Source: Candidatus Culexarchaeum yellowstonense (GTDB taxonomy: Archaea > Thermoproteota > Methanomethylicia > Culexarchaeales > Culexarchaeaceae). Taken from it: a stretch of DNA of 64,000 bases. Below the pieces are notes generated by a model that saw nothing but the letters and a program-made list of their open reading frames with translations, was not told the DNA's origin and did no database searches. This document shows, one piece after another, positions 1 to 64,000 of this stretch; positions within the stretch are counted from its first letter, which is position 1, and each line of letters begins with the position of its first letter. Location: positions 138,007 to 202,006 of the forward strand of contig JANGFR010000002.1 in NCBI GenBank assembly GCA_024707015.1, given 5' to 3'. The translations under genes were made by a program, and so were the position numbers.

Positions 1-1248
1 GGATCTGTGGGGATAGCTGGAGTGCAAACTGGAATATACCCATTTGAAAGCCCTGGGGGATGGAGAATTATAGGTAGAACCCCCCTGAGACTATTCAATC
101 CCAATAAGGATCCCCCAACACTATTCAAGATTGGGGATTACGTTAAATTCAAACCGATAAGTAGAGAAGCCTATGAGAAGATGCTGGAAGCAGAATGGGC
201 TGATGTGGGGAAGTTGAAGATAGAGGGTGAACCCATACTTAGGGTTGAAGCAGCTGGACCTGGAGTATCCATACAGGATTTGGGGAGGGAGGGATATAGG
301 AAGTATGGGGTGCCGGTGTCAGGAGCATTAGATAAGGAATCATTCATAATTGCAAACATGATAGTTGGAAATGAAATCAATGATGCATGTATAGAGATAT
401 TTCAAAGTAGCTTTGAAGCTACAGCCTTACAAGACATTATAATATCGATTTGTGGAGCTAAAGTTGATGGGGAAATAGATGGAGAACCCTTAGAGAATTG
501 TAAAGCAATACCTGTTAGGAGGGGGTGCAAAATCACAATTAACGGATTGAGGGGTGGAATGGTGGCATACATGGCGATCGCTGGAGGGATAAATGAGCCA
601 ATAATACTTGGAAGCAGATCATACTACACTACAGCTGGGATTGGTAGGATTTTAAGTGAAAACTCCATAATAACAACTGCAAAGAATAGGTTCAACGAGT
701 TGATAGATGTATGCCCATCCATGAATATTGATTGGAATAGGGAGGTTAAGGATGAATTTAGGGTGATAATTGGACCACATATAAAACATTTCACAGAAGA
801 GATGATGAATGAATTTTTAAGCATGAAATTCACGGTAACGAGCAATTTGAATAGGATGGGATATAGGTTGGAAAGGGGGGAGGAGGCTAAACTTAGGGGT
901 GTAGGGAGACTTCTAAGCTGTGGAACAATACCAGGAGCAATACAAGTTCCGGGGGATGGAAATCCAATAGTTTTAATGGCCGATGCACAGACCACCGGCG
1001 GATACGCCATAATTGGGAAAATAATTTCACCAGACCTATATGCATTCTCACAAGTTGAACCTGGAAGAAAAGTGAAGTTCAAACAGGTTAGCCTAAGTGA
1101 AGCATTGAAGATATTGGAGGAAAAAGTTAAGATGTATGATGATTTGAGGAGGAAGATTCAAGAGAAGGTGCGGGAATTTGGAGGGAAGTATAAGCATTGG
1201 ACTGTGAAGTTCCAGGGAAAAATATATGATTGTTGGGTTAAGATGTGA
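1..1248 (+). CDS. 5-oxoprolinase subunit B/C fusion (PxpB-PxpC, KipI-KipA), 5' truncated
   Basis: The frame is open to the left edge, so the true start lies outside the window. About the first 60 residues resemble the C-terminal end of PxpB/KipI (IESPGGW-like FESPGGWRIIGRTPL, then IGDYVKF). From about residue 75 the chain continues as PxpC/KipA (VEAAGPGVSIQDLGREGY, later PGAIQVPGDGNPIVLMADAQ), the cyclophilin-like carboxyltransferase fold. A C-terminal tail of about 50 charged residues follows. PxpA, PxpB and PxpC together hydrolyse 5-oxoproline to glutamate with ATP, in the cytoplasm. Here B and C are one polypeptide, as in urea amidolyase-like proteins. PxpA would be expected upstream, which is inference. 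Confidence 0.85.
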   Translation, partial: GSVGIAGVQTGIYPFESPGGWRIIGRTPLRLFNPNKDPPTLFKIGDYVKFKPISREAYEKMLEAEWADVGKLKIEGEPILRVEAAGPGVSIQDLGREGYRKYGVPVSGALDKESFIIANMIVGNEINDACIEIFQSSFEATALQDIIISICGAKVDGEIDGEPLENCKAIPVRRGCKITINGLRGGMVAYMAIAGGINEPIILGSRSYYTTAGIGRILSENSIITTAKNRFNELIDVCPSMNIDWNREVKDEFRVIIGPHIKHFTEEMMNEFLSMKFTVTSNLNRMGYRLERGEEAKLRGVGRLLSCGTIPGAIQVPGDGNPIVLMADAQTTGGYAIIGKIISPDLYAFSQVEPGRKVKFKQVSLSEALKILEEKVKMYDDLRRKIQEKVREFGGKYKHWTVKFQGKIYDCWVKM

Positions 1249-1274
1249 CGCCTTCCTTTCTATTTGGCATAAAC

Positions 1275-2543
1275 TCATTTCTTACTTCTCAAATTCATCA
1301 ATATCTCCTTAGCTTTATCAATTCTTATCGTTTGAAGCCTAACCATCTCAGAAGCCACCTTATCTATTTCATCACCCACAGCTCCAGCCATTATGGCTAT
1401 ATTCCTAGCATGAAGCTTCATGTGACCACGCTGAATACCCTCATATGCAAGAGCCCTTAAAGCTGCAAAGTTTTGTGCAAGACCAACAGCACCCATAACT
1501 TCAGCAAGCTCAGATGCAGATTTAACACCCAAAATTTTTAGGGATATCTTTGCCAGTGGATTGCTCCTAGTGGCTCCACCCACTATCCCAACAGCCATGG
1601 GCACTTCCAACCATCCAATCAAATCCCCATTCTCATCCATCTCCCAAACTGATAATGGCTTATATGTGCCACTCCTACAAGCATATGCATGCGCTCCAGC
1701 CTCCAAAGCTCTAGTATCATTACCAGTTGCTAAGGCCACAGCCACTATACCATTCATGATGCCCTTATTATGGGTTGCAGCTCTATACGGATCTGAAGCT
1801 GCAAACTGATATGCATAAACTATTCCTTCAACCAGATCCTCACCAATAACATCCTTTGGAACCTTGCAGTAAGCTCTAACTAGACGCCTATCAGCCAGAT
1901 TAGAGAGTATCCTCAAGTACACTTTGCCACCAGTAATCTTTTCAATATATGGAGCTATAGCCTCAGCCATAGTGTTAACGGCATTGGCTCCCATAGCATC
2001 CCTAACATCCACGAATAAATGCACGATTATCATGGGGCCTACAGGGGACTGTATGAGTCTAACCTCCAAATCCCTTGCGCCACCACCAAGACTCACCAAA
2101 ACCGGATCTTTCTCATTAGCTAACTTCAGAATTTCATCCTTATGAGACAATATTTGGAACATAGCTTTATGTGGGGATACCACATTAACCAATTGAATTT
2201 GGCCAATCATTATTGGCTGAGTGCTATTTGCAAATATTCCGCCGCCATCACGCATGATCCTAGCAGCATTACTTGCAGCTGCAACCACAGACGGCTCTTC
2301 AATGACCATGGGAATAATGTAATCCCTACCATTAATCAAGAAGTTCACTGCAATTCCAAATGGTAGCTCGAAGGTCCCAATAACATTCTCAATCATCTTA
2401 TCAGCCAAATCCACAGACAATCTACCACACTTAGAAATCAAAGCAACTTCATCATCAGTTAAACCAGCAAAATCCTTAACAAACTTCAGCCTCTCACTAA
2501 TGGACATCTTATAGAAGCCCGAAACCCTTGAGCTTCTAGACAA
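1275..2543 (-). CDS. mvaA: Hydroxymethylglutaryl-CoA reductase, class II
   Basis: Converts HMG-CoA and mevalonate, the key step toward archaeal isoprenoid lipids. The sequence follows the class II (Pseudomonas mevalonii) type: ENVIGTFELPFG at about 52-63, catalytic Glu83 in EEPSVVAAAS, DAMGAN cofactor motif at 182-187, catalytic Lys260 in THNKGIMNG, Asp276 in GNDTRA and His374 in QRGHMKLHAR. The start is TTG at 2543; the first 25 residues (SRVSGFYKMS) align with the usual class II N terminus, so the internal ATG 12 codons later would truncate it. The class is often called degradative, but archaea with only this class use it for synthesis. It is convergent with the oxoprolinase gene and divergent from etfB. 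Confidence 0.95.
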   Translation of the reverse strand: MSRSSRVSGFYKMSISERLKFVKDFAGLTDDEVALISKCGRLSVDLADKMIENVIGTFELPFGIAVNFLINGRDYIIPMVIEEPSVVAAASNAARIMRDGGGIFANSTQPIMIGQIQLVNVVSPHKAMFQILSHKDEILKLANEKDPVLVSLGGGARDLEVRLIQSPVGPMIIVHLFVDVRDAMGANAVNTMAEAIAPYIEKITGGKVYLRILSNLADRRLVRAYCKVPKDVIGEDLVEGIVYAYQFAASDPYRAATHNKGIMNGIVAVALATGNDTRALEAGAHAYACRSGTYKPLSVWEMDENGDLIGWLEVPMAVGIVGGATRSNPLAKISLKILGVKSASELAEVMGAVGLAQNFAALRALAYEGIQRGHMKLHARNIAIMAGAVGDEIDKVASEMVRLQTIRIDKAKEILMNLRSKK

Positions 2544-2608
2544 AACTCAACACCCATAGAAGGTATGAAGAACTTATAGCATTAAAGGTTTTCCCAACGA
2601 AAAATAGC

Positions 2609-2618
2609 ATTAAATACT
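2609..2618 (+). promoter_or_regulatory. Likely TATA box for etfBA
   Basis: The element CATTAAATAC lies 24-28 bases before the ATG at 2637, so transcription would start near 2637 and leave about 15 bases before the preferred ATG at 2652. An 11-base direct repeat (ATAGCATTAAA) occurs at 2576-2586 and 2604-2614, the second copy overlapping this element. Confidence 0.5.
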
Positions 2619-2651
2619 GATGGAATACTATATGAAATGAGGGTTAAGCGT

Positions 2652-3422
2652 ATGGAGATAGCCGTATGCATAAAACAAGCATTGGATGTATCCCAACTAA
2701 AGGTGGATCCTAAAACCCTCGAACCATTAATACATGTAACACCAATGAAGATGAGCGATATAGATAGAAATGCATTGGAAGAAGCACTAAGGATAAGGGA
2801 GAAACATGGTGGAAAGGTGACTGCAATAAGCGTTGGAGGAGATAAAGCTAAGGAGGTTTTAAGGGAAGCCATAGCCATGGGTGTAGACAACGCCATACAC
2901 ATATTAAACGACATTGGCGAAGTTGATGAGCATATAGTTTCAGAGGCATTAGCTGAAACTTTAAAGGTTAAAGGACCATTCCAAATAATACTCTTTGGTG
3001 AAATGTCCATAGACAAATATACAGCACAAGTAGGAGTTAGAGTTGCTGAGAAACTTGGAATCCCATGCATAACATACGCTAGAAGCATAAGCATAGATGG
3101 AGGGGAGGTTATAGCTGAAAGGGATCTAGAAGATAGAATTGAAATAGTTAAAGCCAAAATGCCAGCGACAATAACGGTGACTAGGGAAATAAACACACCT
3201 AGACTACCACAATTAATAGCTATACTTAGAGCTGCAAAGAAACCTATAGAAACACTAAATCTAAGCCAATTAAAAGTGGACCTTAAACCAAAACTTAAAA
3301 CATTAAGCGTAATGGGGGTTGAAGTTAAAAGGAAGGGGGTGGTGATAAAGGATCTACCAGTGGATAAAGCGGTAGACGAACTAATCAACAATCTAATTAG
3401 GGAGGGGGTTATAAAGAGGTGA
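2652..3422 (+). CDS. etfB: Electron transfer flavoprotein beta subunit
   Basis: Beta subunit of the ETF heterodimer that accepts electrons from acyl-CoA dehydrogenases or related flavoenzymes. The family pattern is clear: MEIAVCIKQALD at the start, the AMP/FAD region GVDNAIHI, then the conserved core DKYTAQVGVRVAEKLGIPCITYA and the C-terminal TITVTREINTPRLP signature. I prefer ATG 2652 because the family begins at this point and GAGGG at 2639-2643 gives 8-base spacing; an in-frame ATG at 2637 is possible. The etfA start follows within 6 bases, so the two are one operon. The nearest plausible electron donor is the acyl-CoA dehydrogenase at 12154-13437. Confidence 0.93.
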   Translation: MEIAVCIKQALDVSQLKVDPKTLEPLIHVTPMKMSDIDRNALEEALRIREKHGGKVTAISVGGDKAKEVLREAIAMGVDNAIHILNDIGEVDEHIVSEALAETLKVKGPFQIILFGEMSIDKYTAQVGVRVAEKLGIPCITYARSISIDGGEVIAERDLEDRIEIVKAKMPATITVTREINTPRLPQLIAILRAAKKPIETLNLSQLKVDLKPKLKTLSVMGVEVKRKGVVIKDLPVDKAVDELINNLIREGVIKR

Positions 3423-3427
3423 AAAAC

Positions 3428-4354
3428 ATGCATGCAACAATATTCTCAGAATCCCCCGAAGCATTAATAGAAATATCCACAAAATTAAGGGAAACCCTAA
3501 CAGCAGACTTAAGAATAGATGGAATAACAAAGGTGGAAGTGAGAAATCCAGGAGATTACGGTATAGACAAGCTACACATAGTGAAGGATTTGAAGAGCAT
3601 GTATGAAGCTGAGGCAATTATAGGGAAGGTTGCCAAGGAATCCAGTTCAAAACTTATAATTCTAGAATCAAACAAGAATAACAGGGAGATAGCTGCAAGA
3701 ATAGCTGCAAAACTAAATGCAGGATACATAGCTGACTGCATAGATTTAAGATTGGACTCCGACGGGGGTATAGTTGCCAACAGAATGATTTACGCTTCTA
3801 AAGCCATTGAAACCATAAAATCGATGTCAGACGTAACAATCATGACTATGCCCAGAAGAATTACAGAGCCTAAAGCCCAATGGAAAATAAAATGCGAAAT
3901 AGTTTATGAAGATACCCCAAAAGTTAAAGCTAAAACAACAATAATTGATGCGAAGAGGAAGGAGCTAAGTGCAATTCCGCTGGAAGCTGCTGAAGTCATA
4001 GTGTCTGTGGGTAGAGGATTTAAGAGGAAGGAAGATTGCAAAATGGCTGAGGAATTGGCGAAAATACTTGGTGGAGTAGTATCATGCAGTAGGCCAGTAG
4101 CAGCAGACTTAAAATGGTTTAACGAGTGGGTTGGCCTCTCAGGACATAAAGTCAGCCCAAAACTATACATCGCCATTGGAATTTCAGGTGCAATACAGCA
4201 TCTAGCTGGAATACAGGGGGCAAAAGTAGTTGTTGCAATAAATAAGGATGCAGAAGCGCCAATGATAAAATCCGCTGATTACGGTGTGGTCGCAGACCTC
4301 TACGAATTCATACCAAAACTCATAGAGAAACTTAAAGCTACTGGTGCAAAGTAA
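3428..4354 (+). CDS. etfA: Electron transfer flavoprotein alpha subunit
   Basis: The C-terminal FAD domain is diagnostic: SVGRGF, then SRPVAADLKWF, VGLSGHKVSPKLYIAIGISG, AIQHLAGIQGAKVVVAIN and DYGVVADLYEFIPKL. About 309 residues is the usual length. A strong ribosome site GAGGTGA at 3416-3422, embedded in the end of etfB, lies 5 bases before ATG 3428 and decides that start over an overlapping GTG at 3419. Together with EtfB it carries FAD plus AMP, or two flavins in bifurcating types. The sequence alone does not show which type this is. It lies directly before hdrA, which suggests that ETF feeds an Hdr-like complex. Confidence 0.94.
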   Translation: MHATIFSESPEALIEISTKLRETLTADLRIDGITKVEVRNPGDYGIDKLHIVKDLKSMYEAEAIIGKVAKESSSKLIILESNKNNREIAARIAAKLNAGYIADCIDLRLDSDGGIVANRMIYASKAIETIKSMSDVTIMTMPRRITEPKAQWKIKCEIVYEDTPKVKAKTTIIDAKRKELSAIPLEAAEVIVSVGRGFKRKEDCKMAEELAKILGGVVSCSRPVAADLKWFNEWVGLSGHKVSPKLYIAIGISGAIQHLAGIQGAKVVVAINKDAEAPMIKSADYGVVADLYEFIPKLIEKLKATGAK

Positions 4355-4369
4355 AATCCAAAAATCTTT

Positions 4370-4377
4370 TTTAAATA
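4370..4377 (+). promoter_or_regulatory. TATA box for hdrA, next to a T-run that may end etfBA transcripts
   Basis: TTTAAATA sits about 25 bases before a predicted start of transcription near 4400. A run of six T (4367-4372) directly after etfA overlaps it and could act as an archaeal U-rich terminator for etfBA. The compact arrangement makes the two signals share bases. Confidence 0.5.
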
Positions 4378-4410
4378 TTCCATGAAATACTGTATTCGTG
4401 GTTGAGTGAA

Positions 4411-6366
4411 ATGGTTAAAGTTGGAGTCTACATATGCCACTGCGGTAAGAATATTGCCGGAGTAGTTGACGTCAAGAGGGTTGTGGAGGAAGTTAGGAAA
4501 TTAAATGAAGTTTCAGTGGCTAAAGATTACATGTTCATGTGCTCTAAGACAGGTCAGCAATTAATAATTGATGATATAAAGGCTGGAAGGGTGGATAGGG
4601 TTGTTGTGGCGGCATGCTCACCAACAATGCATGAAGAAACATTCATGAGGGCATTGGAGGAAGCGGGACTTAACAGATTCATGTTTGAAATGGCAAACAT
4701 TAGGGAGCAAGATTCATGGGTTCACTACAACGATCCAGAAGCTGCAACTGAGAAGGCAATAGACATAGTTAATGCAGCTGTGAAGAGGGTTTCAAAGTAT
4801 GAGCCGTTTGAAAGGGGGAAACTACCCGTAGTTAAAAGGGCTTTGATTATAGGTGGGGGGATAGCTGGAATTAGAGCTGCACTAGACATAGCCGATGCAG
4901 GTATAGAGGTGTATTTAGTGGAGAAATCTCCATCCATAGGGGGTAAGATGGCGCAATTGGATAAAACATTCCCCACACTGGATTGCTCACTATGCATACT
5001 CACACCACTAATGAATGAAGTTTCAAAGCATAGAAACATAAAATTACTAACAAACTCGGAGGTTGTGGATGTTGGGGGGCGGGTTGGATCATTCCAAGTG
5101 AAGATTAAGAGAAGGGCAAGATACGTTGACATTAACAAATGCGTTGCATGTGGAATGTGTAATGAGAAGTGCCCAGTAAGTGGAATACCAGATGAATACA
5201 ATTGTGGTTTGAATGGTAGGAGGGCGATATATAAGCCATATCCCCAAGCAATACCAAATGCATACATAATAGATCCGAACCATTGCTTAAAGATAACTAG
5301 AGGAATATGTGGAGTATGTGAGAGAGTCTGCCCAGCTAAAGCCATAAACTTCAATGATAAAGATGTGGAAGTAGATGTGGATGTTGGAGCAATAATAATT
5401 GCAACTGGATATGAACTTATGAATCCAAAGGAGCTGGTGGAGTATGATTATGGAAAGTTTAAGGACATCGTGACTGGATTGGAGTTCGAGAGAATATACT
5501 CGGCGGAGGGGCCGACCAAGGGGAAGATAGTTAAGTTGAGTGATGGAAAGGAACCCAGGGAAGTAGCAATAGTATTATGTGCAGGATCTAGGGATGAGAG
5601 GCATCTACCATACTGTTGCAATGTGGGATGTATGGCTGGACTAAAACATGCATACTACATTGCATCATCAAACCCTGAAATAAAGACATACATATTCTAC
5701 ACGGACATAAGGACTTACGGCAAAGGATACGAGGAATTCTATAGGAGAATTAGGGAATTGGGCAATGTACACTTCATTAGGGGAAAGCCCATGGAAGTTA
5801 GATTTGAAGATGGAAAGTTGACATTCGAAGTTTTCGACATGAATTTGAATGAGTTATATAAGTTTAGGGTTGACATGATTATACTTGAAACTGGACTCAT
5901 ACCAAACCAATCCTCCATAGATCTCGCATCTAAACTTAAGATCCCAAGGGGTGTTGATGGATTCCTCTTAGAGGCGCATCCAAAGCTTAGGCCTGTGAGT
6001 GCACCATCACGTGGAATATACATATGTGGATGTGCACAAGGATTGAAGGATATACCATCAAGTATAGCTCAAGCATCCGCAGCAGCTGCCGAAGCAATAA
6101 AACTGCTAATTAAAGATGAAATTGAAGCTGAACCATACATTGCAGAGGTTGATGAAAGTAAATGTAGTGGATGCGGAATATGTGCATCGGTATGCCCATA
6201 TAAAGCGATAAAAATGAATATTGAGAAGAAGGTGGCTGAAGTGAATGTTGGAGCATGCATGGGATGTGGAATTTGCGCATCTGCATGCCCATCAAAAGCC
6301 ATAAAACAAAGGAGATTCACAGATGAATCGATAATTGCAACAATAGATGCCATACTAGCTAAATGA
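4411..6366 (+). CDS. hdrA: Heterodisulfide reductase subunit A-like iron-sulfur flavoprotein
   Basis: HdrA is the FAD-containing electron-bifurcating hub of Hdr complexes. Seen here: N-terminal VGVYICHCGKNIAG, FAD-binding GGGIAGIRAALDIADAG at about 148-164, DCSLCILTP at 191-199, ferredoxin motifs CVACGMCNEKCP (244-255) and CGVCERVCP (300-308), and C-terminal CSGCGICASVCP and CMGCGICASACP. At the non-ferredoxin cluster, Cys390, Cys402 and Cys407 are kept, but the position of the third methanogen ligand is Gly406, while Cys403 is extra. About 651 residues is typical. Start ATG 4411 is chosen over TTG 4402. Partners HdrC/HdrB are convergent just downstream. Whether the substrate is CoM-S-S-CoB or another disulfide or electron carrier is not decided by the sequence. 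Confidence 0.93.
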   Translation: MVKVGVYICHCGKNIAGVVDVKRVVEEVRKLNEVSVAKDYMFMCSKTGQQLIIDDIKAGRVDRVVVAACSPTMHEETFMRALEEAGLNRFMFEMANIREQDSWVHYNDPEAATEKAIDIVNAAVKRVSKYEPFERGKLPVVKRALIIGGGIAGIRAALDIADAGIEVYLVEKSPSIGGKMAQLDKTFPTLDCSLCILTPLMNEVSKHRNIKLLTNSEVVDVGGRVGSFQVKIKRRARYVDINKCVACGMCNEKCPVSGIPDEYNCGLNGRRAIYKPYPQAIPNAYIIDPNHCLKITRGICGVCERVCPAKAINFNDKDVEVDVDVGAIIIATGYELMNPKELVEYDYGKFKDIVTGLEFERIYSAEGPTKGKIVKLSDGKEPREVAIVLCAGSRDERHLPYCCNVGCMAGLKHAYYIASSNPEIKTYIFYTDIRTYGKGYEEFYRRIRELGNVHFIRGKPMEVRFEDGKLTFEVFDMNLNELYKFRVDMIILETGLIPNQSSIDLASKLKIPRGVDGFLLEAHPKLRPVSAPSRGIYICGCAQGLKDIPSSIAQASAAAAEAIKLLIKDEIEAEPYIAEVDESKCSGCGICASVCPYKAIKMNIEKKVAEVNVGACMGCGICASACPSKAIKQRRFTDESIIATIDAILAK

Positions 6367-6372
6367 GGAGAG

Positions 6373-7230
6373 TTAAATTCCAAATTTACCCATAAGCAAA
6401 TTGACTGGAGACTTATTTAAGTTGAGAGCCACATCCCTTGGACTTAAACCAATAGCCAACCCAAGCAGCTGCGTATAGTATAATATGGGAATCTCCCCCT
6501 TAAACCCTGAAACTTTACATGCTTCCTCATAATTTTTATCCATCATCACACCACCATGAGGACACGCTATTACAATGCCATCAGTTTTCGATGCAAGTTT
6601 AAGTCTACTCCCAGCCAAAGTCAACCCCGTATTGGCATTAGTGTTGTATATTGCCCATCCACAACAATCCAAGCATAACTCAACATCAGCTCCAAGAATT
6701 TTAACGAGATCCATAAGCATATGTGGCTCATGGGAATCGTCAGGGCGACCAATATCATTAGGCCTAAAATAGAGACATCCTGGATGTATTGAGAATTTGA
6801 AGCCCTTAAACCCCCTCTTAACGCTACTCCTCAATTTCTCAAGCCCAATATCCTCATATAGCAATTGAATTATGTGCTTGAAATTCAAATCACCCTTATA
6901 CTTCAACCCCTCCCTTGCAAGTAAACTGTTAACCCAAGACCTTAAAGCTTCATCTTCATCGAGAAGCTTCTTCACATATGTTAATGATTCATGACACCAA
7001 TTGCAGAGAAGTATGCATGGCTTACCATAACCCTCAAGAACAGACATCAATCGTGCTGACAAGTATACCCAACCATAGGAGTTAACACTCCTAAGTGGCA
7101 GACCACAACAATTAACATTTTCAGCATAACTGAAATCCACATTTAAACTCTTCAATACATTCACAGCTGAAAGCTCATATTGATACTGATCAGTGGAGCT
7201 TAAACAGCCTGGGTAAAGTATGTATTCCAA
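6373..7230 (-). CDS. hdrB: Heterodisulfide reductase subunit B-like CCG-domain protein
   Basis: HdrB carries the catalytic non-cubane clusters, each usually held by a five-Cys CCG motif. The first motif is complete: Cys9, Cys41-Cys42, Cys76, Cys79 (YPGCL, NCCGLP, CNWC). The second keeps Cys152, Cys189-Cys190 and Cys223, but the last ligand position reads CPHG (Gly226) instead of CPxC. The start is TTG 7230: MEYILYPGCL matches the family start, and AGAGGGGTG at 7246-7238 gives a 7-base spacing. The longer frame from ATG 7263 overlaps hdrC and is less likely. The TTG follows the hdrC stop by two bases, so translation is coupled. It ends 6 bases from the convergent hdrA stop. Confidence 0.9.
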   Translation of the reverse strand: MEYILYPGCLSSTDQYQYELSAVNVLKSLNVDFSYAENVNCCGLPLRSVNSYGWVYLSARLMSVLEGYGKPCILLCNWCHESLTYVKKLLDEDEALRSWVNSLLAREGLKYKGDLNFKHIIQLLYEDIGLEKLRSSVKRGFKGFKFSIHPGCLYFRPNDIGRPDDSHEPHMLMDLVKILGADVELCLDCCGWAIYNTNANTGLTLAGSRLKLASKTDGIVIACPHGGVMMDKNYEEACKVSGFKGEIPILYYTQLLGLAIGLSPRDVALNLNKSPVNLLMGKFGI

Positions 7231-7232
7231 TG

Positions 7233-7751
7233 CTACACACCCCTCTGAAATGCATCCATACAATTGGCTTGAAAAACATCCACATTCTTGGGGCCACTAA
7301 GTTGTGGTAGGCTGAGCTTCGATCGATCATAGGTTAAACCATCAGAACCTACAACTCCAATAGCATCCTGTATAAACCCGGATTCCAAAACCTTTGAAAG
7401 CATATTTGAATACGCATCTGGAACGCTTCCACCCTCAATTATGCTGAGATTCCTAAGTACAATGAATATCTCAGATGGATTAACCTTCTGTGGGCATGTA
7501 TCCCTACACTTCTGACATTGAGTGCAAGCCCAAATAACATCAGACTTCAAAAGTTCAGGTACTAAGCCAAGTCTAACCATATCCACAACCCTATGCGGGA
7601 AGTTCTCCATCAAAAACATAACGGTGCAACCACTAGTGCATTTACCACACTGTAAACATGCAAATGGATCCATAATTGAGGGGAAATTTTTGAGCCTCCT
7701 AACAAGCTCAACATTAGCCTTCTCAGATAAAACAGTCACATCAGCCCACAA
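7233..7751 (-). CDS. hdrC: Heterodisulfide reductase subunit C-like ferredoxin protein
   Basis: HdrC passes electrons between HdrA and HdrB through two [4Fe-4S] clusters. Both motifs are complete: CLQCGKCTSGC (about residues 33-43) and CTQCQKCRDTCP (about 76-87), separated by the usual helical stretch with PHRVVDMVRLGL. About 172 residues is normal. The start is taken as TTG 7751, which sits about 25 bases after a TATA box, giving a leaderless transcript; a GTG at 7739 is an alternative. It forms an operon with hdrB and is the first gene of it. Confidence 0.9.
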   Translation of the reverse strand: MWADVTVLSEKANVELVRRLKNFPSIMDPFACLQCGKCTSGCTVMFLMENFPHRVVDMVRLGLVPELLKSDVIWACTQCQKCRDTCPQKVNPSEIFIVLRNLSIIEGGSVPDAYSNMLSKVLESGFIQDAIGVVGSDGLTYDRSKLSLPQLSGPKNVDVFQANCMDAFQRGV

Positions 7752-7769
7752 GCCAGTTACCCCAAACCA

Positions 7770-7780
7770 GTTTTATAATG
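7770..7780 (-). promoter_or_regulatory. TATA box for hdrCB
   Basis: On the minus strand CATTATAAAAC lies about 25 bases before TTG 7751. It is part of a short inverted repeat TATAAT-GGG-ATTATA at 7774-7788. Confidence 0.5.
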
Positions 7781-7806
7781 GGATTATATTTAAGGTTGAT
7801 TGTGAG

Positions 7807-8229
7807 CTAAATCCAAGCTAATGGATCTACAAATCCAAGTAAATATGATATGAGGTATGCAAACATGTTAACCATCAATAGTAAACTTATAGTGCCCCCA
7901 AAATCCAGTTTACCCCTAAGAAGAGTGTATCCATATAATGGCACCTCCACTATCAAGTTGGAGCCTATATATAGCACTATGAACAACCCTAGAAATGCCA
8001 TTACACTGGAAAAGTATAGGTAGAGTAGAGTATAGCTAAAATATGTGGATACAACATTCATAACCATACATAGGAAGCCAGAGGACACTAGGGATATTGC
8101 TAGAACGCTAACTATGAATTTAAGGTTCCTTGCAAGCTTTCCGAGGAAGAATTGTAGAGAAAGCTCCTTAACAATCAAATTCAATATGAATATGTACATG
8201 AACCTGTACAGCAAGCCAAGATAATCCAA
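7807..8229 (-). CDS. Hypothetical membrane protein, about four helices
   Basis: A 140-residue hydrophobic protein that I do not recognise. Hydrophobic stretches lie at about 8-28, 38-60, 65-92 and 112-132, separated by short charged loops (KLARNLK, RGKLDFGG). No catalytic motif is visible. A palindromic AT-rich element ATGTTT-TT-AAACAT at 8246-8259 lies about 25 bases before the ATG and could be its TATA region, giving a leaderless transcript. It sits between comB and hdrC on the same strand, but spacing and its own promoter signal argue that it is a separate unit. Function unknown. Confidence 0.6.
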   Translation of the reverse strand: MDYLGLLYRFMYIFILNLIVKELSLQFFLGKLARNLKFIVSVLAISLVSSGFLCMVMNVVSTYFSYTLLYLYFSSVMAFLGLFIVLYIGSNLIVEVPLYGYTLLRGKLDFGGTISLLLMVNMFAYLISYLLGFVDPLAWI

Positions 8230-8270
8230 ACCAGGTCACAAATATATGTTTTTAAACATGAATATGAAGC

Positions 8271-8966
8271 TTATGTTTTAAATCTGAAAGCTATGAATCC
8301 TTCACCATCCCATACTGGTATCACATCAAAAACATCTACAGCACCACAATACTCAACATCCTGATTAAAGCCCAACCTAATTAAATTCCTACCAGAAGAT
8401 GTCAATTTCAAGAATTGGGAAAAATCATTTGTAGGGGGTTTATCTATGGAGCCCAAAATCATATCACGTAAAACTTCAGCACACAGCAAATCCTCAGAAC
8501 AAGGAGATCCATACCTACCAGCACAAGCCAAAACAACATCTAAACCATATTTCGATGATAAATGCCTAATATAATTGCATACTGAAGAAATGTTTAGGAA
8601 GCACGCTAAAACCATGTGCTCAGCATCCTTAAAGGAATCAACAATCTTAGCACAATTACTACTCGTAAAGGATATATACTTCCCAAAAACGGATTCACGG
8701 GAAAACTCCATTGGAGAATTACCTAAATGGAACCCCTCAATCCTCAAGCCACCACGCTCACCAGCCAAAATACAATTCGACATCCTCCTATGGAATTCAA
8801 TGGCATCTTCAATTTCCCTAAAAACGTAAACTTTCAAAGCACCATTAGCCAAAGCTGTAGTTATGGTTGAAGATGCCCTCAAAACATCAATTACAACTAC
8901 AACCTTATCTTTAACGGGAATGTTGAAGCGATCACCAATACCAAAACATATTTCAACCTTAACCAT
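8271..8966 (-). CDS. comB: 2-phosphosulfolactate phosphatase family protein (ComB-like)
   Basis: ComB dephosphorylates 2-phospho-3-sulfolactate, the second step of the ComABC coenzyme M route. Recognised by VVVIDVLRASSTITTAL near residue 23, the GERGG...GFHLGNSP region near 70-85, TSSNC near 102, and ACAGRYGSPCSEDLLCAE near 147-164. At 231 residues it has the family length. ComB homologues also occur in organisms without coenzyme M, so the real substrate is uncertain. It lies next to hdrCB and the DUF6754 cluster. A TATA-like TTTATATTA at about 8990-8998 precedes the ATG by about 25 bases. Confidence 0.85.
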   Translation of the reverse strand: MVKVEICFGIGDRFNIPVKDKVVVVIDVLRASSTITTALANGALKVYVFREIEDAIEFHRRMSNCILAGERGGLRIEGFHLGNSPMEFSRESVFGKYISFTSSNCAKIVDSFKDAEHMVLACFLNISSVCNYIRHLSSKYGLDVVLACAGRYGSPCSEDLLCAEVLRDMILGSIDKPPTNDFSQFLKLTSSGRNLIRLGFNQDVEYCGAVDVFDVIPVWDGEGFIAFRFKT

Positions 8967-8989
8967 ACAATAAACTAAACTATAGGTCT

Positions 8990-8999
8990 AATATAAAGG
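8990..8999 (-). promoter_or_regulatory. TATA box for comB
   Basis: On the minus strand CTTTATATTA precedes ATG 8966 by about 25-30 bases, consistent with a nearly leaderless transcript. Confidence 0.45.
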
Positions 9000-9001
9000 T
9001 T

Positions 9002-9007
9002 AAAAAA
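9002..9007 (-). terminator. T-run after the DUF6754 cluster
   Basis: On the minus strand, six T residues follow about 20 bases after the stop of the last gene in the cluster (stop at 9026-9028). U-runs of this kind end many archaeal transcripts. No hairpin is evident. Confidence 0.35.
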
Positions 9008-9025
9008 TGTTGTTATTTTTTGTGT

Positions 9026-9667
9026 TTATGGCCATGGAATTATCTTAAACACTTGCAGTAGGTACTGAACTCTCCCTGCAAGCATTGTCATTCTGAATTG
9101 GACAGTATTGCCATAGTATGCTCCAAGGCCTACCAGCAGTATATATCTACCGAGCTTCGTTGGATAGTAGTACCATCCAGTATGCTCAACTGTGAATGTA
9201 AAGTATGATATTATCAGCAAAGTTCCTAAGCATATCCATGCAAAATTGAACCAGTCCAATGCAGTTGCGGTTGCACCAGGCGGAGTTATTGACCCCCTAA
9301 TTTGAGCTATTATATTTGCTGTAAGTGCACCTCTAATGGTAACTCCGAAACCTAAACCCATTAGGAACATTACAGTATACCTACTTATCCACCTAACACT
9401 CTTGAATGGCAATGTGAGAAGCATTAACCCCAGTATTACGCCTACAATGTATATGTACTGGCCGCTGGCTATACGCAATACTATCTGGTTATAGATTTGT
9501 TGGGTTGAAATGGTTAATGCAACTGCGAAGGAGCTTCCAACATACAGATACTCTGCAAACCTGTAGACCTTAGTCTCCTTATAGAGGATGTAGCTGTATA
9601 TTGCCAGTGTGAGGAAGGCTCCAACCCAAGCTCCAATTATTCCATCAATTGTTGAGGGGTATGGCAT
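9026..9667 (-). CDS. Multi-pass membrane protein of the DUF6754 cluster (gene 4)
   Basis: A 213-residue protein with about six hydrophobic segments, near residues 7-26, 39-57, 71-88, 96-114, 140-160 and 172-190. Loops are short; I see no known transporter or enzyme motif. Strong ribosome site GGAGGTG lies 6-7 bases before ATG 9667, and the ATG shares one base with the TAA stop of the preceding gene. It is the last of four co-directional, overlapping genes, so it probably belongs to one membrane complex. Function unknown. Confidence 0.8.
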   Translation of the reverse strand: MPYPSTIDGIIGAWVGAFLTLAIYSYILYKETKVYRFAEYLYVGSSFAVALTISTQQIYNQIVLRIASGQYIYIVGVILGLMLLTLPFKSVRWISRYTVMFLMGLGFGVTIRGALTANIIAQIRGSITPPGATATALDWFNFAWICLGTLLIISYFTFTVEHTGWYYYPTKLGRYILLVGLGAYYGNTVQFRMTMLAGRVQYLLQVFKIIPWP

Positions 9668-10536
9668 TACTTCCCACCTCCCTTACGTTTAGTCATAAAG
9701 TAGCCTATATTGGCGAAGATTATTGCTATTATCACTAGTAGGTGTGATATGTTTAATGCATCTAAGCTTGTCGTCGCTTCACCAAGTTGGCCAATGAGCT
9801 TCTCATATTCAGCTGCCCCCCTAATACCCTTAAGTGCACCCACAGCTAAACCTGCTTGATAATATGGTATGAATGTTGAATAGTTCATGGCTATGCCGAT
9901 CTCAGCCACGGCAGTTCCATACCTCATCCTCCACTGCCTCACATAGTAATCTCCATAATCACCAGTTGTTGAATCAACTACAATCTTAATGTCCTTAGCT
10001 GAGTTCACATTCTTCATTAGAGGTATCTGATCTATTGGTGTTCCATACTTGTCAGTTCTGAGAACGTTACGTATATTATCAGCCAACTGAGCCACCGTCG
10101 TCTCGCCACCAGCAATGTATCCAAAGTAAACCCAGTCAACACCATACTTGTAGTCTCCAGGCCCTGCAGGCTGACCTGGACCCTTAAGCTGTGGAATCCT
10201 CGCCATGATGGCTTCCATGGTTAAATCACAATCGGTGTATCCAACACACCAATAAATTATCTTTACACCACGTTGCACAAGATGCTTAGATACAGCGACA
10301 AAGCCAGGTAAGCATTCAGACCATGCGGAGACACCATATTCTATTGCCATCACAACCACATCGTTAGGACCAAGGGTGTTAATGTAATTGTACAGTGCAT
10401 AGCTGGTTTCAGCTATTGATACCGGTAGACCTAGGGGTTTAATGTATGGTATAGCCAGAGATATGAACAGTACCCAGTATAGGACCCTCCTATCTATGGC
10501 TCCAAGCTTCTCCCAAACAGTTTGAGCTCCACCCAT
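9667..10536 (-). CDS. Two-anchor protein with extracytoplasmic domain, DUF6754 cluster (gene 3)
   Basis: About 289 residues. One helix lies at about 17-35 (YWVLFISLAIPYI), a soluble domain of about 220 residues follows, and a second helix near 262-280 ends in KRKGGGK. By the positive-inside rule (RR before helix 1, KRK after helix 2) the large domain should face outside. It shows alternating strands and helices: DVVVMAIEYGVSAW, RGVKIIYWCVGYTDC, KIVVDSTTGDYGDYYV. Two Cys lie 5 residues apart (WCVGYTDC). Start ATG 10536 is preferred because GGAGGTGG is about 6 bases upstream; ATG 10542 overlaps the prior stop. I do not recognise a function. Confidence 0.8.
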   Translation of the reverse strand: MGGAQTVWEKLGAIDRRVLYWVLFISLAIPYIKPLGLPVSIAETSYALYNYINTLGPNDVVVMAIEYGVSAWSECLPGFVAVSKHLVQRGVKIIYWCVGYTDCDLTMEAIMARIPQLKGPGQPAGPGDYKYGVDWVYFGYIAGGETTVAQLADNIRNVLRTDKYGTPIDQIPLMKNVNSAKDIKIVVDSTTGDYGDYYVRQWRMRYGTAVAEIGIAMNYSTFIPYYQAGLAVGALKGIRGAAEYEKLIGQLGEATTSLDALNISHLLVIIAIIFANIGYFMTKRKGGGK

Positions 10537-10538
10537 TT

Positions 10539-11204
10539 TCATCCACCTCCAGTACCAACAGTTGTGACCCTCTTCTCAGCGCCCACGGCAACCCGCAATC
10601 CGAAGTACACTATTCCAAGTGCAGCTGTAATGTTTAATGCACGCATACCAGGAGTTTGACCAGTCATTTGAAGCCAATCGTTTATATATGGAATTCCACC
10701 CCATATAACTTCCCCTATCGGTGCATTCCCAAGCATAACTAGGCATCCGGCAACTAGAAGTATCGTAGCTTCAAAGCTTCTCGCCCTGAAAGCCCTATAA
10801 GCGGCTGAGAATATGTAGAATCCTGTGGTGGCGTAGAGTGCTGCTCCAAGAGGTGTGTAAACCCAGTTGAATGGCCACTGATATACTTGATTTGTAATTG
10901 AGGGCTTGGCAATTTCTGGTAGTGCCGCTAGGAATGGTATCAAACATGATGCGAACATTACTATGCTGAAATACCATACTCCAGGAGTTCTACGCTGGAT
11001 ATTGTATATATGTACTCTAGCAGCTGTTAAGAAGCCTAGCCATGTGGCGAAGTAGCTTATGTGGGTTGCGAAGGTCTGTAACCATGTAACCCAATCTATC
11101 ACTGTTGGAACATTGAAGAAGTATGCAAATAATGTCAACCCCATAACTACACCTGCAATGAACATGAACACTTCAGGTCTTCTTAGAAAAGCAACTGTAC
11201 TCAT
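10539..11204 (-). CDS. Multi-pass membrane protein of the DUF6754 cluster (gene 2)
   Basis: About 221 residues with roughly six hydrophobic segments (near 10-30, 44-62, 76-95, 112-132, 140-160, 184-202). No conserved enzyme motif is recognised; a long loop with PSITNQVYQWPFNW lies between segments three and four. The start is ATG 11204, with GAGGTG 9 bases upstream; the GTG at 11216 would overlap the ribosome site. The gene stops within the start region of gene 3 (ATGA overlap), which indicates translational coupling. It is probably a membrane subunit of the same complex. Confidence 0.8.
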   Translation of the reverse strand: MSTVAFLRRPEVFMFIAGVVMGLTLFAYFFNVPTVIDWVTWLQTFATHISYFATWLGFLTAARVHIYNIQRRTPGVWYFSIVMFASCLIPFLAALPEIAKPSITNQVYQWPFNWVYTPLGAALYATTGFYIFSAAYRAFRARSFEATILLVAGCLVMLGNAPIGEVIWGGIPYINDWLQMTGQTPGMRALNITAALGIVYFGLRVAVGAEKRVTTVGTGGG

Positions 11205-11209
11205 ATTTA

Positions 11210-12013
11210 TCACCACCTCAGAAAACCACTTATATACTTAATTCCGAGAGGTTCAAGTATGAAACCCAATATCAGCAGCGCCATCAACACAAACTTTATC
11301 CAATCCTCACCAGCAATGGTTGCTATTTGATAAGGATCTTTGGAAATATATGCACTTGCGGCATAAATCTCCTCCCCTATCAAAACGTAATCGCATACTG
11401 CAATTATGAATGGTAGCTGATGGGTGTTTGCAGTTCCACCAATAGTCATCGCTCCAACGAAGTTTGCAGCTTCACCAATAACCACAGACTCATAGTATAA
11501 TCCTCCAATCATGAAGAATGCTGCTGGACGTAAACGTTGAAGATGCCCAAGGATTCCAGTAACCATGGGGGATTGCCCTGGGAAGTAGTTCAACATCTTT
11601 GGATCGTACTTTTCAGGCTTCCCCTGCTTCAAATATGCAAGCCTAATAGTTTCATCCATTAATGGTATGGCATCACCTTGAGCAAAATCGATAATGAGCG
11701 GTACATCATATCTTGCGCATCCCTCAGCCACATAGCTCAATATGGTTATTGAAGCCACCATTTGAGGCCCCTGCTCAGAGGCGAGGCCTCCAGTAATGCC
11801 TGGAGTGAATAACGCTGGCTTACCCATCTCAGCACATCTACCCACAGCTTCATCAATAGCGTCCATTGCTGTTAGACGTCTCATCTTTGGAGGTCTACCC
11901 ATCTTTGCAAGTCTCAAACCTATATAGAAGAAAACTATTAGCAGTATTAATATCACTAGGCTGCTTCCACGCCCTGCAAATAGTATTTGCCCAGCAAATG
12001 TTGGGTTCAACAA
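11210..12013 (-). CDS. DUF6754 domain protein, first gene of the membrane cluster
   Basis: About 267 residues: an N-terminal helix near 17-36 followed by RLAKMGRPPKMRR, which places the main domain in the cytoplasm, then a C-terminal helix near 235-255. The domain matches what I know as DUF6754: AMDAIDEAVGRCAEMGKP, PGITGG, GDAIPLMDE, RLAYLKQGKPEKYDP, then AMTIGGTANTHQLPF and DYVLIGEEIYAASAY. The family occurs in archaea and Chloroflexota and has no assigned function as far as I know. Start TTG 12013 follows GGAGGG by 5-6 bases. It has its own TATA box and two inverted repeats upstream (12032-12069). Confidence 0.85.
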   Translation of the reverse strand: MLNPTFAGQILFAGRGSSLVILILLIVFFYIGLRLAKMGRPPKMRRLTAMDAIDEAVGRCAEMGKPALFTPGITGGLASEQGPQMVASITILSYVAEGCARYDVPLIIDFAQGDAIPLMDETIRLAYLKQGKPEKYDPKMLNYFPGQSPMVTGILGHLQRLRPAAFFMIGGLYYESVVIGEAANFVGAMTIGGTANTHQLPFIIAVCDYVLIGEEIYAASAYISKDPYQIATIAGEDWIKFVLMALLILGFILEPLGIKYISGFLRW

Positions 12014-12031
12014 TTTATCCCTCCATAACGT

Positions 12032-12050
12032 TTTCCAAATCTTTTGGAAA
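12032..12050. repeat. Perfect 8-bp inverted repeat in the leader of the DUF6754 operon
   Basis: TTTCCAAA-TCT-TTTGGAAA lies between the predicted transcription start (about 12058) and the TTG at 12013, just before the ribosome site. It could be a repressor operator or an RNA hairpin in the leader. Confidence 0.65.
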
Positions 12051-12054
12051 CGAG

Positions 12055-12069
12055 CCTATACTATATAGG
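12055..12069. repeat. Second inverted repeat at the predicted transcription start of the DUF6754 operon
   Basis: CCTATA-CTA-TATAGG, with perfect 6-bp arms and a 3-base spacer. Its centre is 21 bases from the centre of the 12032-12050 repeat, two helical turns, so both would present the same face of DNA. The arms differ in sequence. Confidence 0.55.
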
Positions 12070-12075
12070 TGTAGA

Positions 12076-12090
12076 GGATTTAAAAAGTTT
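12076..12090 (-). promoter_or_regulatory. TATA box of the DUF6754 operon
   Basis: Minus strand reads AAACTTTTTAAATCC. Transcription would begin near 12058, leaving a leader of about 45 bases that contains an inverted repeat and a GGAGGG site. Confidence 0.55.
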
Positions 12091-12153
12091 ATGCAATATT
12101 TGTAACTAATATCTCTAAAAAATTTGAAAAATGATGATTTAGGTTATGGTGGT

Positions 12154-13437
12154 TTAAGCCCTAACATATTCGCTTCCAAGGAGGTCTCTGGCTATTATGT
12201 ATTTCATTATGTTTTGAGCTCCCTCAGCGCCTATGGCATATGAGAATGTTCCAAGCCAAGCTCTATATACTGGGCATTCCTTGGTATATGCGAAAGCCCC
12301 ATACCATTTCATAACTTCCTCAGCTAAATCAGCAACTGCCAGTGGAGCCCACATCTTAGCCAATGAAACTGGAACGTTCAGATCCCTTGGATTCACGGTT
12401 GGATCCTTCTCCACATAAACTTTATCCGCAAGCCTTGCAGCTCTATAAACGAAGTATCTTGCAGCTTCATACTTTGCATATAGCTCGGCAAATGGGAAGC
12501 TTACACCTTGAAATGATGATATATATCTCCCCTCAAACAGTTTCCTCTGCTTAAACCATTCAGCAGCCCTCTCCAAAAGCCACTTCATCGCACCAACACA
12601 TGCAGCTGAAACCAGTATTCTAGCTAGGTTGAACCCCTCCATCACATAATAGAATCCCCTATTCTCCTCGCCGAGGAGGTATTTGGCGTCAAGCTCAAAG
12701 TTCTCCAATATGAATCCTCCAGTAGTGAGGCCGTGCCTACCAATGTCATGATATATTGTTTGATGAAACCCTTTACCTAACACGCCATTCCTCCTAGCTA
12801 GGAAAGCGAAGGCCGATAACCCCCTATGACCGGGGCCACCAGTCCTAGCCACTAGGAACCATCCTCCACCCCATGGAAGCTTCTGAACCTCTCCAACACC
12901 GCTGATGTAGGCTTTTTCACCATTGAATATGTACTTTGAACCCTCCTTCCTGGCCGTAGTCTTTATCCCAGCAATGTCTGAGCCTCCCTGAGGCTCTGTT
13001 GTTGATATTCCAAAGAACGCCCTCCCCTTAGCCACCTCTGGTATTATCTCTTGACAAACCTCTTCACCGCCAAAAACCTGTAGAGCGAAGGGCCAACCAT
13101 TATTTAGGAGCGTATATACAGCAATGGCCACCGCTGGATCAGCATAAGCTATCTCCTCAGTGGCTATTGTAGCCATGGTGTATGTTCCATCCTGCCCCCC
13201 AAACTTCGAGCTACATGGGATTGCAAATAAGCCTTGCTCACCCATCTTAGAGTATAGGTCTAATGGTATTTTCATGGGATCCTTCTCAGCCTCCTCATCA
13301 ACTTTAACCCATACTGGCGCAATATACCTATCACAAAACTCCTTAACAACCCCCCTAAACATCTCCTCATCCTTACTGAAACTTAGAACCGTGTCCTTCG
13401 GGTAATTTATTAGTGGCGCACTCAATCCAATCACCAA
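12154..13437 (-). CDS. Acyl-CoA dehydrogenase family protein
   Basis: FAD enzyme that oxidises acyl-CoA thioesters to enoyl-CoA and normally donates electrons to ETF. Domains run in the usual order: N-terminal helices (EEMFRGVVKEFCDRYIAP), the beta domain with GISTTEPQGGSDIAGIKTTA and FNGEKAYISG, and the C-terminal helical domain with RILVSAACVGAMKW and a Glu in GAEGAQNIMKY at the place of the catalytic base. About 427 residues is slightly longer than the typical 380. The acyl substrate cannot be read from the sequence. TTG 13437 is taken as start; GTG 13434 is next in frame. It lies upstream of, and co-directional with, the DUF6754 operon, but that operon has its own promoter. Confidence 0.92.
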   Translation of the reverse strand: MVIGLSAPLINYPKDTVLSFSKDEEMFRGVVKEFCDRYIAPVWVKVDEEAEKDPMKIPLDLYSKMGEQGLFAIPCSSKFGGQDGTYTMATIATEEIAYADPAVAIAVYTLLNNGWPFALQVFGGEEVCQEIIPEVAKGRAFFGISTTEPQGGSDIAGIKTTARKEGSKYIFNGEKAYISGVGEVQKLPWGGGWFLVARTGGPGHRGLSAFAFLARRNGVLGKGFHQTIYHDIGRHGLTTGGFILENFELDAKYLLGEENRGFYYVMEGFNLARILVSAACVGAMKWLLERAAEWFKQRKLFEGRYISSFQGVSFPFAELYAKYEAARYFVYRAARLADKVYVEKDPTVNPRDLNVPVSLAKMWAPLAVADLAEEVMKWYGAFAYTKECPVYRAWLGTFSYAIGAEGAQNIMKYIIARDLLGSEYVRA

Positions 13438-13472
13438 ACAAATGTTAATGTATTAGTGAATAGATAAGACTA

Positions 13473-14012
13473 TTGGATGTTAAGTTGAGTTTAGAGGATT
13501 ACATGGATGTGATAAGAAGGGCGAGAACTATATATGTTTATGGAGTATATGATGATGGAACACCATACATTATACTGCACAGCGACAAAACCTTCAAGCC
13601 TAGAGTGAGAAGTGAAGGATTCGCGGCAATACATACGAAACCCCCACTTGTAATCATTGAAGTAATGCTCAAACAGTACAGGGTTGAAGAGGAATTCAAG
13701 ATTGCCATACTACCATCAAATAAAGAGATTAAAGAATTCCTGAAAGCCATAGTAGAGTCGGATAAAATCCTAATAAGCTTAGCATGCAAAGAAGATTTCA
13801 GCGAAATTTATAAAATGGTGGCTGAGAAGGGGGTATTAATCGAAGGGGATTATAATGCAGTAACATTTGAAATACCATTAGACAACATGGAAGAGTTAAA
13901 GCAATTGATGAGTGTAATAGACATAATTGATAAGGAGTTAATGAATAAACTTGAGGAATTAATGACGGAAAAACAGAAGAATGAGATAAAAGATTTAGGA
14001 ATAAAACTCTAA
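13473..14012 (+). CDS. Conserved-looking hypothetical protein
   Basis: About 179 residues, not recognised. The N half is predicted mixed alpha/beta (ARTIYVYGVYDDGTPYIILHSD, KPPLVIIEVML); the C half ends in a charged helix (KELMNKLEELMTEKQKNEIKD). There are no membrane segments and no metal motif. The start is uncertain: TTG 13473, TTG 13485 and ATG 13503 are in frame, and no clear ribosome site supports any of them. The translin gene follows after 14 bases, so the two probably form an operon. Confidence 0.65.
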   Translation: MDVKLSLEDYMDVIRRARTIYVYGVYDDGTPYIILHSDKTFKPRVRSEGFAAIHTKPPLVIIEVMLKQYRVEEEFKIAILPSNKEIKEFLKAIVESDKILISLACKEDFSEIYKMVAEKGVLIEGDYNAVTFEIPLDNMEELKQLMSVIDIIDKELMNKLEELMTEKQKNEIKDLGIKL

Positions 14013-14026
14013 GGAGTGAGGTAGAC

Positions 14027-14665
14027 GTGATAAAAATGGATTTAACAGAATTCCTAAGGGAGATTGAAGAGATAAAGAGGGGGCTTTACGAAAAATATGA
14101 AGCCAAGGAGAAGATATACCTCAAAATTAGGGAAGCGCAAAGGCTCTGTGGAGAAGCAATATCATTAATACAACAAGAAATGATGGAAGAAGCTAAAACG
14201 AAACTTACCTCAGCGGAAAAAATGATTGAGGGAGAATTTAGAAACCTAGAAGACACAGAGGTAATGGAAGATTTAAACGAAGCCTACACCACAATGCTAC
14301 AAGAATACGTTGAAGCAAAAGCACTACTTGAAATGGAAGAGGGGCATGGAATACCTAGGACAAGCGATCTAAAAGTACCAGTAAAAGCATACATACTTGG
14401 ACTAGCAGACTTAATTGGAGAATTGAAGAGGAGGACTATAACGAGCCTAATAAAGGGGGATGTGGAATCTGCGAAGATTAGAATGGACCTCATGAACAAA
14501 ATATTCCAAGCATTAGAATCCCTAGAGTACCCTAGATCACTAGTTCCAGGATTGAGGAAGAAGCTCGATGACATGAGGAAGAGCATAGAAGACTTGGAGA
14601 GGATAATGGCTACATCAATAATCTCCATGAAATTATATGAAACACTACGCAATATTTACGGCTAG
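14027..14665 (+). CDS. Translin family protein
   Basis: All-helical protein of 212 residues. The C half carries the translin/TRAX pattern: VKAYILGLADLIGELKRR, SLIKGDVESAKIRMDLMNKI, LEYPRSLVPGLRKKLDDMR. In eukaryotes, translin with TRAX forms the C3PO ribonuclease; archaeal single-gene homologues assemble into octameric shells and can be RNases. Acidic residues in EYVEAKALLEMEE, GELK and GDVE are candidates for metal binding. The start is GTG 14027, with GAGGT about 5 bases upstream. It is likely co-transcribed with the unknown gene before it. Confidence 0.8.
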   Translation: MIKMDLTEFLREIEEIKRGLYEKYEAKEKIYLKIREAQRLCGEAISLIQQEMMEEAKTKLTSAEKMIEGEFRNLEDTEVMEDLNEAYTTMLQEYVEAKALLEMEEGHGIPRTSDLKVPVKAYILGLADLIGELKRRTITSLIKGDVESAKIRMDLMNKIFQALESLEYPRSLVPGLRKKLDDMRKSIEDLERIMATSIISMKLYETLRNIYG

Positions 14666-14720
14666 AAATACTTAAAAGCCAGTTAAACCAATTATCAAAG
14701 GAAAAGTGTGATGTAACCAC

Positions 14721-15890
14721 ATGATAAGAACCATAATACTCGGGCAAGGGATGGTTGCAAACTACTTCGCAGTTGGATTGGAAAGGATAAAGGCTGGAGA
14801 AATACCACCCTATGGAGTCCCACTAGCCAATGTAAAATTGAGGAGGAAGATAGAAGAAATAGAAATCGTGGGAACATACGATGTAGATGCAAGAAAGGTT
14901 GGGAAAACAATATATGAAGTGGCAAAGAAGGAAATAGGGGAAGTATCACCAATACCTGAGAAATTGAAGGAGGTAGAAGTTAGGGAGGGGGTGCATCTAA
15001 GAAGTTTAAATGGAGTTTTAAGTGGAGTCTTGGGATTGGAGAGGAAGATGACCTTAAAGGATGCCGTAAATATTATTGTTGATCAATGGAAGGAAATGAA
15101 TCCAGACGTCATAGTAAACATCATAACAACGGAAAGTGCGAAACCAGTCAACGATATAAGCGAATTGGAGGAGAGGATTAATGGAAATGATGTTGAAAAG
15201 TTAGCTGCAACACAAGTATATGCATACGCCACTTTGAAGTATAGGGAGGAAACTGGGCGTAAAGTGGCATTCGTAAATGCCATACCAACACCAATAGCCA
15301 ACGATGAAAACATTGTTAAAATGTATGAAAAGAGCGGCTTACCACTATTTGGGGATGATGGAGCTACAGGTGCAACACCATTAACTGCAGATTTATTGGA
15401 GCATATGGCCATGAAGAATAGGAAGATTGAATTCATAGTTCAATTCAACATAGCTGGAAACACAGACTTCCTAGCATTGACACTACCAGAGAAGAATTTG
15501 ATGAAGGAAGTTACGAAGAGTAGCATGATAAAAGATATACTTGGATACGATGTCCCACACTATATAAAACCCACGGGATACCTAGAGCCTCTAGGGGATA
15601 AGAAGTTTGTGGCAATGCATATGGAATACTACACATTCAACAATTTAAAGGATGAAATATACATTAATGTCAGGATGAATGATAGCCCAGCACTGGCGGG
15701 GCTACTAGTGGATCTAGTTAGGATTGGGAGGATATGCATAGATAAAGGTATTTGTGGGGCAGTATACCCGGTAAACTTATTCTACATGAAGATGCCAGGG
15801 CCACCGGGATCAAAATCCACATCGAAGATATTGGCATTCCAAAAACTTAAAGAGTGGCTTAGAGAAATAGATGGATTGGTAGAGGGGTAG
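14721..15890 (+). CDS. ino1: Inositol-1-phosphate synthase
   Basis: Converts glucose 6-phosphate to 1L-myo-inositol 1-phosphate with NAD, supplying archaetidylinositol lipids and possibly the solute di-myo-inositol phosphate. The sequence starts with a Rossmann glycine-rich turn (IILGQGMVANYFAVGLE). It contains NAIPTPIAND, the family core GDDGATGATPLTADLLEHM at about 212-230, QFNIAGNTDFLAL near 239-251, and HYIKPTGYLEPLGDKKF near 276-292. At 389 residues it is the short archaeal form. The stop touches the start of the next gene, so the two are coupled. Confidence 0.93.
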   Translation: MIRTIILGQGMVANYFAVGLERIKAGEIPPYGVPLANVKLRRKIEEIEIVGTYDVDARKVGKTIYEVAKKEIGEVSPIPEKLKEVEVREGVHLRSLNGVLSGVLGLERKMTLKDAVNIIVDQWKEMNPDVIVNIITTESAKPVNDISELEERINGNDVEKLAATQVYAYATLKYREETGRKVAFVNAIPTPIANDENIVKMYEKSGLPLFGDDGATGATPLTADLLEHMAMKNRKIEFIVQFNIAGNTDFLALTLPEKNLMKEVTKSSMIKDILGYDVPHYIKPTGYLEPLGDKKFVAMHMEYYTFNNLKDEIYINVRMNDSPALAGLLVDLVRIGRICIDKGICGAVYPVNLFYMKMPGPPGSKSTSKILAFQKLKEWLREIDGLVEG

Positions 15891-17102
15891 ATGATAAGGA
15901 TAGGATTGATTGGGAAGACGAATACTGGGAAGACGACATTCTTCAATGCGGCAACCCTACTAAGTGAAGAGGTATCAACATACCCATTCACAACGAAGAA
16001 ACCTAACATAGGGACAGCCACAGTTCAAACAGTCTGTGTATGCAGGGAGTTTAAGGTTAAAGATAATCCACAGAATTCTAAGTGTATAGAGGGATGGAGA
16101 TATATACCAATAGAATTAATAGACTTGCCAGGGCTAATAAAGGATGCACATTTGGGTAGGGGGCTTGGAGACCAATTCTTAAGCGTAGCCATGCAATCAG
16201 ATGCACTACTACACATAGTGGATGCATCTGGAAGTATAGATGCAGAGGGGAAAATATGCCAACCTGGAATTGGAAATCCAATAGCAGATTACTATGAAGT
16301 TGAATATGAACTTGTGGAGTGGTTTAAGAAGGTTATAAAATCCAATAAGGATAGGGTGGAGAGAGAGTATGCGAAGAGGCAATCCATGGTTGAAGCATTG
16401 TATCAAATATTTTCTGGAATGAAAGTTACAAGGGAAATGATATACGTAAGCTTGGAGAAGGCAGAACTCCTAGATAGGAAACTGGATTCTTGGACGGAGG
16501 AAGACTACAACAAATTCTCAATGGAGCTTAGAATAATATCAAAACCAACGCTAATAGTTGCCAATAAAATGGATTTGGGGATAGCTGAGGAAAACTATAA
16601 GAGGATAGTTGAGGAATTCGGACAACACTTAGTAGTCCCATGTAGTGCAGAAGCAGAGCTGGCTTTAAGGAGAGCCGAACAACAGGGGATAGTGAGGTAT
16701 ATACCGGGAATGGAGAGCTTCGAAATAATAGATGAATCCAAATTGAATCCAAGACAGAGGTGGGCTTTAAGCTACATAAAGCATATGGTTATGGATAAAC
16801 TATTGAGGACAGGAGTCCAATTGGCATTAAACATAGCAGTCTTCAAACTGCTAAGAATGAATGTGGTATACCCAGTTGAAGACCCAGAAAGGTTAACGGA
16901 CAAGAAGGGGAACGTGCTACCAGATGCATTCCTAATGCCACACAACGCCACACTACTAGACCTTGCAAAGGAGATACATAGCGATTTAGCAAGAGGACTA
17001 CTATACGGAATAGATGTGAGAACAGGAATAAGGCTACCAAAAGATTACATACTAAGAGATAGAGACGTAATAACACTAGTATCAACAACGAGAAGAAAGT
17101 AG
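15891..17102 (+). CDS. OBG-family GTPase (YchF/Ygr210-like)
   Basis: P-loop GTPase likely tied to ribosome function. G1 is GKTNTGKTTFFNA (8-20), the switch region includes STYPFTTKKPNIG, G3 is DLPGLI and G4 is NKMD near residue 224. YchF proper has a changed G4 and prefers ATP; the intact NKMD points to GTP and to the Ygr210 subgroup. A C-terminal TGS domain is suggested by DAFLMPHNATLLDLAKEIHSD and the end IRLPKDYILRDRDVITLV. The start ATG directly follows the ino1 stop, with GAGGGG just before. Confidence 0.9.
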   Translation: MIRIGLIGKTNTGKTTFFNAATLLSEEVSTYPFTTKKPNIGTATVQTVCVCREFKVKDNPQNSKCIEGWRYIPIELIDLPGLIKDAHLGRGLGDQFLSVAMQSDALLHIVDASGSIDAEGKICQPGIGNPIADYYEVEYELVEWFKKVIKSNKDRVEREYAKRQSMVEALYQIFSGMKVTREMIYVSLEKAELLDRKLDSWTEEDYNKFSMELRIISKPTLIVANKMDLGIAEENYKRIVEEFGQHLVVPCSAEAELALRRAEQQGIVRYIPGMESFEIIDESKLNPRQRWALSYIKHMVMDKLLRTGVQLALNIAVFKLLRMNVVYPVEDPERLTDKKGNVLPDAFLMPHNATLLDLAKEIHSDLARGLLYGIDVRTGIRLPKDYILRDRDVITLVSTTRRK

Positions 17103-17128
17103 CAAACCAAAGGATTAAAAACCAAATA

Positions 17129-17140
17129 CATTATAAATAT
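17129..17140 (+). promoter_or_regulatory. TATA box for the ThDP enzyme gene
   Basis: CATTATAAATAT is centred 26 bases before ATG 17160, which would then be leaderless. Confidence 0.55.
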
Positions 17141-17159
17141 GCATTAATAAGTGGGGGAA

Positions 17160-18830
17160 ATGAGGGCAGCGGAGTATATAATAAAATTCTTAGAGGAAAA
17201 AGATGCGAGAATAGTGTATGGCTTGCCAGGATATAATATACTGGAAATATATGAAGCTATAAGGAAGAGCAATCTAGAACATGTGCTGGTAAAACATGAA
17301 CACTCAGCAGCTGTAATGGCAGATGTAACAGGTAGGTTGACTTTGAAGCCAGGAGTATGCCTAGTTACGGCGGGACCTGGAGCATTAAATGCAGCCACAG
17401 GAGTGGCAGCAGCATATACAGCAGCTTCACCAATGCTACACATAACTGGACACTGCTCAAGCAGGGAAAAGGTACAACCATACCATGGAGTTGAAGACTG
17501 GCTTTTCCTAGAAAAGATATTTGCAAACATAACGAAATGGAGTAAAACCGTGGATAACGCATTGGAACTACCATACCACATGGAAAAAGCATACCATATT
17601 GCCACAAGTGGAAGGAAGGGGCCTGTACACATATCACTAGCCATGGACATACTCGAAGTAGACATACAAAAAACATTAAACACATATAAAGGTGAAATAC
17701 AATTCGAATTGAAGAATGCCGCAAGAAGGATAGCTAAAAAGTTAATGGAATTAGAGAAGCCAATAATAGTTGCTGGTAAGGGGGTTCTTAGAGAGAATTC
17801 AACCATGGAAATTGAAGAATTAATGGAGAAAACATACATACCGACACTGGCAAGTAGGAGAAGTAGAGACGTAATACCATTCAACAATAAACTGAATATA
17901 GGGTACACCATAATAGTGGGATTTGGAAATGTACTGGAAGATTTAAGGAAATTCCTTGAAGAAGCAGATGGAATAATAACTGTGGGACTAGATAGGGGGG
18001 AGAGGGAGTCTAGAGATATCATGGAATTATCCAAGAGTAAGAGGATTATACACTTATACCAAGAGGAACCACCTTACGTAGAAATAATTGAGGATAATGG
18101 TAAAATAATTGAAATAAACACCCCAAACCTAAAACAATTATTAGAGGAGTTAATTAGAGAAGTCAATGGCTATAGGAGTAAATGGACTAACCTTGAAAAT
18201 AGGATAGCGGAATTAAAGGGGAAGGTGGAATCAGATTTAAAGGAACACGCACATAGATTTTCAGAACAAAAACCCATACACCCAGCATACCTCGTTCAAA
18301 CAATAAAGGAAATGGTAAAGAATGATGATGTGATATTCGCCATAGATGTTGGTGGAAGCTCATCATGGGCTGAACTATACCTAAGACAAAACAAGCCAAA
18401 CACACTACTAACATCAGATAGATTTGGAAATATGGGATTCACATTACCAGCAGCAATAGCCGCAAATAAAGTGAAGCCAGAAGCAAATGTGATCGGGATA
18501 ACGGGAGATGGAGGAATGCTAATGACCCTTGGAGAAATAGCCACAGCTGTGGAGCAAAAGTCCAACATAAAAATAATAGTCATGAATGACAGGCAATACA
18601 CAATGATAAAGAATATACAGAGGAGTAGGCATGGATACCCACCATTCCAAGTGGACATTCATACACCAAACTTCAATGAAATAGCAAAAAGCTTCGGAGC
18701 AAATGGAATTAAAGTGGATGATCCAAGAGATCTAAGCGCAATGTTAGAAGAAGCTCTAAACGTTAAGGGCCCAACAATAATAGATGTATACACAACAAAC
18801 GAATATGAAAACTATAGATACAGATTATAG
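17160..18830 (+). CDS. Thiamine diphosphate-dependent enzyme, acetolactate synthase-like
   Basis: Three-domain ThDP enzyme of the ALS/POX/benzoylformate decarboxylase family. Seen: RIVYGLPGYNILEIYEAI at the start, catalytic Glu in KHEHSAAVMADV near residue 45, VTAGPGALNAATGVA, central domain PIIVAGKGVL, and the ThDP/Mg motif GDGGMLMTLGEIATA followed by MNDRQYTMI. The missing clear regulatory partner and divergent middle domain speak against a standard biosynthetic acetolactate synthase; a decarboxylase or carboligase is equally possible. ATG 17160 is preferred over GTG 17151 from TATA spacing. An M20 hydrolase follows 17 bases later, likely in the same operon. Confidence 0.85.
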   Translation: MRAAEYIIKFLEEKDARIVYGLPGYNILEIYEAIRKSNLEHVLVKHEHSAAVMADVTGRLTLKPGVCLVTAGPGALNAATGVAAAYTAASPMLHITGHCSSREKVQPYHGVEDWLFLEKIFANITKWSKTVDNALELPYHMEKAYHIATSGRKGPVHISLAMDILEVDIQKTLNTYKGEIQFELKNAARRIAKKLMELEKPIIVAGKGVLRENSTMEIEELMEKTYIPTLASRRSRDVIPFNNKLNIGYTIIVGFGNVLEDLRKFLEEADGIITVGLDRGERESRDIMELSKSKRIIHLYQEEPPYVEIIEDNGKIIEINTPNLKQLLEELIREVNGYRSKWTNLENRIAELKGKVESDLKEHAHRFSEQKPIHPAYLVQTIKEMVKNDDVIFAIDVGGSSSWAELYLRQNKPNTLLTSDRFGNMGFTLPAAIAANKVKPEANVIGITGDGGMLMTLGEIATAVEQKSNIKIIVMNDRQYTMIKNIQRSRHGYPPFQVDIHTPNFNEIAKSFGANGIKVDDPRDLSAMLEEALNVKGPTIIDVYTTNEYENYRYRL

Positions 18831-18847
18831 ATAGCGGCGATGAACAA

Positions 18848-20029
18848 ATGAAGTATAAAGAGAAGCTGGAAAGTCTAATATCAAAGCTCATAGCAACCCC
18901 AAGCACATCTGGAAATGAAAAGGAAATAGCTGAGATCATAAAGGATAAGTTAAATGAAATAGGATTTGATAAAGTTGAAATAGATAAATATGGAAGTGTA
19001 ATAGCTGTTGCCAAGGGTAAAAGTGATATAAACATATTATTTGAAGGACATTTAGACCACGTTCCACCTGGAAACATCAATGCATGGAAATATCCACCAT
19101 ACAATGCAAAAATTGTAAATGATGAAGTTTACGGTAGAGGATCTGTAGACATGAAGGGGCCGATAACCTCACTAATAACAGCCATGGAGGAGGCCCTGAA
19201 AAGGGAACTTGAAATAAACATACAATTGGCATTCGTAGTTCATGAAGAAACAGTTGAAGGGGAAGCTATAAAGAGGATAATTGAAGAGGGAATATTGGAT
19301 AAACCGGAAGCGGCAATACTCATAGAACCAACAAACCTAAATGTAGCAATTGGGCATAGGGGTAGAAGCCTAATAAAGGTTAAATTGATGGGGAAAACTG
19401 CCCATGCAAGCATGCCAGATCTAGGGGTAAATGCAATAGAAGCCACCTCAAAATTCATTATAAGGTTAAGGGAAAAATTGAATCAGAATCTCCCCATACA
19501 TCCAGTACTAGGAAAAGCCACCATAACCCCAATAAAAATTAGGTGCCAACCTGAAGGGCTACCACAAATTCCAGATGAAGCAGAAGTAATTCTTGATAGG
19601 AGAATGATCATAGGTGAAGATGAAGATAGCGTCCTAAAACCTCTAATGAAACTACTTAACGAATTGATAAGCAGTAAAGAAGCTTTGAATGGATTTGTGG
19701 AAATAGTTGAGGAGGAAGTTAAGTGTTGGACTGGAGCATCGATGAAGGTGAAAGACTTCTTCCCAGCATGGCTAATGAGCATTGAAAAATTGGAGGATAT
19801 GGGGGTTAAAGAAATTATAAAGACTATGGGTGGAAGGTATATGGTATGGGATTTCAGCACAGATGGAGTCTACACAGCAAACTCAAACATAAAGACATTT
19901 GGATTCGGACCTGGAGATTGGAAAATGGCGCATCAACCAAATGAGAAGATAAGTTTAAAGGAGATGGATAAAGCTGTTGAAGGATATAAAAAGATTTTGG
20001 AAGTTTTGGAGAAGAAGTTGGCAGTCTAA
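18848..20029 (+). CDS. M20 family metallohydrolase (YgeY-like)
   Basis: Zinc-dependent amidohydrolase or peptidase of the ArgE/DapE/YgeY group. Metal ligands are visible: His in LFEGHLDHVPPG near 67, Asp in YGRGSVDMKGP near 100, Glu pair in VVHEETVEG near 137, Glu in LIEPTNLNVAIGHRG, and His in KMAHQPNEKI near 361. The dimerisation domain follows GRSLIKVKLMGKTAHASMP. The 393 residues fit. The substrate is unknown; YgeY relatives are sometimes linked to purine or dipeptide breakdown. Its pairing with a ThDP enzyme suggests a small catabolic operon. It ends overlapping the convergent aor gene by 4 bases. Confidence 0.88.
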   Translation: MKYKEKLESLISKLIATPSTSGNEKEIAEIIKDKLNEIGFDKVEIDKYGSVIAVAKGKSDINILFEGHLDHVPPGNINAWKYPPYNAKIVNDEVYGRGSVDMKGPITSLITAMEEALKRELEINIQLAFVVHEETVEGEAIKRIIEEGILDKPEAAILIEPTNLNVAIGHRGRSLIKVKLMGKTAHASMPDLGVNAIEATSKFIIRLREKLNQNLPIHPVLGKATITPIKIRCQPEGLPQIPDEAEVILDRRMIIGEDEDSVLKPLMKLLNELISSKEALNGFVEIVEEEVKCWTGASMKVKDFFPAWLMSIEKLEDMGVKEIIKTMGGRYMVWDFSTDGVYTANSNIKTFGFGPGDWKMAHQPNEKISLKEMDKAVEGYKKILEVLEKKLAV

Positions 20030-21909
20030 CTCCGCTTTAACTTCTTCCTAACTTCCTCTAAAGCTGAATCCACATCCTCAAGTCCAAGCTCCCTCAATTT
20101 ATCACTTCTAGGTATTCCATATTCATCCCACCCAACGGCTTCGTAATACTGCTTCTTCAAATTCTCAACCTCATTCCTATCAGCAGCTTGACCCTTATAT
20201 GGGCCGGTGGGCAGAGGTTCATAAAATCTCAGTGGATTATCATCATGAACCTTCGGATCCCAATAGAAGTCTGGTCCACCTAGCAGTAAAGCTGCACGTT
20301 GAATGTTCAGTATTCTAAGTCCATCACTATAGCACCAATCATGTGGATTAATTTTAATCCCAGTTACAGCCTCATAGAATTCCCACATCAACGATGGATT
20401 TGGGTAGAAGTTGAATATGCAGACCACAGCGGAATCACACATTATCCTAACAATTTCACCACCACTGGAATCTACGGGTAATCTAGCCACTGAAGTGTGA
20501 TCTCCACCTTGAACTGAACATGCATAGGCTATTGGTGTTGGGTAATCCATTCTACTCCTTATACCATGAGCACCCACACCGACGCCCTTAACTTGAACAA
20601 CATATGGGAGTAGATCCACACCCTTCATTTTACCAAGCTTTAAAGCAGCTCTGTAAGTACCCTCCGCAAGTATATCTCCAATGCCAATCCTATATGCTAT
20701 CATCTTTGCGAGTTCCCCGAAGGCCTTCGCATTCCCCCAACTTAAATCTAAACCCCCAAGATCATCCTTTGTCAATATTCCACGCTGATATAATTCAGCG
20801 GCAAATCCAAGAACATTACCGCCATTAATCCCGCATAACCCAAGGTCATCAACCATAGATGAAACATAAACATTCTCTTCTGGAGTAAATATCCCCAGAT
20901 TCGTACCAAGATATGCTTGCAACTCGTAATCTGGATTATCAGTTAGGGATCCAGCGTATGGGCCGCATTTAACCAATGCAATCTTCAAGCATGTTGTTGG
21001 GCAACCATAATCACCCCAATAGCGTTTAATCCAAACTCTACGTTCAAACTCATCTACGCCGAAGCTCTTCTCATCATGCCACTCCTCCTGCCAATTCTTC
21101 ACAGGCTCAGAACTCTGCATTGCTCCAACACTATATCCGCCAGAACCAGTACCCCACCTCCGCATACCATCCCTACGGATACATTCATCGTATACCATGT
21201 ATAGTAGGTTGTGGAATTTTATTGGGTTATGTATTTCTGGCAGAGGCCCTGAACCCTTTATCACAATGGCTTTAAGCTTCTTGGAACCCATCACAGCTCC
21301 ATAACCACCGTAACCAGCAGCATGAGTCCACTTCTCCATGACCACAGCAACCCTACACAGCTTCTCTCCGGCTGGACCTATGTATAGGATTGATGGATCT
21401 TTCCATTCCCCGAATCGTCTATACTTGCTATGCAAGTAATCTACGGCATCCTTCGTCAACTTTACAACGGTATCCTTACCATCTAAACCCCAATACTTTG
21501 AGGCATCCCTAATTTCCACTTCATCATCTTTAATCCATAAGTATACTGGATCCTTAGATGCACCTTCAATTACGATTGCATCATATCCAGCACACTTCAA
21601 ATCTATGCCAGCTTCACCTCCAACCGTGGAGCCTATGATCCCATTGCTCTGTGGAGACTTACCAGATATGCATATTCTGCCTCCAGGGTAGAATCCAGTT
21701 ATGGGTCCCGTGGCAACTATTAATAGGTTTTCAGGGGATAATGGGTCAACTTTACTCCACCTACTACCAAGCCTATCCCAGAGTATCTTTGCTGCAAGAC
21801 CTCTACCGCCAACGTAATGTCTAAGCACATCCTCATTGGCATCAGCAACATGGATTTTGCTTTTACTCAAATTTACCTCCAATATTTTACCACAATAACC
21901 TCCAATCAT
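20026..21909 (-). CDS. Aldehyde:ferredoxin oxidoreductase (tungsten family), variant cluster site
   Basis: AOR-family enzyme with a tungstopterin and one [4Fe-4S] cluster, oxidising aldehydes to acids with ferredoxin or an electron-transfer subunit as acceptor. The N-terminal pterin domain is typical (GGRGLAAKILWDRL, PLSPENLLIVATGPITG, GGRICISGKSPQ, TVGGEAGIDLKCAGYDA). In the cluster site CxxCxxxC the first Cys is Asp300; Cys303 and Cys307 (GDYGCPTTC) and the distant Cys497 (CDSAVVC) remain. 627 residues fits. The start ATG overlaps the stop of the upstream ferredoxin gene (ATGA), so both subunits are co-translated. MoaB at 51237-51776 could help make its cofactor. Confidence 0.92.
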   Translation of the reverse strand: MIGGYCGKILEVNLSKSKIHVADANEDVLRHYVGGRGLAAKILWDRLGSRWSKVDPLSPENLLIVATGPITGFYPGGRICISGKSPQSNGIIGSTVGGEAGIDLKCAGYDAIVIEGASKDPVYLWIKDDEVEIRDASKYWGLDGKDTVVKLTKDAVDYLHSKYRRFGEWKDPSILYIGPAGEKLCRVAVVMEKWTHAAGYGGYGAVMGSKKLKAIVIKGSGPLPEIHNPIKFHNLLYMVYDECIRRDGMRRWGTGSGGYSVGAMQSSEPVKNWQEEWHDEKSFGVDEFERRVWIKRYWGDYGCPTTCLKIALVKCGPYAGSLTDNPDYELQAYLGTNLGIFTPEENVYVSSMVDDLGLCGINGGNVLGFAAELYQRGILTKDDLGGLDLSWGNAKAFGELAKMIAYRIGIGDILAEGTYRAALKLGKMKGVDLLPYVVQVKGVGVGAHGIRSRMDYPTPIAYACSVQGGDHTSVARLPVDSSGGEIVRIMCDSAVVCIFNFYPNPSLMWEFYEAVTGIKINPHDWCYSDGLRILNIQRAALLLGGPDFYWDPKVHDDNPLRFYEPLPTGPYKGQAADRNEVENLKKQYYEAVGWDEYGIPRSDKLRELGLEDVDSALEEVRKKLKRS

Positions 21910-22436
21910 AGGAATCGCCTCCCAAATTCACCATAAAGTCTAATTACAAGTTCATCTGAAATCTCCTTAGGCGTCCTTGCATAAAGCTTAGTCTGCTTAC
22001 CCAATCCACTTCTATCCACAATCCACAACACATTATACTTAGCTTTCTGACATATTTCAACGCACTTTGGATATCCACCACATAGATCACATATGACCAC
22101 ATGATTCTTAGCTGGATGCTTATGGGGAATATGCCCTGGACATGCATCTATACATTTCCCACACATTATACATTTACCCTCATCGACAATAACTGCACCA
22201 GTACTTTCATTAACGGATAAAGCTTTAACTGGGCATGCAGCCACACATGGATAGTCATCACACTGAGAACAGAAATGTGGAAACTCAACCCCTGGGACAT
22301 ACTTGAAAACCCTAATCCTAGAAGCTTCAGGCCATATCCTACCCTCATGAGCCAAGCTGCAAACAACTTCGCAAAGCCTACAACCACTACAATTGGCATA
22401 ATCCCTCATAATCCAAATCTGAGATTTCACAGCCAT
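21906..22436 (-). CDS. Four-cluster ferredoxin subunit of the AOR
   Basis: About 176 residues with 16 Cys in four motifs: CSGCRLCEVVC, CSQCDDYPCVAACP, CIMCGKCIDACP and CDLCGGYPKCVEIC. This is the DmsB/HycB-like fold that wires a molybdo- or tungsto-enzyme to an external acceptor. The start is ATG 22436 (MAVKSQIWIMRDYANC); the frame extends further upstream, but that extension has no homology-like pattern and crosses the promoter (CTTAAATATG near 22485-22494). It overlaps aor by 4 bases, so it is very likely its electron-transfer subunit. Confidence 0.9.
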   Translation of the reverse strand: MAVKSQIWIMRDYANCSGCRLCEVVCSLAHEGRIWPEASRIRVFKYVPGVEFPHFCSQCDDYPCVAACPVKALSVNESTGAVIVDEGKCIMCGKCIDACPGHIPHKHPAKNHVVICDLCGGYPKCVEICQKAKYNVLWIVDRSGLGKQTKLYARTPKEISDELVIRLYGEFGRRFL

Positions 22437-22568
22437 AAAATACACCAATACACATTTAGCAATACTAATATTTGTTTGAGAATCATATTTAAGGTTTAGC
22501 ATCCAAATAACCCATGTAAACACAACCTTTAATTCCAAATAAACATTAGAATATTGAATTGATGAGCT

Positions 22569-22946
22569 ATGAGTGGAGAAGAACGTATATTCGTAGTTCA
22601 TAGGCATGAGGCGAGAAGGCTACATTGGGATCTGAGGCTTGAAATGAATGGTGTGTTAAAGAGTTGGGCTGTCCCAAAAGAACCCCCAACCGAGAGGGGG
22701 GTTAGGAGATTGGCTATCATGGTTGAAGACCACCCACTGGAATACGCAAACTTCCAAGGGATAATACCTGAGGGGCATTATGGAGCTGGAAAAGTGGAGA
22801 TATGGGATAAGGGGACGTATAAGCCAATAGAAGTTACGGATAGGAAGATAGTATTCCAGCTGAATGGGGAGAAGCTTAAGGGAGAATACGTACTATTAAA
22901 GTATGATAAGAGTGGTGAAAACAATTGGCTCTTCTTCAAAAAATAG
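22569..22946 (+). CDS. Stand-alone DNA ligase D-type 3'-phosphoesterase
   Basis: Single-domain homologue of the LigD phosphoesterase (PE), which trims 3'-phosphates and 3'-ribonucleotides at DNA ends during break repair. Signatures: FVVHRHEARRLHWDLRLEM near 8-26 with the catalytic His and Asp set, VEDHPLEY near 52, IIPEGHYGAGKVEIWDKG near 64-81 and the terminal NNWLFFKK. 125 residues matches archaeal PE proteins. No polymerase or ligase domain is fused. It heads a short cluster with an unknown protein and an alkyltransferase, all likely DNA repair. Confidence 0.92.
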   Translation: MSGEERIFVVHRHEARRLHWDLRLEMNGVLKSWAVPKEPPTERGVRRLAIMVEDHPLEYANFQGIIPEGHYGAGKVEIWDKGTYKPIEVTDRKIVFQLNGEKLKGEYVLLKYDKSGENNWLFFKK

Positions 22947-22959
22947 TGTGAGTGGAGGC

Positions 22960-23400
22960 ATGAACATATTGGAGTTAAGAGATTTAATGGAGACAAACTC
23001 CGCAAGCAGAGAACTTAGAGATAAAAGAAGGATACTACTCATAGGATCATGCCTAACATATGAGCACCCGGAAATAGTGGAGAAATACGTTGAGGGGAGA
23101 GTTGCATTAAAAGTATGTCTAGAAAGAGAGCACTTCAACATGGCATGCCTAAAACTAGCCTCAATAGTGGCAAGAGTACCCATAGAGGAAATAGTGGTGC
23201 TAACAGTAGATGGATCACCACACTGCATACAATTACACTTCATGATGGACGAAGTTGAAAAGGTAACAGGTAAATCGCTCAACGTAAAACACATAGTCGT
23301 ATATAAGGGGAGGGAGGTAGAAGTTGATAGGAGCAGGGTTAAGAAAGCTAGATACTTATCAAAACTCTCAGGCGATTTAGATGACAATACTAGTATATGA
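22960..23400 (+). CDS. Unknown Cys/His-rich small protein between repair genes
   Basis: About 146 residues from ATG 22960. I do not recognise the family. Visible: an N-terminal charged segment, RRILLIGSCLTYEHPEIV near 24-41, ALKVCLEREHFNMACLKLAS near 49-68, then EEIVVLTVDGSPHCIQLHF and a basic C terminus (SRVKKARYLSKL). Four Cys and several His alternate in a way that could bind a metal or Fe-S cluster. The start is uncertain: GGAGG is only one base before the ATG. The 3' end overlaps the alkyltransferase start by 20 bases, so expression is coupled. Confidence 0.6.
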   Translation: MNILELRDLMETNSASRELRDKRRILLIGSCLTYEHPEIVEKYVEGRVALKVCLEREHFNMACLKLASIVARVPIEEIVVLTVDGSPHCIQLHFMMDEVEKVTGKSLNVKHIVVYKGREVEVDRSRVKKARYLSKLSGDLDDNTSI

Positions 23401-23746
23401 CGTCGATGAGGGGAGGATTAGGAAAGCAAAGTTAAAGGATTACGTGGAGATCGTTAAGGCACTCATGCAATTAATTCCAGAGGGGAGGGTATCAACATAT
23501 GGAAGCATAGCTAAAGCTTTAAAAATAAACCCAAAACTGGTTGGGAAGATTGTTAAAATGAATGATGAACCAGTAATCTACCCATGCCATAGGATAGTAA
23601 AGAGTGATGGAAGTTTTGGTGGATATAGTGGACTTGGAGGAACTATATTTAAGAAAAGGTTACTGGAATTTGAAGGTGTAAAAGTATCAAAAAATGGTAA
23701 GATTTTATCTGAACATATTTCAGACATTATGGACTTACTATGCTAG
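23381..23746 (+). CDS. ogt: Methylated-DNA--protein-cysteine methyltransferase
   Basis: Repairs O6-alkylguanine by transfer to its own Cys. The DNA-binding/active-site domain is complete: IPEGRVSTYGSIAKAL near 32-47, then VIYPCHRIVKSDGSFGGYSGLGG with acceptor Cys69 in PCHR. At 121 residues it lacks the N-terminal RNase H-like domain of larger forms. PCHR (not PWHR) argues for a true transferase, not an alkyltransferase-like protein. It overlaps the unknown gene upstream and is convergent with ppdK, sharing stop-codon bases. Confidence 0.92.
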   Translation: MTILVYDVDEGRIRKAKLKDYVEIVKALMQLIPEGRVSTYGSIAKALKINPKLVGKIVKMNDEPVIYPCHRIVKSDGSFGGYSGLGGTIFKKRLLEFEGVKVSKNGKILSEHISDIMDLLC

Positions 23747-26427
23747 TATTCGGCTAGTTTTAGCCCCTTCTCCTTTAAAGCCGCATGTGCAGCTGCAAGT
23801 CTAGCTACAAGTATACGGTATGGTGAAGCACTAACGTAATCCAAGCCGATCTTATGGCAGAATTCTATGCTCTTCGGGTCTCCCCCATGCTCACCGCAAA
23901 TCCCTATCTCAATATCCTTCCTAACCTTCCTAGCCTCCTCAACACACATCTTCATGAGTTTCCCAACACCCTTGACATCAATTGTCTCAAATGGGTTGAA
24001 CTCCAATATTCCAAGCTCAAGATACCTTGGCAGAAACTTTGCTTCAGCATCATCCCTACTGAATGTGTATACTGCTTGTGTAAGATCGTTGGTTCCAAAG
24101 CTGAAGAATTCCGCTACACGGGCAATTTCATCAGCAGTTAGACATGCACGTACAACCTCTATCATAGTCCCATACTTATATGGAACTTTAATTCCATACT
24201 TGGATTCAACATCCCTATGAGCCACATCAACAGCATGCTCCTTAACATATATGAGCTCCTTAACATCGCTAACCTGCGGTATCATCACTGAAACTTTAAT
24301 GTCATATCCACCCTTAATTAGCTCTGCAACAGCTTCAAATATTGCCTTAGCTTGAGCCATATAAATCTCTGGATAAACGACTCCAACCCTAACCCCCCTA
24401 TGACCCATCATTGGGTTAGCTTCAGTCAACATTGAAACCCTCTTAAGAAGCTTCTCCTTCTCAGCAGCCTCCTCAAACTTCCCCTTCAACTTTAAATCCA
24501 TAATCTCAGACATGAGCTCAGACTCCTTTGGAAGGAACTCGTGTAGTGGGGGGTCAAATAATCTTATTATTACTGGAAGCCCATTCATAACCTTAAGAAT
24601 TTCAATGAAATCCTTCTTCAATAGTGGAACGAGCTTCTCGAGAGTCCTCTTCCTCTCATCAGCATCAGAAGATAATATCACATTCCTAAACACTTCAAGT
24701 CTATCTGGAGCTCTAAACATCCTCTCAGTTCTCAATAAACCTATACCCTCAGCCCCAAACCTCCTAGCTATCTCAGCATCCTCAGGTATATCTGCATTGG
24801 CTCTAACCCCAAGCCTCCTAAACTCATCAGCCCATGAGAGAAGCTCCTCCAATTCAGGTGGAATCTTAGGCTCAACTGTTGGAACAATGCCTAAATACAC
24901 ATTCCCAGAAAATCCATCAATGGTTATGTATTCACCCTCCCTAACAATGACATCCTTACCCTTAACTCTGAAGAGCTTATTATCATAATCCACAACTATA
25001 TCTTCACATCCAACCACACATGGCTTCCCAATAGCCCTAGCAACCACAGCTGCATGGCTAGTCATACCACCCCTACTAGTCAATATCCCCACTGAAGCAT
25101 ACATTCCATGAACATCATCAGGCTTCGTTTCCTCCCTAACCAATATAACCCTCTTACCCTGCTTACTCCACTCCACAGCTTCATCAGCTGTGAAAACCAC
25201 CATCCCGGAAACAGCTCCCGGAGATGAGGGGAGCCCTGAAGCTATTGGTGAAGCTTTAACTGAAGCATCTATCCTTGGATACAATAATTGTATAACGTGA
25301 TTGGGTGAAACTCTAAGCAGAGCTTCCTCCCTTGTCAATATACCCTCCTTAACCATATCCACAACAGTTTTAACCCTAGCTATTGGTCCAAGCTTACCAT
25401 TCCTAGTCTGTAGGAAGTATATCTTTCCACGCTCCACAGTGAACTCTATATCTTGAACCTCCTTCTTAACACGCTCTAAAAGTTTTGCTCCAGCATACAA
25501 GTCCTCATAGAGTTTTGGATGCAACTTTTTAAGTTCACTAACAGGTCTAGGAGTTCTAATCCCTGCAACCACATCCTCACCCTGGGCAGTCTCAAGGAAC
25601 TCACCATACAACTCATTTTCACCAGTGGCGGGATTCCTTGAGAAGACAACACCAGTACCTGAAGTTTCACCTATATTACCAAAAACCATTGCAACGATGC
25701 AAACTGCAGTTCCATCAGCTATATCTGGGGTTATATTGTTAGCCTTCCTATAGAAGACTGCCCTCGGAGAATTCCAAGATTTAAACACAGCCTTTATTGC
25801 AAGCTCCAATTGTTTCCATGGATCTTCAATTAGCTCACCATACTCCCGTTTAATAATCCCCTTAAACTTCTCAACAACCTCCCTAAGTCCTTCAACACCA
25901 AGTTCAGCATCAGTCTTAGCACCATACTTACGTTTAACCTCCTCGAAAACTTCATTGAAAAGCTTCTCATCAATTCCAAGCACAATCTTCCCAAACATTT
26001 GCAGGAATCTCCTATAGGCATCATATGCAGCACGCTCATCCCTCATCTGCTTAGCTAAACCCTTAACAATAACATCATTAATCCCAAGATTCAAAACAGT
26101 ATCCATCATTCCAGGCATGGATACAGGTGCACCAGACCTAACCGAAACAAGCAATGGATTCTCAGGATCACCAAACCTCTTCCCAGTCTTCTCCTCAATA
26201 TACTTCATCTTCCCTCTAACTTCATCCATCAAACCATCTGGAAGCTTCTCCCCAGCCTCATAAAACATCCTACAAACCTCAGTGGTTATTATTATTCCTG
26301 GAGGAACTGGTAACCCCTGCTGCATCATTAGACAAAGCCCTGCACCCTTACCTCCAAGCAACTTAACATTATTTGGATCCGCCTCATCAAATGTGTAGAC
26401 CATCTGGCTAACCTTACTGCCAACCAA
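23743..26427 (-). CDS. ppdK: Pyruvate, phosphate dikinase
   Basis: Interconverts pyruvate + ATP + Pi and PEP + AMP + PPi, linking glycolysis and gluconeogenesis. The N-terminal nucleotide-binding domain shows LLGGKGAGLCLMMQQGLPVPPG and SVRSGAPVSMPGMMDTVLN. The phosphohistidine domain has GGMTSHAAVVARAIGKPCVVG with the catalytic His. The C-terminal PEP/pyruvate barrel has GIGLLRTERMF, NPMMGHRGVRVGV, FSFGTNDLTQ and IGICGEHGGDP. 894 residues is full length. The start is TTG 26427: AGGTGA lies 6 bases upstream; ATG 26403 is an alternative. It is divergent from a ferredoxin gene across a promoter region with an inverted repeat. Confidence 0.96.
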   Translation of the reverse strand: MVGSKVSQMVYTFDEADPNNVKLLGGKGAGLCLMMQQGLPVPPGIIITTEVCRMFYEAGEKLPDGLMDEVRGKMKYIEEKTGKRFGDPENPLLVSVRSGAPVSMPGMMDTVLNLGINDVIVKGLAKQMRDERAAYDAYRRFLQMFGKIVLGIDEKLFNEVFEEVKRKYGAKTDAELGVEGLREVVEKFKGIIKREYGELIEDPWKQLELAIKAVFKSWNSPRAVFYRKANNITPDIADGTAVCIVAMVFGNIGETSGTGVVFSRNPATGENELYGEFLETAQGEDVVAGIRTPRPVSELKKLHPKLYEDLYAGAKLLERVKKEVQDIEFTVERGKIYFLQTRNGKLGPIARVKTVVDMVKEGILTREEALLRVSPNHVIQLLYPRIDASVKASPIASGLPSSPGAVSGMVVFTADEAVEWSKQGKRVILVREETKPDDVHGMYASVGILTSRGGMTSHAAVVARAIGKPCVVGCEDIVVDYDNKLFRVKGKDVIVREGEYITIDGFSGNVYLGIVPTVEPKIPPELEELLSWADEFRRLGVRANADIPEDAEIARRFGAEGIGLLRTERMFRAPDRLEVFRNVILSSDADERKRTLEKLVPLLKKDFIEILKVMNGLPVIIRLFDPPLHEFLPKESELMSEIMDLKLKGKFEEAAEKEKLLKRVSMLTEANPMMGHRGVRVGVVYPEIYMAQAKAIFEAVAELIKGGYDIKVSVMIPQVSDVKELIYVKEHAVDVAHRDVESKYGIKVPYKYGTMIEVVRACLTADEIARVAEFFSFGTNDLTQAVYTFSRDDAEAKFLPRYLELGILEFNPFETIDVKGVGKLMKMCVEEARKVRKDIEIGICGEHGGDPKSIEFCHKIGLDYVSASPYRILVARLAAAHAALKEKGLKLAEY

Positions 26428-26484
26428 ACCAATTCACCTAAATTATGATTGTTAATTATGGAGAACACAATTAAAAACTTATTG

Positions 26485-26506
26485 TTTACATCAAAATAAA
26501 TGTAAA
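26485..26506. repeat. Inverted repeat between divergent ppdK and ferredoxin promoters
   Basis: TTTACAT at 26485-26491 and ATGTAAA at 26500-26506, perfect 7-bp arms with an 8-base spacer. It lies between a ppdK TATA-like element (about 26469-26480, minus) and the ferredoxin TATA box (26514-26524, plus), a place suited to a shared regulator. Confidence 0.5.
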
Positions 26507-26513
26507 TTGGAAA

Positions 26514-26524
26514 GCTTAAATATT
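26514..26524 (+). promoter_or_regulatory. TATA box for the ferredoxin gene
   Basis: GCTTAAATATT, about 35 bases before ATG 26555, giving a leader of roughly 10-15 bases. Confidence 0.5.
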
Positions 26525-26554
26525 TGTCATATTCTAAATACTCATTGACTGTTT

Positions 26555-26779
26555 ATGGCGAACATAAAGAAGTGGACAAGTGCATCGCTGGGAGTAACCA
26601 TCGAGATAGATCATGACAAATGCATCGGCGCTGGAGAATGTGTCAGAGTATGCCCAACATCAGTATACAAGCTAGTGAATGGAAAATCAGTGGTGGAAAA
26701 CATAGATAACTGCATACAGTGCTGTGCATGTGTAGTAGCATGTCCCACCCAAGCGATAAAACATAGCTCATGCGGTTAG
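26555..26779 (+). CDS. Small ferredoxin, likely [3Fe-4S][4Fe-4S]
   Basis: 74-residue two-cluster ferredoxin. The first motif reads CIGAGECVRVCP: Cys23, Ala26 in place of the second ligand, Cys29, Cys33. The second is complete: CIQCCACVVACP with Cys53, 56, 59 and 63. Loss of the second Cys of motif one normally gives a [3Fe-4S] cluster. An N-terminal strand with KKWTSASLGVTIEIDHDK precedes the motif. It could serve the AOR, Hdr or oxidoreductases elsewhere; its position opposite ppdK does not settle the partner. Confidence 0.88.
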   Translation: MANIKKWTSASLGVTIEIDHDKCIGAGECVRVCPTSVYKLVNGKSVVENIDNCIQCCACVVACPTQAIKHSSCG

Positions 26780-26805
26780 GAGCAAAATAAATAAATTACA
26801 CAACA

Positions 26806-26812
26806 TTTTTTC
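26806..26812 (+). terminator. T-run after the ferredoxin gene
   Basis: Seven T residues about 27 bases after the ferredoxin stop, in a 183-base gap. The rest of the gap (26780-26962) holds no tRNA-like structure or reading frame I can support; it ends with the asnS promoter. Confidence 0.4.
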
Positions 26813-26930
26813 CATCACACAAATTCAATGTAAAAAACGTATACGATAATGAAAATGATACATTAAGATTCAATATGAAATGAATAAAGCACATGTAAAT
26901 ATACAAAAGATTAAATTAACCCACATTCAA

Positions 26931-26942
26931 TCTATATTTTTA
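26931..26942 (+). promoter_or_regulatory. TATA box for asnS
   Basis: TCTATATTTTTA is centred about 26 bases before ATG 26963, so the transcript would be leaderless, although AAAGGGG just before the ATG could also act as a ribosome site. Confidence 0.5.
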
Positions 26943-26962
26943 ATTGGAGTTGAAGAAAGGGG

Positions 26963-28216
26963 ATGGAGACTATACGTGGATGGGTTTTAAAGAAGAGGGA
27001 ACATGGAAACATAATATTCATAGACTTAAGGAATAGAGATGGAATAACACAATGCATAGTTAGAAGGGGAAGTGTAAGCAATGAAGACTGGAATAAAGCT
27101 GAAGAGTTAACTCAAGAATCAAGCATAATACTTAAGGGGGAATGGAGGCCTGAAGATAGAGCACCAAGAGGTAGGGAATTCGTGGTTAATGGTATAGAAA
27201 TAGTGCATCTAGCAGAAACACCATACCCACTTGGGAAGAAGGAGCACTCCCCAGAAACATTAATGGAGAAGAGGCATCTAGCCGTTAGGGGACAGAGATA
27301 CCAAGCAATATTTAGGGTTAGAAGCGAAATACTTAGAGCCAGCAGAGAATACTTCATTAACAATGGATACATAGAGGTTTCACCACCAATAATAGTCACA
27401 ACAGCATGTGAGGGAGGGGCAACACTATTCAAAATAGATTACTTCGACACACCAGCATACCTAACACAAAGCTCACAACTATACCTGGAAATAATGATAT
27501 TCACATATGAGAAGGTTTGGTGCTTAGCGCCATCCTTCAGAGCTGAAAAATCAAGAACTAGAAGGCATCTAGCGGAATTCTGGCACCTAGAAGCTGAAGC
27601 AGCATGGATGAACTTGGATGAACTAATGAAACTAGAGGAGGAGCTAGTCTCACACATATGCCACTCAGTGGCGGAGAAATGTCCATACGAACTCAAACTC
27701 CTAAACAGAAATCCAGAAGAACTCTTGGGGATAGAGCCACCATTCAAAAGGATAAGCTACGAAGAAGCAATAGATGAACTTAGGAGGGAAGGGGTAAACA
27801 TAAATGTTGGAGATGAAATAGGTGGAGATGAAGAATACATACTAACTAAAAAGCATAGCAAACCAATATTCCTAGTTGGATACCCATTGAAGTACAAGCC
27901 ATTCTACGTTAAGGAATTAAAGGATAAGAGTGGAATGGGGGCAACAGTAGACCTACTTGCACCAGAAGGTTACGGTGAAATGGCCACTGGAGGGGAGAGG
28001 GAAGATAACATAGAAAAACTAGTTGAAAGGATAAAGGGGGAAGGGTTTAACCCAGAAAACTATGACTGGTACCTTGATTTGAGGAGATATGGCTCCGTAC
28101 CACATGCAGGATTTGGAATGGGTATAGATAGATTGACATGGTGGATATGCAGATTAGATCACATAAGAGATGCAGTTCCATTTCCAAGACTATTCAGAAC
28201 TGGCAAAATGATTTAA
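26963..28216 (+). CDS. asnS: Asparaginyl-tRNA synthetase
   Basis: Class II synthetase charging tRNA-Asn. The OB-fold begins at once (IRGWVLKKREHGNIIFIDLRN), slightly shorter than usual at the N terminus; an in-frame stop lies four codons upstream of ATG 26963, so it is not extendable. Motif 2 has SFRAEKSRTRRHLAEFWHLE near 193-212, close to archaeal AsnRS. Motif 3 is GFGMGIDRLTWWI near 386-398. The HLEAEAAW stretch separates it from AspRS. Downstream dtdA is co-directional, so the two may form a tRNA-quality operon. Confidence 0.93.
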   Translation: METIRGWVLKKREHGNIIFIDLRNRDGITQCIVRRGSVSNEDWNKAEELTQESSIILKGEWRPEDRAPRGREFVVNGIEIVHLAETPYPLGKKEHSPETLMEKRHLAVRGQRYQAIFRVRSEILRASREYFINNGYIEVSPPIIVTTACEGGATLFKIDYFDTPAYLTQSSQLYLEIMIFTYEKVWCLAPSFRAEKSRTRRHLAEFWHLEAEAAWMNLDELMKLEEELVSHICHSVAEKCPYELKLLNRNPEELLGIEPPFKRISYEEAIDELRREGVNINVGDEIGGDEEYILTKKHSKPIFLVGYPLKYKPFYVKELKDKSGMGATVDLLAPEGYGEMATGGEREDNIEKLVERIKGEGFNPENYDWYLDLRRYGSVPHAGFGMGIDRLTWWICRLDHIRDAVPFPRLFRTGKMI

Positions 28217-28253
28217 ATTTACAGATCGAAATATAGTGGCAAGTTGATTGGTA

Positions 28254-29093
28254 ATGCAGAAAGTTGAAGCAAAAATCATAATATTCACATCAAAAATGGA
28301 TATTGCCGCACAAAACATAAAGATGAGAATACTGGAGAATCATAAGTTAAGTGAGAAGAGCATTGGAGTTGGATATGCATACCATGATAGGGATATAGAT
28401 GCATTGATCGTAGACATACCAGAAGATTCAATATACGCAGAGAATTTAGAGGAAAAATTCAAAGCGAAAATATTCATATTTGCATCTAGACATTCATCAG
28501 AAAGCGGGATACCAGCACTATTAACCCATACCCCGGGAAACTGGACTGATGACACGAGTATGGGAGGAAAGCCTAGAAGCATAGCAATATCATCACCATC
28601 AACAATAAAGAGGACACTAAAATGGCTGAATAAACTTAAAGATGAAAAGATGCTGGAAGGATATAAGGTGGGATTGGAAGTAACCCATCATGGACCAAGC
28701 ATACATAATACACCAACAATATTCGTGGAACTTGGGAGTAGGGAGGAGAATTGGAGAGATGAATCTGCAGCATACATAGTATCTGAAACCATAATGAATG
28801 TTGCAAGGGAAATTGATGAAAAGGGAGAATTTAAGATAGCCGCTGGGTTTGGAGGCCCCCACTACGCACCATCATTCACCAAGAAAACTCTTGAAACGGA
28901 GTACGCCATTGGACACATAATACCAGAATACGTATACGACCAAATAACTGTAAGGGAACTTGAGATGGCCGTGGAGAGGAGTGATGAGAAAGTGGAATAT
29001 GCATTAATAGACTGGAAGGGGCTTAATAAAAAGCAGAGGGATATGACAATACAATACCTTGAAAAAGTAGGTTTAAAATGGACTAAGATATAG
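28254..29093 (+). CDS. dtdA: D-aminoacyl-tRNA deacylase DtdA (GEK1 type)
   Basis: Hydrolyses D-amino acids wrongly attached to tRNA; the archaeal/plant zinc-type enzyme. Signatures: FIFASRHSSESGIPALLTHTPGNW near 74-97, the conserved LEVTHHGPSIHNTP near 142-155, and AAGFGGPHYAPSFTK near 199-213. About 280 residues is normal. ATG 28254 is chosen; TTG 28248 two codons earlier is possible and no strong ribosome site decides. It follows asnS by about 37 bases. Confidence 0.93.
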   Translation: MQKVEAKIIIFTSKMDIAAQNIKMRILENHKLSEKSIGVGYAYHDRDIDALIVDIPEDSIYAENLEEKFKAKIFIFASRHSSESGIPALLTHTPGNWTDDTSMGGKPRSIAISSPSTIKRTLKWLNKLKDEKMLEGYKVGLEVTHHGPSIHNTPTIFVELGSREENWRDESAAYIVSETIMNVAREIDEKGEFKIAAGFGGPHYAPSFTKKTLETEYAIGHIIPEYVYDQITVRELEMAVERSDEKVEYALIDWKGLNKKQRDMTIQYLEKVGLKWTKI

Positions 29094-29098
29094 TGGAA

Positions 29099-29581
29099 TC
29101 AGCATATAACGGCTCTTGGAACAAACTTCCTAGCAATATTATTTGGGTAATCGTCATGATAATTTGAAACGAAATTCCCAATTAACCTCTTAACATCATC
29201 AGAAACATCAAATGTTAGGGATAGGGATATTGGCGCAACTGGTGAAGCCCAACTGGCTCCACTCAACATGAAATCCCTCAACTCATCATCACTTAGAAGT
29301 GCATCTATAGCCTCCACGGAGAGAGCGAAGAAATGCTGATCCATATATGCAACTTCAAGATACCCTATTGGAGCACCATCACCATAAATATCCCAATACT
29401 CAAAATCCCCAACACTCTTAACACCATCAACATCCAACAGTAAGGTACCATGAAAACGCATCTTCAATTTTACCTCTGAAAATCTTGATGCTTTGAGAAA
29501 TTCATCACTCTTTAAGAAAACTGTAAACTCATTTAGAAAGTTGAACCAATTCTTAACGTTCAAAATATGTATTGTAAACAT
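29099..29581 (-). CDS. Hypothetical protein
   Basis: About 160 residues from ATG 29581; TTG 29587 lies two codons earlier. I do not recognise it. It looks soluble, with an N-terminal Phe-rich helix (FNFLNEFTVFLKSDEF), a beta-rich middle (KMRFHGTLLLDVDGVKSVGDFEYWDI, IGYLEVAYMDQHFFALSVE), and a C-terminal part ending RKFVPRAVIC. No metal, nucleotide or membrane motif is visible. It is convergent with dtdA (5-base gap) and lies behind tldE on the same strand, so it may be the last gene of that unit. Confidence 0.55.
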   Translation of the reverse strand: MFTIHILNVKNWFNFLNEFTVFLKSDEFLKASRFSEVKLKMRFHGTLLLDVDGVKSVGDFEYWDIYGDGAPIGYLEVAYMDQHFFALSVEAIDALLSDDELRDFMLSGASWASPVAPISLSLTFDVSDDVKRLIGNFVSNYHDDYPNNIARKFVPRAVIC

Positions 29582-29626
29582 GATCAAGCACTACAATTAA
29601 CTATTTTGCTAATGAAAACAAAAATT

Positions 29627-30973
29627 TTATGTTTTAGATATTATGTTCACATCCTCCAGCAGTATTGGAGGGACATGTGCGCCTCCCAGCATCCTCCTAG
29701 GCTTCCCCAAAACCACATTTCCACTTAAAAGTTGGAATATATTCCCAGATATCATGGTCTCCTCAACTGCAAATTTGACTTCACCATTCTCAATGTATAC
29801 ACTCTGCTTAACAGTTCCAGAGAATATTCCAGATGCAGGCTCCACATTCCCACTAAACCTACCAACAAGTAGGCCTCTATCCACTTCTGAAATGAGTTCA
29901 TCAATGCTCTTAGACCCCTCATTGAAAATCACATTTGAAAATGATATCGATGGCATGGAGGCATAGGATACTCTACCAGCATTACCAGTACTCTCCCTAG
30001 ACTCCTTAAATGCAGTATATGAGTCATAGAGGTAACTCTTCAAAACACCATTGGATATTATTGGAGTAACTCTCCTAGCCACACCTTCATCATCAAATCT
30101 TGATGTAGCCATCCCTCCCGGAAGAGTTCCATCATCCACAATACTAATATTACTTGAACACACCTTTTCACCAATCTTCCCAGCCCATAAGCTACTCCTC
30201 CTCTGAACCATGTCAGCATTAACGCTGAACCCAATTACTGGGAGTATTATGCTTGTAACCGGCATCCATTCCAGCAACACTTTACCCTTAAAGGATTCAA
30301 TTTTACGTGGATTAAGAGATCTAACTGCAAGTAATGCAGCTTCACGCCCAATATCTTCAGGTTTAAATTGCGATAACATCCTAGCATTACCACTACTACT
30401 GGCGAAGCTTGAAGTTTTACCAGCTTCAGAGGCCACACAAACAATATAACCACTAATCGCAGTCCCCTCCTCCCCAACGAGGATACCATTACTATTAGCT
30501 ATAACAGTCTCCTCAACAACTGCAGATATCTTGCCATCATCACATCTAGCCCTCTTATCAGCTTCAAATATAGCTTCATACCCCCTCTTGGCGAGATCCA
30601 CAAGCTGTGATTCAGAGATGTTGGCAATTTCATTGCAGAAGGTACCTTCAACTTTTGGTAGAGGCATTGGACTTGGCAGTGAAACCCAATCCTTCAATTC
30701 AGGTGAAAGCTTAGCATTCTTGAAAGCTTCTCTACAAACTTCCTCTACACTTGAGGATGTTAAGCTTGAAGCATATGAGAAGCCAACCTTCTTATTGTAT
30801 ATTGCTCTAATGCCTATACCAGCATGCCATTTAACCCTAACAGTTTTGAAGTCATTACGCTCCAAGAACACCTCTAAAACCTTGCTACGCTCCACGTAGG
30901 CTTCAGCTTCATTTGCACCCATATTACAAGTGATTCTAACAGCCTTCTCAGCTATCTCAAAGGGTGAAGACAT
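29627..30973 (-). CDS. TldE/PmbA-type metalloprotease-like subunit
   Basis: Partner of TldD; the pair forms a heterodimeric zinc protease that trims unfolded peptides, for example leader peptides. The TldE chain lacks the HExxxH motif, as here. Family signs: AEAYVERSKVLEVFLERND near the start, KWHAGIGIRAIYNKKVGFSYA, MPVTSIILPVIGFSVNADMVQ, STGNAGRV and the end EETMISGNIFQLLSGNVVLGK. The start is ATG 30973 with GGGAGGTGA 8 bases upstream (embedded in the tldD stop); an overlapping GTG at 30985 is less likely. Confidence 0.92.
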   Translation of the reverse strand: MSSPFEIAEKAVRITCNMGANEAEAYVERSKVLEVFLERNDFKTVRVKWHAGIGIRAIYNKKVGFSYASSLTSSSVEEVCREAFKNAKLSPELKDWVSLPSPMPLPKVEGTFCNEIANISESQLVDLAKRGYEAIFEADKRARCDDGKISAVVEETVIANSNGILVGEEGTAISGYIVCVASEAGKTSSFASSSGNARMLSQFKPEDIGREAALLAVRSLNPRKIESFKGKVLLEWMPVTSIILPVIGFSVNADMVQRRSSLWAGKIGEKVCSSNISIVDDGTLPGGMATSRFDDEGVARRVTPIISNGVLKSYLYDSYTAFKESRESTGNAGRVSYASMPSISFSNVIFNEGSKSIDELISEVDRGLLVGRFSGNVEPASGIFSGTVKQSVYIENGEVKFAVEETMISGNIFQLLSGNVVLGKPRRMLGGAHVPPILLEDVNIISKT

Positions 30974-30981
30974 GGTTGCAT

Positions 30982-32373
30982 TCACCTCCCTCCACCAATA
31001 ATTATCTTAGTTCTAAGGCTCGGTCCACCCATACCCACATAGTTTGGTTGCTCCTTACCACACATCCCCCTCCTCAAAGCGAAATCCTTTCCAACAGCAT
31101 CAACGAGACTTAAAACTTCAAAGGCATTACCACTAATTGTAACCCCCTTATAGTGTTCATCAAGCTCTCCATTCTTTATTTCAACAACTTCTTGAACTCC
31201 AAACATGAACTCACCAGTCGAATCAGCTTGACCACTCCTACCACCAATAAGTAGATAACCATGATCTACATCTTCAAGCAACTCCTCAAATTCATGATCT
31301 CCAGCTTCAATGTACGTGTTCCTCATCCTAATTATTGGGTCATATTCAAAAGTCCAAGCCCTAGCATTTCCAGTGGGCTCAAAACCCATTTCATAAGCAG
31401 TCTCCCTAGAATGCAGGTATCCACTACAAACCCCCCTATCAATTATAACCGTTTTCTGTGTGGGTGTACCTTCATCATCATACATCATAGTCCCAAACCC
31501 CCTCTCAAACCTACCATCATCAACTAATGTTATAAGTGGGGAAACTATCTTCACACCGATCTTCCCAGAAAGATAGCTTCCAGAATAAACTAGATCAGCC
31601 TCAGCAGTATGACCTACAGCTTCATGCGCCAGTAAACCAACTATATCCTTATCTAAAACTACCGTGTGGTAGCCCCCCTTAGGAAGCTTTGCATTCACAA
31701 GCCTAACGGCACGTTTAGCTGCAACCTCAGCGGCTCCAATTAATGGTGTTTCCTCAAATATCTCCATACCAGACTGAGCCCCAACACTCTCATATCCAGT
31801 GGCAATGTTTCCAGCTTCCCTAGCCGTAACGGAGCATCCACCAGAGCATCTAACAATCCTCTGAATTATAAAAGAGCCATCACTACTGGAGTATACATGG
31901 TAATCGTCAATAACACCCATGCTAACGGAGTCTAAGGTTATTAGTGGAGATATGCTTCTAATGAACTTATGAACTTCAAGACACTCCCTAACCATATCCT
32001 CAACATTTAAATTCAATGGATCCTTCTTCATCGGCGTAATATAGGTATCCCTAAAAGTCTTCCTATCCTTCAATTGAACCCTCCTAACACTACGCCCAAT
32101 GAGAGCCTTAGCAGACTTCACCGAAGATTCAATGATGGATTTAACACCACCACTGGAGATTTCTGTTGTGGATGAAAAGCCCCAAACGCCATTAACAAGA
32201 CTTCTAGCACAGAAACCTGAAATAGATCCTCCGCCAACCCTCTCCACCTCCCCATTCCTAACGAGAACCGATAATTCACGCCTCCTATGAAACCTAATCT
32301 CAGTGAAATCCGACTCAACCCCTCCCTTGAAGGCTTCATCCATAATACTCAAAACATCACTTAACTGGAACAT
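30982..32373 (-). CDS. tldD: TldD metalloprotease catalytic subunit
   Basis: Catalytic half of TldD/TldE. The zinc motif HEAVGH (HExxxH) lies at residues 250-255 in LLAHEAVGHTAEADLV. Also visible: FERGFGTMMYDDEGTPTQKT, GYLHSRETAYEMG, STGEFMFGVQEVVEIKNGE and YKGVTISGNAFEVLS. 463 residues fits. It is first in the operon with tldE. A TATA-like GGATATATTTT lies about 20 bases before ATG 32373. In this archaeon a role in general peptide turnover is more likely than microcin processing, which is inference. Confidence 0.94.
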   Translation of the reverse strand: MFQLSDVLSIMDEAFKGGVESDFTEIRFHRRRELSVLVRNGEVERVGGGSISGFCARSLVNGVWGFSSTTEISSGGVKSIIESSVKSAKALIGRSVRRVQLKDRKTFRDTYITPMKKDPLNLNVEDMVRECLEVHKFIRSISPLITLDSVSMGVIDDYHVYSSSDGSFIIQRIVRCSGGCSVTAREAGNIATGYESVGAQSGMEIFEETPLIGAAEVAAKRAVRLVNAKLPKGGYHTVVLDKDIVGLLAHEAVGHTAEADLVYSGSYLSGKIGVKIVSPLITLVDDGRFERGFGTMMYDDEGTPTQKTVIIDRGVCSGYLHSRETAYEMGFEPTGNARAWTFEYDPIIRMRNTYIEAGDHEFEELLEDVDHGYLLIGGRSGQADSTGEFMFGVQEVVEIKNGELDEHYKGVTISGNAFEVLSLVDAVGKDFALRRGMCGKEQPNYVGMGGPSLRTKIIIGGGR

Positions 32374-32423
32374 AACAGATCAAAACAAAATATATCCTTA
32401 AAACTAATTATAGTTAACTATAC

Positions 32424-32924
32424 ATGTATTATGGTGGGGGAACCGTGAAGGGGGATGAGGAGAATGTTGTGGAAGAAGCGCTAAGTAACATGAGCTTAGG
32501 ATACACATGCTCTGAATCCACCCTACTGGCCATGAGCAAACACCTAAAGATCGAAGCAAACATAATCCCAAAAATAGCCACAGGATTCTCCGCAGGAATT
32601 GGTAGGATGGGGGATGTATGTGGAGCCATAAGTGGGGGGGTTATGATTATCGGATTAATTTATGGTAGATCAAACCCAAATGACATGGAAAGATATGAGA
32701 AATGCATAGGGAAAGTGCAGAAACTGATAATGGAATTCAAGAATAGGAATGGGGAAATAGACTGTGAAAAACTCATAGGATTAAAGCTGAGTAGAGCTGA
32801 AGATAGGGAGAAATTTAGAGTGGAGAAGGTGAAGGAGAAGTTTTGCATGAAATTCGTTAAAGACGTAATAAACATTCTAATGGGGATGCTGAATGATGAT
32901 GAAGGCTTAAATGTTCATGGTTAG
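32424..32924 (+). CDS. C-GCAxxG-C-C family redox protein
   Basis: Small helical protein of the family named for spaced Cys residues. Seen: YTCSESTLLAM near 27-37, KIATGFSAGIGRMGDVCGAISGGVMIIGLIYG near 50-81 read in order, a Cys in KCIGKV, another in GEIDCEKLIGL, and KFCMKF near the end. Members are thought to carry redox-active Cys and sometimes selenocysteine, but no specific reaction is assigned. GTG 32445 with GGTGGGGG just upstream is an alternative start. It overlaps the convergent M20 gene by 18 bases. Confidence 0.82.
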   Translation: MYYGGGTVKGDEENVVEEALSNMSLGYTCSESTLLAMSKHLKIEANIIPKIATGFSAGIGRMGDVCGAISGGVMIIGLIYGRSNPNDMERYEKCIGKVQKLIMEFKNRNGEIDCEKLIGLKLSRAEDREKFRVEKVKEKFCMKFVKDVINILMGMLNDDEGLNVHG

Positions 32925-34283
32925 GGGGAGGGTTGCTAAAAACTTCGTTGAAAGCAACAAGCTATTAACATCAATCTTCTCATTAACTCCATGAGCCAAA
33001 TTCATCAACTCAGCATAATTTAGATTTGGATTCATAGGTGAAAAGCCATAAACTTTAGCTCCAAGACTGCGCAGAAACCTACTATCAGAAGAGCCGGGCA
33101 TTACGAATGGCGCCAACTTAACATCAACTTTTGGCATTAACAGTTTTAAGGTGGACTCCATGGAATTGAAGAATTTCAAATCAATATCGGAATAGGAAGC
33201 TGGAAACCAACCTAAACTCTCAATCTCAAATCCACCAATACCAGATAATGCATCCCTAACCACAGATAAAACATACTTATCATCTTGACCAGGTAGAAGC
33301 CTACAATTCACCACCAACTCAGCATAGCTTGGAATAACATTCTCCTTCTCACCACTCTTAGCAATGGTTGGAGCAATAGTTAAACCCATGAGGGATCCGA
33401 GAAATCTAGCGATGTTAGGGTTGAATTTTGAGAGGAGAGCCATTGCCAATGGACGCATGGGTGAAAATATCATTCGTGCAATAATGGATCCAGGTAGCCC
33501 AGCAATCCCCTCAAAAACACTCTTAATGCATTCCTCCACCAAGCTAAACTTGTACGTTGGGGGATCATATTCATAAAGCTTCTTAATGATGAGGCCCATC
33601 AAGTACAATGCATTCCCAGTTGTATATGGAGTTGAAGAATGCCCACCCTTACCTGAAACCTTAATCTTAACATTGCAATACCCCTTCTCACATACATCCA
33701 CCAGATAGATGACCCTACCACCCCTCCCCCTAATGGCTAAGCCACCCCCCTCATTTATCACATAATCAGCCTTAACCTTCTCCGGAAATTTCGATACAAT
33801 CCACCCAACCCCCCTCCAGCCACCAGCCTCTTCATCCGCTGTGGAAGCAAATATCAACGTGTATTTTGGCTTAATCCCCAAACGTTTAAGCATTATTATG
33901 GAGAAGGCTTCAGCAGTAACTAGGCTCTTGCAATCCAATGCACCCCTACCATATATCCAATCACCCTCAACATCACCGGAGAATGGTTCATGACTCCAAA
34001 GTGAAGCATTAACTGCTGGGACAACATCCAAATGTGAAAGGTATAGGAGGCGTTTAGAATCATCTTCACCGGGAAGCCTTGCAATCACATTTCCCCTACC
34101 ATCCCCAGACTCAATAACCTCACATTCAACCCCCTCACGGGACATGTAATCACATATATACTGAGCTAGGGGAAGTTCATTTCCAGGTGGATTAACAGTA
34201 TTAAACCTAATTATGGATCTAAGGAAGGAAACTATTTCCGAAGAAGATTCATCTATAGCTTTAACCAATTCACTATGAGACAT
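32907..34283 (-). CDS. M20 family peptidase
   Basis: Zinc peptidase/deacylase of the ArgE/DapE/carboxypeptidase S group. Motifs: RFNTVNPPGNE near 27-37, LLYLSHLDVVPA (His ligand) near 79-90, YGRGALDCKSLV (Asp) near 111-122, ADEEAGGWRGVGW (Glu base and ligand) near 149-161, INEGGG, GGHSSTP near 216-222, and a late His in NLAHGVNEKID. At 458 residues it has an enlarged lid domain typical of the carboxypeptidase-like M20 branch. The substrate cannot be named. It is divergent from the M28-like gene, with a small ACCACA/TGTGGT repeat in its leader. Confidence 0.9.
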   Translation of the reverse strand: MSHSELVKAIDESSSEIVSFLRSIIRFNTVNPPGNELPLAQYICDYMSREGVECEVIESGDGRGNVIARLPGEDDSKRLLYLSHLDVVPAVNASLWSHEPFSGDVEGDWIYGRGALDCKSLVTAEAFSIIMLKRLGIKPKYTLIFASTADEEAGGWRGVGWIVSKFPEKVKADYVINEGGGLAIRGRGGRVIYLVDVCEKGYCNVKIKVSGKGGHSSTPYTTGNALYLMGLIIKKLYEYDPPTYKFSLVEECIKSVFEGIAGLPGSIIARMIFSPMRPLAMALLSKFNPNIARFLGSLMGLTIAPTIAKSGEKENVIPSYAELVVNCRLLPGQDDKYVLSVVRDALSGIGGFEIESLGWFPASYSDIDLKFFNSMESTLKLLMPKVDVKLAPFVMPGSSDSRFLRSLGAKVYGFSPMNPNLNYAELMNLAHGVNEKIDVNSLLLSTKFLATLPLTMNI

Positions 34284-34340
34284 GCTGACACCACATAAAC
34301 ATCTGTGGTAATCATTATATGAAGCTATTCATAGAAGTTA

Positions 34341-36140
34341 ATGTGTATGTGGAATGAAGAAATGAGGAAACTGGAAGAGGAAATAATTGGGGAAGCCTCC
34401 ATAGAAAAGGCTTTCAAACACATAAAATTCCTAGTTGAAGAAGTTGGGGAGAGAATTGCTGGAAGTATGGAAATTGAAAAGGCGGCAAAATACATAATTG
34501 AGAAACTATCCGAGTATGGCTTAAAAACTTGGATCGATAAATTCCCAATATATCACAGCTACCCAAAGGATGCATTAATTAGGGTGATAGAACCCGAACA
34601 AAAGGTTATAGAGGCAAAGCCATGTGGACATATAGCATCAACCCTAATGGAGGGAATAGCTGGAGAGCTAATATATGCGGGGGCTGGAGGATACGAAGAT
34701 TACGAAGGAGTGGATGCCAGAGGGAAGATAGTACTAGTAGAGATGAGTTGGAGTCCACCAAGACCTGAAAAAGCCAGAATAGCATATGAAAAGGGGGCAA
34801 AAGCACTTGTAATAATGAATTGGGGTGCCATGGACAATCCAGTAATACAGAAGGGGGCTGTGAAATCAGTTTGGGGGAACCCCACACCAGAAGGATGGGA
34901 GAGGATACCTAAGATAACGGTCATAAGCATAACTAGGGCTGCAGGAGAATACCTCAAAAAGCTATTGAAGGAACATGGGAAAGTGAAAGTTTGGCTTAGA
35001 GGCGCTTCAGAAAACCTATGGGTAATGGCAACACAACCCATGGCTGATCTAGGCTTGCAGAAGAAGGATTTCATAGTTGTTGGAGGACACTTGGAGGCTT
35101 GGGGTAAAACTGCAATATGCAATTCAAGTGGAAACGCGATGATGATGGAAATAGCCAGAGTACTAGCTAAACATAAGGGGGAGTTGAGGAGGAATATAAT
35201 ACTTGGATTCTGGGATGGACATGAAATAGCTGAAGCAGCTGGATCCGCATGGTTTGTTGACACATACTGGAACATGATAGATGAAAACTGCATAGCATAC
35301 GTAAACATAGATAACCCCGGAATAATTGAAACCGAAATTCCAACAGTCAGATGCTCAATTGAATTAAAAGACTTCACATTGAAAATAGTTGAAGAAGTTT
35401 GGGGTGGGAGTGGAGTTTGGAAGCAACCATACATGGGTGGAGATGAATCCTTCATGGGGGTTGGAGTACCATACATATCATTCAGCACAGAATACACAGA
35501 GGAAAAGTTGAGGGAACTGAATTATGCAAGTTTAAGTCCATGGATACATAGCGAAGCAGACACCATAGACAAGTTAGACCCAGAACTCTACCAAATGCAC
35601 ATGAAATTCTACATAAAACTAATACTAAGATTATGCAATAAACTAATAATACCATACAATGAAGAGGAACTTGTAAAAACGCTATTAACCAACCTAAAGA
35701 ATTATGATGAAAACATTAAGAAGACGACTAGTATAAGTATAGGCGATACGGTGGAGAGATGCGAAACACTGCTGAAGCTTGTGGGGAAGCTTGAGGAAGC
35801 TGCAAGGGAAATTGAGGAGGAAGGTGAAGGGAGTGGTTTCGTGGAGAAAGTTGAAGCTAAAGCTGAAATAGTAAACAAAGCTCTAATGAGGATAAGCCAT
35901 GAACTATCAAACATCATAATGACGGAAGCTGGAAGATACGATTACGATCCATACGGATACTACCTAACTGGAAAACCAATACCAATACTATACAAATCAG
36001 TAAACAAGATGATGGAAGTGAAGGGTAGAGGTGATGAAGTTAGACTATGGGAAACAAAGATACTTAGAGATAGGAAGAAGATTCTAGATGCATTAAACAA
36101 CTCCATAAGAATTGTGGAATTATCACTAAGGGTAATTTGA
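34341..36140 (+). CDS. M28-like protein with replaced catalytic residues
   Basis: The chain resembles an M28 aminopeptidase with an inserted PA-type domain (DARGKIVLVEMSW near 125-137), then the zinc domain. Compared with glutamate carboxypeptidase II, His250 (GGHLEAWG), Glu295, Asp324 (NIDNPG) and His403 (IHSEADT) are kept. The bridging Asp is Cys260 (AICNSSG), and the general-base Glu is His294 (DGHEIAEAAGS). A helical C-terminal region of about 190 residues follows, normal for the larger M28B proteins. The codons TGC and CAT are clear in the sequence. It may bind a different metal set, act as a different hydrolase, or be a non-enzymatic relative. Start ATG 34341; 34347 is possible. Confidence 0.82.
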   Translation: MCMWNEEMRKLEEEIIGEASIEKAFKHIKFLVEEVGERIAGSMEIEKAAKYIIEKLSEYGLKTWIDKFPIYHSYPKDALIRVIEPEQKVIEAKPCGHIASTLMEGIAGELIYAGAGGYEDYEGVDARGKIVLVEMSWSPPRPEKARIAYEKGAKALVIMNWGAMDNPVIQKGAVKSVWGNPTPEGWERIPKITVISITRAAGEYLKKLLKEHGKVKVWLRGASENLWVMATQPMADLGLQKKDFIVVGGHLEAWGKTAICNSSGNAMMMEIARVLAKHKGELRRNIILGFWDGHEIAEAAGSAWFVDTYWNMIDENCIAYVNIDNPGIIETEIPTVRCSIELKDFTLKIVEEVWGGSGVWKQPYMGGDESFMGVGVPYISFSTEYTEEKLRELNYASLSPWIHSEADTIDKLDPELYQMHMKFYIKLILRLCNKLIIPYNEEELVKTLLTNLKNYDENIKKTTSISIGDTVERCETLLKLVGKLEEAAREIEEEGEGSGFVEKVEAKAEIVNKALMRISHELSNIIMTEAGRYDYDPYGYYLTGKPIPILYKSVNKMMEVKGRGDEVRLWETKILRDRKKILDALNNSIRIVELSLRVI

Positions 36141-36141
36141 A

Positions 36142-36906
36142 ATGAAGAAGGATAGGCAGATGACGAAGGAGGAAATTAGAAACGAAATATGGAGGAAGAT
36201 GACGGAAACTGGAATTGCACTATTCCCAGGGGCATATGGTAGAATACCAAACTTCATAGGAGCAGAAGAAGCTGCAAAAAATCTAATACAACTGGATCTA
36301 TGGAAGAAGGCTGAAGTTGTAAAGGTAAACCCGGATTCACCCCAAAGACCCGTAAGAAGATATGCTTTAATGCATGGAAAAACCCTCATAATGCCAACAC
36401 CGAGAATCTCAAATGGATTCCTAAAACTAGACCCTAAGAGGATAGATGAAAGACTCTACGACTATGCATCCACAATAAAGGGAGGCTTCCAGCATGGGTT
36501 GAAGGCAGATCCAAAAGACATCCCAAAAGTAGATCTGGTGGTTGTTGGAAGCGTAGCTGTAAATATGAATGGGGATAGAATTGGGAAGGGAGAGGGATAC
36601 TCAGAAATAGAGTGGGGTTTAATGAGGGAGTATGGTAAAGTGTCGGAGGATACACCTGTAGTTACGACAGTACATGATATACAAGTTGTGGATTACGAGT
36701 TCAAAGTTGAACCATACGACGTTCCAGTGGATATGATAATAACCCCCACAAGAATAATAAAAACGAATAGGGTTAGAGAGAAGCCTAAGGGCATATACTG
36801 GGATTTAATGGAGGAAGAAAAGATTTCAAGCATACCAATATTAAAGGAGCTTTGGATGAAGAGGAATCAAATGCAATCAAACCATTCACATTTACCTCCA
36901 CAATAA
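36142..36906 (+). CDS. 5-formyltetrahydrofolate cyclo-ligase family protein
   Basis: MTHFS-fold protein: KEEIRNEIWRKMTETGIA at the N terminus and the family loop DLVVVGSVAVNMNGDRIGKGEGYSEIEWG near 145-173 (usually PxxAFDxxGxRLGxGxGYYD). In true MTHFS this loop binds ATP and folate. Here Asp and the double Tyr are changed, as in the MTHFSD-like branch, so activity on 5-formyl-pterins is uncertain. In archaea with modified folates the substrate could be another C1-pterin. It starts one base after the M28-like stop, so the two are coupled. Its 3' end overlaps the convergent B3/B4 gene. Confidence 0.82.
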   Translation: MKKDRQMTKEEIRNEIWRKMTETGIALFPGAYGRIPNFIGAEEAAKNLIQLDLWKKAEVVKVNPDSPQRPVRRYALMHGKTLIMPTPRISNGFLKLDPKRIDERLYDYASTIKGGFQHGLKADPKDIPKVDLVVVGSVAVNMNGDRIGKGEGYSEIEWGLMREYGKVSEDTPVVTTVHDIQVVDYEFKVEPYDVPVDMIITPTRIIKTNRVREKPKGIYWDLMEEEKISSIPILKELWMKRNQMQSNHSHLPPQ

Positions 36907-37538
36907 TCTTCAAGAAGCTTCCAAGCGAAGATAATGGCATTACGCAGAGAATCCAATGGAACTCCAGGCACACCACATGATATGAGAAGAACATTCCTAG
37001 TGGATAGGGTTATCTTTGAAAACTCAGAATCCCTATGCGGATACAAGCCAAGTATCTTCTCATCATCAGCTAAAACCAGCTGCCTAGGGATGGGCTTAGC
37101 CTCCACATCACCAATACCCATGAAGAGCGCACCATCCCTAGACCATCTCAAAACAACTTTACCCACAACCTTATCATAATCATATGCCGCTATAGATACA
37201 ACAAACATCATTGAAGCCAAATTTATAGAATCAACAGCCACATTTATCCTTGGAATAGACTTCCCCTGCAAAATCCTCCTAATCAAAGCTTCAGCAGCAG
37301 GCCTCTGCTTAGTGGGATCTATACCAATACGCCAATAGAAATCCCTATAAGCCCTAACATTACCGTAATCCTTAAGAGCATCAAGGGATAATCTACGTCT
37401 AAAATCCTCCTCAACCCTCCTAACCTCCAAATCAAGAAGTGAACTATGCTCATCAATATGCAACCCCCTAATTAAAGCTGAACATAAACGTATATCTGGG
37501 AAGGCACTCTTAACCTCAGGGGAAATTACGACAGACAC
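36867..37538 (-). CDS. B3/B4 tRNA-binding domain protein
   Basis: About 223 residues, matching the stand-alone B3/B4 fold found in the PheRS beta chain. Seen: RVEEDFRRRLSLDALKDYGNV near 40-60, FYWRIGIDPTKQRPAAEALIRR near 67-88, GKSIPRINVAVDSINLASM near 92-110 and the end PGVPLDSLRNAIIFAWKLLEDYCGG. Such proteins are proposed to edit or bind aminoacyl-tRNA, but the function is not settled. Start GTG 37538. It overlaps the convergent cyclo-ligase-like gene by 40 bases. Confidence 0.85.
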   Translation of the reverse strand: MSVVISPEVKSAFPDIRLCSALIRGLHIDEHSSLLDLEVRRVEEDFRRRLSLDALKDYGNVRAYRDFYWRIGIDPTKQRPAAEALIRRILQGKSIPRINVAVDSINLASMMFVVSIAAYDYDKVVGKVVLRWSRDGALFMGIGDVEAKPIPRQLVLADDEKILGLYPHRDSEFSKITLSTRNVLLISCGVPGVPLDSLRNAIIFAWKLLEDYCGGKCEWFDCI

Positions 37539-37644
37539 ATCAATAAGTTAAGTTCAAATGGAAATAAATTTGTATGCACACACCACAATAAACGTTAAAT
37601 ACATCGTAAAACCATCAATTAGTCTATAGTAAGGTGGAAGCAAG

Positions 37645-38853
37645 TTGAATAGTAGTAATGTGAATTATAAGTTGGAAGCATTATCATGGGTGGATAAACT
37701 GAGCAATGAAATACTATACATAAGCGAATACCTATACAGAAATCCAGAACTTGGAAGTGAAGAATACAAGGCATACAGCCTCCTAACACAAACCCTAGCC
37801 AAACATGGATTCAAAATCGAAGGGGAACTTCTCGGGATGAAAACAGCATTTAAAGCTTCATCCACAGGCCTAAGCGGGAAACCGAAAATAGCATTACTAG
37901 CTGAATACGATGCACTACCTGGAGTAGGTCATGGATGCGGCCACAATATAATAGCAGCCACAGCAGTGGGAGCCGCCATAGCAATATCAAAAATCATACC
38001 AAAAATTAATGGGGAAATAATGGTAATAGGGACGCCGGCCGAGGAAGGCAATGGACCATATGCTGGGAGCAAGATAATCATGGTTGAGAAGGGGGTATTC
38101 AAAGATATAGATGCAGTTCTAATGATGCATCCAACAGCAGGTAGATATGCAGCCACGAGAACGGAAGCCCTTGCAGTACAAAGCTTCAAAGTGATCTTTA
38201 GGGGGAGAACAGCACATGCAGCTGCAAATCCAGAAATGGGAATAAATGCATTAAACGCTGTTATGATAATGTTTAGGGGGATAGATGCCCTCAGACAACA
38301 TATTAGAAGAGATGCAAGGATACATGGGATAATAGTTAAAGGTGGAGAAGCATCAAATGTAATCCCAGATTACGCCGAAGCAAGGGTAAGTATAAGAGCA
38401 GCGGACATAGATTACCTAAACATCCTCAAAGAAAAGGTATTCAACTGCATAAAGGGGGCTGCAATAATGACAGAAGCAAAATATGAAGTGGAGGAGGTAG
38501 GCCCACTATACAGGGAGAAAAGGATATACCATAAACTTGCAGACATTGTAGACAAAAACCTCGAAGAACATGGATTCAAAGTAATGCCAATGGAAGAATA
38601 TTTGAGGAGGGGGCCTGTGGCCTCAACAGACTTTGGAAACGTAACGCAAGTGGTTCCAGCAATATCAGCATCCATACCAATAACGGATCAAAATCTACCA
38701 GGACATTCAAGGGAATTCGCAGAAGCAACCATGACTGAGGAGGGGAAGAAGAGGACAATACTGTCAACGAAGGTTTTAGTTGGAAGCGCCATTGACTTAT
38801 TCCTAAACAAAAATCTATTAGAAGAAGTTAAAGGGGAGTTTAGGGGGGATTAA
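37645..38853 (+). CDS. M20D amidohydrolase (AbgB/ACY1L2-like)
   Basis: Zinc amidohydrolase of the M20D group, related to p-aminobenzoyl-glutamate hydrolase subunit B and M20 domain protein 2. Metal ligands: Cys and His in LPGVGHGCGHN near 95-105, Glu pair in GTPAEEGNGP near 131-140, His in MMHPTAGRYA near 155, and His in NLPGHSREFAEA near 350. The start TTG 37645 is supported by GGTGG 7 bases before it. The substrate may be an aminoacyl- or pterin-glutamate amide; this is inference. A cupin gene follows with a one-base gap. Confidence 0.88.
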   Translation: MNSSNVNYKLEALSWVDKLSNEILYISEYLYRNPELGSEEYKAYSLLTQTLAKHGFKIEGELLGMKTAFKASSTGLSGKPKIALLAEYDALPGVGHGCGHNIIAATAVGAAIAISKIIPKINGEIMVIGTPAEEGNGPYAGSKIIMVEKGVFKDIDAVLMMHPTAGRYAATRTEALAVQSFKVIFRGRTAHAAANPEMGINALNAVMIMFRGIDALRQHIRRDARIHGIIVKGGEASNVIPDYAEARVSIRAADIDYLNILKEKVFNCIKGAAIMTEAKYEVEEVGPLYREKRIYHKLADIVDKNLEEHGFKVMPMEEYLRRGPVASTDFGNVTQVVPAISASIPITDQNLPGHSREFAEATMTEEGKKRTILSTKVLVGSAIDLFLNKNLLEEVKGEFRGD

Positions 38854-38854
38854 T

Positions 38855-39166
38855 TTGAGTGTAAAGAGCATGGACAAAGTGGAATGGGAGAAGACGGAAT
38901 ATGGTAGGAGGAAAACATTAGCAAACATGGAACTGGGGATACCAGCAATAGTCAGATATGTGGTTATAGAGGGGAATGTAACTCCACACTCACATCCACA
39001 TGGAGAAATAATAATAGTCTTGAAGGGAGAGGGAAAAGTAGTCTTCGAAGGATGGGAGAAAGACGTGAAACCTGGAGACATAATACTAGTCCCACCAAAC
39101 GTAAAACAAGGGATAAAGAGGATTGGAAAGGATAATGTGGAAGCAATAGCGATACTGCCAGGATAA
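38855..39166 (+). CDS. Small cupin-domain protein
   Basis: 103 residues, one beta barrel. The metal motif is PHSHPHGEIIIVLKGEG near 43-59, giving the His-His-Glu set; the second motif PGDIILVPPNVKQGI near 73-87 lacks the final His in its usual place. Substrate unknown; many such proteins bind a metal and sense or isomerise small sugars or acids. Start TTG 38855 with AGGGGGGAT a few bases upstream. It is translationally coupled to the M20D amidohydrolase and may act in the same pathway. Confidence 0.85.
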   Translation: MSVKSMDKVEWEKTEYGRRKTLANMELGIPAIVRYVVIEGNVTPHSHPHGEIIIVLKGEGKVVFEGWEKDVKPGDIILVPPNVKQGIKRIGKDNVEAIAILPG

Positions 39167-39233
39167 CCATAAACCACACAACATTTATTAAACTTAAAAT
39201 CAAACTACGTAACCAAATGGGGTAAAACCGAAA

Positions 39234-39944
39234 ATGCAAAAAGATAGCCAACCATCAATAGCTGAAGTAACAAAGAGCATAGTATTACAGCATCCAAGCA
39301 TAATCGACTGCATGAAGATGGACATATTAAACTATTCATCACTGGCAACCCTAATAAAAAGTGAAGTTGAAAATGTAATAAAGGGGAAGAAGGTTAGAGA
39401 TGAAGCCATAAAAGTTGCACTAATAAGGTTCTCACAGGAAATATCTGAAAAATGGAAGTTGATGGAGGGGAGGATAAGCTGGCTACTAAAGAAGAGCACA
39501 GTGGAATTGAAAAGCGACATAGCAGTTGTAACAGTTAAGCAAGCATTACTCGTAGATAAGCTTGGGGGATTAATGAGGATAGCATCAAAATCCAGATTCT
39601 TCCAATTAACACAAGGTACAAGAACCTTCACAATAAGCTGTGACAAAAAGATCATAGATGAAGTCATAACGGAAATTGGCGGCGAAAAGAATGTGGAAAA
39701 GGTGATAGACGATCAATCAGCCATAATAATAGTAAGCCCAGTGGAAGTCATAGAAATACCGGGATTTGTTTCATACGTAACAACTCAATTAGCTTGGAAT
39801 GGAATAAACATAACACAAATAATATCATGCCACGAAGACACCATACTAATAGTTGACAGGAAAGATGCCCAAAAGGCATACAACATAATAGAAGACATGA
39901 TAATAAAGCATAGAACAAACATAACACAAGAGGGGCAAAAATGA
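39234..39944 (+). CDS. HTH-ACT domain protein upstream of argG
   Basis: About 236 residues. The N-terminal third (HPSIIDCMKMDILNYSSLA near 20-38, then a second helix KVRDEAIKVALIRFSQEI) looks like a winged-helix or helix-bundle module known in archaeal ACT proteins. The C-terminal part near 180-230 is a clear ACT fold (EIPGFVSYVTTQLAWNGINI...ILIVDRKDAQKAYNIIEDM). ACT domains bind amino acids and control enzymes or DNA binding. Its position 59 bases before argG suggests a regulator of arginine or aspartate metabolism, which is inference. Confidence 0.75.
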   Translation: MQKDSQPSIAEVTKSIVLQHPSIIDCMKMDILNYSSLATLIKSEVENVIKGKKVRDEAIKVALIRFSQEISEKWKLMEGRISWLLKKSTVELKSDIAVVTVKQALLVDKLGGLMRIASKSRFFQLTQGTRTFTISCDKKIIDEVITEIGGEKNVEKVIDDQSAIIIVSPVEVIEIPGFVSYVTTQLAWNGINITQIISCHEDTILIVDRKDAQKAYNIIEDMIIKHRTNITQEGQK

Positions 39945-40003
39945 TTCAAAAAACACAAAACATATAAAACATGGAAAATCAAACCCCCTAAAACGAATCA
40001 TAA

Positions 40004-41200
40004 ATGAAAGTTGTACTCGCATACTCAGGGGGATTGGACACCACAGTACTACTAAAAATACTACAGGAAAAGTATAATGCCGAAGTAATAACGTTAACAC
40101 TAAACCTTGGGCAGGAAAAGGATTATGAGGAAGTAGAAGAGAGGGCGCTGAAAGCTGGTTCAATAAAACATTACAATATAGATGCAAGAGATGAATTCGT
40201 AAATGACTATGTGCTACCAGCATTAAAGGCAAATGCATTATACCAACAGAAGTATCCAGTATCAAGCGCAATATCAAGACCACTAATAGCAAAGAAGCTT
40301 GTGGAAGTAGCGGAAAGGGAGGGGGCTGATGCCGTAGCCCATGGATGCACAGGTAAGGGGAATGATCAGATAAGATTTGATGTAACAATAAAAGCCATAA
40401 ACCCAAATATAAAGGTAATAGCTCCAGTAAGGGAGCTGGGGCTGACGAGGGACTGGGAAATAGAATATGCAAAAAAGAAGGGGCTACCGGTAAAAATTAG
40501 CGAAAGCCCATACAGCATAGATGAAAACATATGGGGTAGAAGCATAGAATGCGGAGTACTCGAAGACCCATACCAAGAACCACCGGAAGAAATATTCAAA
40601 ATGACAGTAAACCCAAAGAACGCCCCAGAAAACCCGGAAATCATAGAGATGGCATTCAACAATGGAATACCCACAAAGATAAATGGGGAAACCATGAAAC
40701 CAAAAGAACTAATAATGAAACTAAATGAGATTGGTGGAAAACACGGCATTGGTAGGATAGATCACATAGAAGATAGAGTTGTGGGGTTAAAGTCTAGGGA
40801 AGTATACGAAGCACCAGCAGCACTAATAGCGATAGAAGCCCACAAAGACCTTGAGAAGATGACCCTAACAACACAAGAACTACAATTCAAAAGGTTAGTT
40901 GATGATGAATGGACAAACCTAGTATACGCTGGATTATGGATGAACCCCCTCAGAAAAGCTTTGGAAGCCTTCATAAACGAGACACAGAAAAGGGTGAATG
41001 GAGAAGTTAAAGTGAAGCTATACAAGGGTGGAATGATATGCATAGGTAGAAGATCAGAGTACAGCATATACAACAAGGAACTGGCAACATACGAAGCTTG
41101 GAGCAAATTCAACCAGAAAATGGCTGAGGGATTCATAGAAATTTGGGGTATGCAAACAGTAATTGCAAATAAAAAGTTAAAGATTCATGGAGGTTCATAG
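40004..41200 (+). CDS. argG: Argininosuccinate synthase
   Basis: Joins citrulline and aspartate with ATP. The PP-loop is at the start, LAYSGGLDTTVLLK (residues 5-18). Further signs: LNLGQEKDYEEVEERA, SSAISRPLIAKKLVEVA, AHGCTGKGNDQIRFD near 115-129, ENIWGRSIECGVLEDP and DHIEDRVVGLKSREVYEAP. 398 residues is full length. argH begins 7 bases after its stop, forming the arginine-synthesis pair. A TATA-like ACATATAAAAC lies near 39958-39968. Confidence 0.96.
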   Translation: MKVVLAYSGGLDTTVLLKILQEKYNAEVITLTLNLGQEKDYEEVEERALKAGSIKHYNIDARDEFVNDYVLPALKANALYQQKYPVSSAISRPLIAKKLVEVAEREGADAVAHGCTGKGNDQIRFDVTIKAINPNIKVIAPVRELGLTRDWEIEYAKKKGLPVKISESPYSIDENIWGRSIECGVLEDPYQEPPEEIFKMTVNPKNAPENPEIIEMAFNNGIPTKINGETMKPKELIMKLNEIGGKHGIGRIDHIEDRVVGLKSREVYEAPAALIAIEAHKDLEKMTLTTQELQFKRLVDDEWTNLVYAGLWMNPLRKALEAFINETQKRVNGEVKVKLYKGGMICIGRRSEYSIYNKELATYEAWSKFNQKMAEGFIEIWGMQTVIANKKLKIHGGS

Positions 41201-41206
41201 AGCAGA

Positions 41207-42559
41207 ATGTATAGAAGGGGACTCCTTGGAAAACATGAAGAATGGCTAATGAAATATGAAAGCTCGATGGAAGAAGATGCTGAAATAACATCAGAAGTAA
41301 TCACAGCCCTAAAAGTTCATGTTGAAGAATTAATGGAGCAGAAATTAATTGGTAAGGAGCAGGGGGATAGAATAATAAAAGCACTGGACGAAATCATGAA
41401 GAACCCGCAAAAAATATTTAATCTAAAAGATGATGCAGAGGACATTCATGAAGCAATAGAAATGGCATTAGAAAGAGAGATCGGAGAAGAAGCCAAACTG
41501 ATAGGCATTGGAAAAAGCAGAAACGACCATGTAGCCACAGCAATAAGACTACATTTGAAAAGGGAGATTTCCGAAATAACAGAAGAAATTCGAAGATTCA
41601 GGAGGACGTTAATAGAAAGAGCTGAAGAATACGTAGATATGATAATGCCAAGCTTCACACACCTACAATCCGCCCAGCCCACAACACTGGCACACTACCT
41701 ATTATACATAGAGGAGGAAATGGAGGGATATGAGGATCTCCTAAACTACATTAACAGCAAAGTGATAGATGAATCCCCACTGGGGGCAGGAGCCATAGCT
41801 GGAAGCATAGTGACTATAGATAGAGATAGGATGACGGAAAAGCTTGGAATGAGTAAAACCATAGTAAACACCATTAGAGCCACTGGTAGTAGGAGCTTCA
41901 TTATGATCACATCATCAATACTAACAGCACTACAAGTAACATTGAGTAGAATAGCAGAAGACTTCGTAATATGGTCAACCAACCAATTCAACTACATACA
42001 ACTCCCAGAAAGCCATCTCGCAACAAGTAGCATAATGCCCCACAAGAAGAATCCAGTAACCATGGAAGTATTAAGAGCACAAGCAGGAGAAACCATTGGG
42101 GAAAACACAGCCATAATGACGATAATTAAGGGGGTACCATCAGGATACAACCTAGACCTACAAGAGGTAACCAAACACCTATGGAACATAACAAAAATGG
42201 TTAAAGATTCAATAAGAGTCATTGAAGACGCCATAGGGAAGATGAAAGTGAACGATAGAAGAACAAGACAAGATGTGGAGAACAACCCAGTAATAGCAGC
42301 CGAAATGGCTGAGCTAATATCTGTGAAATGCGGAATCCCATATAGGAAAGTCCATCAAATGATGGCTAAAGCATTAAGGGAAACAGACAACGACATACAA
42401 GAAGCGTTAAATATCCTCAAGAAGGAATTTGGTGTAAATACAAACATACCAGTGAGAGTTCAAGAATATTTGAAGCTGAAGAAGAATCTTGGATCTCCAA
42501 ACCCAGATCATATTAGGAGCTTAATTTTAGAAAGGAAAAGGAGTCTCATGACAATATAG
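41207..42559 (+). CDS. argH: Argininosuccinate lyase
   Basis: Splits argininosuccinate into arginine and fumarate. Fumarase/aspartase superfamily signature is TSSIMPHKKNPVTMEVLRAQ near 275-294. Other conserved parts are DIHEAIEMALEREIGEEA, GKSRNDHVATAIRL near 100-113 and SFTHLQSAQPTTLAHYLL near 145-162. 450 residues is normal. It is coupled to argG. The carbamate kinase at 50293-51240 may link to the same nitrogen metabolism. Confidence 0.95.
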   Translation: MYRRGLLGKHEEWLMKYESSMEEDAEITSEVITALKVHVEELMEQKLIGKEQGDRIIKALDEIMKNPQKIFNLKDDAEDIHEAIEMALEREIGEEAKLIGIGKSRNDHVATAIRLHLKREISEITEEIRRFRRTLIERAEEYVDMIMPSFTHLQSAQPTTLAHYLLYIEEEMEGYEDLLNYINSKVIDESPLGAGAIAGSIVTIDRDRMTEKLGMSKTIVNTIRATGSRSFIMITSSILTALQVTLSRIAEDFVIWSTNQFNYIQLPESHLATSSIMPHKKNPVTMEVLRAQAGETIGENTAIMTIIKGVPSGYNLDLQEVTKHLWNITKMVKDSIRVIEDAIGKMKVNDRRTRQDVENNPVIAAEMAELISVKCGIPYRKVHQMMAKALRETDNDIQEALNILKKEFGVNTNIPVRVQEYLKLKKNLGSPNPDHIRSLILERKRSLMTI

Positions 42560-42571
42560 AGGCTAAGGAGA

Positions 42572-42922
42572 TCATGTAATGGATGAACGATATCTATAAA
42601 CATACTCATTATATCTCCTATCAAGCTTCAATAAATCCATCAAAGAACCATAATCAACTATGGATACCAATATGTCGGGAACACTTTCACCGATCAACTG
42701 ACTCCTCAACCTCTCCTCACAAACAACCACACCAGAAGATTCCAAAACCCTCAAAGCATCTCTAACATTATCATCATCAACACATACATCACCCATTGTA
42801 GACCTAAATGCATTAACCTCAGCCACAAGCTCACTAAACCAAAGTCTACCCATACAAAAACCTAAAACCCTAAGAACATCCCCCACAAGCATATCCCTAC
42901 CTTCAAATAGGAACTCCCTCAA
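42572..42922 (-). CDS. Small hypothetical protein, possible winged helix
   Basis: 116 residues, not recognised. The pattern GDVLRVLGFCMGRLWFSELV, a helix with RDALRVLESSGVVVCEE, and a basic C terminus (LDRRYNEYVYRYRSS) is compatible with a winged-helix fold, but this is a weak inference. Start TTG 42922 with GGTG about 5 bases before. It lies between argH (convergent) and speE (divergent), so it could be a local regulator. Confidence 0.55.
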   Translation of the reverse strand: MREFLFEGRDMLVGDVLRVLGFCMGRLWFSELVAEVNAFRSTMGDVCVDDDNVRDALRVLESSGVVVCEERLRSQLIGESVPDILVSIVDYGSLMDLLKLDRRYNEYVYRYRSSIT

Positions 42923-42955
42923 AGATTACACCAATAAAATTATGGTAACAGTTAT

Positions 42956-42982
42956 ATTTGAATTAATCCATTAAATTCAAAT
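42956..42982. repeat. Perfect 9-bp inverted repeat in the speE promoter
   Basis: ATTTGAATT (42956-42964) and AATTCAAAT (42974-42982) with a 9-base spacer. The left arm abuts the TATA-like GTTATATTT (42951-42959), and the right arm reaches the likely transcription start, a classic operator position. Confidence 0.6.
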
Positions 42983-42990
42983 TGACCATT

Positions 42991-43917
42991 ATGAGCGGTT
43001 CAAGCTTCAAAAAGCCATACATAAATGGATATTACATGGAGAAAACATCACCAACAACATATAAAATGCTGAAAATTAAAAATAAGGTGTATTCAAAACA
43101 ATCTAAGTATCAAAGGATAGAGGTAATAGATTTCGAAGAGTATGGAAGATGCCTAGTACTAGACAACCTAATACAATTATCAGAACTAGATGAACATTTA
43201 TACCATGAAATGCACGTACACCCCACATTAATAAGCCATGAAAACCCGGAGAAAGTGCTCATACTCGGTGGAGGAGATGGAGGAGTATTAAGGGAAGTGC
43301 TGAAACATGAATGTGTAAAGAAGGTTATAATGGTGGAAATAGATGAAGAGGTTATAGAAACCGTTAAGAAATATATACCAAACATACCTAGAGGAACATT
43401 CGAAGACCCAAGAGTAAAAATAGTGATCGATGATGGAAAAAGATATGTTGAGGAAACCAGCGAAAAGTTCGACATCATACTAATGGATTTAACAGACCCA
43501 GAACCCTCAGGACCATCCATACAATTGTATGGGAAAGAATTCTTCAAGAGAATCAAGAGGATACTGGAAGAGGATGGCATACTACTCCTACAATCATCGG
43601 GATATGAAATGTATGGGAGAAAAATACTGGAAATCCAGGAAACATTGAAGGAAATATTCAAGTACGTAGGCATATATGCCAGCTATGTACCAGCATATGG
43701 TGGAGAATGGACATTCACATACGCTTCAGACAAAGTGGATGTGTTGGGATTAGGGTTGGAGGAGATATCTAGGAGATACATGTATAGGAAGCTAAACACA
43801 AAATACTATAATCCAGAACTACACTTCTCACTAAGATACTCAATGAAAAGCCTTCTTGAAAAGATAAAACTCTTCTCAGAAATTCAAACTAAGCCACATC
43901 AAAGTATATCCTCGTAA
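42991..43917 (+). CDS. speE: Polyamine aminopropyltransferase (spermidine synthase)
   Basis: Transfers an aminopropyl group from decarboxylated SAM to putrescine, cadaverine or agmatine. Seen: QRIEVIDFEEYGRCLVLDN, HEMHVHPTLISHENPEKVLILGGGDGGVLREVLKH read across 70-105, the acidic VEIDEEVIETVKKY, DDGKRYVEE and the catalytic LMDLTDPEPSGPSIQLY near 160-176. The 3' part ends in a helix beyond the normal core. ATG 42991 is chosen; TTG 42982 is possible. It overlaps the convergent alaX gene by 29 bases. Confidence 0.94.
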   Translation: MSGSSFKKPYINGYYMEKTSPTTYKMLKIKNKVYSKQSKYQRIEVIDFEEYGRCLVLDNLIQLSELDEHLYHEMHVHPTLISHENPEKVLILGGGDGGVLREVLKHECVKKVIMVEIDEEVIETVKKYIPNIPRGTFEDPRVKIVIDDGKRYVEETSEKFDIILMDLTDPEPSGPSIQLYGKEFFKRIKRILEEDGILLLQSSGYEMYGRKILEIQETLKEIFKYVGIYASYVPAYGGEWTFTYASDKVDVLGLGLEEISRRYMYRKLNTKYYNPELHFSLRYSMKSLLEKIKLFSEIQTKPHQSISS

Positions 43918-44626
43918 CCCCCTTACCCTTACTCTCCCTCCTCAAAATTTTTATAGAGCCAATCTCACCAGTGCTACGAACATGAGTTCCACCACAGGGG
44001 ATAGCTATCCAATTCTTAACCTCAACGATCCTAATTGATCCCCCAACATCATGCTTCCTCAAATACAATTCTAAGGATTCACCAAACCTCGACACATATG
44101 AGTCAGCCTCCTCTAAACCCATATGGCGAATGATTACAGGCCTATTCTCATTAACAATACTGTTAGCTAAAGCCTCAATTTTGTTAAGCATATCCCTCTG
44201 TATTGAAATAGAGAAGTCCAAATGTCCACCATCAACCCTCTTACTCGCACTAACACATTTCACATTTAAACCATAAATGCTCCTAACGGATTGAATCAAT
44301 ATGTGGGCGGCCGTATGCATCCTCATCAACCTATACCTCCTATCCCAATCTATAACACCTTCAACATCATCCCCAACGTTGATGACCCCCTCAAGAAAAC
44401 CACTATGAACCACACTACCATCATCAAGCTCATCCACACGCAAAACCTTAAAAGATCCCCCAACACCTCTTATAACCCCGGTATCATGATCCTGACCACC
44501 ATTAACAGGATAGAATGAAGTTCTATCCAAACATAGGTTAAATGAATCACCAGTTTTCTCTAAACTCAAAACCTTAGCTCTAAAACTTTTGATATATGAG
44601 TCTTCAAGATAGAGTTTAATGGTCAT
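43889..44626 (-). CDS. alaX: AlaX-type alanyl-tRNA editing protein
   Basis: Stand-alone homologue of the AlaRS editing domain, deacylating Ser- or Gly-tRNA-Ala. Zinc motif parts: MRMHTAAHILIQS (HxxxH) near 101-113 and IPCGGTHVRSTGEIG (CxxxH) near 212-226. The N-terminal barrel with TSFYPVNGGQDHDTG makes it the medium AlaX-M form at 245 residues. A TATA-like GCTTTTTATCTG near 44652-44664 would place transcription start close to ATG 44626. It follows the GRC3-like gene, with a hairpin between them. Confidence 0.93.
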   Translation of the reverse strand: MTIKLYLEDSYIKSFRAKVLSLEKTGDSFNLCLDRTSFYPVNGGQDHDTGVIRGVGGSFKVLRVDELDDGSVVHSGFLEGVINVGDDVEGVIDWDRRYRLMRMHTAAHILIQSVRSIYGLNVKCVSASKRVDGGHLDFSISIQRDMLNKIEALANSIVNENRPVIIRHMGLEEADSYVSRFGESLELYLRKHDVGGSIRIVEVKNWIAIPCGGTHVRSTGEIGSIKILRRESKGKGVTRIYFDVA

Positions 44627-44667
44627 TTAGATCAAGATAAAATTGTGGAAATTCAGATAAAAAGCTA

Positions 44668-44700
44668 ACCATTAAAGATAATGCATATCAGTTTAATGGT
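44668..44700. repeat. Strong inverted repeat at the end of the GRC3-like gene
   Basis: ACCATTAAA (44668-44676) and TTTAATGGT (44692-44700) form perfect 9-bp arms. Inside, GATA (44677-44680) and TATC (44686-44689) pair again around a five-base loop, so the stem is nearly 13 bp with a two-base bulge. It spans the stop codon of the minus-strand kinase gene and lies just upstream of the alaX promoter. Confidence 0.65.
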
Positions 44701-45983
44701 ATTTTGGAATAACCAATTTCATCGAAATTGACTGGGTTAATTCTGATTAAACCCAAAACGACTTTAACTCCCCCTCCAACATTTACCTTTGTGTAAAATT
44801 GGAGGACTCTATTCTTAAAGTCGATGTTAGTCAATATGCCTAAACCCATAAAAACCCCATTTGAATCTTCAAAGGCAACGAGGAGTGAAATTAGATGTGC
44901 GAATGGGATTATTAAACATCTCCTAGCATTAAATTCTCCAACAACCCTTTCCTTAGCATCTTCATTGAAATCTAGATCTGAATATGGGAATACTATTATA
45001 TCATCACCCCTACGTATTGAAAAAGCAACTTTAACGCCCAAAATCTTACCGATTAAATCGATTTCACCATCACCCATTGGAGTACCTTGAAATATGTTGG
45101 GTTCAAATCCAATGAACTCGTCGATTGAAATCTTCCTGTTTGAAGCATCCTCAAACCACTTAACGTAATTCATTTGCCTAATAATCTTCCTATCAAACCT
45201 ATCTCTAGCCCTAACCCTCCTGGAAGATGGAACCCTAAAAACCTTGCAATCCATTTTAATTGATGAAAATATTGGTTCAAGCTCACCACTACGCTCAATC
45301 CCTATCAGCACTTCAGGCTTAACGAGTTTAATCTTCTCTATCTTGAAGTCGACTCCACCATTGGATATCCATCCAGTGGTATTTATTATGAGGTAATCCA
45401 ACTCAAACTTACTGGAAAAATCCATAAGCTTCCTTAAACCATTAAAAACCCTATCACGAACATTGGCTGGGGATGTGGATCCCACAAAAACATATCCAAC
45501 AGCATCCAACTGATCCAATGAGGAAACTGGACGTTTAACGAGGCCGAGAGCCATAGTTGTTGGTGGACCCAACTCATTCTGACCAACATCAGCATCCAAA
45601 ACTCCAACCTTAAAACCATTATTGAAGAGATTATTGGAAAGGAATGTTACAAGTGTGTTCTTACCAGAATCCAAACCACCTAAAACCATAACTTTACCCT
45701 TAACATTAGATATCTCTGAAACCAACTTACGCCAATCATCTGGGATGCCATCATCCTCAACGGCCATAACATAAGCTCCACTGGAAATCCCAATTCTACA
45801 GTCACTTAAAGCCTTCAAATAAATGGACTTACAACGCTTAACAATTATTGATTCACCTTTAACAATCCTAGCCCCAAAAACCTCAACAATCCCACTACCC
45901 ACAAATATCTTAGCTGGACCAGCTATCCAAAGAGTTTCATTAACCTTCAAATCAAGGAATCTCAAGCCAATTCCTAAACTCAA
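44688..45983 (-). CDS. GRC3/Clp1-type polynucleotide 5'-hydroxyl kinase
   Basis: P-loop kinase that phosphorylates the 5'-OH of RNA or DNA. N-terminal beta domain (residues 1-75), then the P-loop GGLDSGKNTLVTFL at 102-115. The usual Ser/Thr after Lys108 is Asn109, followed by Thr110. Also seen: VGVLDADVGQNELGPPTTMALG near 129-150 (Walker B and lid), VFVGSTSPANVRDRV, INTTGWISNGG near 203-213, and a C-terminal beta domain with GTPMGDGEIDLIGK. At 431 residues the size fits. Start TTG 45983 follows the pantoate kinase stop by 2 bases, so both are one operon. Confidence 0.9.
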   Translation of the reverse strand: MSLGIGLRFLDLKVNETLWIAGPAKIFVGSGIVEVFGARIVKGESIIVKRCKSIYLKALSDCRIGISSGAYVMAVEDDGIPDDWRKLVSEISNVKGKVMVLGGLDSGKNTLVTFLSNNLFNNGFKVGVLDADVGQNELGPPTTMALGLVKRPVSSLDQLDAVGYVFVGSTSPANVRDRVFNGLRKLMDFSSKFELDYLIINTTGWISNGGVDFKIEKIKLVKPEVLIGIERSGELEPIFSSIKMDCKVFRVPSSRRVRARDRFDRKIIRQMNYVKWFEDASNRKISIDEFIGFEPNIFQGTPMGDGEIDLIGKILGVKVAFSIRRGDDIIVFPYSDLDFNEDAKERVVGEFNARRCLIIPFAHLISLLVAFEDSNGVFMGLGILTNIDFKNRVLQFYTKVNVGGGVKVVLGLIRINPVNFDEIGYSKIPLN

Positions 45984-45985
45984 GG

Positions 45986-46915
45986 CTACGACACCGTTAA
46001 TCCATCCAAGTATCTTGGGCCGCGATCATCAACTCCAGCAATAACCACAATACCATCATCACCTAGGTGAGACTTAAGTATATCTTTAACTCTATCTAAA
46101 TCCTCCTTGTATACGAGGATGTGTATGGCTTCACCAATCATGTTTTGAGTGGCTAAATTGAAACCAGAATTATCCAAAACATTCAACAAAGACTTCAACC
46201 TCGCAGTCATGAAACCAGATTTCAAAGCAAAATCCCTACAACATTTGAAGAAGACTTCCACGGATGGATCCCTCAAAACCTCATCAAGCACACGCCTACC
46301 GAGAACTTCTATAAAACTGAGGAAACTTCTATCCCTAAGAACACCTCTTTTATCAATTGGATTGAATGCTACTGAAACTATGTAGCAATCATTTGGTATG
46401 AATATCCTATCCACAATAGCATATCCAGGACCCCCAGGCTTAACAATAATTCTCACTCCACCAACACCACCACAAATCCCACTAACAGTTCCCAGCCCAG
46501 TGCCACAGTAGTAGTCCACGAGATGCGCTATCCTAGCCATCTCAATGAAGGTCTTCTTAAATCCCAAAGCCTTACATAAAGCCATAGTTACAGCAATGGC
46601 GCTGGCACCACTAGTCCCATAACCGCACCCCACAGGCACATCAACAAACTGATCCACCTCAATATGATAACTTGCACCAACAACCCCAAGAAGCTCCAAA
46701 ACCTTACCCACAATAAATGAATCAAAAAATCTACCATTAACCCTAGATGCTAGGGAGAAGCCATTACTAGAATCTTCAACCCCAACCTTAACCCTAACCC
46801 CAACATTTAGGGGGAACCCCCCACCAATAGCTCCACACTCCAATGGATTATCAACAATATGTGGGGAGAAGAAGCTGGATATAGATGCTGGTGAAAAGGC
46901 GTATGCAACCCTCAA
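45986..46915 (-). CDS. Pantoate kinase
   Basis: GHMP-family kinase converting pantoate to 4-phosphopantoate in the archaea-specific CoA pathway. Signs: AYAFSPASISSFFSPHIVDNP near 4-24, GAIGGGFPLNVGVRV, the glycine-rich loop DVPVGCGYGTSGASAIAVTMAL near 92-113, and YYCGTGLGTVSGICGGVGG near 134-152. 309 residues fits. TTG 46915 sits about 25 bases after its TATA box, suggesting a leaderless mRNA. Phosphopantothenate synthetase, the next enzyme, is not in the window. Confidence 0.92.
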   Translation of the reverse strand: MRVAYAFSPASISSFFSPHIVDNPLECGAIGGGFPLNVGVRVKVGVEDSSNGFSLASRVNGRFFDSFIVGKVLELLGVVGASYHIEVDQFVDVPVGCGYGTSGASAIAVTMALCKALGFKKTFIEMARIAHLVDYYCGTGLGTVSGICGGVGGVRIIVKPGGPGYAIVDRIFIPNDCYIVSVAFNPIDKRGVLRDRSFLSFIEVLGRRVLDEVLRDPSVEVFFKCCRDFALKSGFMTARLKSLLNVLDNSGFNLATQNMIGEAIHILVYKEDLDRVKDILKSHLGDDGIVVIAGVDDRGPRYLDGLTVS

Positions 46916-46935
46916 CCATATGCCACCAAAAATAA

Positions 46936-46946
46936 AGTATAAAAGC
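46936..46946 (-). promoter_or_regulatory. TATA box for the pantoate kinase operon
   Basis: Minus strand GCTTTTATACT, centred about 25 bases before TTG 46915. Confidence 0.5.
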
Positions 46947-46953
46947 TTACATT

Positions 46954-46964
46954 TAGATATAAGT
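46954..46964 (+). promoter_or_regulatory. TATA box for trpS
   Basis: TAGATATAAGT centred about 28 bases before GTG 46988, consistent with a leaderless or very short leader transcript. Confidence 0.45.
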
Positions 46965-46987
46965 ATCCATGATGAATATGAGGGATA

Positions 46988-48073
46988 GTGTTTGGCATAC
47001 CGAAGAGCATTGAGAAAAGCTCAGACTACGAGAAGCTTATAGAGGTATTCGGAGCAAAAGAGTTTAATGAAGAATTAGCTGGAAAATTCAAAAACAAACA
47101 TAAATTCATACAACTCAGAATAGTGTTTGCACATAGAGACTTCGACAAATACCTAGAAGAGGGGGGGACGGGTAAAACTCTAGCCATAGTTTCAGGTAGA
47201 GGACCATCAGATGAACTCCACATAGGCCACCTAGTCCTCTTCGAATTCATAAAGTATCTACAAGAGGAATTAAATGCAAAAGTGTTCATACCACTATCAG
47301 ATGATGAAAAGTACGTCTTCCAGAAGGTGGAAAGCTTAGACGTGGCATACAAGTACGCTTTAAGCAATGCACTAAGCATAATATCACTGGGATTCAAAGA
47401 GGAGGATACAAAACTATACATATCAACCAGAAGTGGATGGGTTTATAGACTTGCAATAAGCTTCTCAAAACACTTAACATACAATACTGTGAAAGCAACA
47501 TTCGGATTCACCGATGAAGTAAATATAGGTGAAATATTCTATGCAGCAACACAAGCAGCACACATACTTGGACCAACAATCATGCATGGATACCCAGTGG
47601 TAGTCCCAATAGGTATGGATCAAGACCCATACATGAGACTAAGCAGAGACATAGCTGGCAAATTAAGGGTATTCAAACCAGCATCACTATACATAAAATT
47701 CATAAGAGGACTAACAGGGGAACCCATGTCAGCATCAAAACCAGAAACATCAATATTCATAACAGACACACCACAAACCATAAGAAACAAGGTTTGGGCA
47801 GCATTCACCGGTGGAAGAGCAACCGTGGAGGAGCAGAGGAAGCTTGGAGGCGAAACTGAGAAATGCGTGGTCTACGAATGGCTATCAGTATTCCACTTTA
47901 AAGACATAAAGGATATCGAGGAACATTACTGGAAATGCAGAAGGGGGGAGATACTCTGCGGAGAATGCAAAAATATGCTAACAAAAACATTAACTAGATA
48001 CATGGAAGAGCACAATAGGAAGCGCATGGAAAACGTTGGAAGACTGCAAAAGTACTTCGAACATGAAATATGA
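46988..48073 (+). CDS. trpS: Tryptophanyl-tRNA synthetase
   Basis: Class I synthetase of the archaeal/eukaryotic type. HIGH motif is in SGRGPSDELHIGHLVLFEF near 69-87, and the KMSKS equivalent is EPMSASKPE near 245-253. Also seen: PLSDDEKYVFQ, GYPVVVPIGMDQDPYMRLSRD near 204-224. 361 residues is normal for the family. Start GTG 46988; the upstream ATG codons are in another frame. It begins a co-directional run: trpS, exonuclease-like gene, small membrane protein, DHH protein. Confidence 0.94.
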   Translation: MFGIPKSIEKSSDYEKLIEVFGAKEFNEELAGKFKNKHKFIQLRIVFAHRDFDKYLEEGGTGKTLAIVSGRGPSDELHIGHLVLFEFIKYLQEELNAKVFIPLSDDEKYVFQKVESLDVAYKYALSNALSIISLGFKEEDTKLYISTRSGWVYRLAISFSKHLTYNTVKATFGFTDEVNIGEIFYAATQAAHILGPTIMHGYPVVVPIGMDQDPYMRLSRDIAGKLRVFKPASLYIKFIRGLTGEPMSASKPETSIFITDTPQTIRNKVWAAFTGGRATVEEQRKLGGETEKCVVYEWLSVFHFKDIKDIEEHYWKCRRGEILCGECKNMLTKTLTRYMEEHNRKRMENVGRLQKYFEHEI

Positions 48074-48116
48074 ATAATGGAAAACAAGATAAACAGGAGG
48101 AGGCATAATTTTAGAC

Positions 48117-48695
48117 ATGAGCGAAAAGAGTAGAATAGCATTTCTAGACATTGAATCAACATCACTAACAGCAGATAGTGGATTCATCGTTGGAATTGGA
48201 ATAATGTGGGATGATGAAAAATGGAGCCACGAATTCCTGAAAGGAAGCGTCATAGAGGGGGAAGCTGAACTCATAAGAAAGAGCATCAATGAACTATCAA
48301 ACGCCACAACAATAGTGACATGGAATGGACTGACCTTCGATATCCCAATGCTAATAGCTAGAGCCATCATACACAACATTGACCCAACACCAATAATTCT
48401 AAAGGAACACATAGATCTATACAGGTATACAAAGAAGCTACTTAGACTAAGCGAATACAGCCTAGATGCAGTGGCAAAGTATATGGGAATACCAAAGAAG
48501 GTTGAATTGAAGGGGAGGGATATGCCACCATACTATATGAAAGCAATAGCTGGAGATCAAGAAGCCATGAAGCTCATAATAGAACACTGCTACGACGATC
48601 TACAAGCACTGAAAAAGATATATGATAAAATGAGGAAAATAGTGGATGTAGTGAAAAGCGTTGAATTGGAAAACATTATGGAGGAATATGTATGA
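48117..48695 (+). CDS. RNase H-fold 3'-5' exonuclease-like protein (YprB type)
   Basis: About 192 residues with the DEDD exonuclease order: AFLDIEST near 8-15 (Asp, Glu), TWNGLTFDIPMLIARA near 63-78 (Asp), and EHCYDDLQALKKIYD near 161-175 (Asp). This matches the YprB_ribonuclease_H-like group. The nucleic acid substrate is unknown. A GGAGGAGG site lies 13 bases before ATG 48117, farther than usual. It overlaps the next small gene by 4 bases (ATGA). Confidence 0.83.
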   Translation: MSEKSRIAFLDIESTSLTADSGFIVGIGIMWDDEKWSHEFLKGSVIEGEAELIRKSINELSNATTIVTWNGLTFDIPMLIARAIIHNIDPTPIILKEHIDLYRYTKKLLRLSEYSLDAVAKYMGIPKKVELKGRDMPPYYMKAIAGDQEAMKLIIEHCYDDLQALKKIYDKMRKIVDVVKSVELENIMEEYV

Positions 48696-48862
48696 GTGAA
48701 AGAACAATATTGCCAGCAATATCCATACTAATACTATTCCTTGGAATAATATTATTAACCTTGGAACAAGACATAGGGATAGCGCTAGTGATAATAGGTG
48801 GAGCCAGCATACTTATAATTGGAGTAAGCTCAATGATGAAGGGGATCAGAAGAAGAGTATAA
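48692..48862 (+). CDS. Small two-helix membrane protein
   Basis: 56 residues, starting ATG 48692 inside the stop of the exonuclease-like gene. Two hydrophobic helices lie near 5-23 (ILPAISILILFLGIILLT) and 28-46 (IGIALVIIGGASILIIGV), joined by LEQD and ending in a basic tail (MMKGIRRRV), so both ends should face the cytoplasm. No family recognised. The ATGA overlap and codon pattern support a real gene. It may tether or modulate its neighbours, which is a guess. Confidence 0.65.
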   Translation: MSERTILPAISILILFLGIILLTLEQDIGIALVIIGGASILIIGVSSMMKGIRRRV

Positions 48863-48915
48863 ATTGGGGATATCCAACTATTAATTAAAATATGCAATGT
48901 TCAATGAAGTAAGGG

Positions 48916-49893
48916 ATGAAGATGAGGGATACCGTAATATTAACCCATGGCGACATAGATGGAATAGCCTCCGCAGCCATATTGCTAAGATACCTAAAAG
49001 TAAAGATGAACCTAAAAGATAATGATATAGAGGTAGAATTCACAGGTCCATCAGCACTACCAGAGAAGCTTAAAGAGCTAATGAACAATAAAGATGTGAA
49101 AAAAATATACATAACAGACATATCCATAAACGTAAAAAACTCTGAGAATACTAAGGGCATAATTAAAAAGCTTAGTAGTGAAGGTAAAAGAATAGTATGG
49201 ATGGATCATCATCAATGGAGCGCTGAAGATATAAATGAAGTAATGAAGTCAGTAGATTCAATAATAGTGGAAAAGACTCCAAGTGCTGCAAGAATAGTCT
49301 ACGAGAAATTCATGAAGGAAGATGAAGTATCCAGGAAGATAGCTGAATATGCAGATGACATCGATGCATTAACAGACAAATTCAATGAAAGCTTCATACT
49401 AAGAGCATTAAGCTTCAAAAATGAGTGGAAAGAGAAGCTTCTAATAAAATTTTCAAATGGAATATTCTGGGATGAGGAAATATCAAGGGAAGCTGAAAAA
49501 ATAAAGAGGAGAGCTGAACGTGACGTTAATGAAGCATATGATAAAACAAGAGTGTATGAGACGAAAAGTGGATTAAGGTTTGGATTAATTGACCTAAGGG
49601 GGGCTAAGACGCCTAAAAGCTGGCTTGCTAAGAGAGTTTCAGAAAAATTCAAATTAGACTTCACGATGGTCTGGAGGAAGGATGATGCAATCTCACTATA
49701 CATAGGAGACAAGTCAAAGAACATAAACCTATTGAAGATAGCAGAGGAATTTGGTGGTGGAGGACACCCCTTTGCATGCGGCTTCAGAATGAAGCTATCA
49801 TGGAAAAGCAAAATCATAAACTACCTAACATTGAAAAGGAAAATTTTGAAAGAAGTTGAAGATGTTGTGAAAAAGACTATTGAATTAATGTGA
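48916..49893 (+). CDS. DHH-family phosphoesterase
   Basis: DHH/DHHA1 phosphoesterase (RecJ, NrnA and archaeal relatives). Motif I LTHGDIDGIASAAILLRY near 9-26, motif II IYITDIS, motif III VWMDHHQW near 94-101, a downstream DDIDALTDKF, and the DHHA1 loop FGGGGHPFACGFRMK near 279-293. 325 residues suits a nanoRNase/single-strand nuclease or cyclic-dinucleotide enzyme, not a full RecJ. Start ATG 48916 (48922 possible). It likely acts with the exonuclease-like gene upstream in nucleic-acid turnover. Confidence 0.88.
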   Translation: MKMRDTVILTHGDIDGIASAAILLRYLKVKMNLKDNDIEVEFTGPSALPEKLKELMNNKDVKKIYITDISINVKNSENTKGIIKKLSSEGKRIVWMDHHQWSAEDINEVMKSVDSIIVEKTPSAARIVYEKFMKEDEVSRKIAEYADDIDALTDKFNESFILRALSFKNEWKEKLLIKFSNGIFWDEEISREAEKIKRRAERDVNEAYDKTRVYETKSGLRFGLIDLRGAKTPKSWLAKRVSEKFKLDFTMVWRKDDAISLYIGDKSKNINLLKIAEEFGGGGHPFACGFRMKLSWKSKIINYLTLKRKILKEVEDVVKKTIELM

Positions 49894-50214
49894 TGACCTT
49901 AAAACCATAAAGAGTCCAAGCATCCCAAGACAAAACAATAAAACCCCAATGGACAGCAAACCCGAACCAGTAAAAGAGAAAACCAGCATACTGGCAGAGA
50001 AAAACATCAAAACAAAACCATTAACAATCCAGAAACTATCCCCAGACGCAAACTTCAAACCATAAGCCAAAGTCCAAAGAGATAAGGATAAGAGGAAACC
50101 GGAGAATATATCCAACAGCCCAATATGAAACCCAAGGTAAAAACATATTAGGATAGCTCCAAAATAGATTAAAGCTATTATGAAGGCAACGAAGCCGTAA
50201 CCAACCCTCTGCAA
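49885..50214 (-). CDS. Hypothetical membrane protein, three to four helices
   Basis: About 109 residues from TTG 50214 (MQRVGYGFVAFIIALIYFGA). Hydrophobic segments are near 6-30, 34-55, 63-84 and 86-106. The open frame continues upstream, but that part crosses the TATA box; TTG 50214 lies about 27 bases from the TATA centre, giving a leaderless start. No known motif. The 3' end overlaps the DHH gene by 9 bases. It diverges from arcC with a shared TATA region. Confidence 0.55.
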   Translation of the reverse strand: MQRVGYGFVAFIIALIYFGAILICFYLGFHIGLLDIFSGFLLSLSLWTLAYGLKFASGDSFWIVNGFVLMFFSASMLVFSFTGSGLLSIGVLLFCLGMLGLFMVLRSSH

Positions 50215-50233
50215 GTAAAACCACCAAACCAAC

Positions 50234-50247
50234 AATATATATAAATA
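50234..50247. promoter_or_regulatory. Symmetrical TATA element between divergent genes
   Basis: AATATATATAAATA reads as a TATA box on both strands. On the plus strand it would start arcC near 50266 (27-base leader with GAGGTG); on the minus strand it would start near 50217, next to TTG 50214. Confidence 0.5.
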
Positions 50248-50292
50248 GAAATCAAGATAAATGATTTGTCTCAACACCGAGGTGGATGCGGA

Positions 50293-51240
50293 ATGCATAA
50301 GAGAATACTGGTGGCACTTGGTGGAAACGCAATAAAGAAAGCCGAGGAGTTGGGTACATACGAAGAACAATTAAACAACATCCATAAAACATGCATAGAA
50401 CTTTCAAAATTAATAGAAATGGGATACGATATAGTAATAACGCATGGAAATGGACCACAAGTTGGAAATCTACTAATACAACAAGAAGCAGCAGCTAAAG
50501 AATTACCACCTCAACCTTTAGACGTTCTAGGGGCTATGACACAAGGACACATAGGATACCTTATCCAAAGGACTTTGAGAAATATACTAACTAAGAAGGG
50601 GATAAAAAGAGAGGTTGCAACGATAATAACACAAGTGGAGGTAAACAAAAATGACCCTGCATTCAAAAATCCAACAAAACCCATAGGACCATTCTACGAT
50701 GAAAAGGAGGCTGAAGAGAAGATTCGTATGGGAATGCTTATAAAAAAGGTAAAAATTGGGGTGGGAAAAACTTATAGGAGGGTTGTTCCATCCCCAGAAC
50801 CAATAAGGATACTTGAAGGTAAAGTAATAAAGAAGCTTGTGGATGAGGGGGTAATAGTTATAGCATCCGGGGGAGGAGGGATACCTGTAACCTTAGAAAA
50901 TGATGAATACACTGGCGTGGAAGCGGTCATAGACAAAGATTTGGCGGGTGAAAAACTTGCAGAGATAATAAATGCAGACATACTCCTAATACTAACAGAT
51001 GTGGAAAAGGTTAAATTGAATTTTGGAAAACCAAACGAATTGGACATTGACAAAATGACCGTGGAGGAAGCTAAGAGATATTATGAGGAAGGACATTTCC
51101 CACCTGGAAGTATGGGACCAAAAATACAGGCCTGCATAAGATTTATAGAGTGGGGTGGAGAAATGGCAATAATAACGTCATTGGAGAAGGCTGCAGAAGC
51201 ATTGGAAGGGAAAACTGGAACAAGAATTTATAGAGGGTGA
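50293..51240 (+). CDS. arcC: Carbamate kinase
   Basis: Interconverts carbamoyl phosphate + ADP and carbamate + ATP. Signs: ILVALGGNAIKKAEE at the start, THGNGPQVGNLLIQQEAA near 49-66, ASGGGGIPVTLE near 196-207, GVEAVIDKDLAGEKLA and the ending MGPKIQACIRFIEWGGEMAIITS. About 315 residues is right. Start ATG 50293 with GAGGTG 8 bases upstream; the TTG at 50266 is the transcription start region. moaB overlaps its stop. It may yield ATP from citrulline or agmatine breakdown, or make carbamoyl phosphate; direction is not visible. Confidence 0.94.
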   Translation: MHKRILVALGGNAIKKAEELGTYEEQLNNIHKTCIELSKLIEMGYDIVITHGNGPQVGNLLIQQEAAAKELPPQPLDVLGAMTQGHIGYLIQRTLRNILTKKGIKREVATIITQVEVNKNDPAFKNPTKPIGPFYDEKEAEEKIRMGMLIKKVKIGVGKTYRRVVPSPEPIRILEGKVIKKLVDEGVIVIASGGGGIPVTLENDEYTGVEAVIDKDLAGEKLAEIINADILLILTDVEKVKLNFGKPNELDIDKMTVEEAKRYYEEGHFPPGSMGPKIQACIRFIEWGGEMAIITSLEKAAEALEGKTGTRIYRG

Positions 51241-51776
51241 GTAATTTGAGCATAAAGCATAAGGAAGAAGCATTAAAGGAGGCTAAGGACATAAAAGTTT
51301 CAATAATAGTTGTGAGCACATCAAGATACGAGAAGAATATTCGGGGAGAACCCGTTGAAGATGAATCTGGAGAGATAGCTAAAATGATCGTTGAAAAATA
51401 TGGATACAAAGTCACATGCAAAGAAATTATACCGGACGATAAGGGAGTTATACAAATGGAAGCAAAGAAAAGGATTGAAGAGGGGGATGATGCAATAATA
51501 TTCATAGGTGGAACAGGAATAAGCAAAACAGACTTAACATATGAAGCTATAATGGAAATTGTGGAAAAGAAGATGGAGGGTTTTGGAGAAATATTCAGGA
51601 TGCTAAGCTATAGGGATATAGGATCTGCAGCAATAATGTCTAGAGCCACAGCTGGAGTTATAAATGGGAGATTACTTGTTGCAATACCTGGATCTCCAAA
51701 CGCCATACCCATAGCCTTAGAAAAACTGCTACTACCAGAACTACATCACATAATATTCCATGCAAGGAGGAGATAG
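51237..51776 (+). CDS. moaB: Molybdopterin adenylyltransferase-like protein MoaB
   Basis: MoaB/Mog fold, adenylating molybdopterin for Mo or W insertion. Core: VSIIVVSTSRYEKN near 21-34, ESGEIAKMIVEKYGYKV, DDAIIFIGGTGISKTDLTYEAI near 84-103, and SRATAGVINGRLLVAIPGSPNA near 135-156. Archaea need it for tungstopterin, fitting the AOR at 20026-21909. GTG 51237 overlaps the arcC stop; TTG 51246 is an alternative. It is coupled to the next Toprim gene. Confidence 0.92.
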   Translation: MSNLSIKHKEEALKEAKDIKVSIIVVSTSRYEKNIRGEPVEDESGEIAKMIVEKYGYKVTCKEIIPDDKGVIQMEAKKRIEEGDDAIIFIGGTGISKTDLTYEAIMEIVEKKMEGFGEIFRMLSYRDIGSAAIMSRATAGVINGRLLVAIPGSPNAIPIALEKLLLPELHHIIFHARRR

Positions 51777-52178
51777 ATGGGGAGAAGAAAGGAAATTATT
51801 GAGAAAAGAATGGAGATAATTGAAGCACTTAAAAAGCTAGATGAAAACGTCGACATAATAATAGTGGAGGGAAAGAGGGACAAGTATGCTTTGAGAAAAC
51901 TCGGATGCAAAGCCAACATAATAACCCTAGGAGAAGCCCATAAACCACTGCTAACACTAATCGAAGATCTAAACATAAAGTACACTGGACTAAAAATTGT
52001 AATATTAATGGACTTCGACGAAGAGGGGGAGAAGCTAAATAAGAAGATAGAAAGAATGCTGGAAGGCAGTAGCTTAAGGATAGAGAGAACTTTAAAGGAT
52101 AGACTTAAGAAGGCTATGCTGGAAGAGAATAGGAGGAGAATAGAGGAGCTAATTGGATTATTGAAAGAAGAAATTTAA
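51777..52178 (+). CDS. Toprim-domain protein (UPF0292-like)
   Basis: 133 residues with the Toprim pattern: VDIIIVEGKRDKYALRKLG near 25-43 (Glu), then KIVILMDFDEEGEKLNKKIER near 73-93 (DxDxxG-like). A charged helical C terminus follows. Related small Toprim proteins act on RNA or DNA (RNase M5 and primase relatives), but this group has no assigned role. ATG 51777 follows the moaB stop directly, with GGAGGAGA upstream. Confidence 0.85.
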   Translation: MGRRKEIIEKRMEIIEALKKLDENVDIIIVEGKRDKYALRKLGCKANIITLGEAHKPLLTLIEDLNIKYTGLKIVILMDFDEEGEKLNKKIERMLEGSSLRIERTLKDRLKKAMLEENRRRIEELIGLLKEEI

Positions 52179-52222
52179 ATAAAGAATACGATTTTGTAAT
52201 TGAATTCTGGAATTGATGTGCC

Positions 52223-53401
52223 ATGGGAATATCTGGAATAGCGGAATTACCATTACATTACGGTAAAGCCCCCAGATGGCTCTTCCAGAGAATGGTAAAA
52301 TTGGCATCTGAAATGCTTGAAATAATGTACAATGAATTTGGGGAATTGAAGATAATGGAGAGATTAAGCAACCCAATATGGTTTCAAGCATTCAGCAATG
52401 TTCTAGGATTTGATTGGCATTCTTCAGGGTCAACCACAGTGACATGTGGAGTCTTAAGGGAAGCACTAAACAAAGTGGAAATAAATTTAGCACTAGCTGG
52501 GGGTAAAGGTAAAAAGAGCCTTGAAACCATAAACGACATAAAGAGCATATCGAGCAAATTCGGGTTAAACGAGGAGGATGTAGCCAAACTTGAGGAAAAC
52601 AGTAGATTAACTGCAAAAGTGGATAATGTAGCATTACAAGATGGATTCACAATATACCATCATGCAATGCTAATATCTAAAGATGGGAAATGGTGCGTAA
52701 TACAGCAAGGAATGAACACCAACCTAAAATATGCAAGGAGATACCACTGGTTCTCAGAGGATATAAAGGATATGGTTGAAGAACCACATAAAGCAATATC
52801 ATGTCAAATAAGGATGGAGAAAGTGTTAAATCTAGTGGATAGGGAGAGTGCGGAAGCTAGGAAAACCGTAGTGGACATAGCTAATGAAGGGCCGATGAAG
52901 ATAAGGAGATACTTAGCTGAAGCAAATAGAATACTATGCAGAAGTGAAGGGATCGATAAATGGATAAACAAATCCATAACGACCAATAGAAGGATTAGCA
53001 GTGAGGATTACATAATATATAAACCAATAGATGAGAAGAGAATTGATTGGCGTAAACTTGAGGAAATATATAGCGTTAAGGTGGAAGACTTCAAGAACCT
53101 CCTGCTACATCCAGGCATAGGTCCAAAGACCATTAGAGCTTTATCACTAATCTCAGAGCTCATATATAATGAGCCACCATCAAAGAGGGATCCAGTAACA
53201 CACATATATGATCCAGTGAAGTGGTCTTATGCAGTTGGAGGGAAGGATGGAATTCCATACCCGATATCCAAGAAGCATTACGATGAAGTAATATTTGAAT
53301 TGAGGAACATAGTGGAAGCTATAAAAAAGGATGAAGAGAAAAGGAGGATGGCTTTCAGAAACCTTAAAAGGATATCTGAAAAATGGAGTGTTGAAATTTA
53401 A
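52223..53401 (+). CDS. DUF763 family protein
   Basis: About 392 residues. Family signature: GIAELPLHYGKAPRWLFQRM at the start, RLSNPIWFQAFSNVLGFDWHSSG near 47-69, and DGFTIYHHAMLISKDGKWCVIQQGMN near 139-164. The C-terminal half contains LLHPGIGPKTIRALSLISEL, a helix-hairpin-helix typical of DNA or RNA contact. No biochemical function is established to my knowledge. The conserved D, H and Q residues around 139-160 could form a nuclease site; this is inference. It likely has its own TATA (AATTTAAATAA near 52170-52180) although it follows the Toprim gene. Confidence 0.88.
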   Translation: MGISGIAELPLHYGKAPRWLFQRMVKLASEMLEIMYNEFGELKIMERLSNPIWFQAFSNVLGFDWHSSGSTTVTCGVLREALNKVEINLALAGGKGKKSLETINDIKSISSKFGLNEEDVAKLEENSRLTAKVDNVALQDGFTIYHHAMLISKDGKWCVIQQGMNTNLKYARRYHWFSEDIKDMVEEPHKAISCQIRMEKVLNLVDRESAEARKTVVDIANEGPMKIRRYLAEANRILCRSEGIDKWINKSITTNRRISSEDYIIYKPIDEKRIDWRKLEEIYSVKVEDFKNLLLHPGIGPKTIRALSLISELIYNEPPSKRDPVTHIYDPVKWSYAVGGKDGIPYPISKKHYDEVIFELRNIVEAIKKDEEKRRMAFRNLKRISEKWSVEI

Positions 53402-53402
53402 G

Positions 53403-54515
53403 TTAACCTTCAATGATACCATGCTTCTCCAGTAAATCGACAACTAAATCTATTGGAAGAGCATACCTAACATGATTGTCCCTACCCACCATTGTTTCAG
53501 CCATAAACATTGAGTTCAAAATGGCTTCTTCAACAGCCTCCACAGTAGCTTTAAACAAGTACGACATACACCCCTCACTTAACACTAGAAGTTCACGGGT
53601 TGGAGATTCCTCATAGTGTGGTATCCTATTAGCTGTGGAGAATGCCACAACAAAATCACCGCTACCATGGGATGAGTATCCACCGGTCCTCGCAATACCA
53701 TGAGTTGCACGTTTAGCTAATCTATGAAGTTGCCTGGCAGTTAAAGGTGCATCTGTAGCCACTATCACCACTATAGATCCACTTCCATCACCACCCCTAA
53801 CACCGTAATCCTTCAACTTCAAACCAACGGGAATTCCAGCTATAGTTAAATCCTCCCTACGACCAAAATTGGACAAAACCAGTGCACCCACAATGTATCC
53901 TCCAGCCTCCTTGGGTAGCACCCTCGAAGCAGAGCCTATTCCACCCTTAAACTCGAAACACGACATACCAGTTCCAGCTCCAACACCACCCTCAACAACG
54001 GGGTTTGAGGAAGCATTTTCAATAGCTTTAAAGACATGTTCATGCTTAACATGTCTCCCCCTAATGTCATTCAAGAATCCATCATTACACTCCAATACAA
54101 CTGGATTAACGGTGCCAGTACTAACACCTATATCTGGATTTAAACTTAGCATATACTCTATGATTGCATCAGCCACTATACCCACATTCAAAGTGTTGGT
54201 TAAAGCTATTGGTGTTTCCAATTGTCCAAGCTCATTCAATTGAGCTAAACCAATGGGTTTACCAAAACCATTAATTACAAATGAACTTGCCACAACCTTA
54301 CTCTTAAAAACATTCCTATCTTCATGTGGGAATATCACCGTTACACCAGTCCTAATTGGACCCTTACCTGGAATAAGCTTCCCCTCACCCTCAATGATGG
54401 TGCAATGTCCAACCATAACCCCCTTAACATCAACTATCGAATTACTAACTCCAGTATCAAATACACCTATCTTTAATCCAATATCCCTAACCTTCACCCT
54501 ACCCAAAAGAATCAC
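53403..54515 (-). CDS. P1 family (DmpA-like) peptidase
   Basis: Ntn-hydrolase-like DmpA/BapA family: self-cleaving aminopeptidases, some of which prefer D-amino acids or beta-peptides. Seen: VKGVMVGHCTI, GPIRTGVTVIFPH near 51-63, ELGQLETPIALTNTLNVG near 96-113, EGGVGAGTGMSCFEFKGGIGSASR near 174-197, and the self-cleavage site GGDGSGSIVVIVATDAPL near 238-255, where Gly-Ser sets the nucleophile. 370 residues is normal. Start GTG 54515. Its substrate is not known; it is one of several D-amino-acid-type genes nearby. Confidence 0.92.
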   Translation of the reverse strand: MILLGRVKVRDIGLKIGVFDTGVSNSIVDVKGVMVGHCTIIEGEGKLIPGKGPIRTGVTVIFPHEDRNVFKSKVVASSFVINGFGKPIGLAQLNELGQLETPIALTNTLNVGIVADAIIEYMLSLNPDIGVSTGTVNPVVLECNDGFLNDIRGRHVKHEHVFKAIENASSNPVVEGGVGAGTGMSCFEFKGGIGSASRVLPKEAGGYIVGALVLSNFGRREDLTIAGIPVGLKLKDYGVRGGDGSGSIVVIVATDAPLTARQLHRLAKRATHGIARTGGYSSHGSGDFVVAFSTANRIPHYEESPTRELLVLSEGCMSYLFKATVEAVEEAILNSMFMAETMVGRDNHVRYALPIDLVVDLLEKHGIIEG

Positions 54516-54522
54516 CAGACAA

Positions 54523-54532
54523 TTATTTAAAT
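54523..54532 (+). promoter_or_regulatory. TATA box for the kinase-like gene
   Basis: TTATTTAAAT, centred about 30 bases before ATG 54558, consistent with a very short leader. Confidence 0.45.
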
Positions 54533-54557
54533 GGAGCTTTTGAGAATTTAAGTTTGT

Positions 54558-55889
54558 ATGATCCCTGAAAGAATTGTTAGATTGCTTAGAGGAGAGCCTA
54601 GGGAATACTTCATCATTGACGGAGAAACAAAACTTATAAAACCAGAACTATACCCACATGGCAAAGACAAAGTGCCAATACTATGCGAAACTGAGGAGGA
54701 TCTCCCAACATATAAGGGGTATGTAAGTGGATTTAGATCCATCATAAAAGTTTCGGAGGATGGGTATGTGGTAAAATTGAAGGGGATAGGAATACCCTTC
54801 AAAGATGTAAAACCAATATACAAGAACAACACCATATACACATACTACTTCACAAACGAATATATTGGAACTGGACAGTTAATGTGGGGATTCATGACTC
54901 CTAAAGAGGCTGAAGAGGAATTAAACAATATGATAATGTTAAGGGAACTGAGAATCCCAGTTCCAGAACCCATAGGATTAGGATACTATGACAGGATAAA
55001 ACTGATGAAGATTAAGGATAGATATGAACTTACAAACAAGATTATGAGTGGTGGACGTGGGGAACTCATAAAAATGCTTGAAGGAAGCACATGGGAGCAA
55101 CATGGGGCATGCATATTCTATAGGAATGTAAGTGATGTGAGAGCAGATGAAATATTATACGGACTATTAATGCCAAAAGTGGAGAAGATAATTAATGTTA
55201 AGGAGGTTAAAGAGTATCTTAAATGGCTTGGATCATCATGCGGATACAATTTGAGATTACTCCATGAAAATGGCATAATACATGGAACAATGTTCGATGC
55301 AAGTGGATTGAGCATATACACAAACTCCCATTTGGCAAACCATGTAGTGGGACTGGAGGAAACATACATAACAGACTTCCATTTAACGAGGAAAATGGGT
55401 GGAAAGGAGTTTGAGAGGATGAAGATGGAGGAATACTATGCCTTATGGCATATCATGAACCCACTACCATCAGCAGAGAAATTCATAATGTCACAGATAA
55501 AGCATACGACGATACTAAACGCTCCGGAAGTAATTTCACAAATGCACACATGGGAAGGGTTTCAAGCCTTCAATGAAATAGTGAGCCTTCATGGGGGATA
55601 CTATAGGCCTGAAAACATATACGAGGAATTCACAGAGAGCCTGATAGATGGAATAGAGTATGGATATAATAAAATGAAGAAGTATGAATTGGAGAGGAAG
55701 GCGAAGAGGAGGATGCTCATGGCTCTAAGCATATTGAAAGATGCCTTCCTAGAACTCTATGGACTACCAAAGGGGATGGAGAGGGGGAGGGAGGTTGTGG
55801 GAATAGTTATGGATTCAAAGAAGATCGATGAGAAAACGATTTCAAGAAAAATAAGTGAAGTTAAGAGTAGAATTGAAGAGCTACTTTAA
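54558..55889 (+). CDS. Divergent protein-kinase-like protein, catalytic Asp missing
   Basis: About 443 residues; no named family recognised. The layout recalls a kinase-like fold: a strand with YVVKLKGIG (Lys73 or Lys75 as the beta3 lysine), a helix with EAEEELNNMIMLRELRIPVPEPIG (Glu119-121 region), then LLHENGIIHGTMFDASG near 235-250 in the place of the HxD or HGD catalytic loop, and YITDFHLTRKM near 270-280 in the place of DFG. The catalytic Asp of HGD is Thr244; Asp273 of the metal motif is kept. About 160 residues of helix follow. It could be a pseudokinase, or the fold call may be wrong. It overlaps the convergent aminotransferase by 9 bases. Confidence 0.6.
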   Translation: MIPERIVRLLRGEPREYFIIDGETKLIKPELYPHGKDKVPILCETEEDLPTYKGYVSGFRSIIKVSEDGYVVKLKGIGIPFKDVKPIYKNNTIYTYYFTNEYIGTGQLMWGFMTPKEAEEELNNMIMLRELRIPVPEPIGLGYYDRIKLMKIKDRYELTNKIMSGGRGELIKMLEGSTWEQHGACIFYRNVSDVRADEILYGLLMPKVEKIINVKEVKEYLKWLGSSCGYNLRLLHENGIIHGTMFDASGLSIYTNSHLANHVVGLEETYITDFHLTRKMGGKEFERMKMEEYYALWHIMNPLPSAEKFIMSQIKHTTILNAPEVISQMHTWEGFQAFNEIVSLHGGYYRPENIYEEFTESLIDGIEYGYNKMKKYELERKAKRRMLMALSILKDAFLELYGLPKGMERGREVVGIVMDSKKIDEKTISRKISEVKSRIEELL

Positions 55890-57236
55890 GCGGCTCTTAT
55901 CAATCTCCAATAAAACTTCTTCCATAATGTTCAAAGCCTTATCCATCAATTCGATGGATATATTCAGTGGTGGAGCTATTCTAATTGATGAAACACCGCA
56001 ACTTATAACTGCAACACCACGCTTAAAGCAATTCATTAGGAATGATTCAAGCTCCTTAACAGCTGGCTCCTTACTCTTCCTATTCCTAACCAGCTCAACG
56101 CCTATCATAAGCCCCTTACCCCTAACATCACCTATAAGCTCGATCTTCTCAGCCATCTCCCTAAACCTCTTCATAGTGTAATCCCCAACTTTAGTGGCAT
56201 TCTCCAGTAACCTCTCCTCCTCAATAACATCAATAACCGCTGATGCAGCGGCACATGAAACTGGATTACCTCCAAATGTGGATGCATGGCTACCTCTTGG
56301 CAGAGACATAACATCAGCTCTACCGATCACAGCCCCAAGTGGAAGTCCAGCGGCAATCCCCTTAGCCACGCTAATAAGATCCGGGGTTACATTCCAATTC
56401 TCTATTGCAAACCACTTCCCAGTTCTACCCATGCCAGCCTGAACCTCATCTGAAACCATTAGTATACCGTAATTGTCGCATAACTTCCTAATCCTAGACC
56501 AATATTCTGGTGGTGGAACTATGTAGCCACCCTCACCCTGTATCGGCTCAAACACTATGCAACTGGTTTCATCTGGTGGAACAAACTTCTTAAAGTAGTA
56601 TTCATCTATGAAATCTACACACCAGTATCCACATTCAGGGTAACTCTGCTTCCATGGGCACCTATAACAATATGGGTATGGAACATGCTCAACGCCTGGA
56701 AGTAGGGGTGCAAACCACTTACGCTGAACAGGCTTGCTGGATGTTAGAGTTACACTTCCAAACAATCTACCGTGAAACGCTCCTATATATGCCATCACAT
56801 ACGGCCTTGAACCTTTAAAGTATCCTCTAGCAACCTTCATTGCACCCTCAACAGCCTCAGCACCACTATTACATAAGAATACACGCTTCTGGAAGTCTCC
56901 AGGAGTTATTCTGCAGAGCTTTTTAGCCAACTCCACAGCTGGATCATAGTAGAAGTCTGTTAATGAGTAGTGAAGGTATTTCTCAGCCTGCCTCTTAATT
57001 GCATCCACAACCCTTGGATGACAATGACCCACAGAGGTAACTGCTATACCAGCATTCAAATCAATATACTTGTTCCCATCAACATCGGTTAATATGCAAC
57101 CCTTAGCTTCCTTCAAAACCAATGGATACCAACGTACAAAGGACTGCATTAGAAATCTCTCATCCTCCTCAAGAATCTTCTTAGCCTTAGGTCCTGGAGG
57201 TGTAACTACGATTTTCGGAATGTCAATTTCGGTCAA
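55881..57236 (-). CDS. Class III PLP aminotransferase (ornithine/GABA-type or racemase-like)
   Basis: Fold-type I PLP enzyme. Seen: DVDGNKYIDLNAGIAVTSVGHCHP near 51-74, FLCNSGAEAVEGAMKVAR near 120-137, AFHGRLFGSVTLTSSKP, FEPIQGEGGYIVPPPEY near 243-259, ILMVSDEVQAGMGRTGKWFA, and the PLP lysine in SVAKGIAAGLPLGAV near 303-317. A Cys-rich insert (PYCYRCPWKQSYPECGYWC) matches the archaeal group that includes ornithine aminotransferase and broad amino-acid racemases in Thermococcales. The exact activity is open. Start TTG 57236 with GGTG upstream. Confidence 0.9.
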   Translation of the reverse strand: MTEIDIPKIVVTPPGPKAKKILEEDERFLMQSFVRWYPLVLKEAKGCILTDVDGNKYIDLNAGIAVTSVGHCHPRVVDAIKRQAEKYLHYSLTDFYYDPAVELAKKLCRITPGDFQKRVFLCNSGAEAVEGAMKVARGYFKGSRPYVMAYIGAFHGRLFGSVTLTSSKPVQRKWFAPLLPGVEHVPYPYCYRCPWKQSYPECGYWCVDFIDEYYFKKFVPPDETSCIVFEPIQGEGGYIVPPPEYWSRIRKLCDNYGILMVSDEVQAGMGRTGKWFAIENWNVTPDLISVAKGIAAGLPLGAVIGRADVMSLPRGSHASTFGGNPVSCAAASAVIDVIEEERLLENATKVGDYTMKRFREMAEKIELIGDVRGKGLMIGVELVRNRKSKEPAVKELESFLMNCFKRGVAVISCGVSSIRIAPPLNISIELMDKALNIMEEVLLEIDKSRLK

Positions 57237-57269
57237 ATCTTACACCAAACTTTATTCATCTACTGAACT

Positions 57270-58883
57270 TTAAAAGCTTTCCACACTAGATTTGTATACG
57301 ATTTCCCCATTAACTATGGTCATTAAAACCTTGACATCCTTTATCCCACTCTCATCCATGGATAATGGGTCTTCCGATAGGACAACCATATCGGCATACT
57401 TCCCAACTTCAAGAGACCCCTTAACCCCCTCCTCAAAACCAATGTAAGCGGCATTCCTCGTGAATAGGGATACTGCCTCCACCGGGGCTAGACATTCATC
57501 ATACGTGTATTTGTACAGTTCTATGCCATCATACCTCCCCCTACTCACAGCAGAGTATATTTGATATAATGGATCCAGTGGATCTACTGGGCAATCTGAT
57601 CCACCAGCAATTTTGACACCAGCTTTCATCATGCTCTTAAATGGGTAAACCCACTTAGCTCTATTAGGTCCAACCCTATCCACAGCCCAGAAATCTGATA
57701 TTATGAATCTAGGCTGAATGGATGCACATACACCTAGATCGCTCATCAATTCAATTAATTCTGGAGACATTATTGATGCATGTTCAATCCTATGCCTATG
57801 ATCAACCTTCGGATTCTTTGAAAGAACTTCACTGAAAACTTTTAAAGCCAACTCCACAGCTCTATCGCCAATGGCATGAACTGCAACTTGCAATCCACCA
57901 TCATGAGCTTTAGACACAATATCCCTAAAACTTTCAATGGGCATTGTCAAAATACCCATACTACTTGGGTCATCATTGTATGGTGATCTCAAAGCTGCAG
58001 TTCTAGCTCCAAGAGAACCATCGATCAAAACTTTAATGCCATTGATCTTTATGAAATCATCACCAAACCCCCTCTTCAACCTTAAACTCAGCAATTCATC
58101 TAAATGCTCAGCTGAAATGTATAGGCAAACTCTAACCTTAAGCTTCCCCAAACTCCTAGCAACTTGTAAAGCTTCAATCTCCTCTGGAATTGCTGAAACA
58201 AAATGTACTGTTGTTATCCCATGGGATAAGGCTTCATTACATGCAAGCTCCACAGCCTTAACATAATCATCGAGGGATGGTTGTGGAATCTTAGACCAAA
58301 CAAGCCTCATGGCAGACTCTCTAAGTATCCCCGTGGGTTCACCACTCTCATCCCTATCAATCCTCCCACCTTCAGGGTCGGGGGTAGACTTATCAATTCC
58401 AGCAATTTTTAGAGCCATGGAATTGGCTACTGCAATATGACCGCAAACCCTCCTAAGGAAGACTGGATTTTTGGGTGCAACTTCATCTAAATCCCACCTA
58501 TTTGGATACCTCTTCTCAGAAAATTTATCTTGATCCCAACCTCTACCGAGAATCCACTTCCCAGGCTTCAACCCCTCAGCATACCTCTTAACCATACTCT
58601 TAAATTCACCTATGGATTTAACATCCCTCAAATCGAGCATCATAAGTGAAAGCCCAACACCAATGAAATGTATATGCGTATCAATAAAACCGGGAAAGAC
58701 AGGTTTCCCCTTCAAATCAATAGTTAAAGTTTTATCGCCGATAAAATTCTTAACATCCCTAGAAGATCCCAAGAAGACGATCTTTCCATCCTTAACGGCT
58801 AAAGCCTCAAAAACCTTACCCTCCTCATCAAAGGAGTATATCTTACCATTAACCAATACGAGATCAGCCTTTAAACCGGCCAT
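57270..58883 (-). CDS. YtcJ-like metal-dependent amidohydrolase
   Basis: Amidohydrolase superfamily. N-terminal beta sandwich (DLVLVNGKIYSFDEEGK), then HxH metal pair in VFPGFIDTHIHFIGVG near 63-78, a likely carboxylated-lysine or metal region GIKVLIDGSLGARTA near 283-297, His in VAVHAIGDRAVELAL near 335-349, His in RHRIEHASIM near 365-374, and Asp in AGGSDCPVDPLDP near 433-445. 537 residues fits YtcJ-like proteins. Substrate unknown. It is followed on the same strand by the class III aminotransferase after 33 bases, so the two may be one unit. Confidence 0.88.
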   Translation of the reverse strand: MAGLKADLVLVNGKIYSFDEEGKVFEALAVKDGKIVFLGSSRDVKNFIGDKTLTIDLKGKPVFPGFIDTHIHFIGVGLSLMMLDLRDVKSIGEFKSMVKRYAEGLKPGKWILGRGWDQDKFSEKRYPNRWDLDEVAPKNPVFLRRVCGHIAVANSMALKIAGIDKSTPDPEGGRIDRDESGEPTGILRESAMRLVWSKIPQPSLDDYVKAVELACNEALSHGITTVHFVSAIPEEIEALQVARSLGKLKVRVCLYISAEHLDELLSLRLKRGFGDDFIKINGIKVLIDGSLGARTAALRSPYNDDPSSMGILTMPIESFRDIVSKAHDGGLQVAVHAIGDRAVELALKVFSEVLSKNPKVDHRHRIEHASIMSPELIELMSDLGVCASIQPRFIISDFWAVDRVGPNRAKWVYPFKSMMKAGVKIAGGSDCPVDPLDPLYQIYSAVSRGRYDGIELYKYTYDECLAPVEAVSLFTRNAAYIGFEEGVKGSLEVGKYADMVVLSEDPLSMDESGIKDVKVLMTIVNGEIVYKSSVESF

Positions 58884-58999
58884 ACAAAACCATCAATTAT
58901 AATGTAATGTTGTTCAAAACTATTTAAACATAACCAACTCCAAATCCCATTAGAAAGAGTAATATAATGAATGGATAGATACGTATCAATGGTGATCAA

Positions 59000-60601
59000 A
59001 TGTACGATATAATAGTAAATAATGCAAAGATAGTTGATGGAACTGGAAGCCCATGGTACTATGGGAGCATAGCCATAAGAAATGGCAAGATAGTGGAAAT
59101 CAAGAGGAAGGGGAGGTTTAAGAGTGGAGAACATGTGATAAACGCCGAAGGGTTAATGGTGGCCCCAGGATTCATAGACATGCACAGTCACTCAGACGCA
59201 TACCTACTAATAAACCCTAAAGCTGAAAGCAAAATTAGACAGGGGGTTACATTAGAAGTCATAGGTAATTGCGGTTCAAGTATGGCGCCAATACTACCAG
59301 AAAAGCTAAGTGAATTTAAGAGGAGACTCGGTGAACTTGCACAGTACATAACATGGGACTGGTCAACATATAGGGAATATAAGGAGAAACTCATGAAAAA
59401 TGGAATTGCATTGAACGTTGCCCCACTAATAGGGCATGGAACATTAAGAGTTAATGTAATGGGATATGAAAATAGGGAGCCAACCATGGAGGAGCTTGAG
59501 GAAATGAAGAAATTGCTGGAGCAATGCATGAAGGATGGAGCCTTCGGACTATCCACTGGACTCATATACACCCCTGGAAGCTACGCTAAAACTGAAGAGA
59601 TAATTGAACTTGCAAAAGTAGCTGCAAAGTATGGTGGAATATACTCCTCACATATAAGAAGTGAAGCGGATAAGCTTATGGAAGCCATAATGGAAGCAAT
59701 AAGGATAGGGAGAGAAGCAAAGATTAGAGTGGAAATTTCACATCTAAAATCAGCTGGAGTTAGGAATTGGGGTAAAATTGTGGAAGCACTGAAAAGGATT
59801 GAAGAAGCAAGATGGGAAGGGGTGGATGTAACAGCAGACTTCTACCCATACACCGCTGGAAGTACAAGTTTAACTGCTTGCATACCACCATGGGCCCATG
59901 TAGGCGGAATAGAGGAGATGATTAAGAGGCTAAAGGATCCTGAGCAGAGGGCTAAGATAAGAAGGGATATAGAGGTAAGCACTGAAGGATGGGAGAACCT
60001 CGCAAACCTAGCAGGATGGGATAAGATAGTGGTGGCATCATGTGAAAAGAACAAGCAATACGAGGGATTAAGCATAAGTGAAATAGCCAAAATGAATGGT
60101 AAAGACCCATACGATCAAGCATTCGACCTAATAATAGAGGAAGAGGGGAGGGTGCAAATAGTACTACACATGATGAGGGAAGAGGATATGTTGGAAGCAT
60201 TGAAAAGCCCATACACGATGGTTGGAACAGATGGATCCAGCATAGCACCATATGAACCTCTAGGAAGAGGGAAACCACACCCAAGGAATTATGGAACATT
60301 CCCAAGGATAATTGGGAGATATGCAAGAGACAAGAGAGTTATAACCATAGAGGAAGCAATTAGAAAGATGACATCACTACCAGCCAACAAACTTGGCTTA
60401 AAAGATAGGGGGATAATAAGGAGGGGGTTCTGGGCAGACCTCGTAATATTCAATCCAAAAACAATAATAGACACAGCAACCTTCGAAAACCCACACCAAT
60501 ACCCAAAGGGAATAGAATACGTGATAGTAAATGGGAGAATCGTTATAGATAAAGGCGAACACACAGGGGAACTTCCAGGAAGAGTTCTGGAAAGAGAATA
60601 A
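59000..60601 (+). CDS. N-acyl-D-amino-acid deacylase
   Basis: Zinc amidohydrolase that removes the acyl group from N-acyl-D-amino acids. Key sites: HSH in VAPGFIDMHSHSDAYLL near 54-70, the Cys ligand in EVIGNCGSSMAP near 87-98, GAFGLSTGLIYTPGSYA near 180-196, His in IYSSHIRSEADKL near 212-224, His in RVEISHLKSAG, and Asp in VGTDGSSIAPYEP near 408-420. 533 residues is slightly longer than the bacterial enzymes. Start ATG 59000, with GGTGAT 5 bases upstream. It diverges from the YtcJ-like gene. Confidence 0.93.
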   Translation: MYDIIVNNAKIVDGTGSPWYYGSIAIRNGKIVEIKRKGRFKSGEHVINAEGLMVAPGFIDMHSHSDAYLLINPKAESKIRQGVTLEVIGNCGSSMAPILPEKLSEFKRRLGELAQYITWDWSTYREYKEKLMKNGIALNVAPLIGHGTLRVNVMGYENREPTMEELEEMKKLLEQCMKDGAFGLSTGLIYTPGSYAKTEEIIELAKVAAKYGGIYSSHIRSEADKLMEAIMEAIRIGREAKIRVEISHLKSAGVRNWGKIVEALKRIEEARWEGVDVTADFYPYTAGSTSLTACIPPWAHVGGIEEMIKRLKDPEQRAKIRRDIEVSTEGWENLANLAGWDKIVVASCEKNKQYEGLSISEIAKMNGKDPYDQAFDLIIEEEGRVQIVLHMMREEDMLEALKSPYTMVGTDGSSIAPYEPLGRGKPHPRNYGTFPRIIGRYARDKRVITIEEAIRKMTSLPANKLGLKDRGIIRRGFWADLVIFNPKTIIDTATFENPHQYPKGIEYVIVNGRIVIDKGEHTGELPGRVLERE

Positions 60602-60652
60602 ATTAAGTTAAAGGGACCATCAAATGGATGGCTTAGATGATGGAGTAAAACA

Positions 60653-60662
60653 AATATAAATA
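60653..60662 (+). promoter_or_regulatory. TATA box for the FUN14 gene
   Basis: AATATAAATA centred about 38 bases before ATG 60696, giving a leader of roughly 13 bases. Confidence 0.45.
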
Positions 60663-60695
60663 CCAACCCTCCTCTAATTATTTTAGTGACAAATA

Positions 60696-61004
60696 ATGAG
60701 CGAATGGGACCCAATACTCTTCCAGCTTGGAGTTGGAGCCATAACGGGATTTATAGTTGGATATGCATTAAAAAAGATACTAAAGATACTAATAGTCATA
60801 GTGGGCATATTCCTACTGGCACTTGCATACCTACAATGGAATGGGGTTATAAGGGTGGATTATGCAACGCTGATAGGTAAAATAGAGAATGTCACAAAAA
60901 GCTTCATAGGGGAATCCACACCACTAATAAGCCAAATAACAGCCAACATACCCTTTGGAGGATCATTTCTAGCTGGATTCTATATAGGATATAAAAAGGG
61001 TTGA
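60696..61004 (+). CDS. FUN14 family membrane protein
   Basis: 102 residues. Pattern: LFQLGVGAITGFIVGYALKKI near 8-28, a second helix LIVIVGIFLLALAYLQWNGVI, a short amphipathic loop, and a final glycine-rich helix PFGGSFLAGFYIGYKKG. This matches FUN14 domain proteins, widespread in archaea without a proven role there (in eukaryotes they act at mitochondria). It stands alone, converging with the D-cysteine desulfhydrase-like gene. Confidence 0.88.
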   Translation: MSEWDPILFQLGVGAITGFIVGYALKKILKILIVIVGIFLLALAYLQWNGVIRVDYATLIGKIENVTKSFIGESTPLISQITANIPFGGSFLAGFYIGYKKG

Positions 61005-61021
61005 AATTTAATTGTTCAAAT

Positions 61022-62053
61022 TCAAACAAGCTTCTCCAAATCGGAAACCTTAACACCGTAACGCCACAAATCCTCTTCATACTGGAATATTAGAGGTAAA
61101 CCGCCAGTGTGGATGAATAGTACTTTAGAACCCTTCTCTATAACCCCCTTATCCACGAGATCCATTAAACCCATAAAGGCCTTCCCAGTATATAGCGGAT
61201 CTAAGAGTATGGCTTCCATCTTTGCAACCTTCCGCATGACTTCAACAACATCCTTAGTCACAATTCCATAGCCACCACAAGTATACTCATCATAAACTAA
61301 GATGTCTTTATCATCAAGTTTAACTGGTAGCTTCAAATACTCCACAGACTCCTCAGCAATACTTTTAATTCTATTGTAAAGGACACTCTTTGAAGGACCA
61401 CATGAAATCCCTAAAACCTTAATCCCACTATTCAAATTCTTCATCCCCAAGCACAGTGCAGTTTGCGTCCCACCAGATCCAGTGGAGTGAACAATGTAAT
61501 CCACTTTAATACACATTTCATTCAATTGATGTAGAATCTCCACAGAGGCATTCAAATACCCTAAAACACCAACTTTATTTGCACCGCCACCCGGAATTAT
61601 ATAGGGCTTCCTACCCTTAGCCTCCTGCTCCCTTGCAACCTCCTCCATAACCTTTGGAATATCATCCCTGGCAGCATCAACAATCTTAATCTCAGCATCA
61701 AACAATACATCTAACAGGAGATTCCCCTTAACCTTCTTAGGACCAGTACTTGTAAGGACCAGGATGGGATGCAAATTATACAATCTACATGCAGCTGCAG
61801 TTAATCTAACATGATTTGAGCATAAAGCTCCAGTGGTTATCACGGTATCACAATTCCTCTTCAAAGCATCCCCCAAAAAGAATTCAAGCTTCCTAGCCTT
61901 ATTCCCACCCATGGCCAACTCCATGTAATCATCACGCTTAATATACAATTCAATGCCAAGCTCCTCACTGAGTTTAGGCATATACTGTATTGGTGTTGGT
62001 AAACGTACCAGCCTAACTCTTGGATGATCACCTATAGATAAAACCAAACTCAT
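61022..62053 (-). CDS. D-cysteine desulfhydrase / ACC deaminase family enzyme
   Basis: Fold-type II PLP enzyme. Seen: RVRLVRLPTPIQYMPKLSEELG near the start, YIKRDDYMELAMGGNKARKLEFFL near 36-59 with the PLP lysine, TTGALCSNHVRLTAAACRLYN near 73-93, IIPGGGANKVGVLGYLNA, HSTGSGGTQTALCLGM near 187-202 and the end LFIHTGGLPLIFQY. About 343 residues. Relatives degrade D-cysteine, ACC or L-cysteate; the residues visible do not decide. ATG 62053 is preferred to GTG 62065 from TATA spacing (AGTATAAAAG at 62081-62090 on the plus text). Confidence 0.9.
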   Translation of the reverse strand: MSLVLSIGDHPRVRLVRLPTPIQYMPKLSEELGIELYIKRDDYMELAMGGNKARKLEFFLGDALKRNCDTVITTGALCSNHVRLTAAACRLYNLHPILVLTSTGPKKVKGNLLLDVLFDAEIKIVDAARDDIPKVMEEVAREQEAKGRKPYIIPGGGANKVGVLGYLNASVEILHQLNEMCIKVDYIVHSTGSGGTQTALCLGMKNLNSGIKVLGISCGPSKSVLYNRIKSIAEESVEYLKLPVKLDDKDILVYDEYTCGGYGIVTKDVVEVMRKVAKMEAILLDPLYTGKAFMGLMDLVDKGVIEKGSKVLFIHTGGLPLIFQYEEDLWRYGVKVSDLEKLV

Positions 62054-62080
62054 GCACCAAATCACTATATTGCAATCAAC

Positions 62081-62090
62081 AGTATAAAAG
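62081..62090 (-). promoter_or_regulatory. TATA box for the desulfhydrase-like gene
   Basis: Minus strand CTTTTATACT, centred about 32 bases before ATG 62053; transcription start would fall near 62059. Confidence 0.45.
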
Positions 62091-62099
62091 TGTTGGTAT

Positions 62100-63377
62100 T
62101 TATTCTGGAGCCACTTTCAATTTTAATCCAACAACATCAACAACCTTAACCTTCTGCCCCCTCTTAATATCAACATCAGAGAATGCAGTCCACTCTTCAC
62201 CAAAAACATGTACAACACCATTCTCACCAGCCTTAAAATCTGTTTTAGCAGTTCCAGTCATCCCAATAAGCTTTTTTGGATCCATCATCCCCCTAGCCCT
62301 CCTCCAACTCTTCCTAACATTATGTATGTATAAGATGAGGAAGCCTCCTCCAATAGCCAATATGGATACGAATACATATTGTGGAACTCCAATTTCAATA
62401 TATGGTTGCTCCCTATACATAAATAGTATCCCCAAAGCATACATTACTAGGCCGAGGAAACCGAATAATTGTATGCCAGGATAATGCAACTCCACCAATA
62501 TTAATATTGATCCAATTATCATCAATGCTAGTGCCGTAACGCTGGGGCCAATTAAACCTATACCGAAGAGTGATAAAATCATCAATGCTGCCCCAATGAA
62601 ACCATATATTTGAGTCCCAGGGGTAAACAGTTCTATTAGTATGAACCAAAATCCAAGCTCAAATAGTAAACCAACAATAGTTGGATCATTTAGTAAGGAA
62701 TACAATTGTGAGGCAATACTCCTACCAACCACAACAACCTCATAACCGCTCCAACCAAGTACAGACAAAACCTCCTGTAGAGAATTAGCTTTAAAATCGG
62801 CTATTCTAAGCTCCAAAGCTTTACCAACAGTTAAATCAAGATTCTCAGCAACGAATTTAACTGCAATATCAACCCTACTATCATTAAAACCATACTTCCT
62901 CTCAGCAAGAGCCCTCATACGCTCAATAGCATAATTCAAAACTTTAGGGTCAACCGGTTCACCAGTAGTACTCCTAGGTTGACATGAACCTATAACACTA
63001 CCATCAGACATTACAAGATAGTTTGCTGCAAGAGCAATAAAGGTTCCAGCTGAAACAGCCTTAGCCCCGGGAGGGCCAACCCAAACAACAGTCTCAACTT
63101 TAGAGCTTACAAGAGCATTAATTATGGTATCCATGCTATCCATATATCCACCATAAGTATTCAACCTAATAATTAAAGGCGCATTGGAAGCCTCAGCCTT
63201 AGATAAAACGTTCAAAATATACTCAGCAATGCCAGCATCAATAGTAGCATCAACCTCAGCATAATAAACTCTAGGAGGGGATGAAAGGGCAATATATGGC
63301 TGAATAAAGAGTGATATGAAGCAAGCTATGATGAAGATTGAAAATATATGAGGATACCTACCCCTATACATGAACAT
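62100..63377 (-). CDS. NfeD-family membrane serine protease (long form)
   Basis: 425 residues: a signal or anchor helix near 11-30, a ClpP-fold protease domain, four hydrophobic helices near 230-345, and a C-terminal OB-fold NfeD domain (LIGMTGTAKTDFKAGENGVV). The protease part has IIRLNTYGGYMDSMDTI near 68-84 and the nucleophile Ser in GAKAVSAGTFIALAAN near 104-119; a Lys about 45 residues on (AERKYG) can be the base. The archaeal homologue PH1510 cleaves stomatin. Here no stomatin gene is adjacent. Confidence 0.92.
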   Translation of the reverse strand: MFMYRGRYPHIFSIFIIACFISLFIQPYIALSSPPRVYYAEVDATIDAGIAEYILNVLSKAEASNAPLIIRLNTYGGYMDSMDTIINALVSSKVETVVWVGPPGAKAVSAGTFIALAANYLVMSDGSVIGSCQPRSTTGEPVDPKVLNYAIERMRALAERKYGFNDSRVDIAVKFVAENLDLTVGKALELRIADFKANSLQEVLSVLGWSGYEVVVVGRSIASQLYSLLNDPTIVGLLFELGFWFILIELFTPGTQIYGFIGAALMILSLFGIGLIGPSVTALALMIIGSILILVELHYPGIQLFGFLGLVMYALGILFMYREQPYIEIGVPQYVFVSILAIGGGFLILYIHNVRKSWRRARGMMDPKKLIGMTGTAKTDFKAGENGVVHVFGEEWTAFSDVDIKRGQKVKVVDVVGLKLKVAPE

Positions 63378-63432
63378 TCAGCATCAATTATAAAGTTGAA
63401 TAAAACGTAGATAAAAATATAGTTATGAGGCG

Positions 63433-63451
63433 AATGATTGTGAAAATCATT
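63433..63451. repeat. Short inverted repeat in the 162-base gap before the aldolase
   Basis: AATGATT and AATCATT, 7-bp arms with a 5-base spacer. The gap 63378-63539 otherwise holds only the upstream region of the minus-strand nfeD gene and a TATA-like TTATTAATTT near 63501-63510 for the aldolase. Confidence 0.35.
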
Positions 63452-63539
63452 AAACGTTAACATCATATAAGGCATTGCATCAAATAAGCTAGCAATACAA
63501 TTATTAATTTACATAGATTCAAAGTATTGATGTGAAATT

Positions 63540-64000
63540 ATGTGGAGACATATACAGCTTGAAATGGCAAAGTATGGTAGAAAACTAACTGAAAGGGGGT
63601 TTGTATGCGGCCATGGAGGGAACATAAGCGTAAGAATCAATGAAAACATATACATAACCCGCAGAGGGGCATCATTGGAGGACATATCCGCTAGGGACAT
63701 AGTTCAAACCCCCCTAAAACATGAAAGTGAAGCTGATAGGTATGCTTCAAGTGAAACGCCAGTTCATAGGGAAATCTACATAAAAACAGATTACAAGGCA
63801 ATAATACATGCACATCCACCATACGCAATTGCAGTATCATACTTCTTCAACGAGGTAGAGCCACTTGAAATAGAAGCTGCACTTAGGATGGGAAGCATAA
63901 AAGTGATTGAGGGGAAGAGTGGAACTAGGGAGCTTGGATCAAAGATAATTGATAATTTAGGGTCATGTAATGCAGTGATAGTTAGGGGGCATGGAGTCTT
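63540..64000 (+). CDS. Class II aldolase/adducin family protein, 3' truncated
   Basis: Runs off the right edge; 153 complete codons are visible. Signs: ERGFVCGHGGNISVRIN near 18-34 (substrate phosphate loop), YITRRGASLEDISARDIV near 37-54, AIIHAHPPYAIAVSYF near 88-103 with the HxH zinc pair, and IVRGHGVF at the edge with a further zinc His. This is the L-fuculose-1-phosphate aldolase-like group; archaeal members can also serve in other sugar or methylthio pathways, so no specific substrate is given. ATG 63540 lies about 35 bases after a TATA-like element. Confidence 0.88.
   Translation, partial: MWRHIQLEMAKYGRKLTERGFVCGHGGNISVRINENIYITRRGASLEDISARDIVQTPLKHESEADRYASSETPVHREIYIKTDYKAIIHAHPPYAIAVSYFFNEVEPLEIEAALRMGSIKVIEGKSGTRELGSKIIDNLGSCNAVIVRGHGV

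Follow-up and report, generated by a model that had tools for sequence, protein, structure and literature searches.

We propose that four genes of Candidatus Culexarchaeum yellowstonense, headed by a gene for a DUF6754 protein, encode an obligate membrane complex that plugs as a module into a larger system and most likely works as a substrate-specific transporter with a shared hub. We put the probability of this reading at about 0.5. The four genes (hereafter A, B, C and D) lie in the window, the 64,000-nucleotide stretch of DNA that was analysed. The membrane system to which they belong has at least seven proteins and is conserved in bacteria and archaea, and no function has been described for it in the literature searched. 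Its hub-and-module pattern makes DUF6754 testable: what cargo does each module handle, and does an actin/Hsp70-fold ATPase run membrane traffic? This system may explain uptake in poorly known anaerobes, Fermentithermobacillaceae and Culexarchaeia among them.

The genes occupy positions 9026–12013 of the minus strand, where a sequence-only reading had described a DUF6754 protein and membrane proteins. We confirmed the four open reading frames; the genes are real and form an A-B-C-D unit. A (11210..12013, 267 residues) passes the Pfam curated cut-off for DUF6754 over its full length (PF20539, E 1.1e-67, 228.3 bits against a cut-off of 27, profile positions 10–254 of 257). B (10539..11204) is a multi-span membrane protein of about 221 residues from ATG 11204, or 225 residues from GTG 11216. 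C (9667..10542) is a two-anchor protein of 291 residues (289 from ATG 10536). D (9026..9667) is a multi-span membrane protein of 213 residues that keeps its place after C in homologous loci. No Pfam profile matches B, C or D at E≤1, and none of the three has a significant NCBIfam match (C alone has any, E 0.12). As expected from the sequence-only reading, no known transporter, respiratory or secretion family was matched in Pfam or NCBIfam.

Each gene is preceded by a ribosome-site-like stretch, in keeping with the strong ribosome sites reported earlier. GGAGGG lies upstream of the TTG start of A at 12013, GGTGGTGA upstream of ATG 11204 of B, and GGAGGTGG upstream of C, which starts at ATG 10542 or, with better spacing, at ATG 10536. 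D is preceded by GGGAGGTGG. ATG 11204 appears to be a better start for B than GTG 11216, and its use would remove most of the overlap between A and B. The tight overlap once ascribed to all four genes is retained between C and D, where ATG 9667 of D overlaps the TAA of C, but would be mostly gone between A and B.

The large domains of A and C are predicted to lie on opposite sides of the membrane. Averaged over 90–105 homologues, the lysines and arginines of A number 6.2 beside the spans on the side of the large domain, compared with 1.4 and 1.1 at the ends; those of C number 2.3 on the large-domain side, compared with 3.1 and 3.2 at the ends (in both proteins the middle sum takes in both flanks of the domain). 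This bias fits a large domain inside the cell for A and outside for C. Moreover, an extra N-terminal stretch precedes the first DUF6754 span in eight long bacterial A proteins; in seven of the eight it opens with a hydrophobic, signal-peptide-like segment and so fits an outside N-terminus of A. The sidedness first proposed from the positive-inside rule agrees with both observations. We also considered a fibronectin-type domain in the long A proteins; four were scanned and gave one match below the cut-off (E 0.0071, L074), and because this match is weak we left the extra domain unnamed. By family-mean hydropathy and charge, B appears to have six spans and an N-terminus inside; its last loop is ambiguous. 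The span number of D is uncertain (three by our script).

AlphaFold2 models of A and C were built on alignments of the window sequences with 75 of the 90 A sequences and 84 of the 87 C sequences listed; they are confident (pLDDT 93.2 and 94.1, respectively) and Rossmann-like. In A, two spans flank a Rossmann-like domain that is predicted from model and charge to be cytoplasmic; the Rossmann-like domain of C is predicted in the same way to be outside. The best of the matches listed in structure comparison (VIA) were Sir2 1s7g for A (Z 11.7, r.m.s.d. 3.6, 146 residues) and 1kjn for C (Z 9.7, r.m.s.d. 3.6, 139 residues), and a CODH subunit chain (9c0r_C) was among the matches of both A (Z 9.3) and C (Z 8.8). 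These similarities appear to be generic for Rossmann folds, and the shared fold would say nothing of function. Foldseek against the PDB found no match for A at E 0.001 and one for C, with a TM-score of 0.27. Profiles searched against the sequences of solved structures gave none for A at E 5 and a best E of 0.6 for C. Homology of A with C, or of B with D, was looked for by profile comparison and none was found, despite the Rossmann-like models of both A and C.

A is the most conserved of the four subunits (40% among its own paralogues, against 30–33% for the others). In C, E247 and N278 are nearly invariant (99% of 95 homologues) and in D, R96, Q122 and R192 are conserved (97–99% of 90 homologues). 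Cysteine or histidine columns above 50% in A–D are isolated ones (A207, B69, C87, C267 and D40), and the homologue columns contain no conserved CxxC, CxxCH or paired histidines as cofactor ligands.

Conserved gene order had been set as a test of the proposed complex, and the order is indeed conserved. A scan of genome contigs for A returned at least 292 confirmed relatives, and the best 80 loci were analysed. These 80 come from nine groups: the bacterial Bacillota, Zixibacteria, Cloacimonadota, Stahlbacteria/WOR-3, Eisenbacteria, Planctomycetes and Acidobacteria (Terriglobia), and the archaeal Bathyarchaeota and Culexarchaeia/Methanomethylicota, which are perhaps one phylum under other taxonomies. 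Of the 90 A genes in these 80 loci, the best among at least 292 relatives, 82 stand at the head of a complete A-B-C-D series. Five more are cut by contig ends and three are exceptions (L043 has A without B, C and D; L052 and L068 lack a D call, or calls for both C and D). Gaps within ABCD have a median of 13 bases, counted from longest-ORF starts.

Co-divergence adds to the evidence from gene order. Across 102 modules the pairwise distances of A, B, C and D correlate with r 0.74–0.83, and none of 1,000 within-genome module shuffles reaches the observed r (shuffle maximum 0.57). Loci L014–L023, L032, L035, L079 and L083, which repeat genomes already counted, are omitted from this set. Among the six to seven paralogues of the window genome itself the correlation is not significant (r −0.22 to 0.39, exact permutation). 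The number of C genes equals that of A genes in 13 of 15 genomes (the 14 and 14 of G061 include fragments), G005 and G067 each carry one more C, at the edge of a contig, and C is absent from all three genomes that lack A. That A, B, C and D would form one complex is well supported by genomics.

The window genome (1.7 Mb in 42 contigs) contains seven DUF6754 genes, each heading a same-strand A-B-C-D series; in one copy, B is broken by an in-frame stop. Among this genome and 60 relatives, DUF6754 is found in five of 61, all of one order, with 4–7 copies each. The closest named relative among the matches listed is Ca. Culexarchaeum nevadense (A 93% identical). We examined 27 modules, of 29 DUF6754 matches in the five genomes, and 26 are complete; the other is cut by a contig end. 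The 27 modules fall into seven orthologue groups, and in every group flanking genes are common to at least two genomes.

The copy in the window has its own set of conserved neighbours, all on the minus strand and common to four of the five members of its group: an acyl-CoA dehydrogenase upstream of A (12154..13437, assigned by Pfam), a 140-residue protein without a Pfam match (7807..8229), a 4Fe-4S protein of Fer4 families that is presumably HdrC-like (7233..7751) and a CCG-domain protein (PF02754) that we take to be HdrB-like (6373..7263). The association with acyl-CoA dehydrogenase and Hdr genes noticed earlier is conserved, but it is confined to this one of the seven paralogues; the other six groups lack such neighbours, apart from Hdr-like genes close to the L009 copy. 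These genes may hint at the substrate of this copy, not at the general function.

ABCD was first described as a four-gene assembly. It is a conserved unit, but one that recurs as a module within a larger system and is not the whole of it. Clustering of neighbours near ABCD revealed three families, E, F and G (12, 11 and 10 loci, respectively), which are on the same strand as ABCD with the exception of one F. The row G-E-F-A-B-C-D is found at L074, L081 and L100. Tandem ABCD modules in Zixibacteria G064 follow a small protein of two spans and then G, E and F; a third module is seen in L042. The complete Fermentithermobacillus chromosome carries E-F-G-E-F at one locus; its A matches, 14 including two fragments, lie scattered. 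In the window genome F adjoins E (C1:825347-827155) and G is elsewhere (C1:125083-125394). A DUF483-matching gene adjoins this G and also lies between F and G in the bathyarchaeal L064. A Peptidase_M55 (D-aminopeptidase) gene follows F in the window genome. By eye, DmpA-like and D-cysteine-desulfhydrase-like genes were seen near bacterial hubs.

E of the window genome belongs to the MutL family (PF13941, E 1.6e-121, 406.7 bits against a Pfam cut-off of 27) and falls below the NCBIfam GlmL cut-off (210.6 against 475) and that of TIGR01319 (143.8 against 204). Bacterial E has GVDIGGATTD, and archaeal E has GVGLGGATTN in all three examined, at what we take to be the second phosphate motif; because the archaeal motif is altered, ATP hydrolysis is doubtful there. 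F in L031 contains an RnfC_N-like barrel-sandwich (PF13375, E 4.3e-7), to which F of the window genome matches below the cut-off (E 2.4e-4), and the rest of F has weak matches alone (KOW, biotin/lipoyl). Against the sequences of solved structures, E gave no match at E 0.1 and the best for F was E 0.026 (the KOW region of SPT5). G is a short protein without a family name.

The hub genes accompany ABCD from genome to genome. F is present in all five DUF6754 genomes among the 61 related ones and convincing in none of the other 56 (G045, which has no DUF6754, gave one partial match, E 7e-4). In 34 further ABCD genomes, which include two of the five DUF6754 relatives, F was found in 33 and E in 30. 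Neither was found in G094 (0.7 Mb), and G066, G089 and G091 have F with no E found. G is present in 34 of 38 rows of the genome list (one genome is listed twice) and is single-copy in 29 of those 34.

Modules outnumber hub genes. The window genome has an A:F:E:G ratio of 7:1:1:1 and four Zixibacteria genomes one of 5:1:1:1, and a genome of 1.5 Mb carries about 15 ABCD modules. Five Fermentithermobacillaceae (G061, G067, G072, G074 and G084) have 10–15 A, 5–10 F and 5–6 E matches and one G, so that the single part in this family is G. By eye, one E-F pair in Bacillota is beside ABC/FtsX-like genes. Given this pair and the multiplied E and F, the hub does not always come as a single set, and E-F may serve other clients.

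The neighbours offer leads to substrates. Amidohydrolases account for 7 of 122 open reading frames near ABCD and M20 peptidases for 4 of 122; farther away neither family exceeds 1 of 101 (raw counts; the scan took in 122 of the 185 frames near ABCD and all 101 distant ones, from a longest-ORF caller, some of them false). From the neighbouring genes we infer that peptide- or D-amino-acid-related substrates are candidates for some modules, and that an acyl-CoA precursor could be the substrate of the module in the window. Culexarchaeia are described as able to import peptides and amino acids and to oxidize fatty acids (PMC9723716); the ABCD system is not mentioned in the available part of that paper.

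On the reading that we prefer, C would present a variable Rossmann-like domain outside the cell, B and D would make most of the membrane part, and A would extend its Rossmann-like domain into the cytoplasm. A is the likeliest contact for the hub because it is the best-conserved subunit. The hub would consist of E, with a MutL-family actin/Hsp70 ATPase fold, F, with its barrel-sandwich and KOW-like parts, and the short protein G. Several modules, each with metabolic genes of its own alongside, would share one hub, which would supply or gate their energy. Each module would move a different small metabolite, probably taking up catabolic substrates that are peptide- or acid-like. Substrate-specific transporters that share a motor would be expected to come as scattered multi-copy modules with their own metabolic neighbours and common partners.

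Sensors would show a similar pattern. Many modules with an outer domain around one hub could be a chemoreceptor-like array in which a metabolite is bound by the outer domain of C and the signal passed on by A to E, F and G, and specific metabolic neighbours fit sensors equally well. Four conserved membrane subunits would, however, be costly for a receptor, and no kinase, response-regulator or DNA-binding family was matched by Pfam in A–D or in E, F and G of the window genome; we regard such an array as improbable. We would say the same of a membrane enzyme or envelope-building complex, whose modules would act on extracellular or lipid substrates and be assembled or activated by the hub. The Rossmann-like domains predicted on either side of the membrane and the hydrolases among the neighbours would suit an enzyme, but A–D match no known catalytic family in Pfam or NCBIfam, and many copies beside varied catabolic genes seem better suited to transport.

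Less probable still is a redox or ion-pumping respiratory complex, with the copy in the window coupled to the nearby acyl-CoA dehydrogenase, ETF and Hdr. The conserved neighbours of this paralogue and the RnfC_N-like domain of F point that way; the isolated cysteine and histidine columns of A–D and the near-complete lack of such neighbours in the other six orthologue groups point away from it. Finally, E, F and G might be general accessories, for B12-dependent mutases for example, that lie near ABCD by chance. E is in a Pfam family whose named NCBIfam members are mutase accessories, and Bacillota have extra E-F pairs away from ABCD. Yet glutamate mutase E (PF06368) is above its cut-off in none of the 38 rows (one weak match, G061, E 2.2e-4), which argues against E as an ordinary mutase accessory, as does its score far below the GlmL cut-off. 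F, moreover, tracks ABCD among the relatives, and the G-E-F-ABCD rows are operon-like. Of all the readings we hold chance proximity to be the least probable.

If the transporter reading is right, ABCD and its hub could be a new modular transporter class in Bacteria and Archaea, with substrate-specific four-protein modules, up to about 15 per genome, driven by one MutL-type actin/Hsp70-fold ATPase hub and not by an ABC or P-type motor. We offer this broader proposal tentatively and think it rather unlikely as it stands.

How does the system compare with those already known? The Pfam entry for DUF6754 describes a single protein of unknown function, whereas here it is one of four subunits with hub partners. 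DUF6754, PF20539 and PF13941 are not named in the literature searched, and broader literature searches gave nothing relevant to the ABCD system among the matches listed. F resembles RnfC and NqrA in carrying a PF13375 barrel-sandwich domain, but no Rnf or Nqr partners were seen. E belongs to PF13941 like the MutL/GlmL accessories of B12-dependent mutases, but it scores below the NCBIfam GlmL cut-offs, is longer and lies beside F, G and ABCD. In ECF transporters, several membrane parts that bind substrates are believed to compete for a single energizing module (PMC4820897, PMC7755397, in the parts available). The copy numbers of the window genome, seven ABCD modules to one E, one F and one G, would fit such a hub-and-module logic, but E and F are multiplied in Bacillota. 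Unlike ECF transporters, A–D and the E, F and G of the window genome match no ABC ATPase or EcfT family, though an unlinked ABC partner may exist; four proteins make up the module, and the protein that resembles an ATPase belongs to the MutL family.

One of the seven ABCD modules (the four-gene unit built around the DUF6754 protein A) in the Candidatus Culexarchaeum yellowstonense genome is interrupted by an in-frame stop within gene B, which encodes a multi-span membrane protein (L012:9430-10016; C1 near 1053400). B is full-length in the orthologues of this module at L115, L122 and L127. Either this copy is decaying, the stop is read through, or the assembly is wrong at this point.

Like the module in the window, another module of this genome lies near HdrA/B/C-like genes, together with a carboxylase-like gene (L009:281-4619 and 9543-10949; names assigned by eye), so that Hdr-like neighbours are found at two of the seven modules. 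Within the window, a gene for a Translin-family protein (14027-14665; E-value 4.3e-15) adjoins a myo-inositol-1-phosphate-synthase-like gene (14721-15890).

The third tandem module of a Zixibacteria genome has a 214-residue membrane-like gene between A and B (L042:8841-9485). Two A proteins of a Cloacimonadota genome (G081) reach 944 and 909 residues (L132:1633-4467 and 6747-9476) and therefore have a very large additional N-terminal part ahead of DUF6754.

The proposed ABCD partners E (MutL-family ATPase-like) and F (a barrel-sandwich protein) may serve other membrane machines too, because an extra E-F pair in a Fermentithermobacillaceae genome (G061, C1:1880000-1895000) adjoins genes that, by eye, are ABC ATPase-like and FtsX/MacB-type permease-like (L140:6714-13498). 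In the three archaeal E proteins examined, the second phosphate motif is altered, reading GVGLGGATTN rather than GVDIGGATTD (E at L110:8321-10180).
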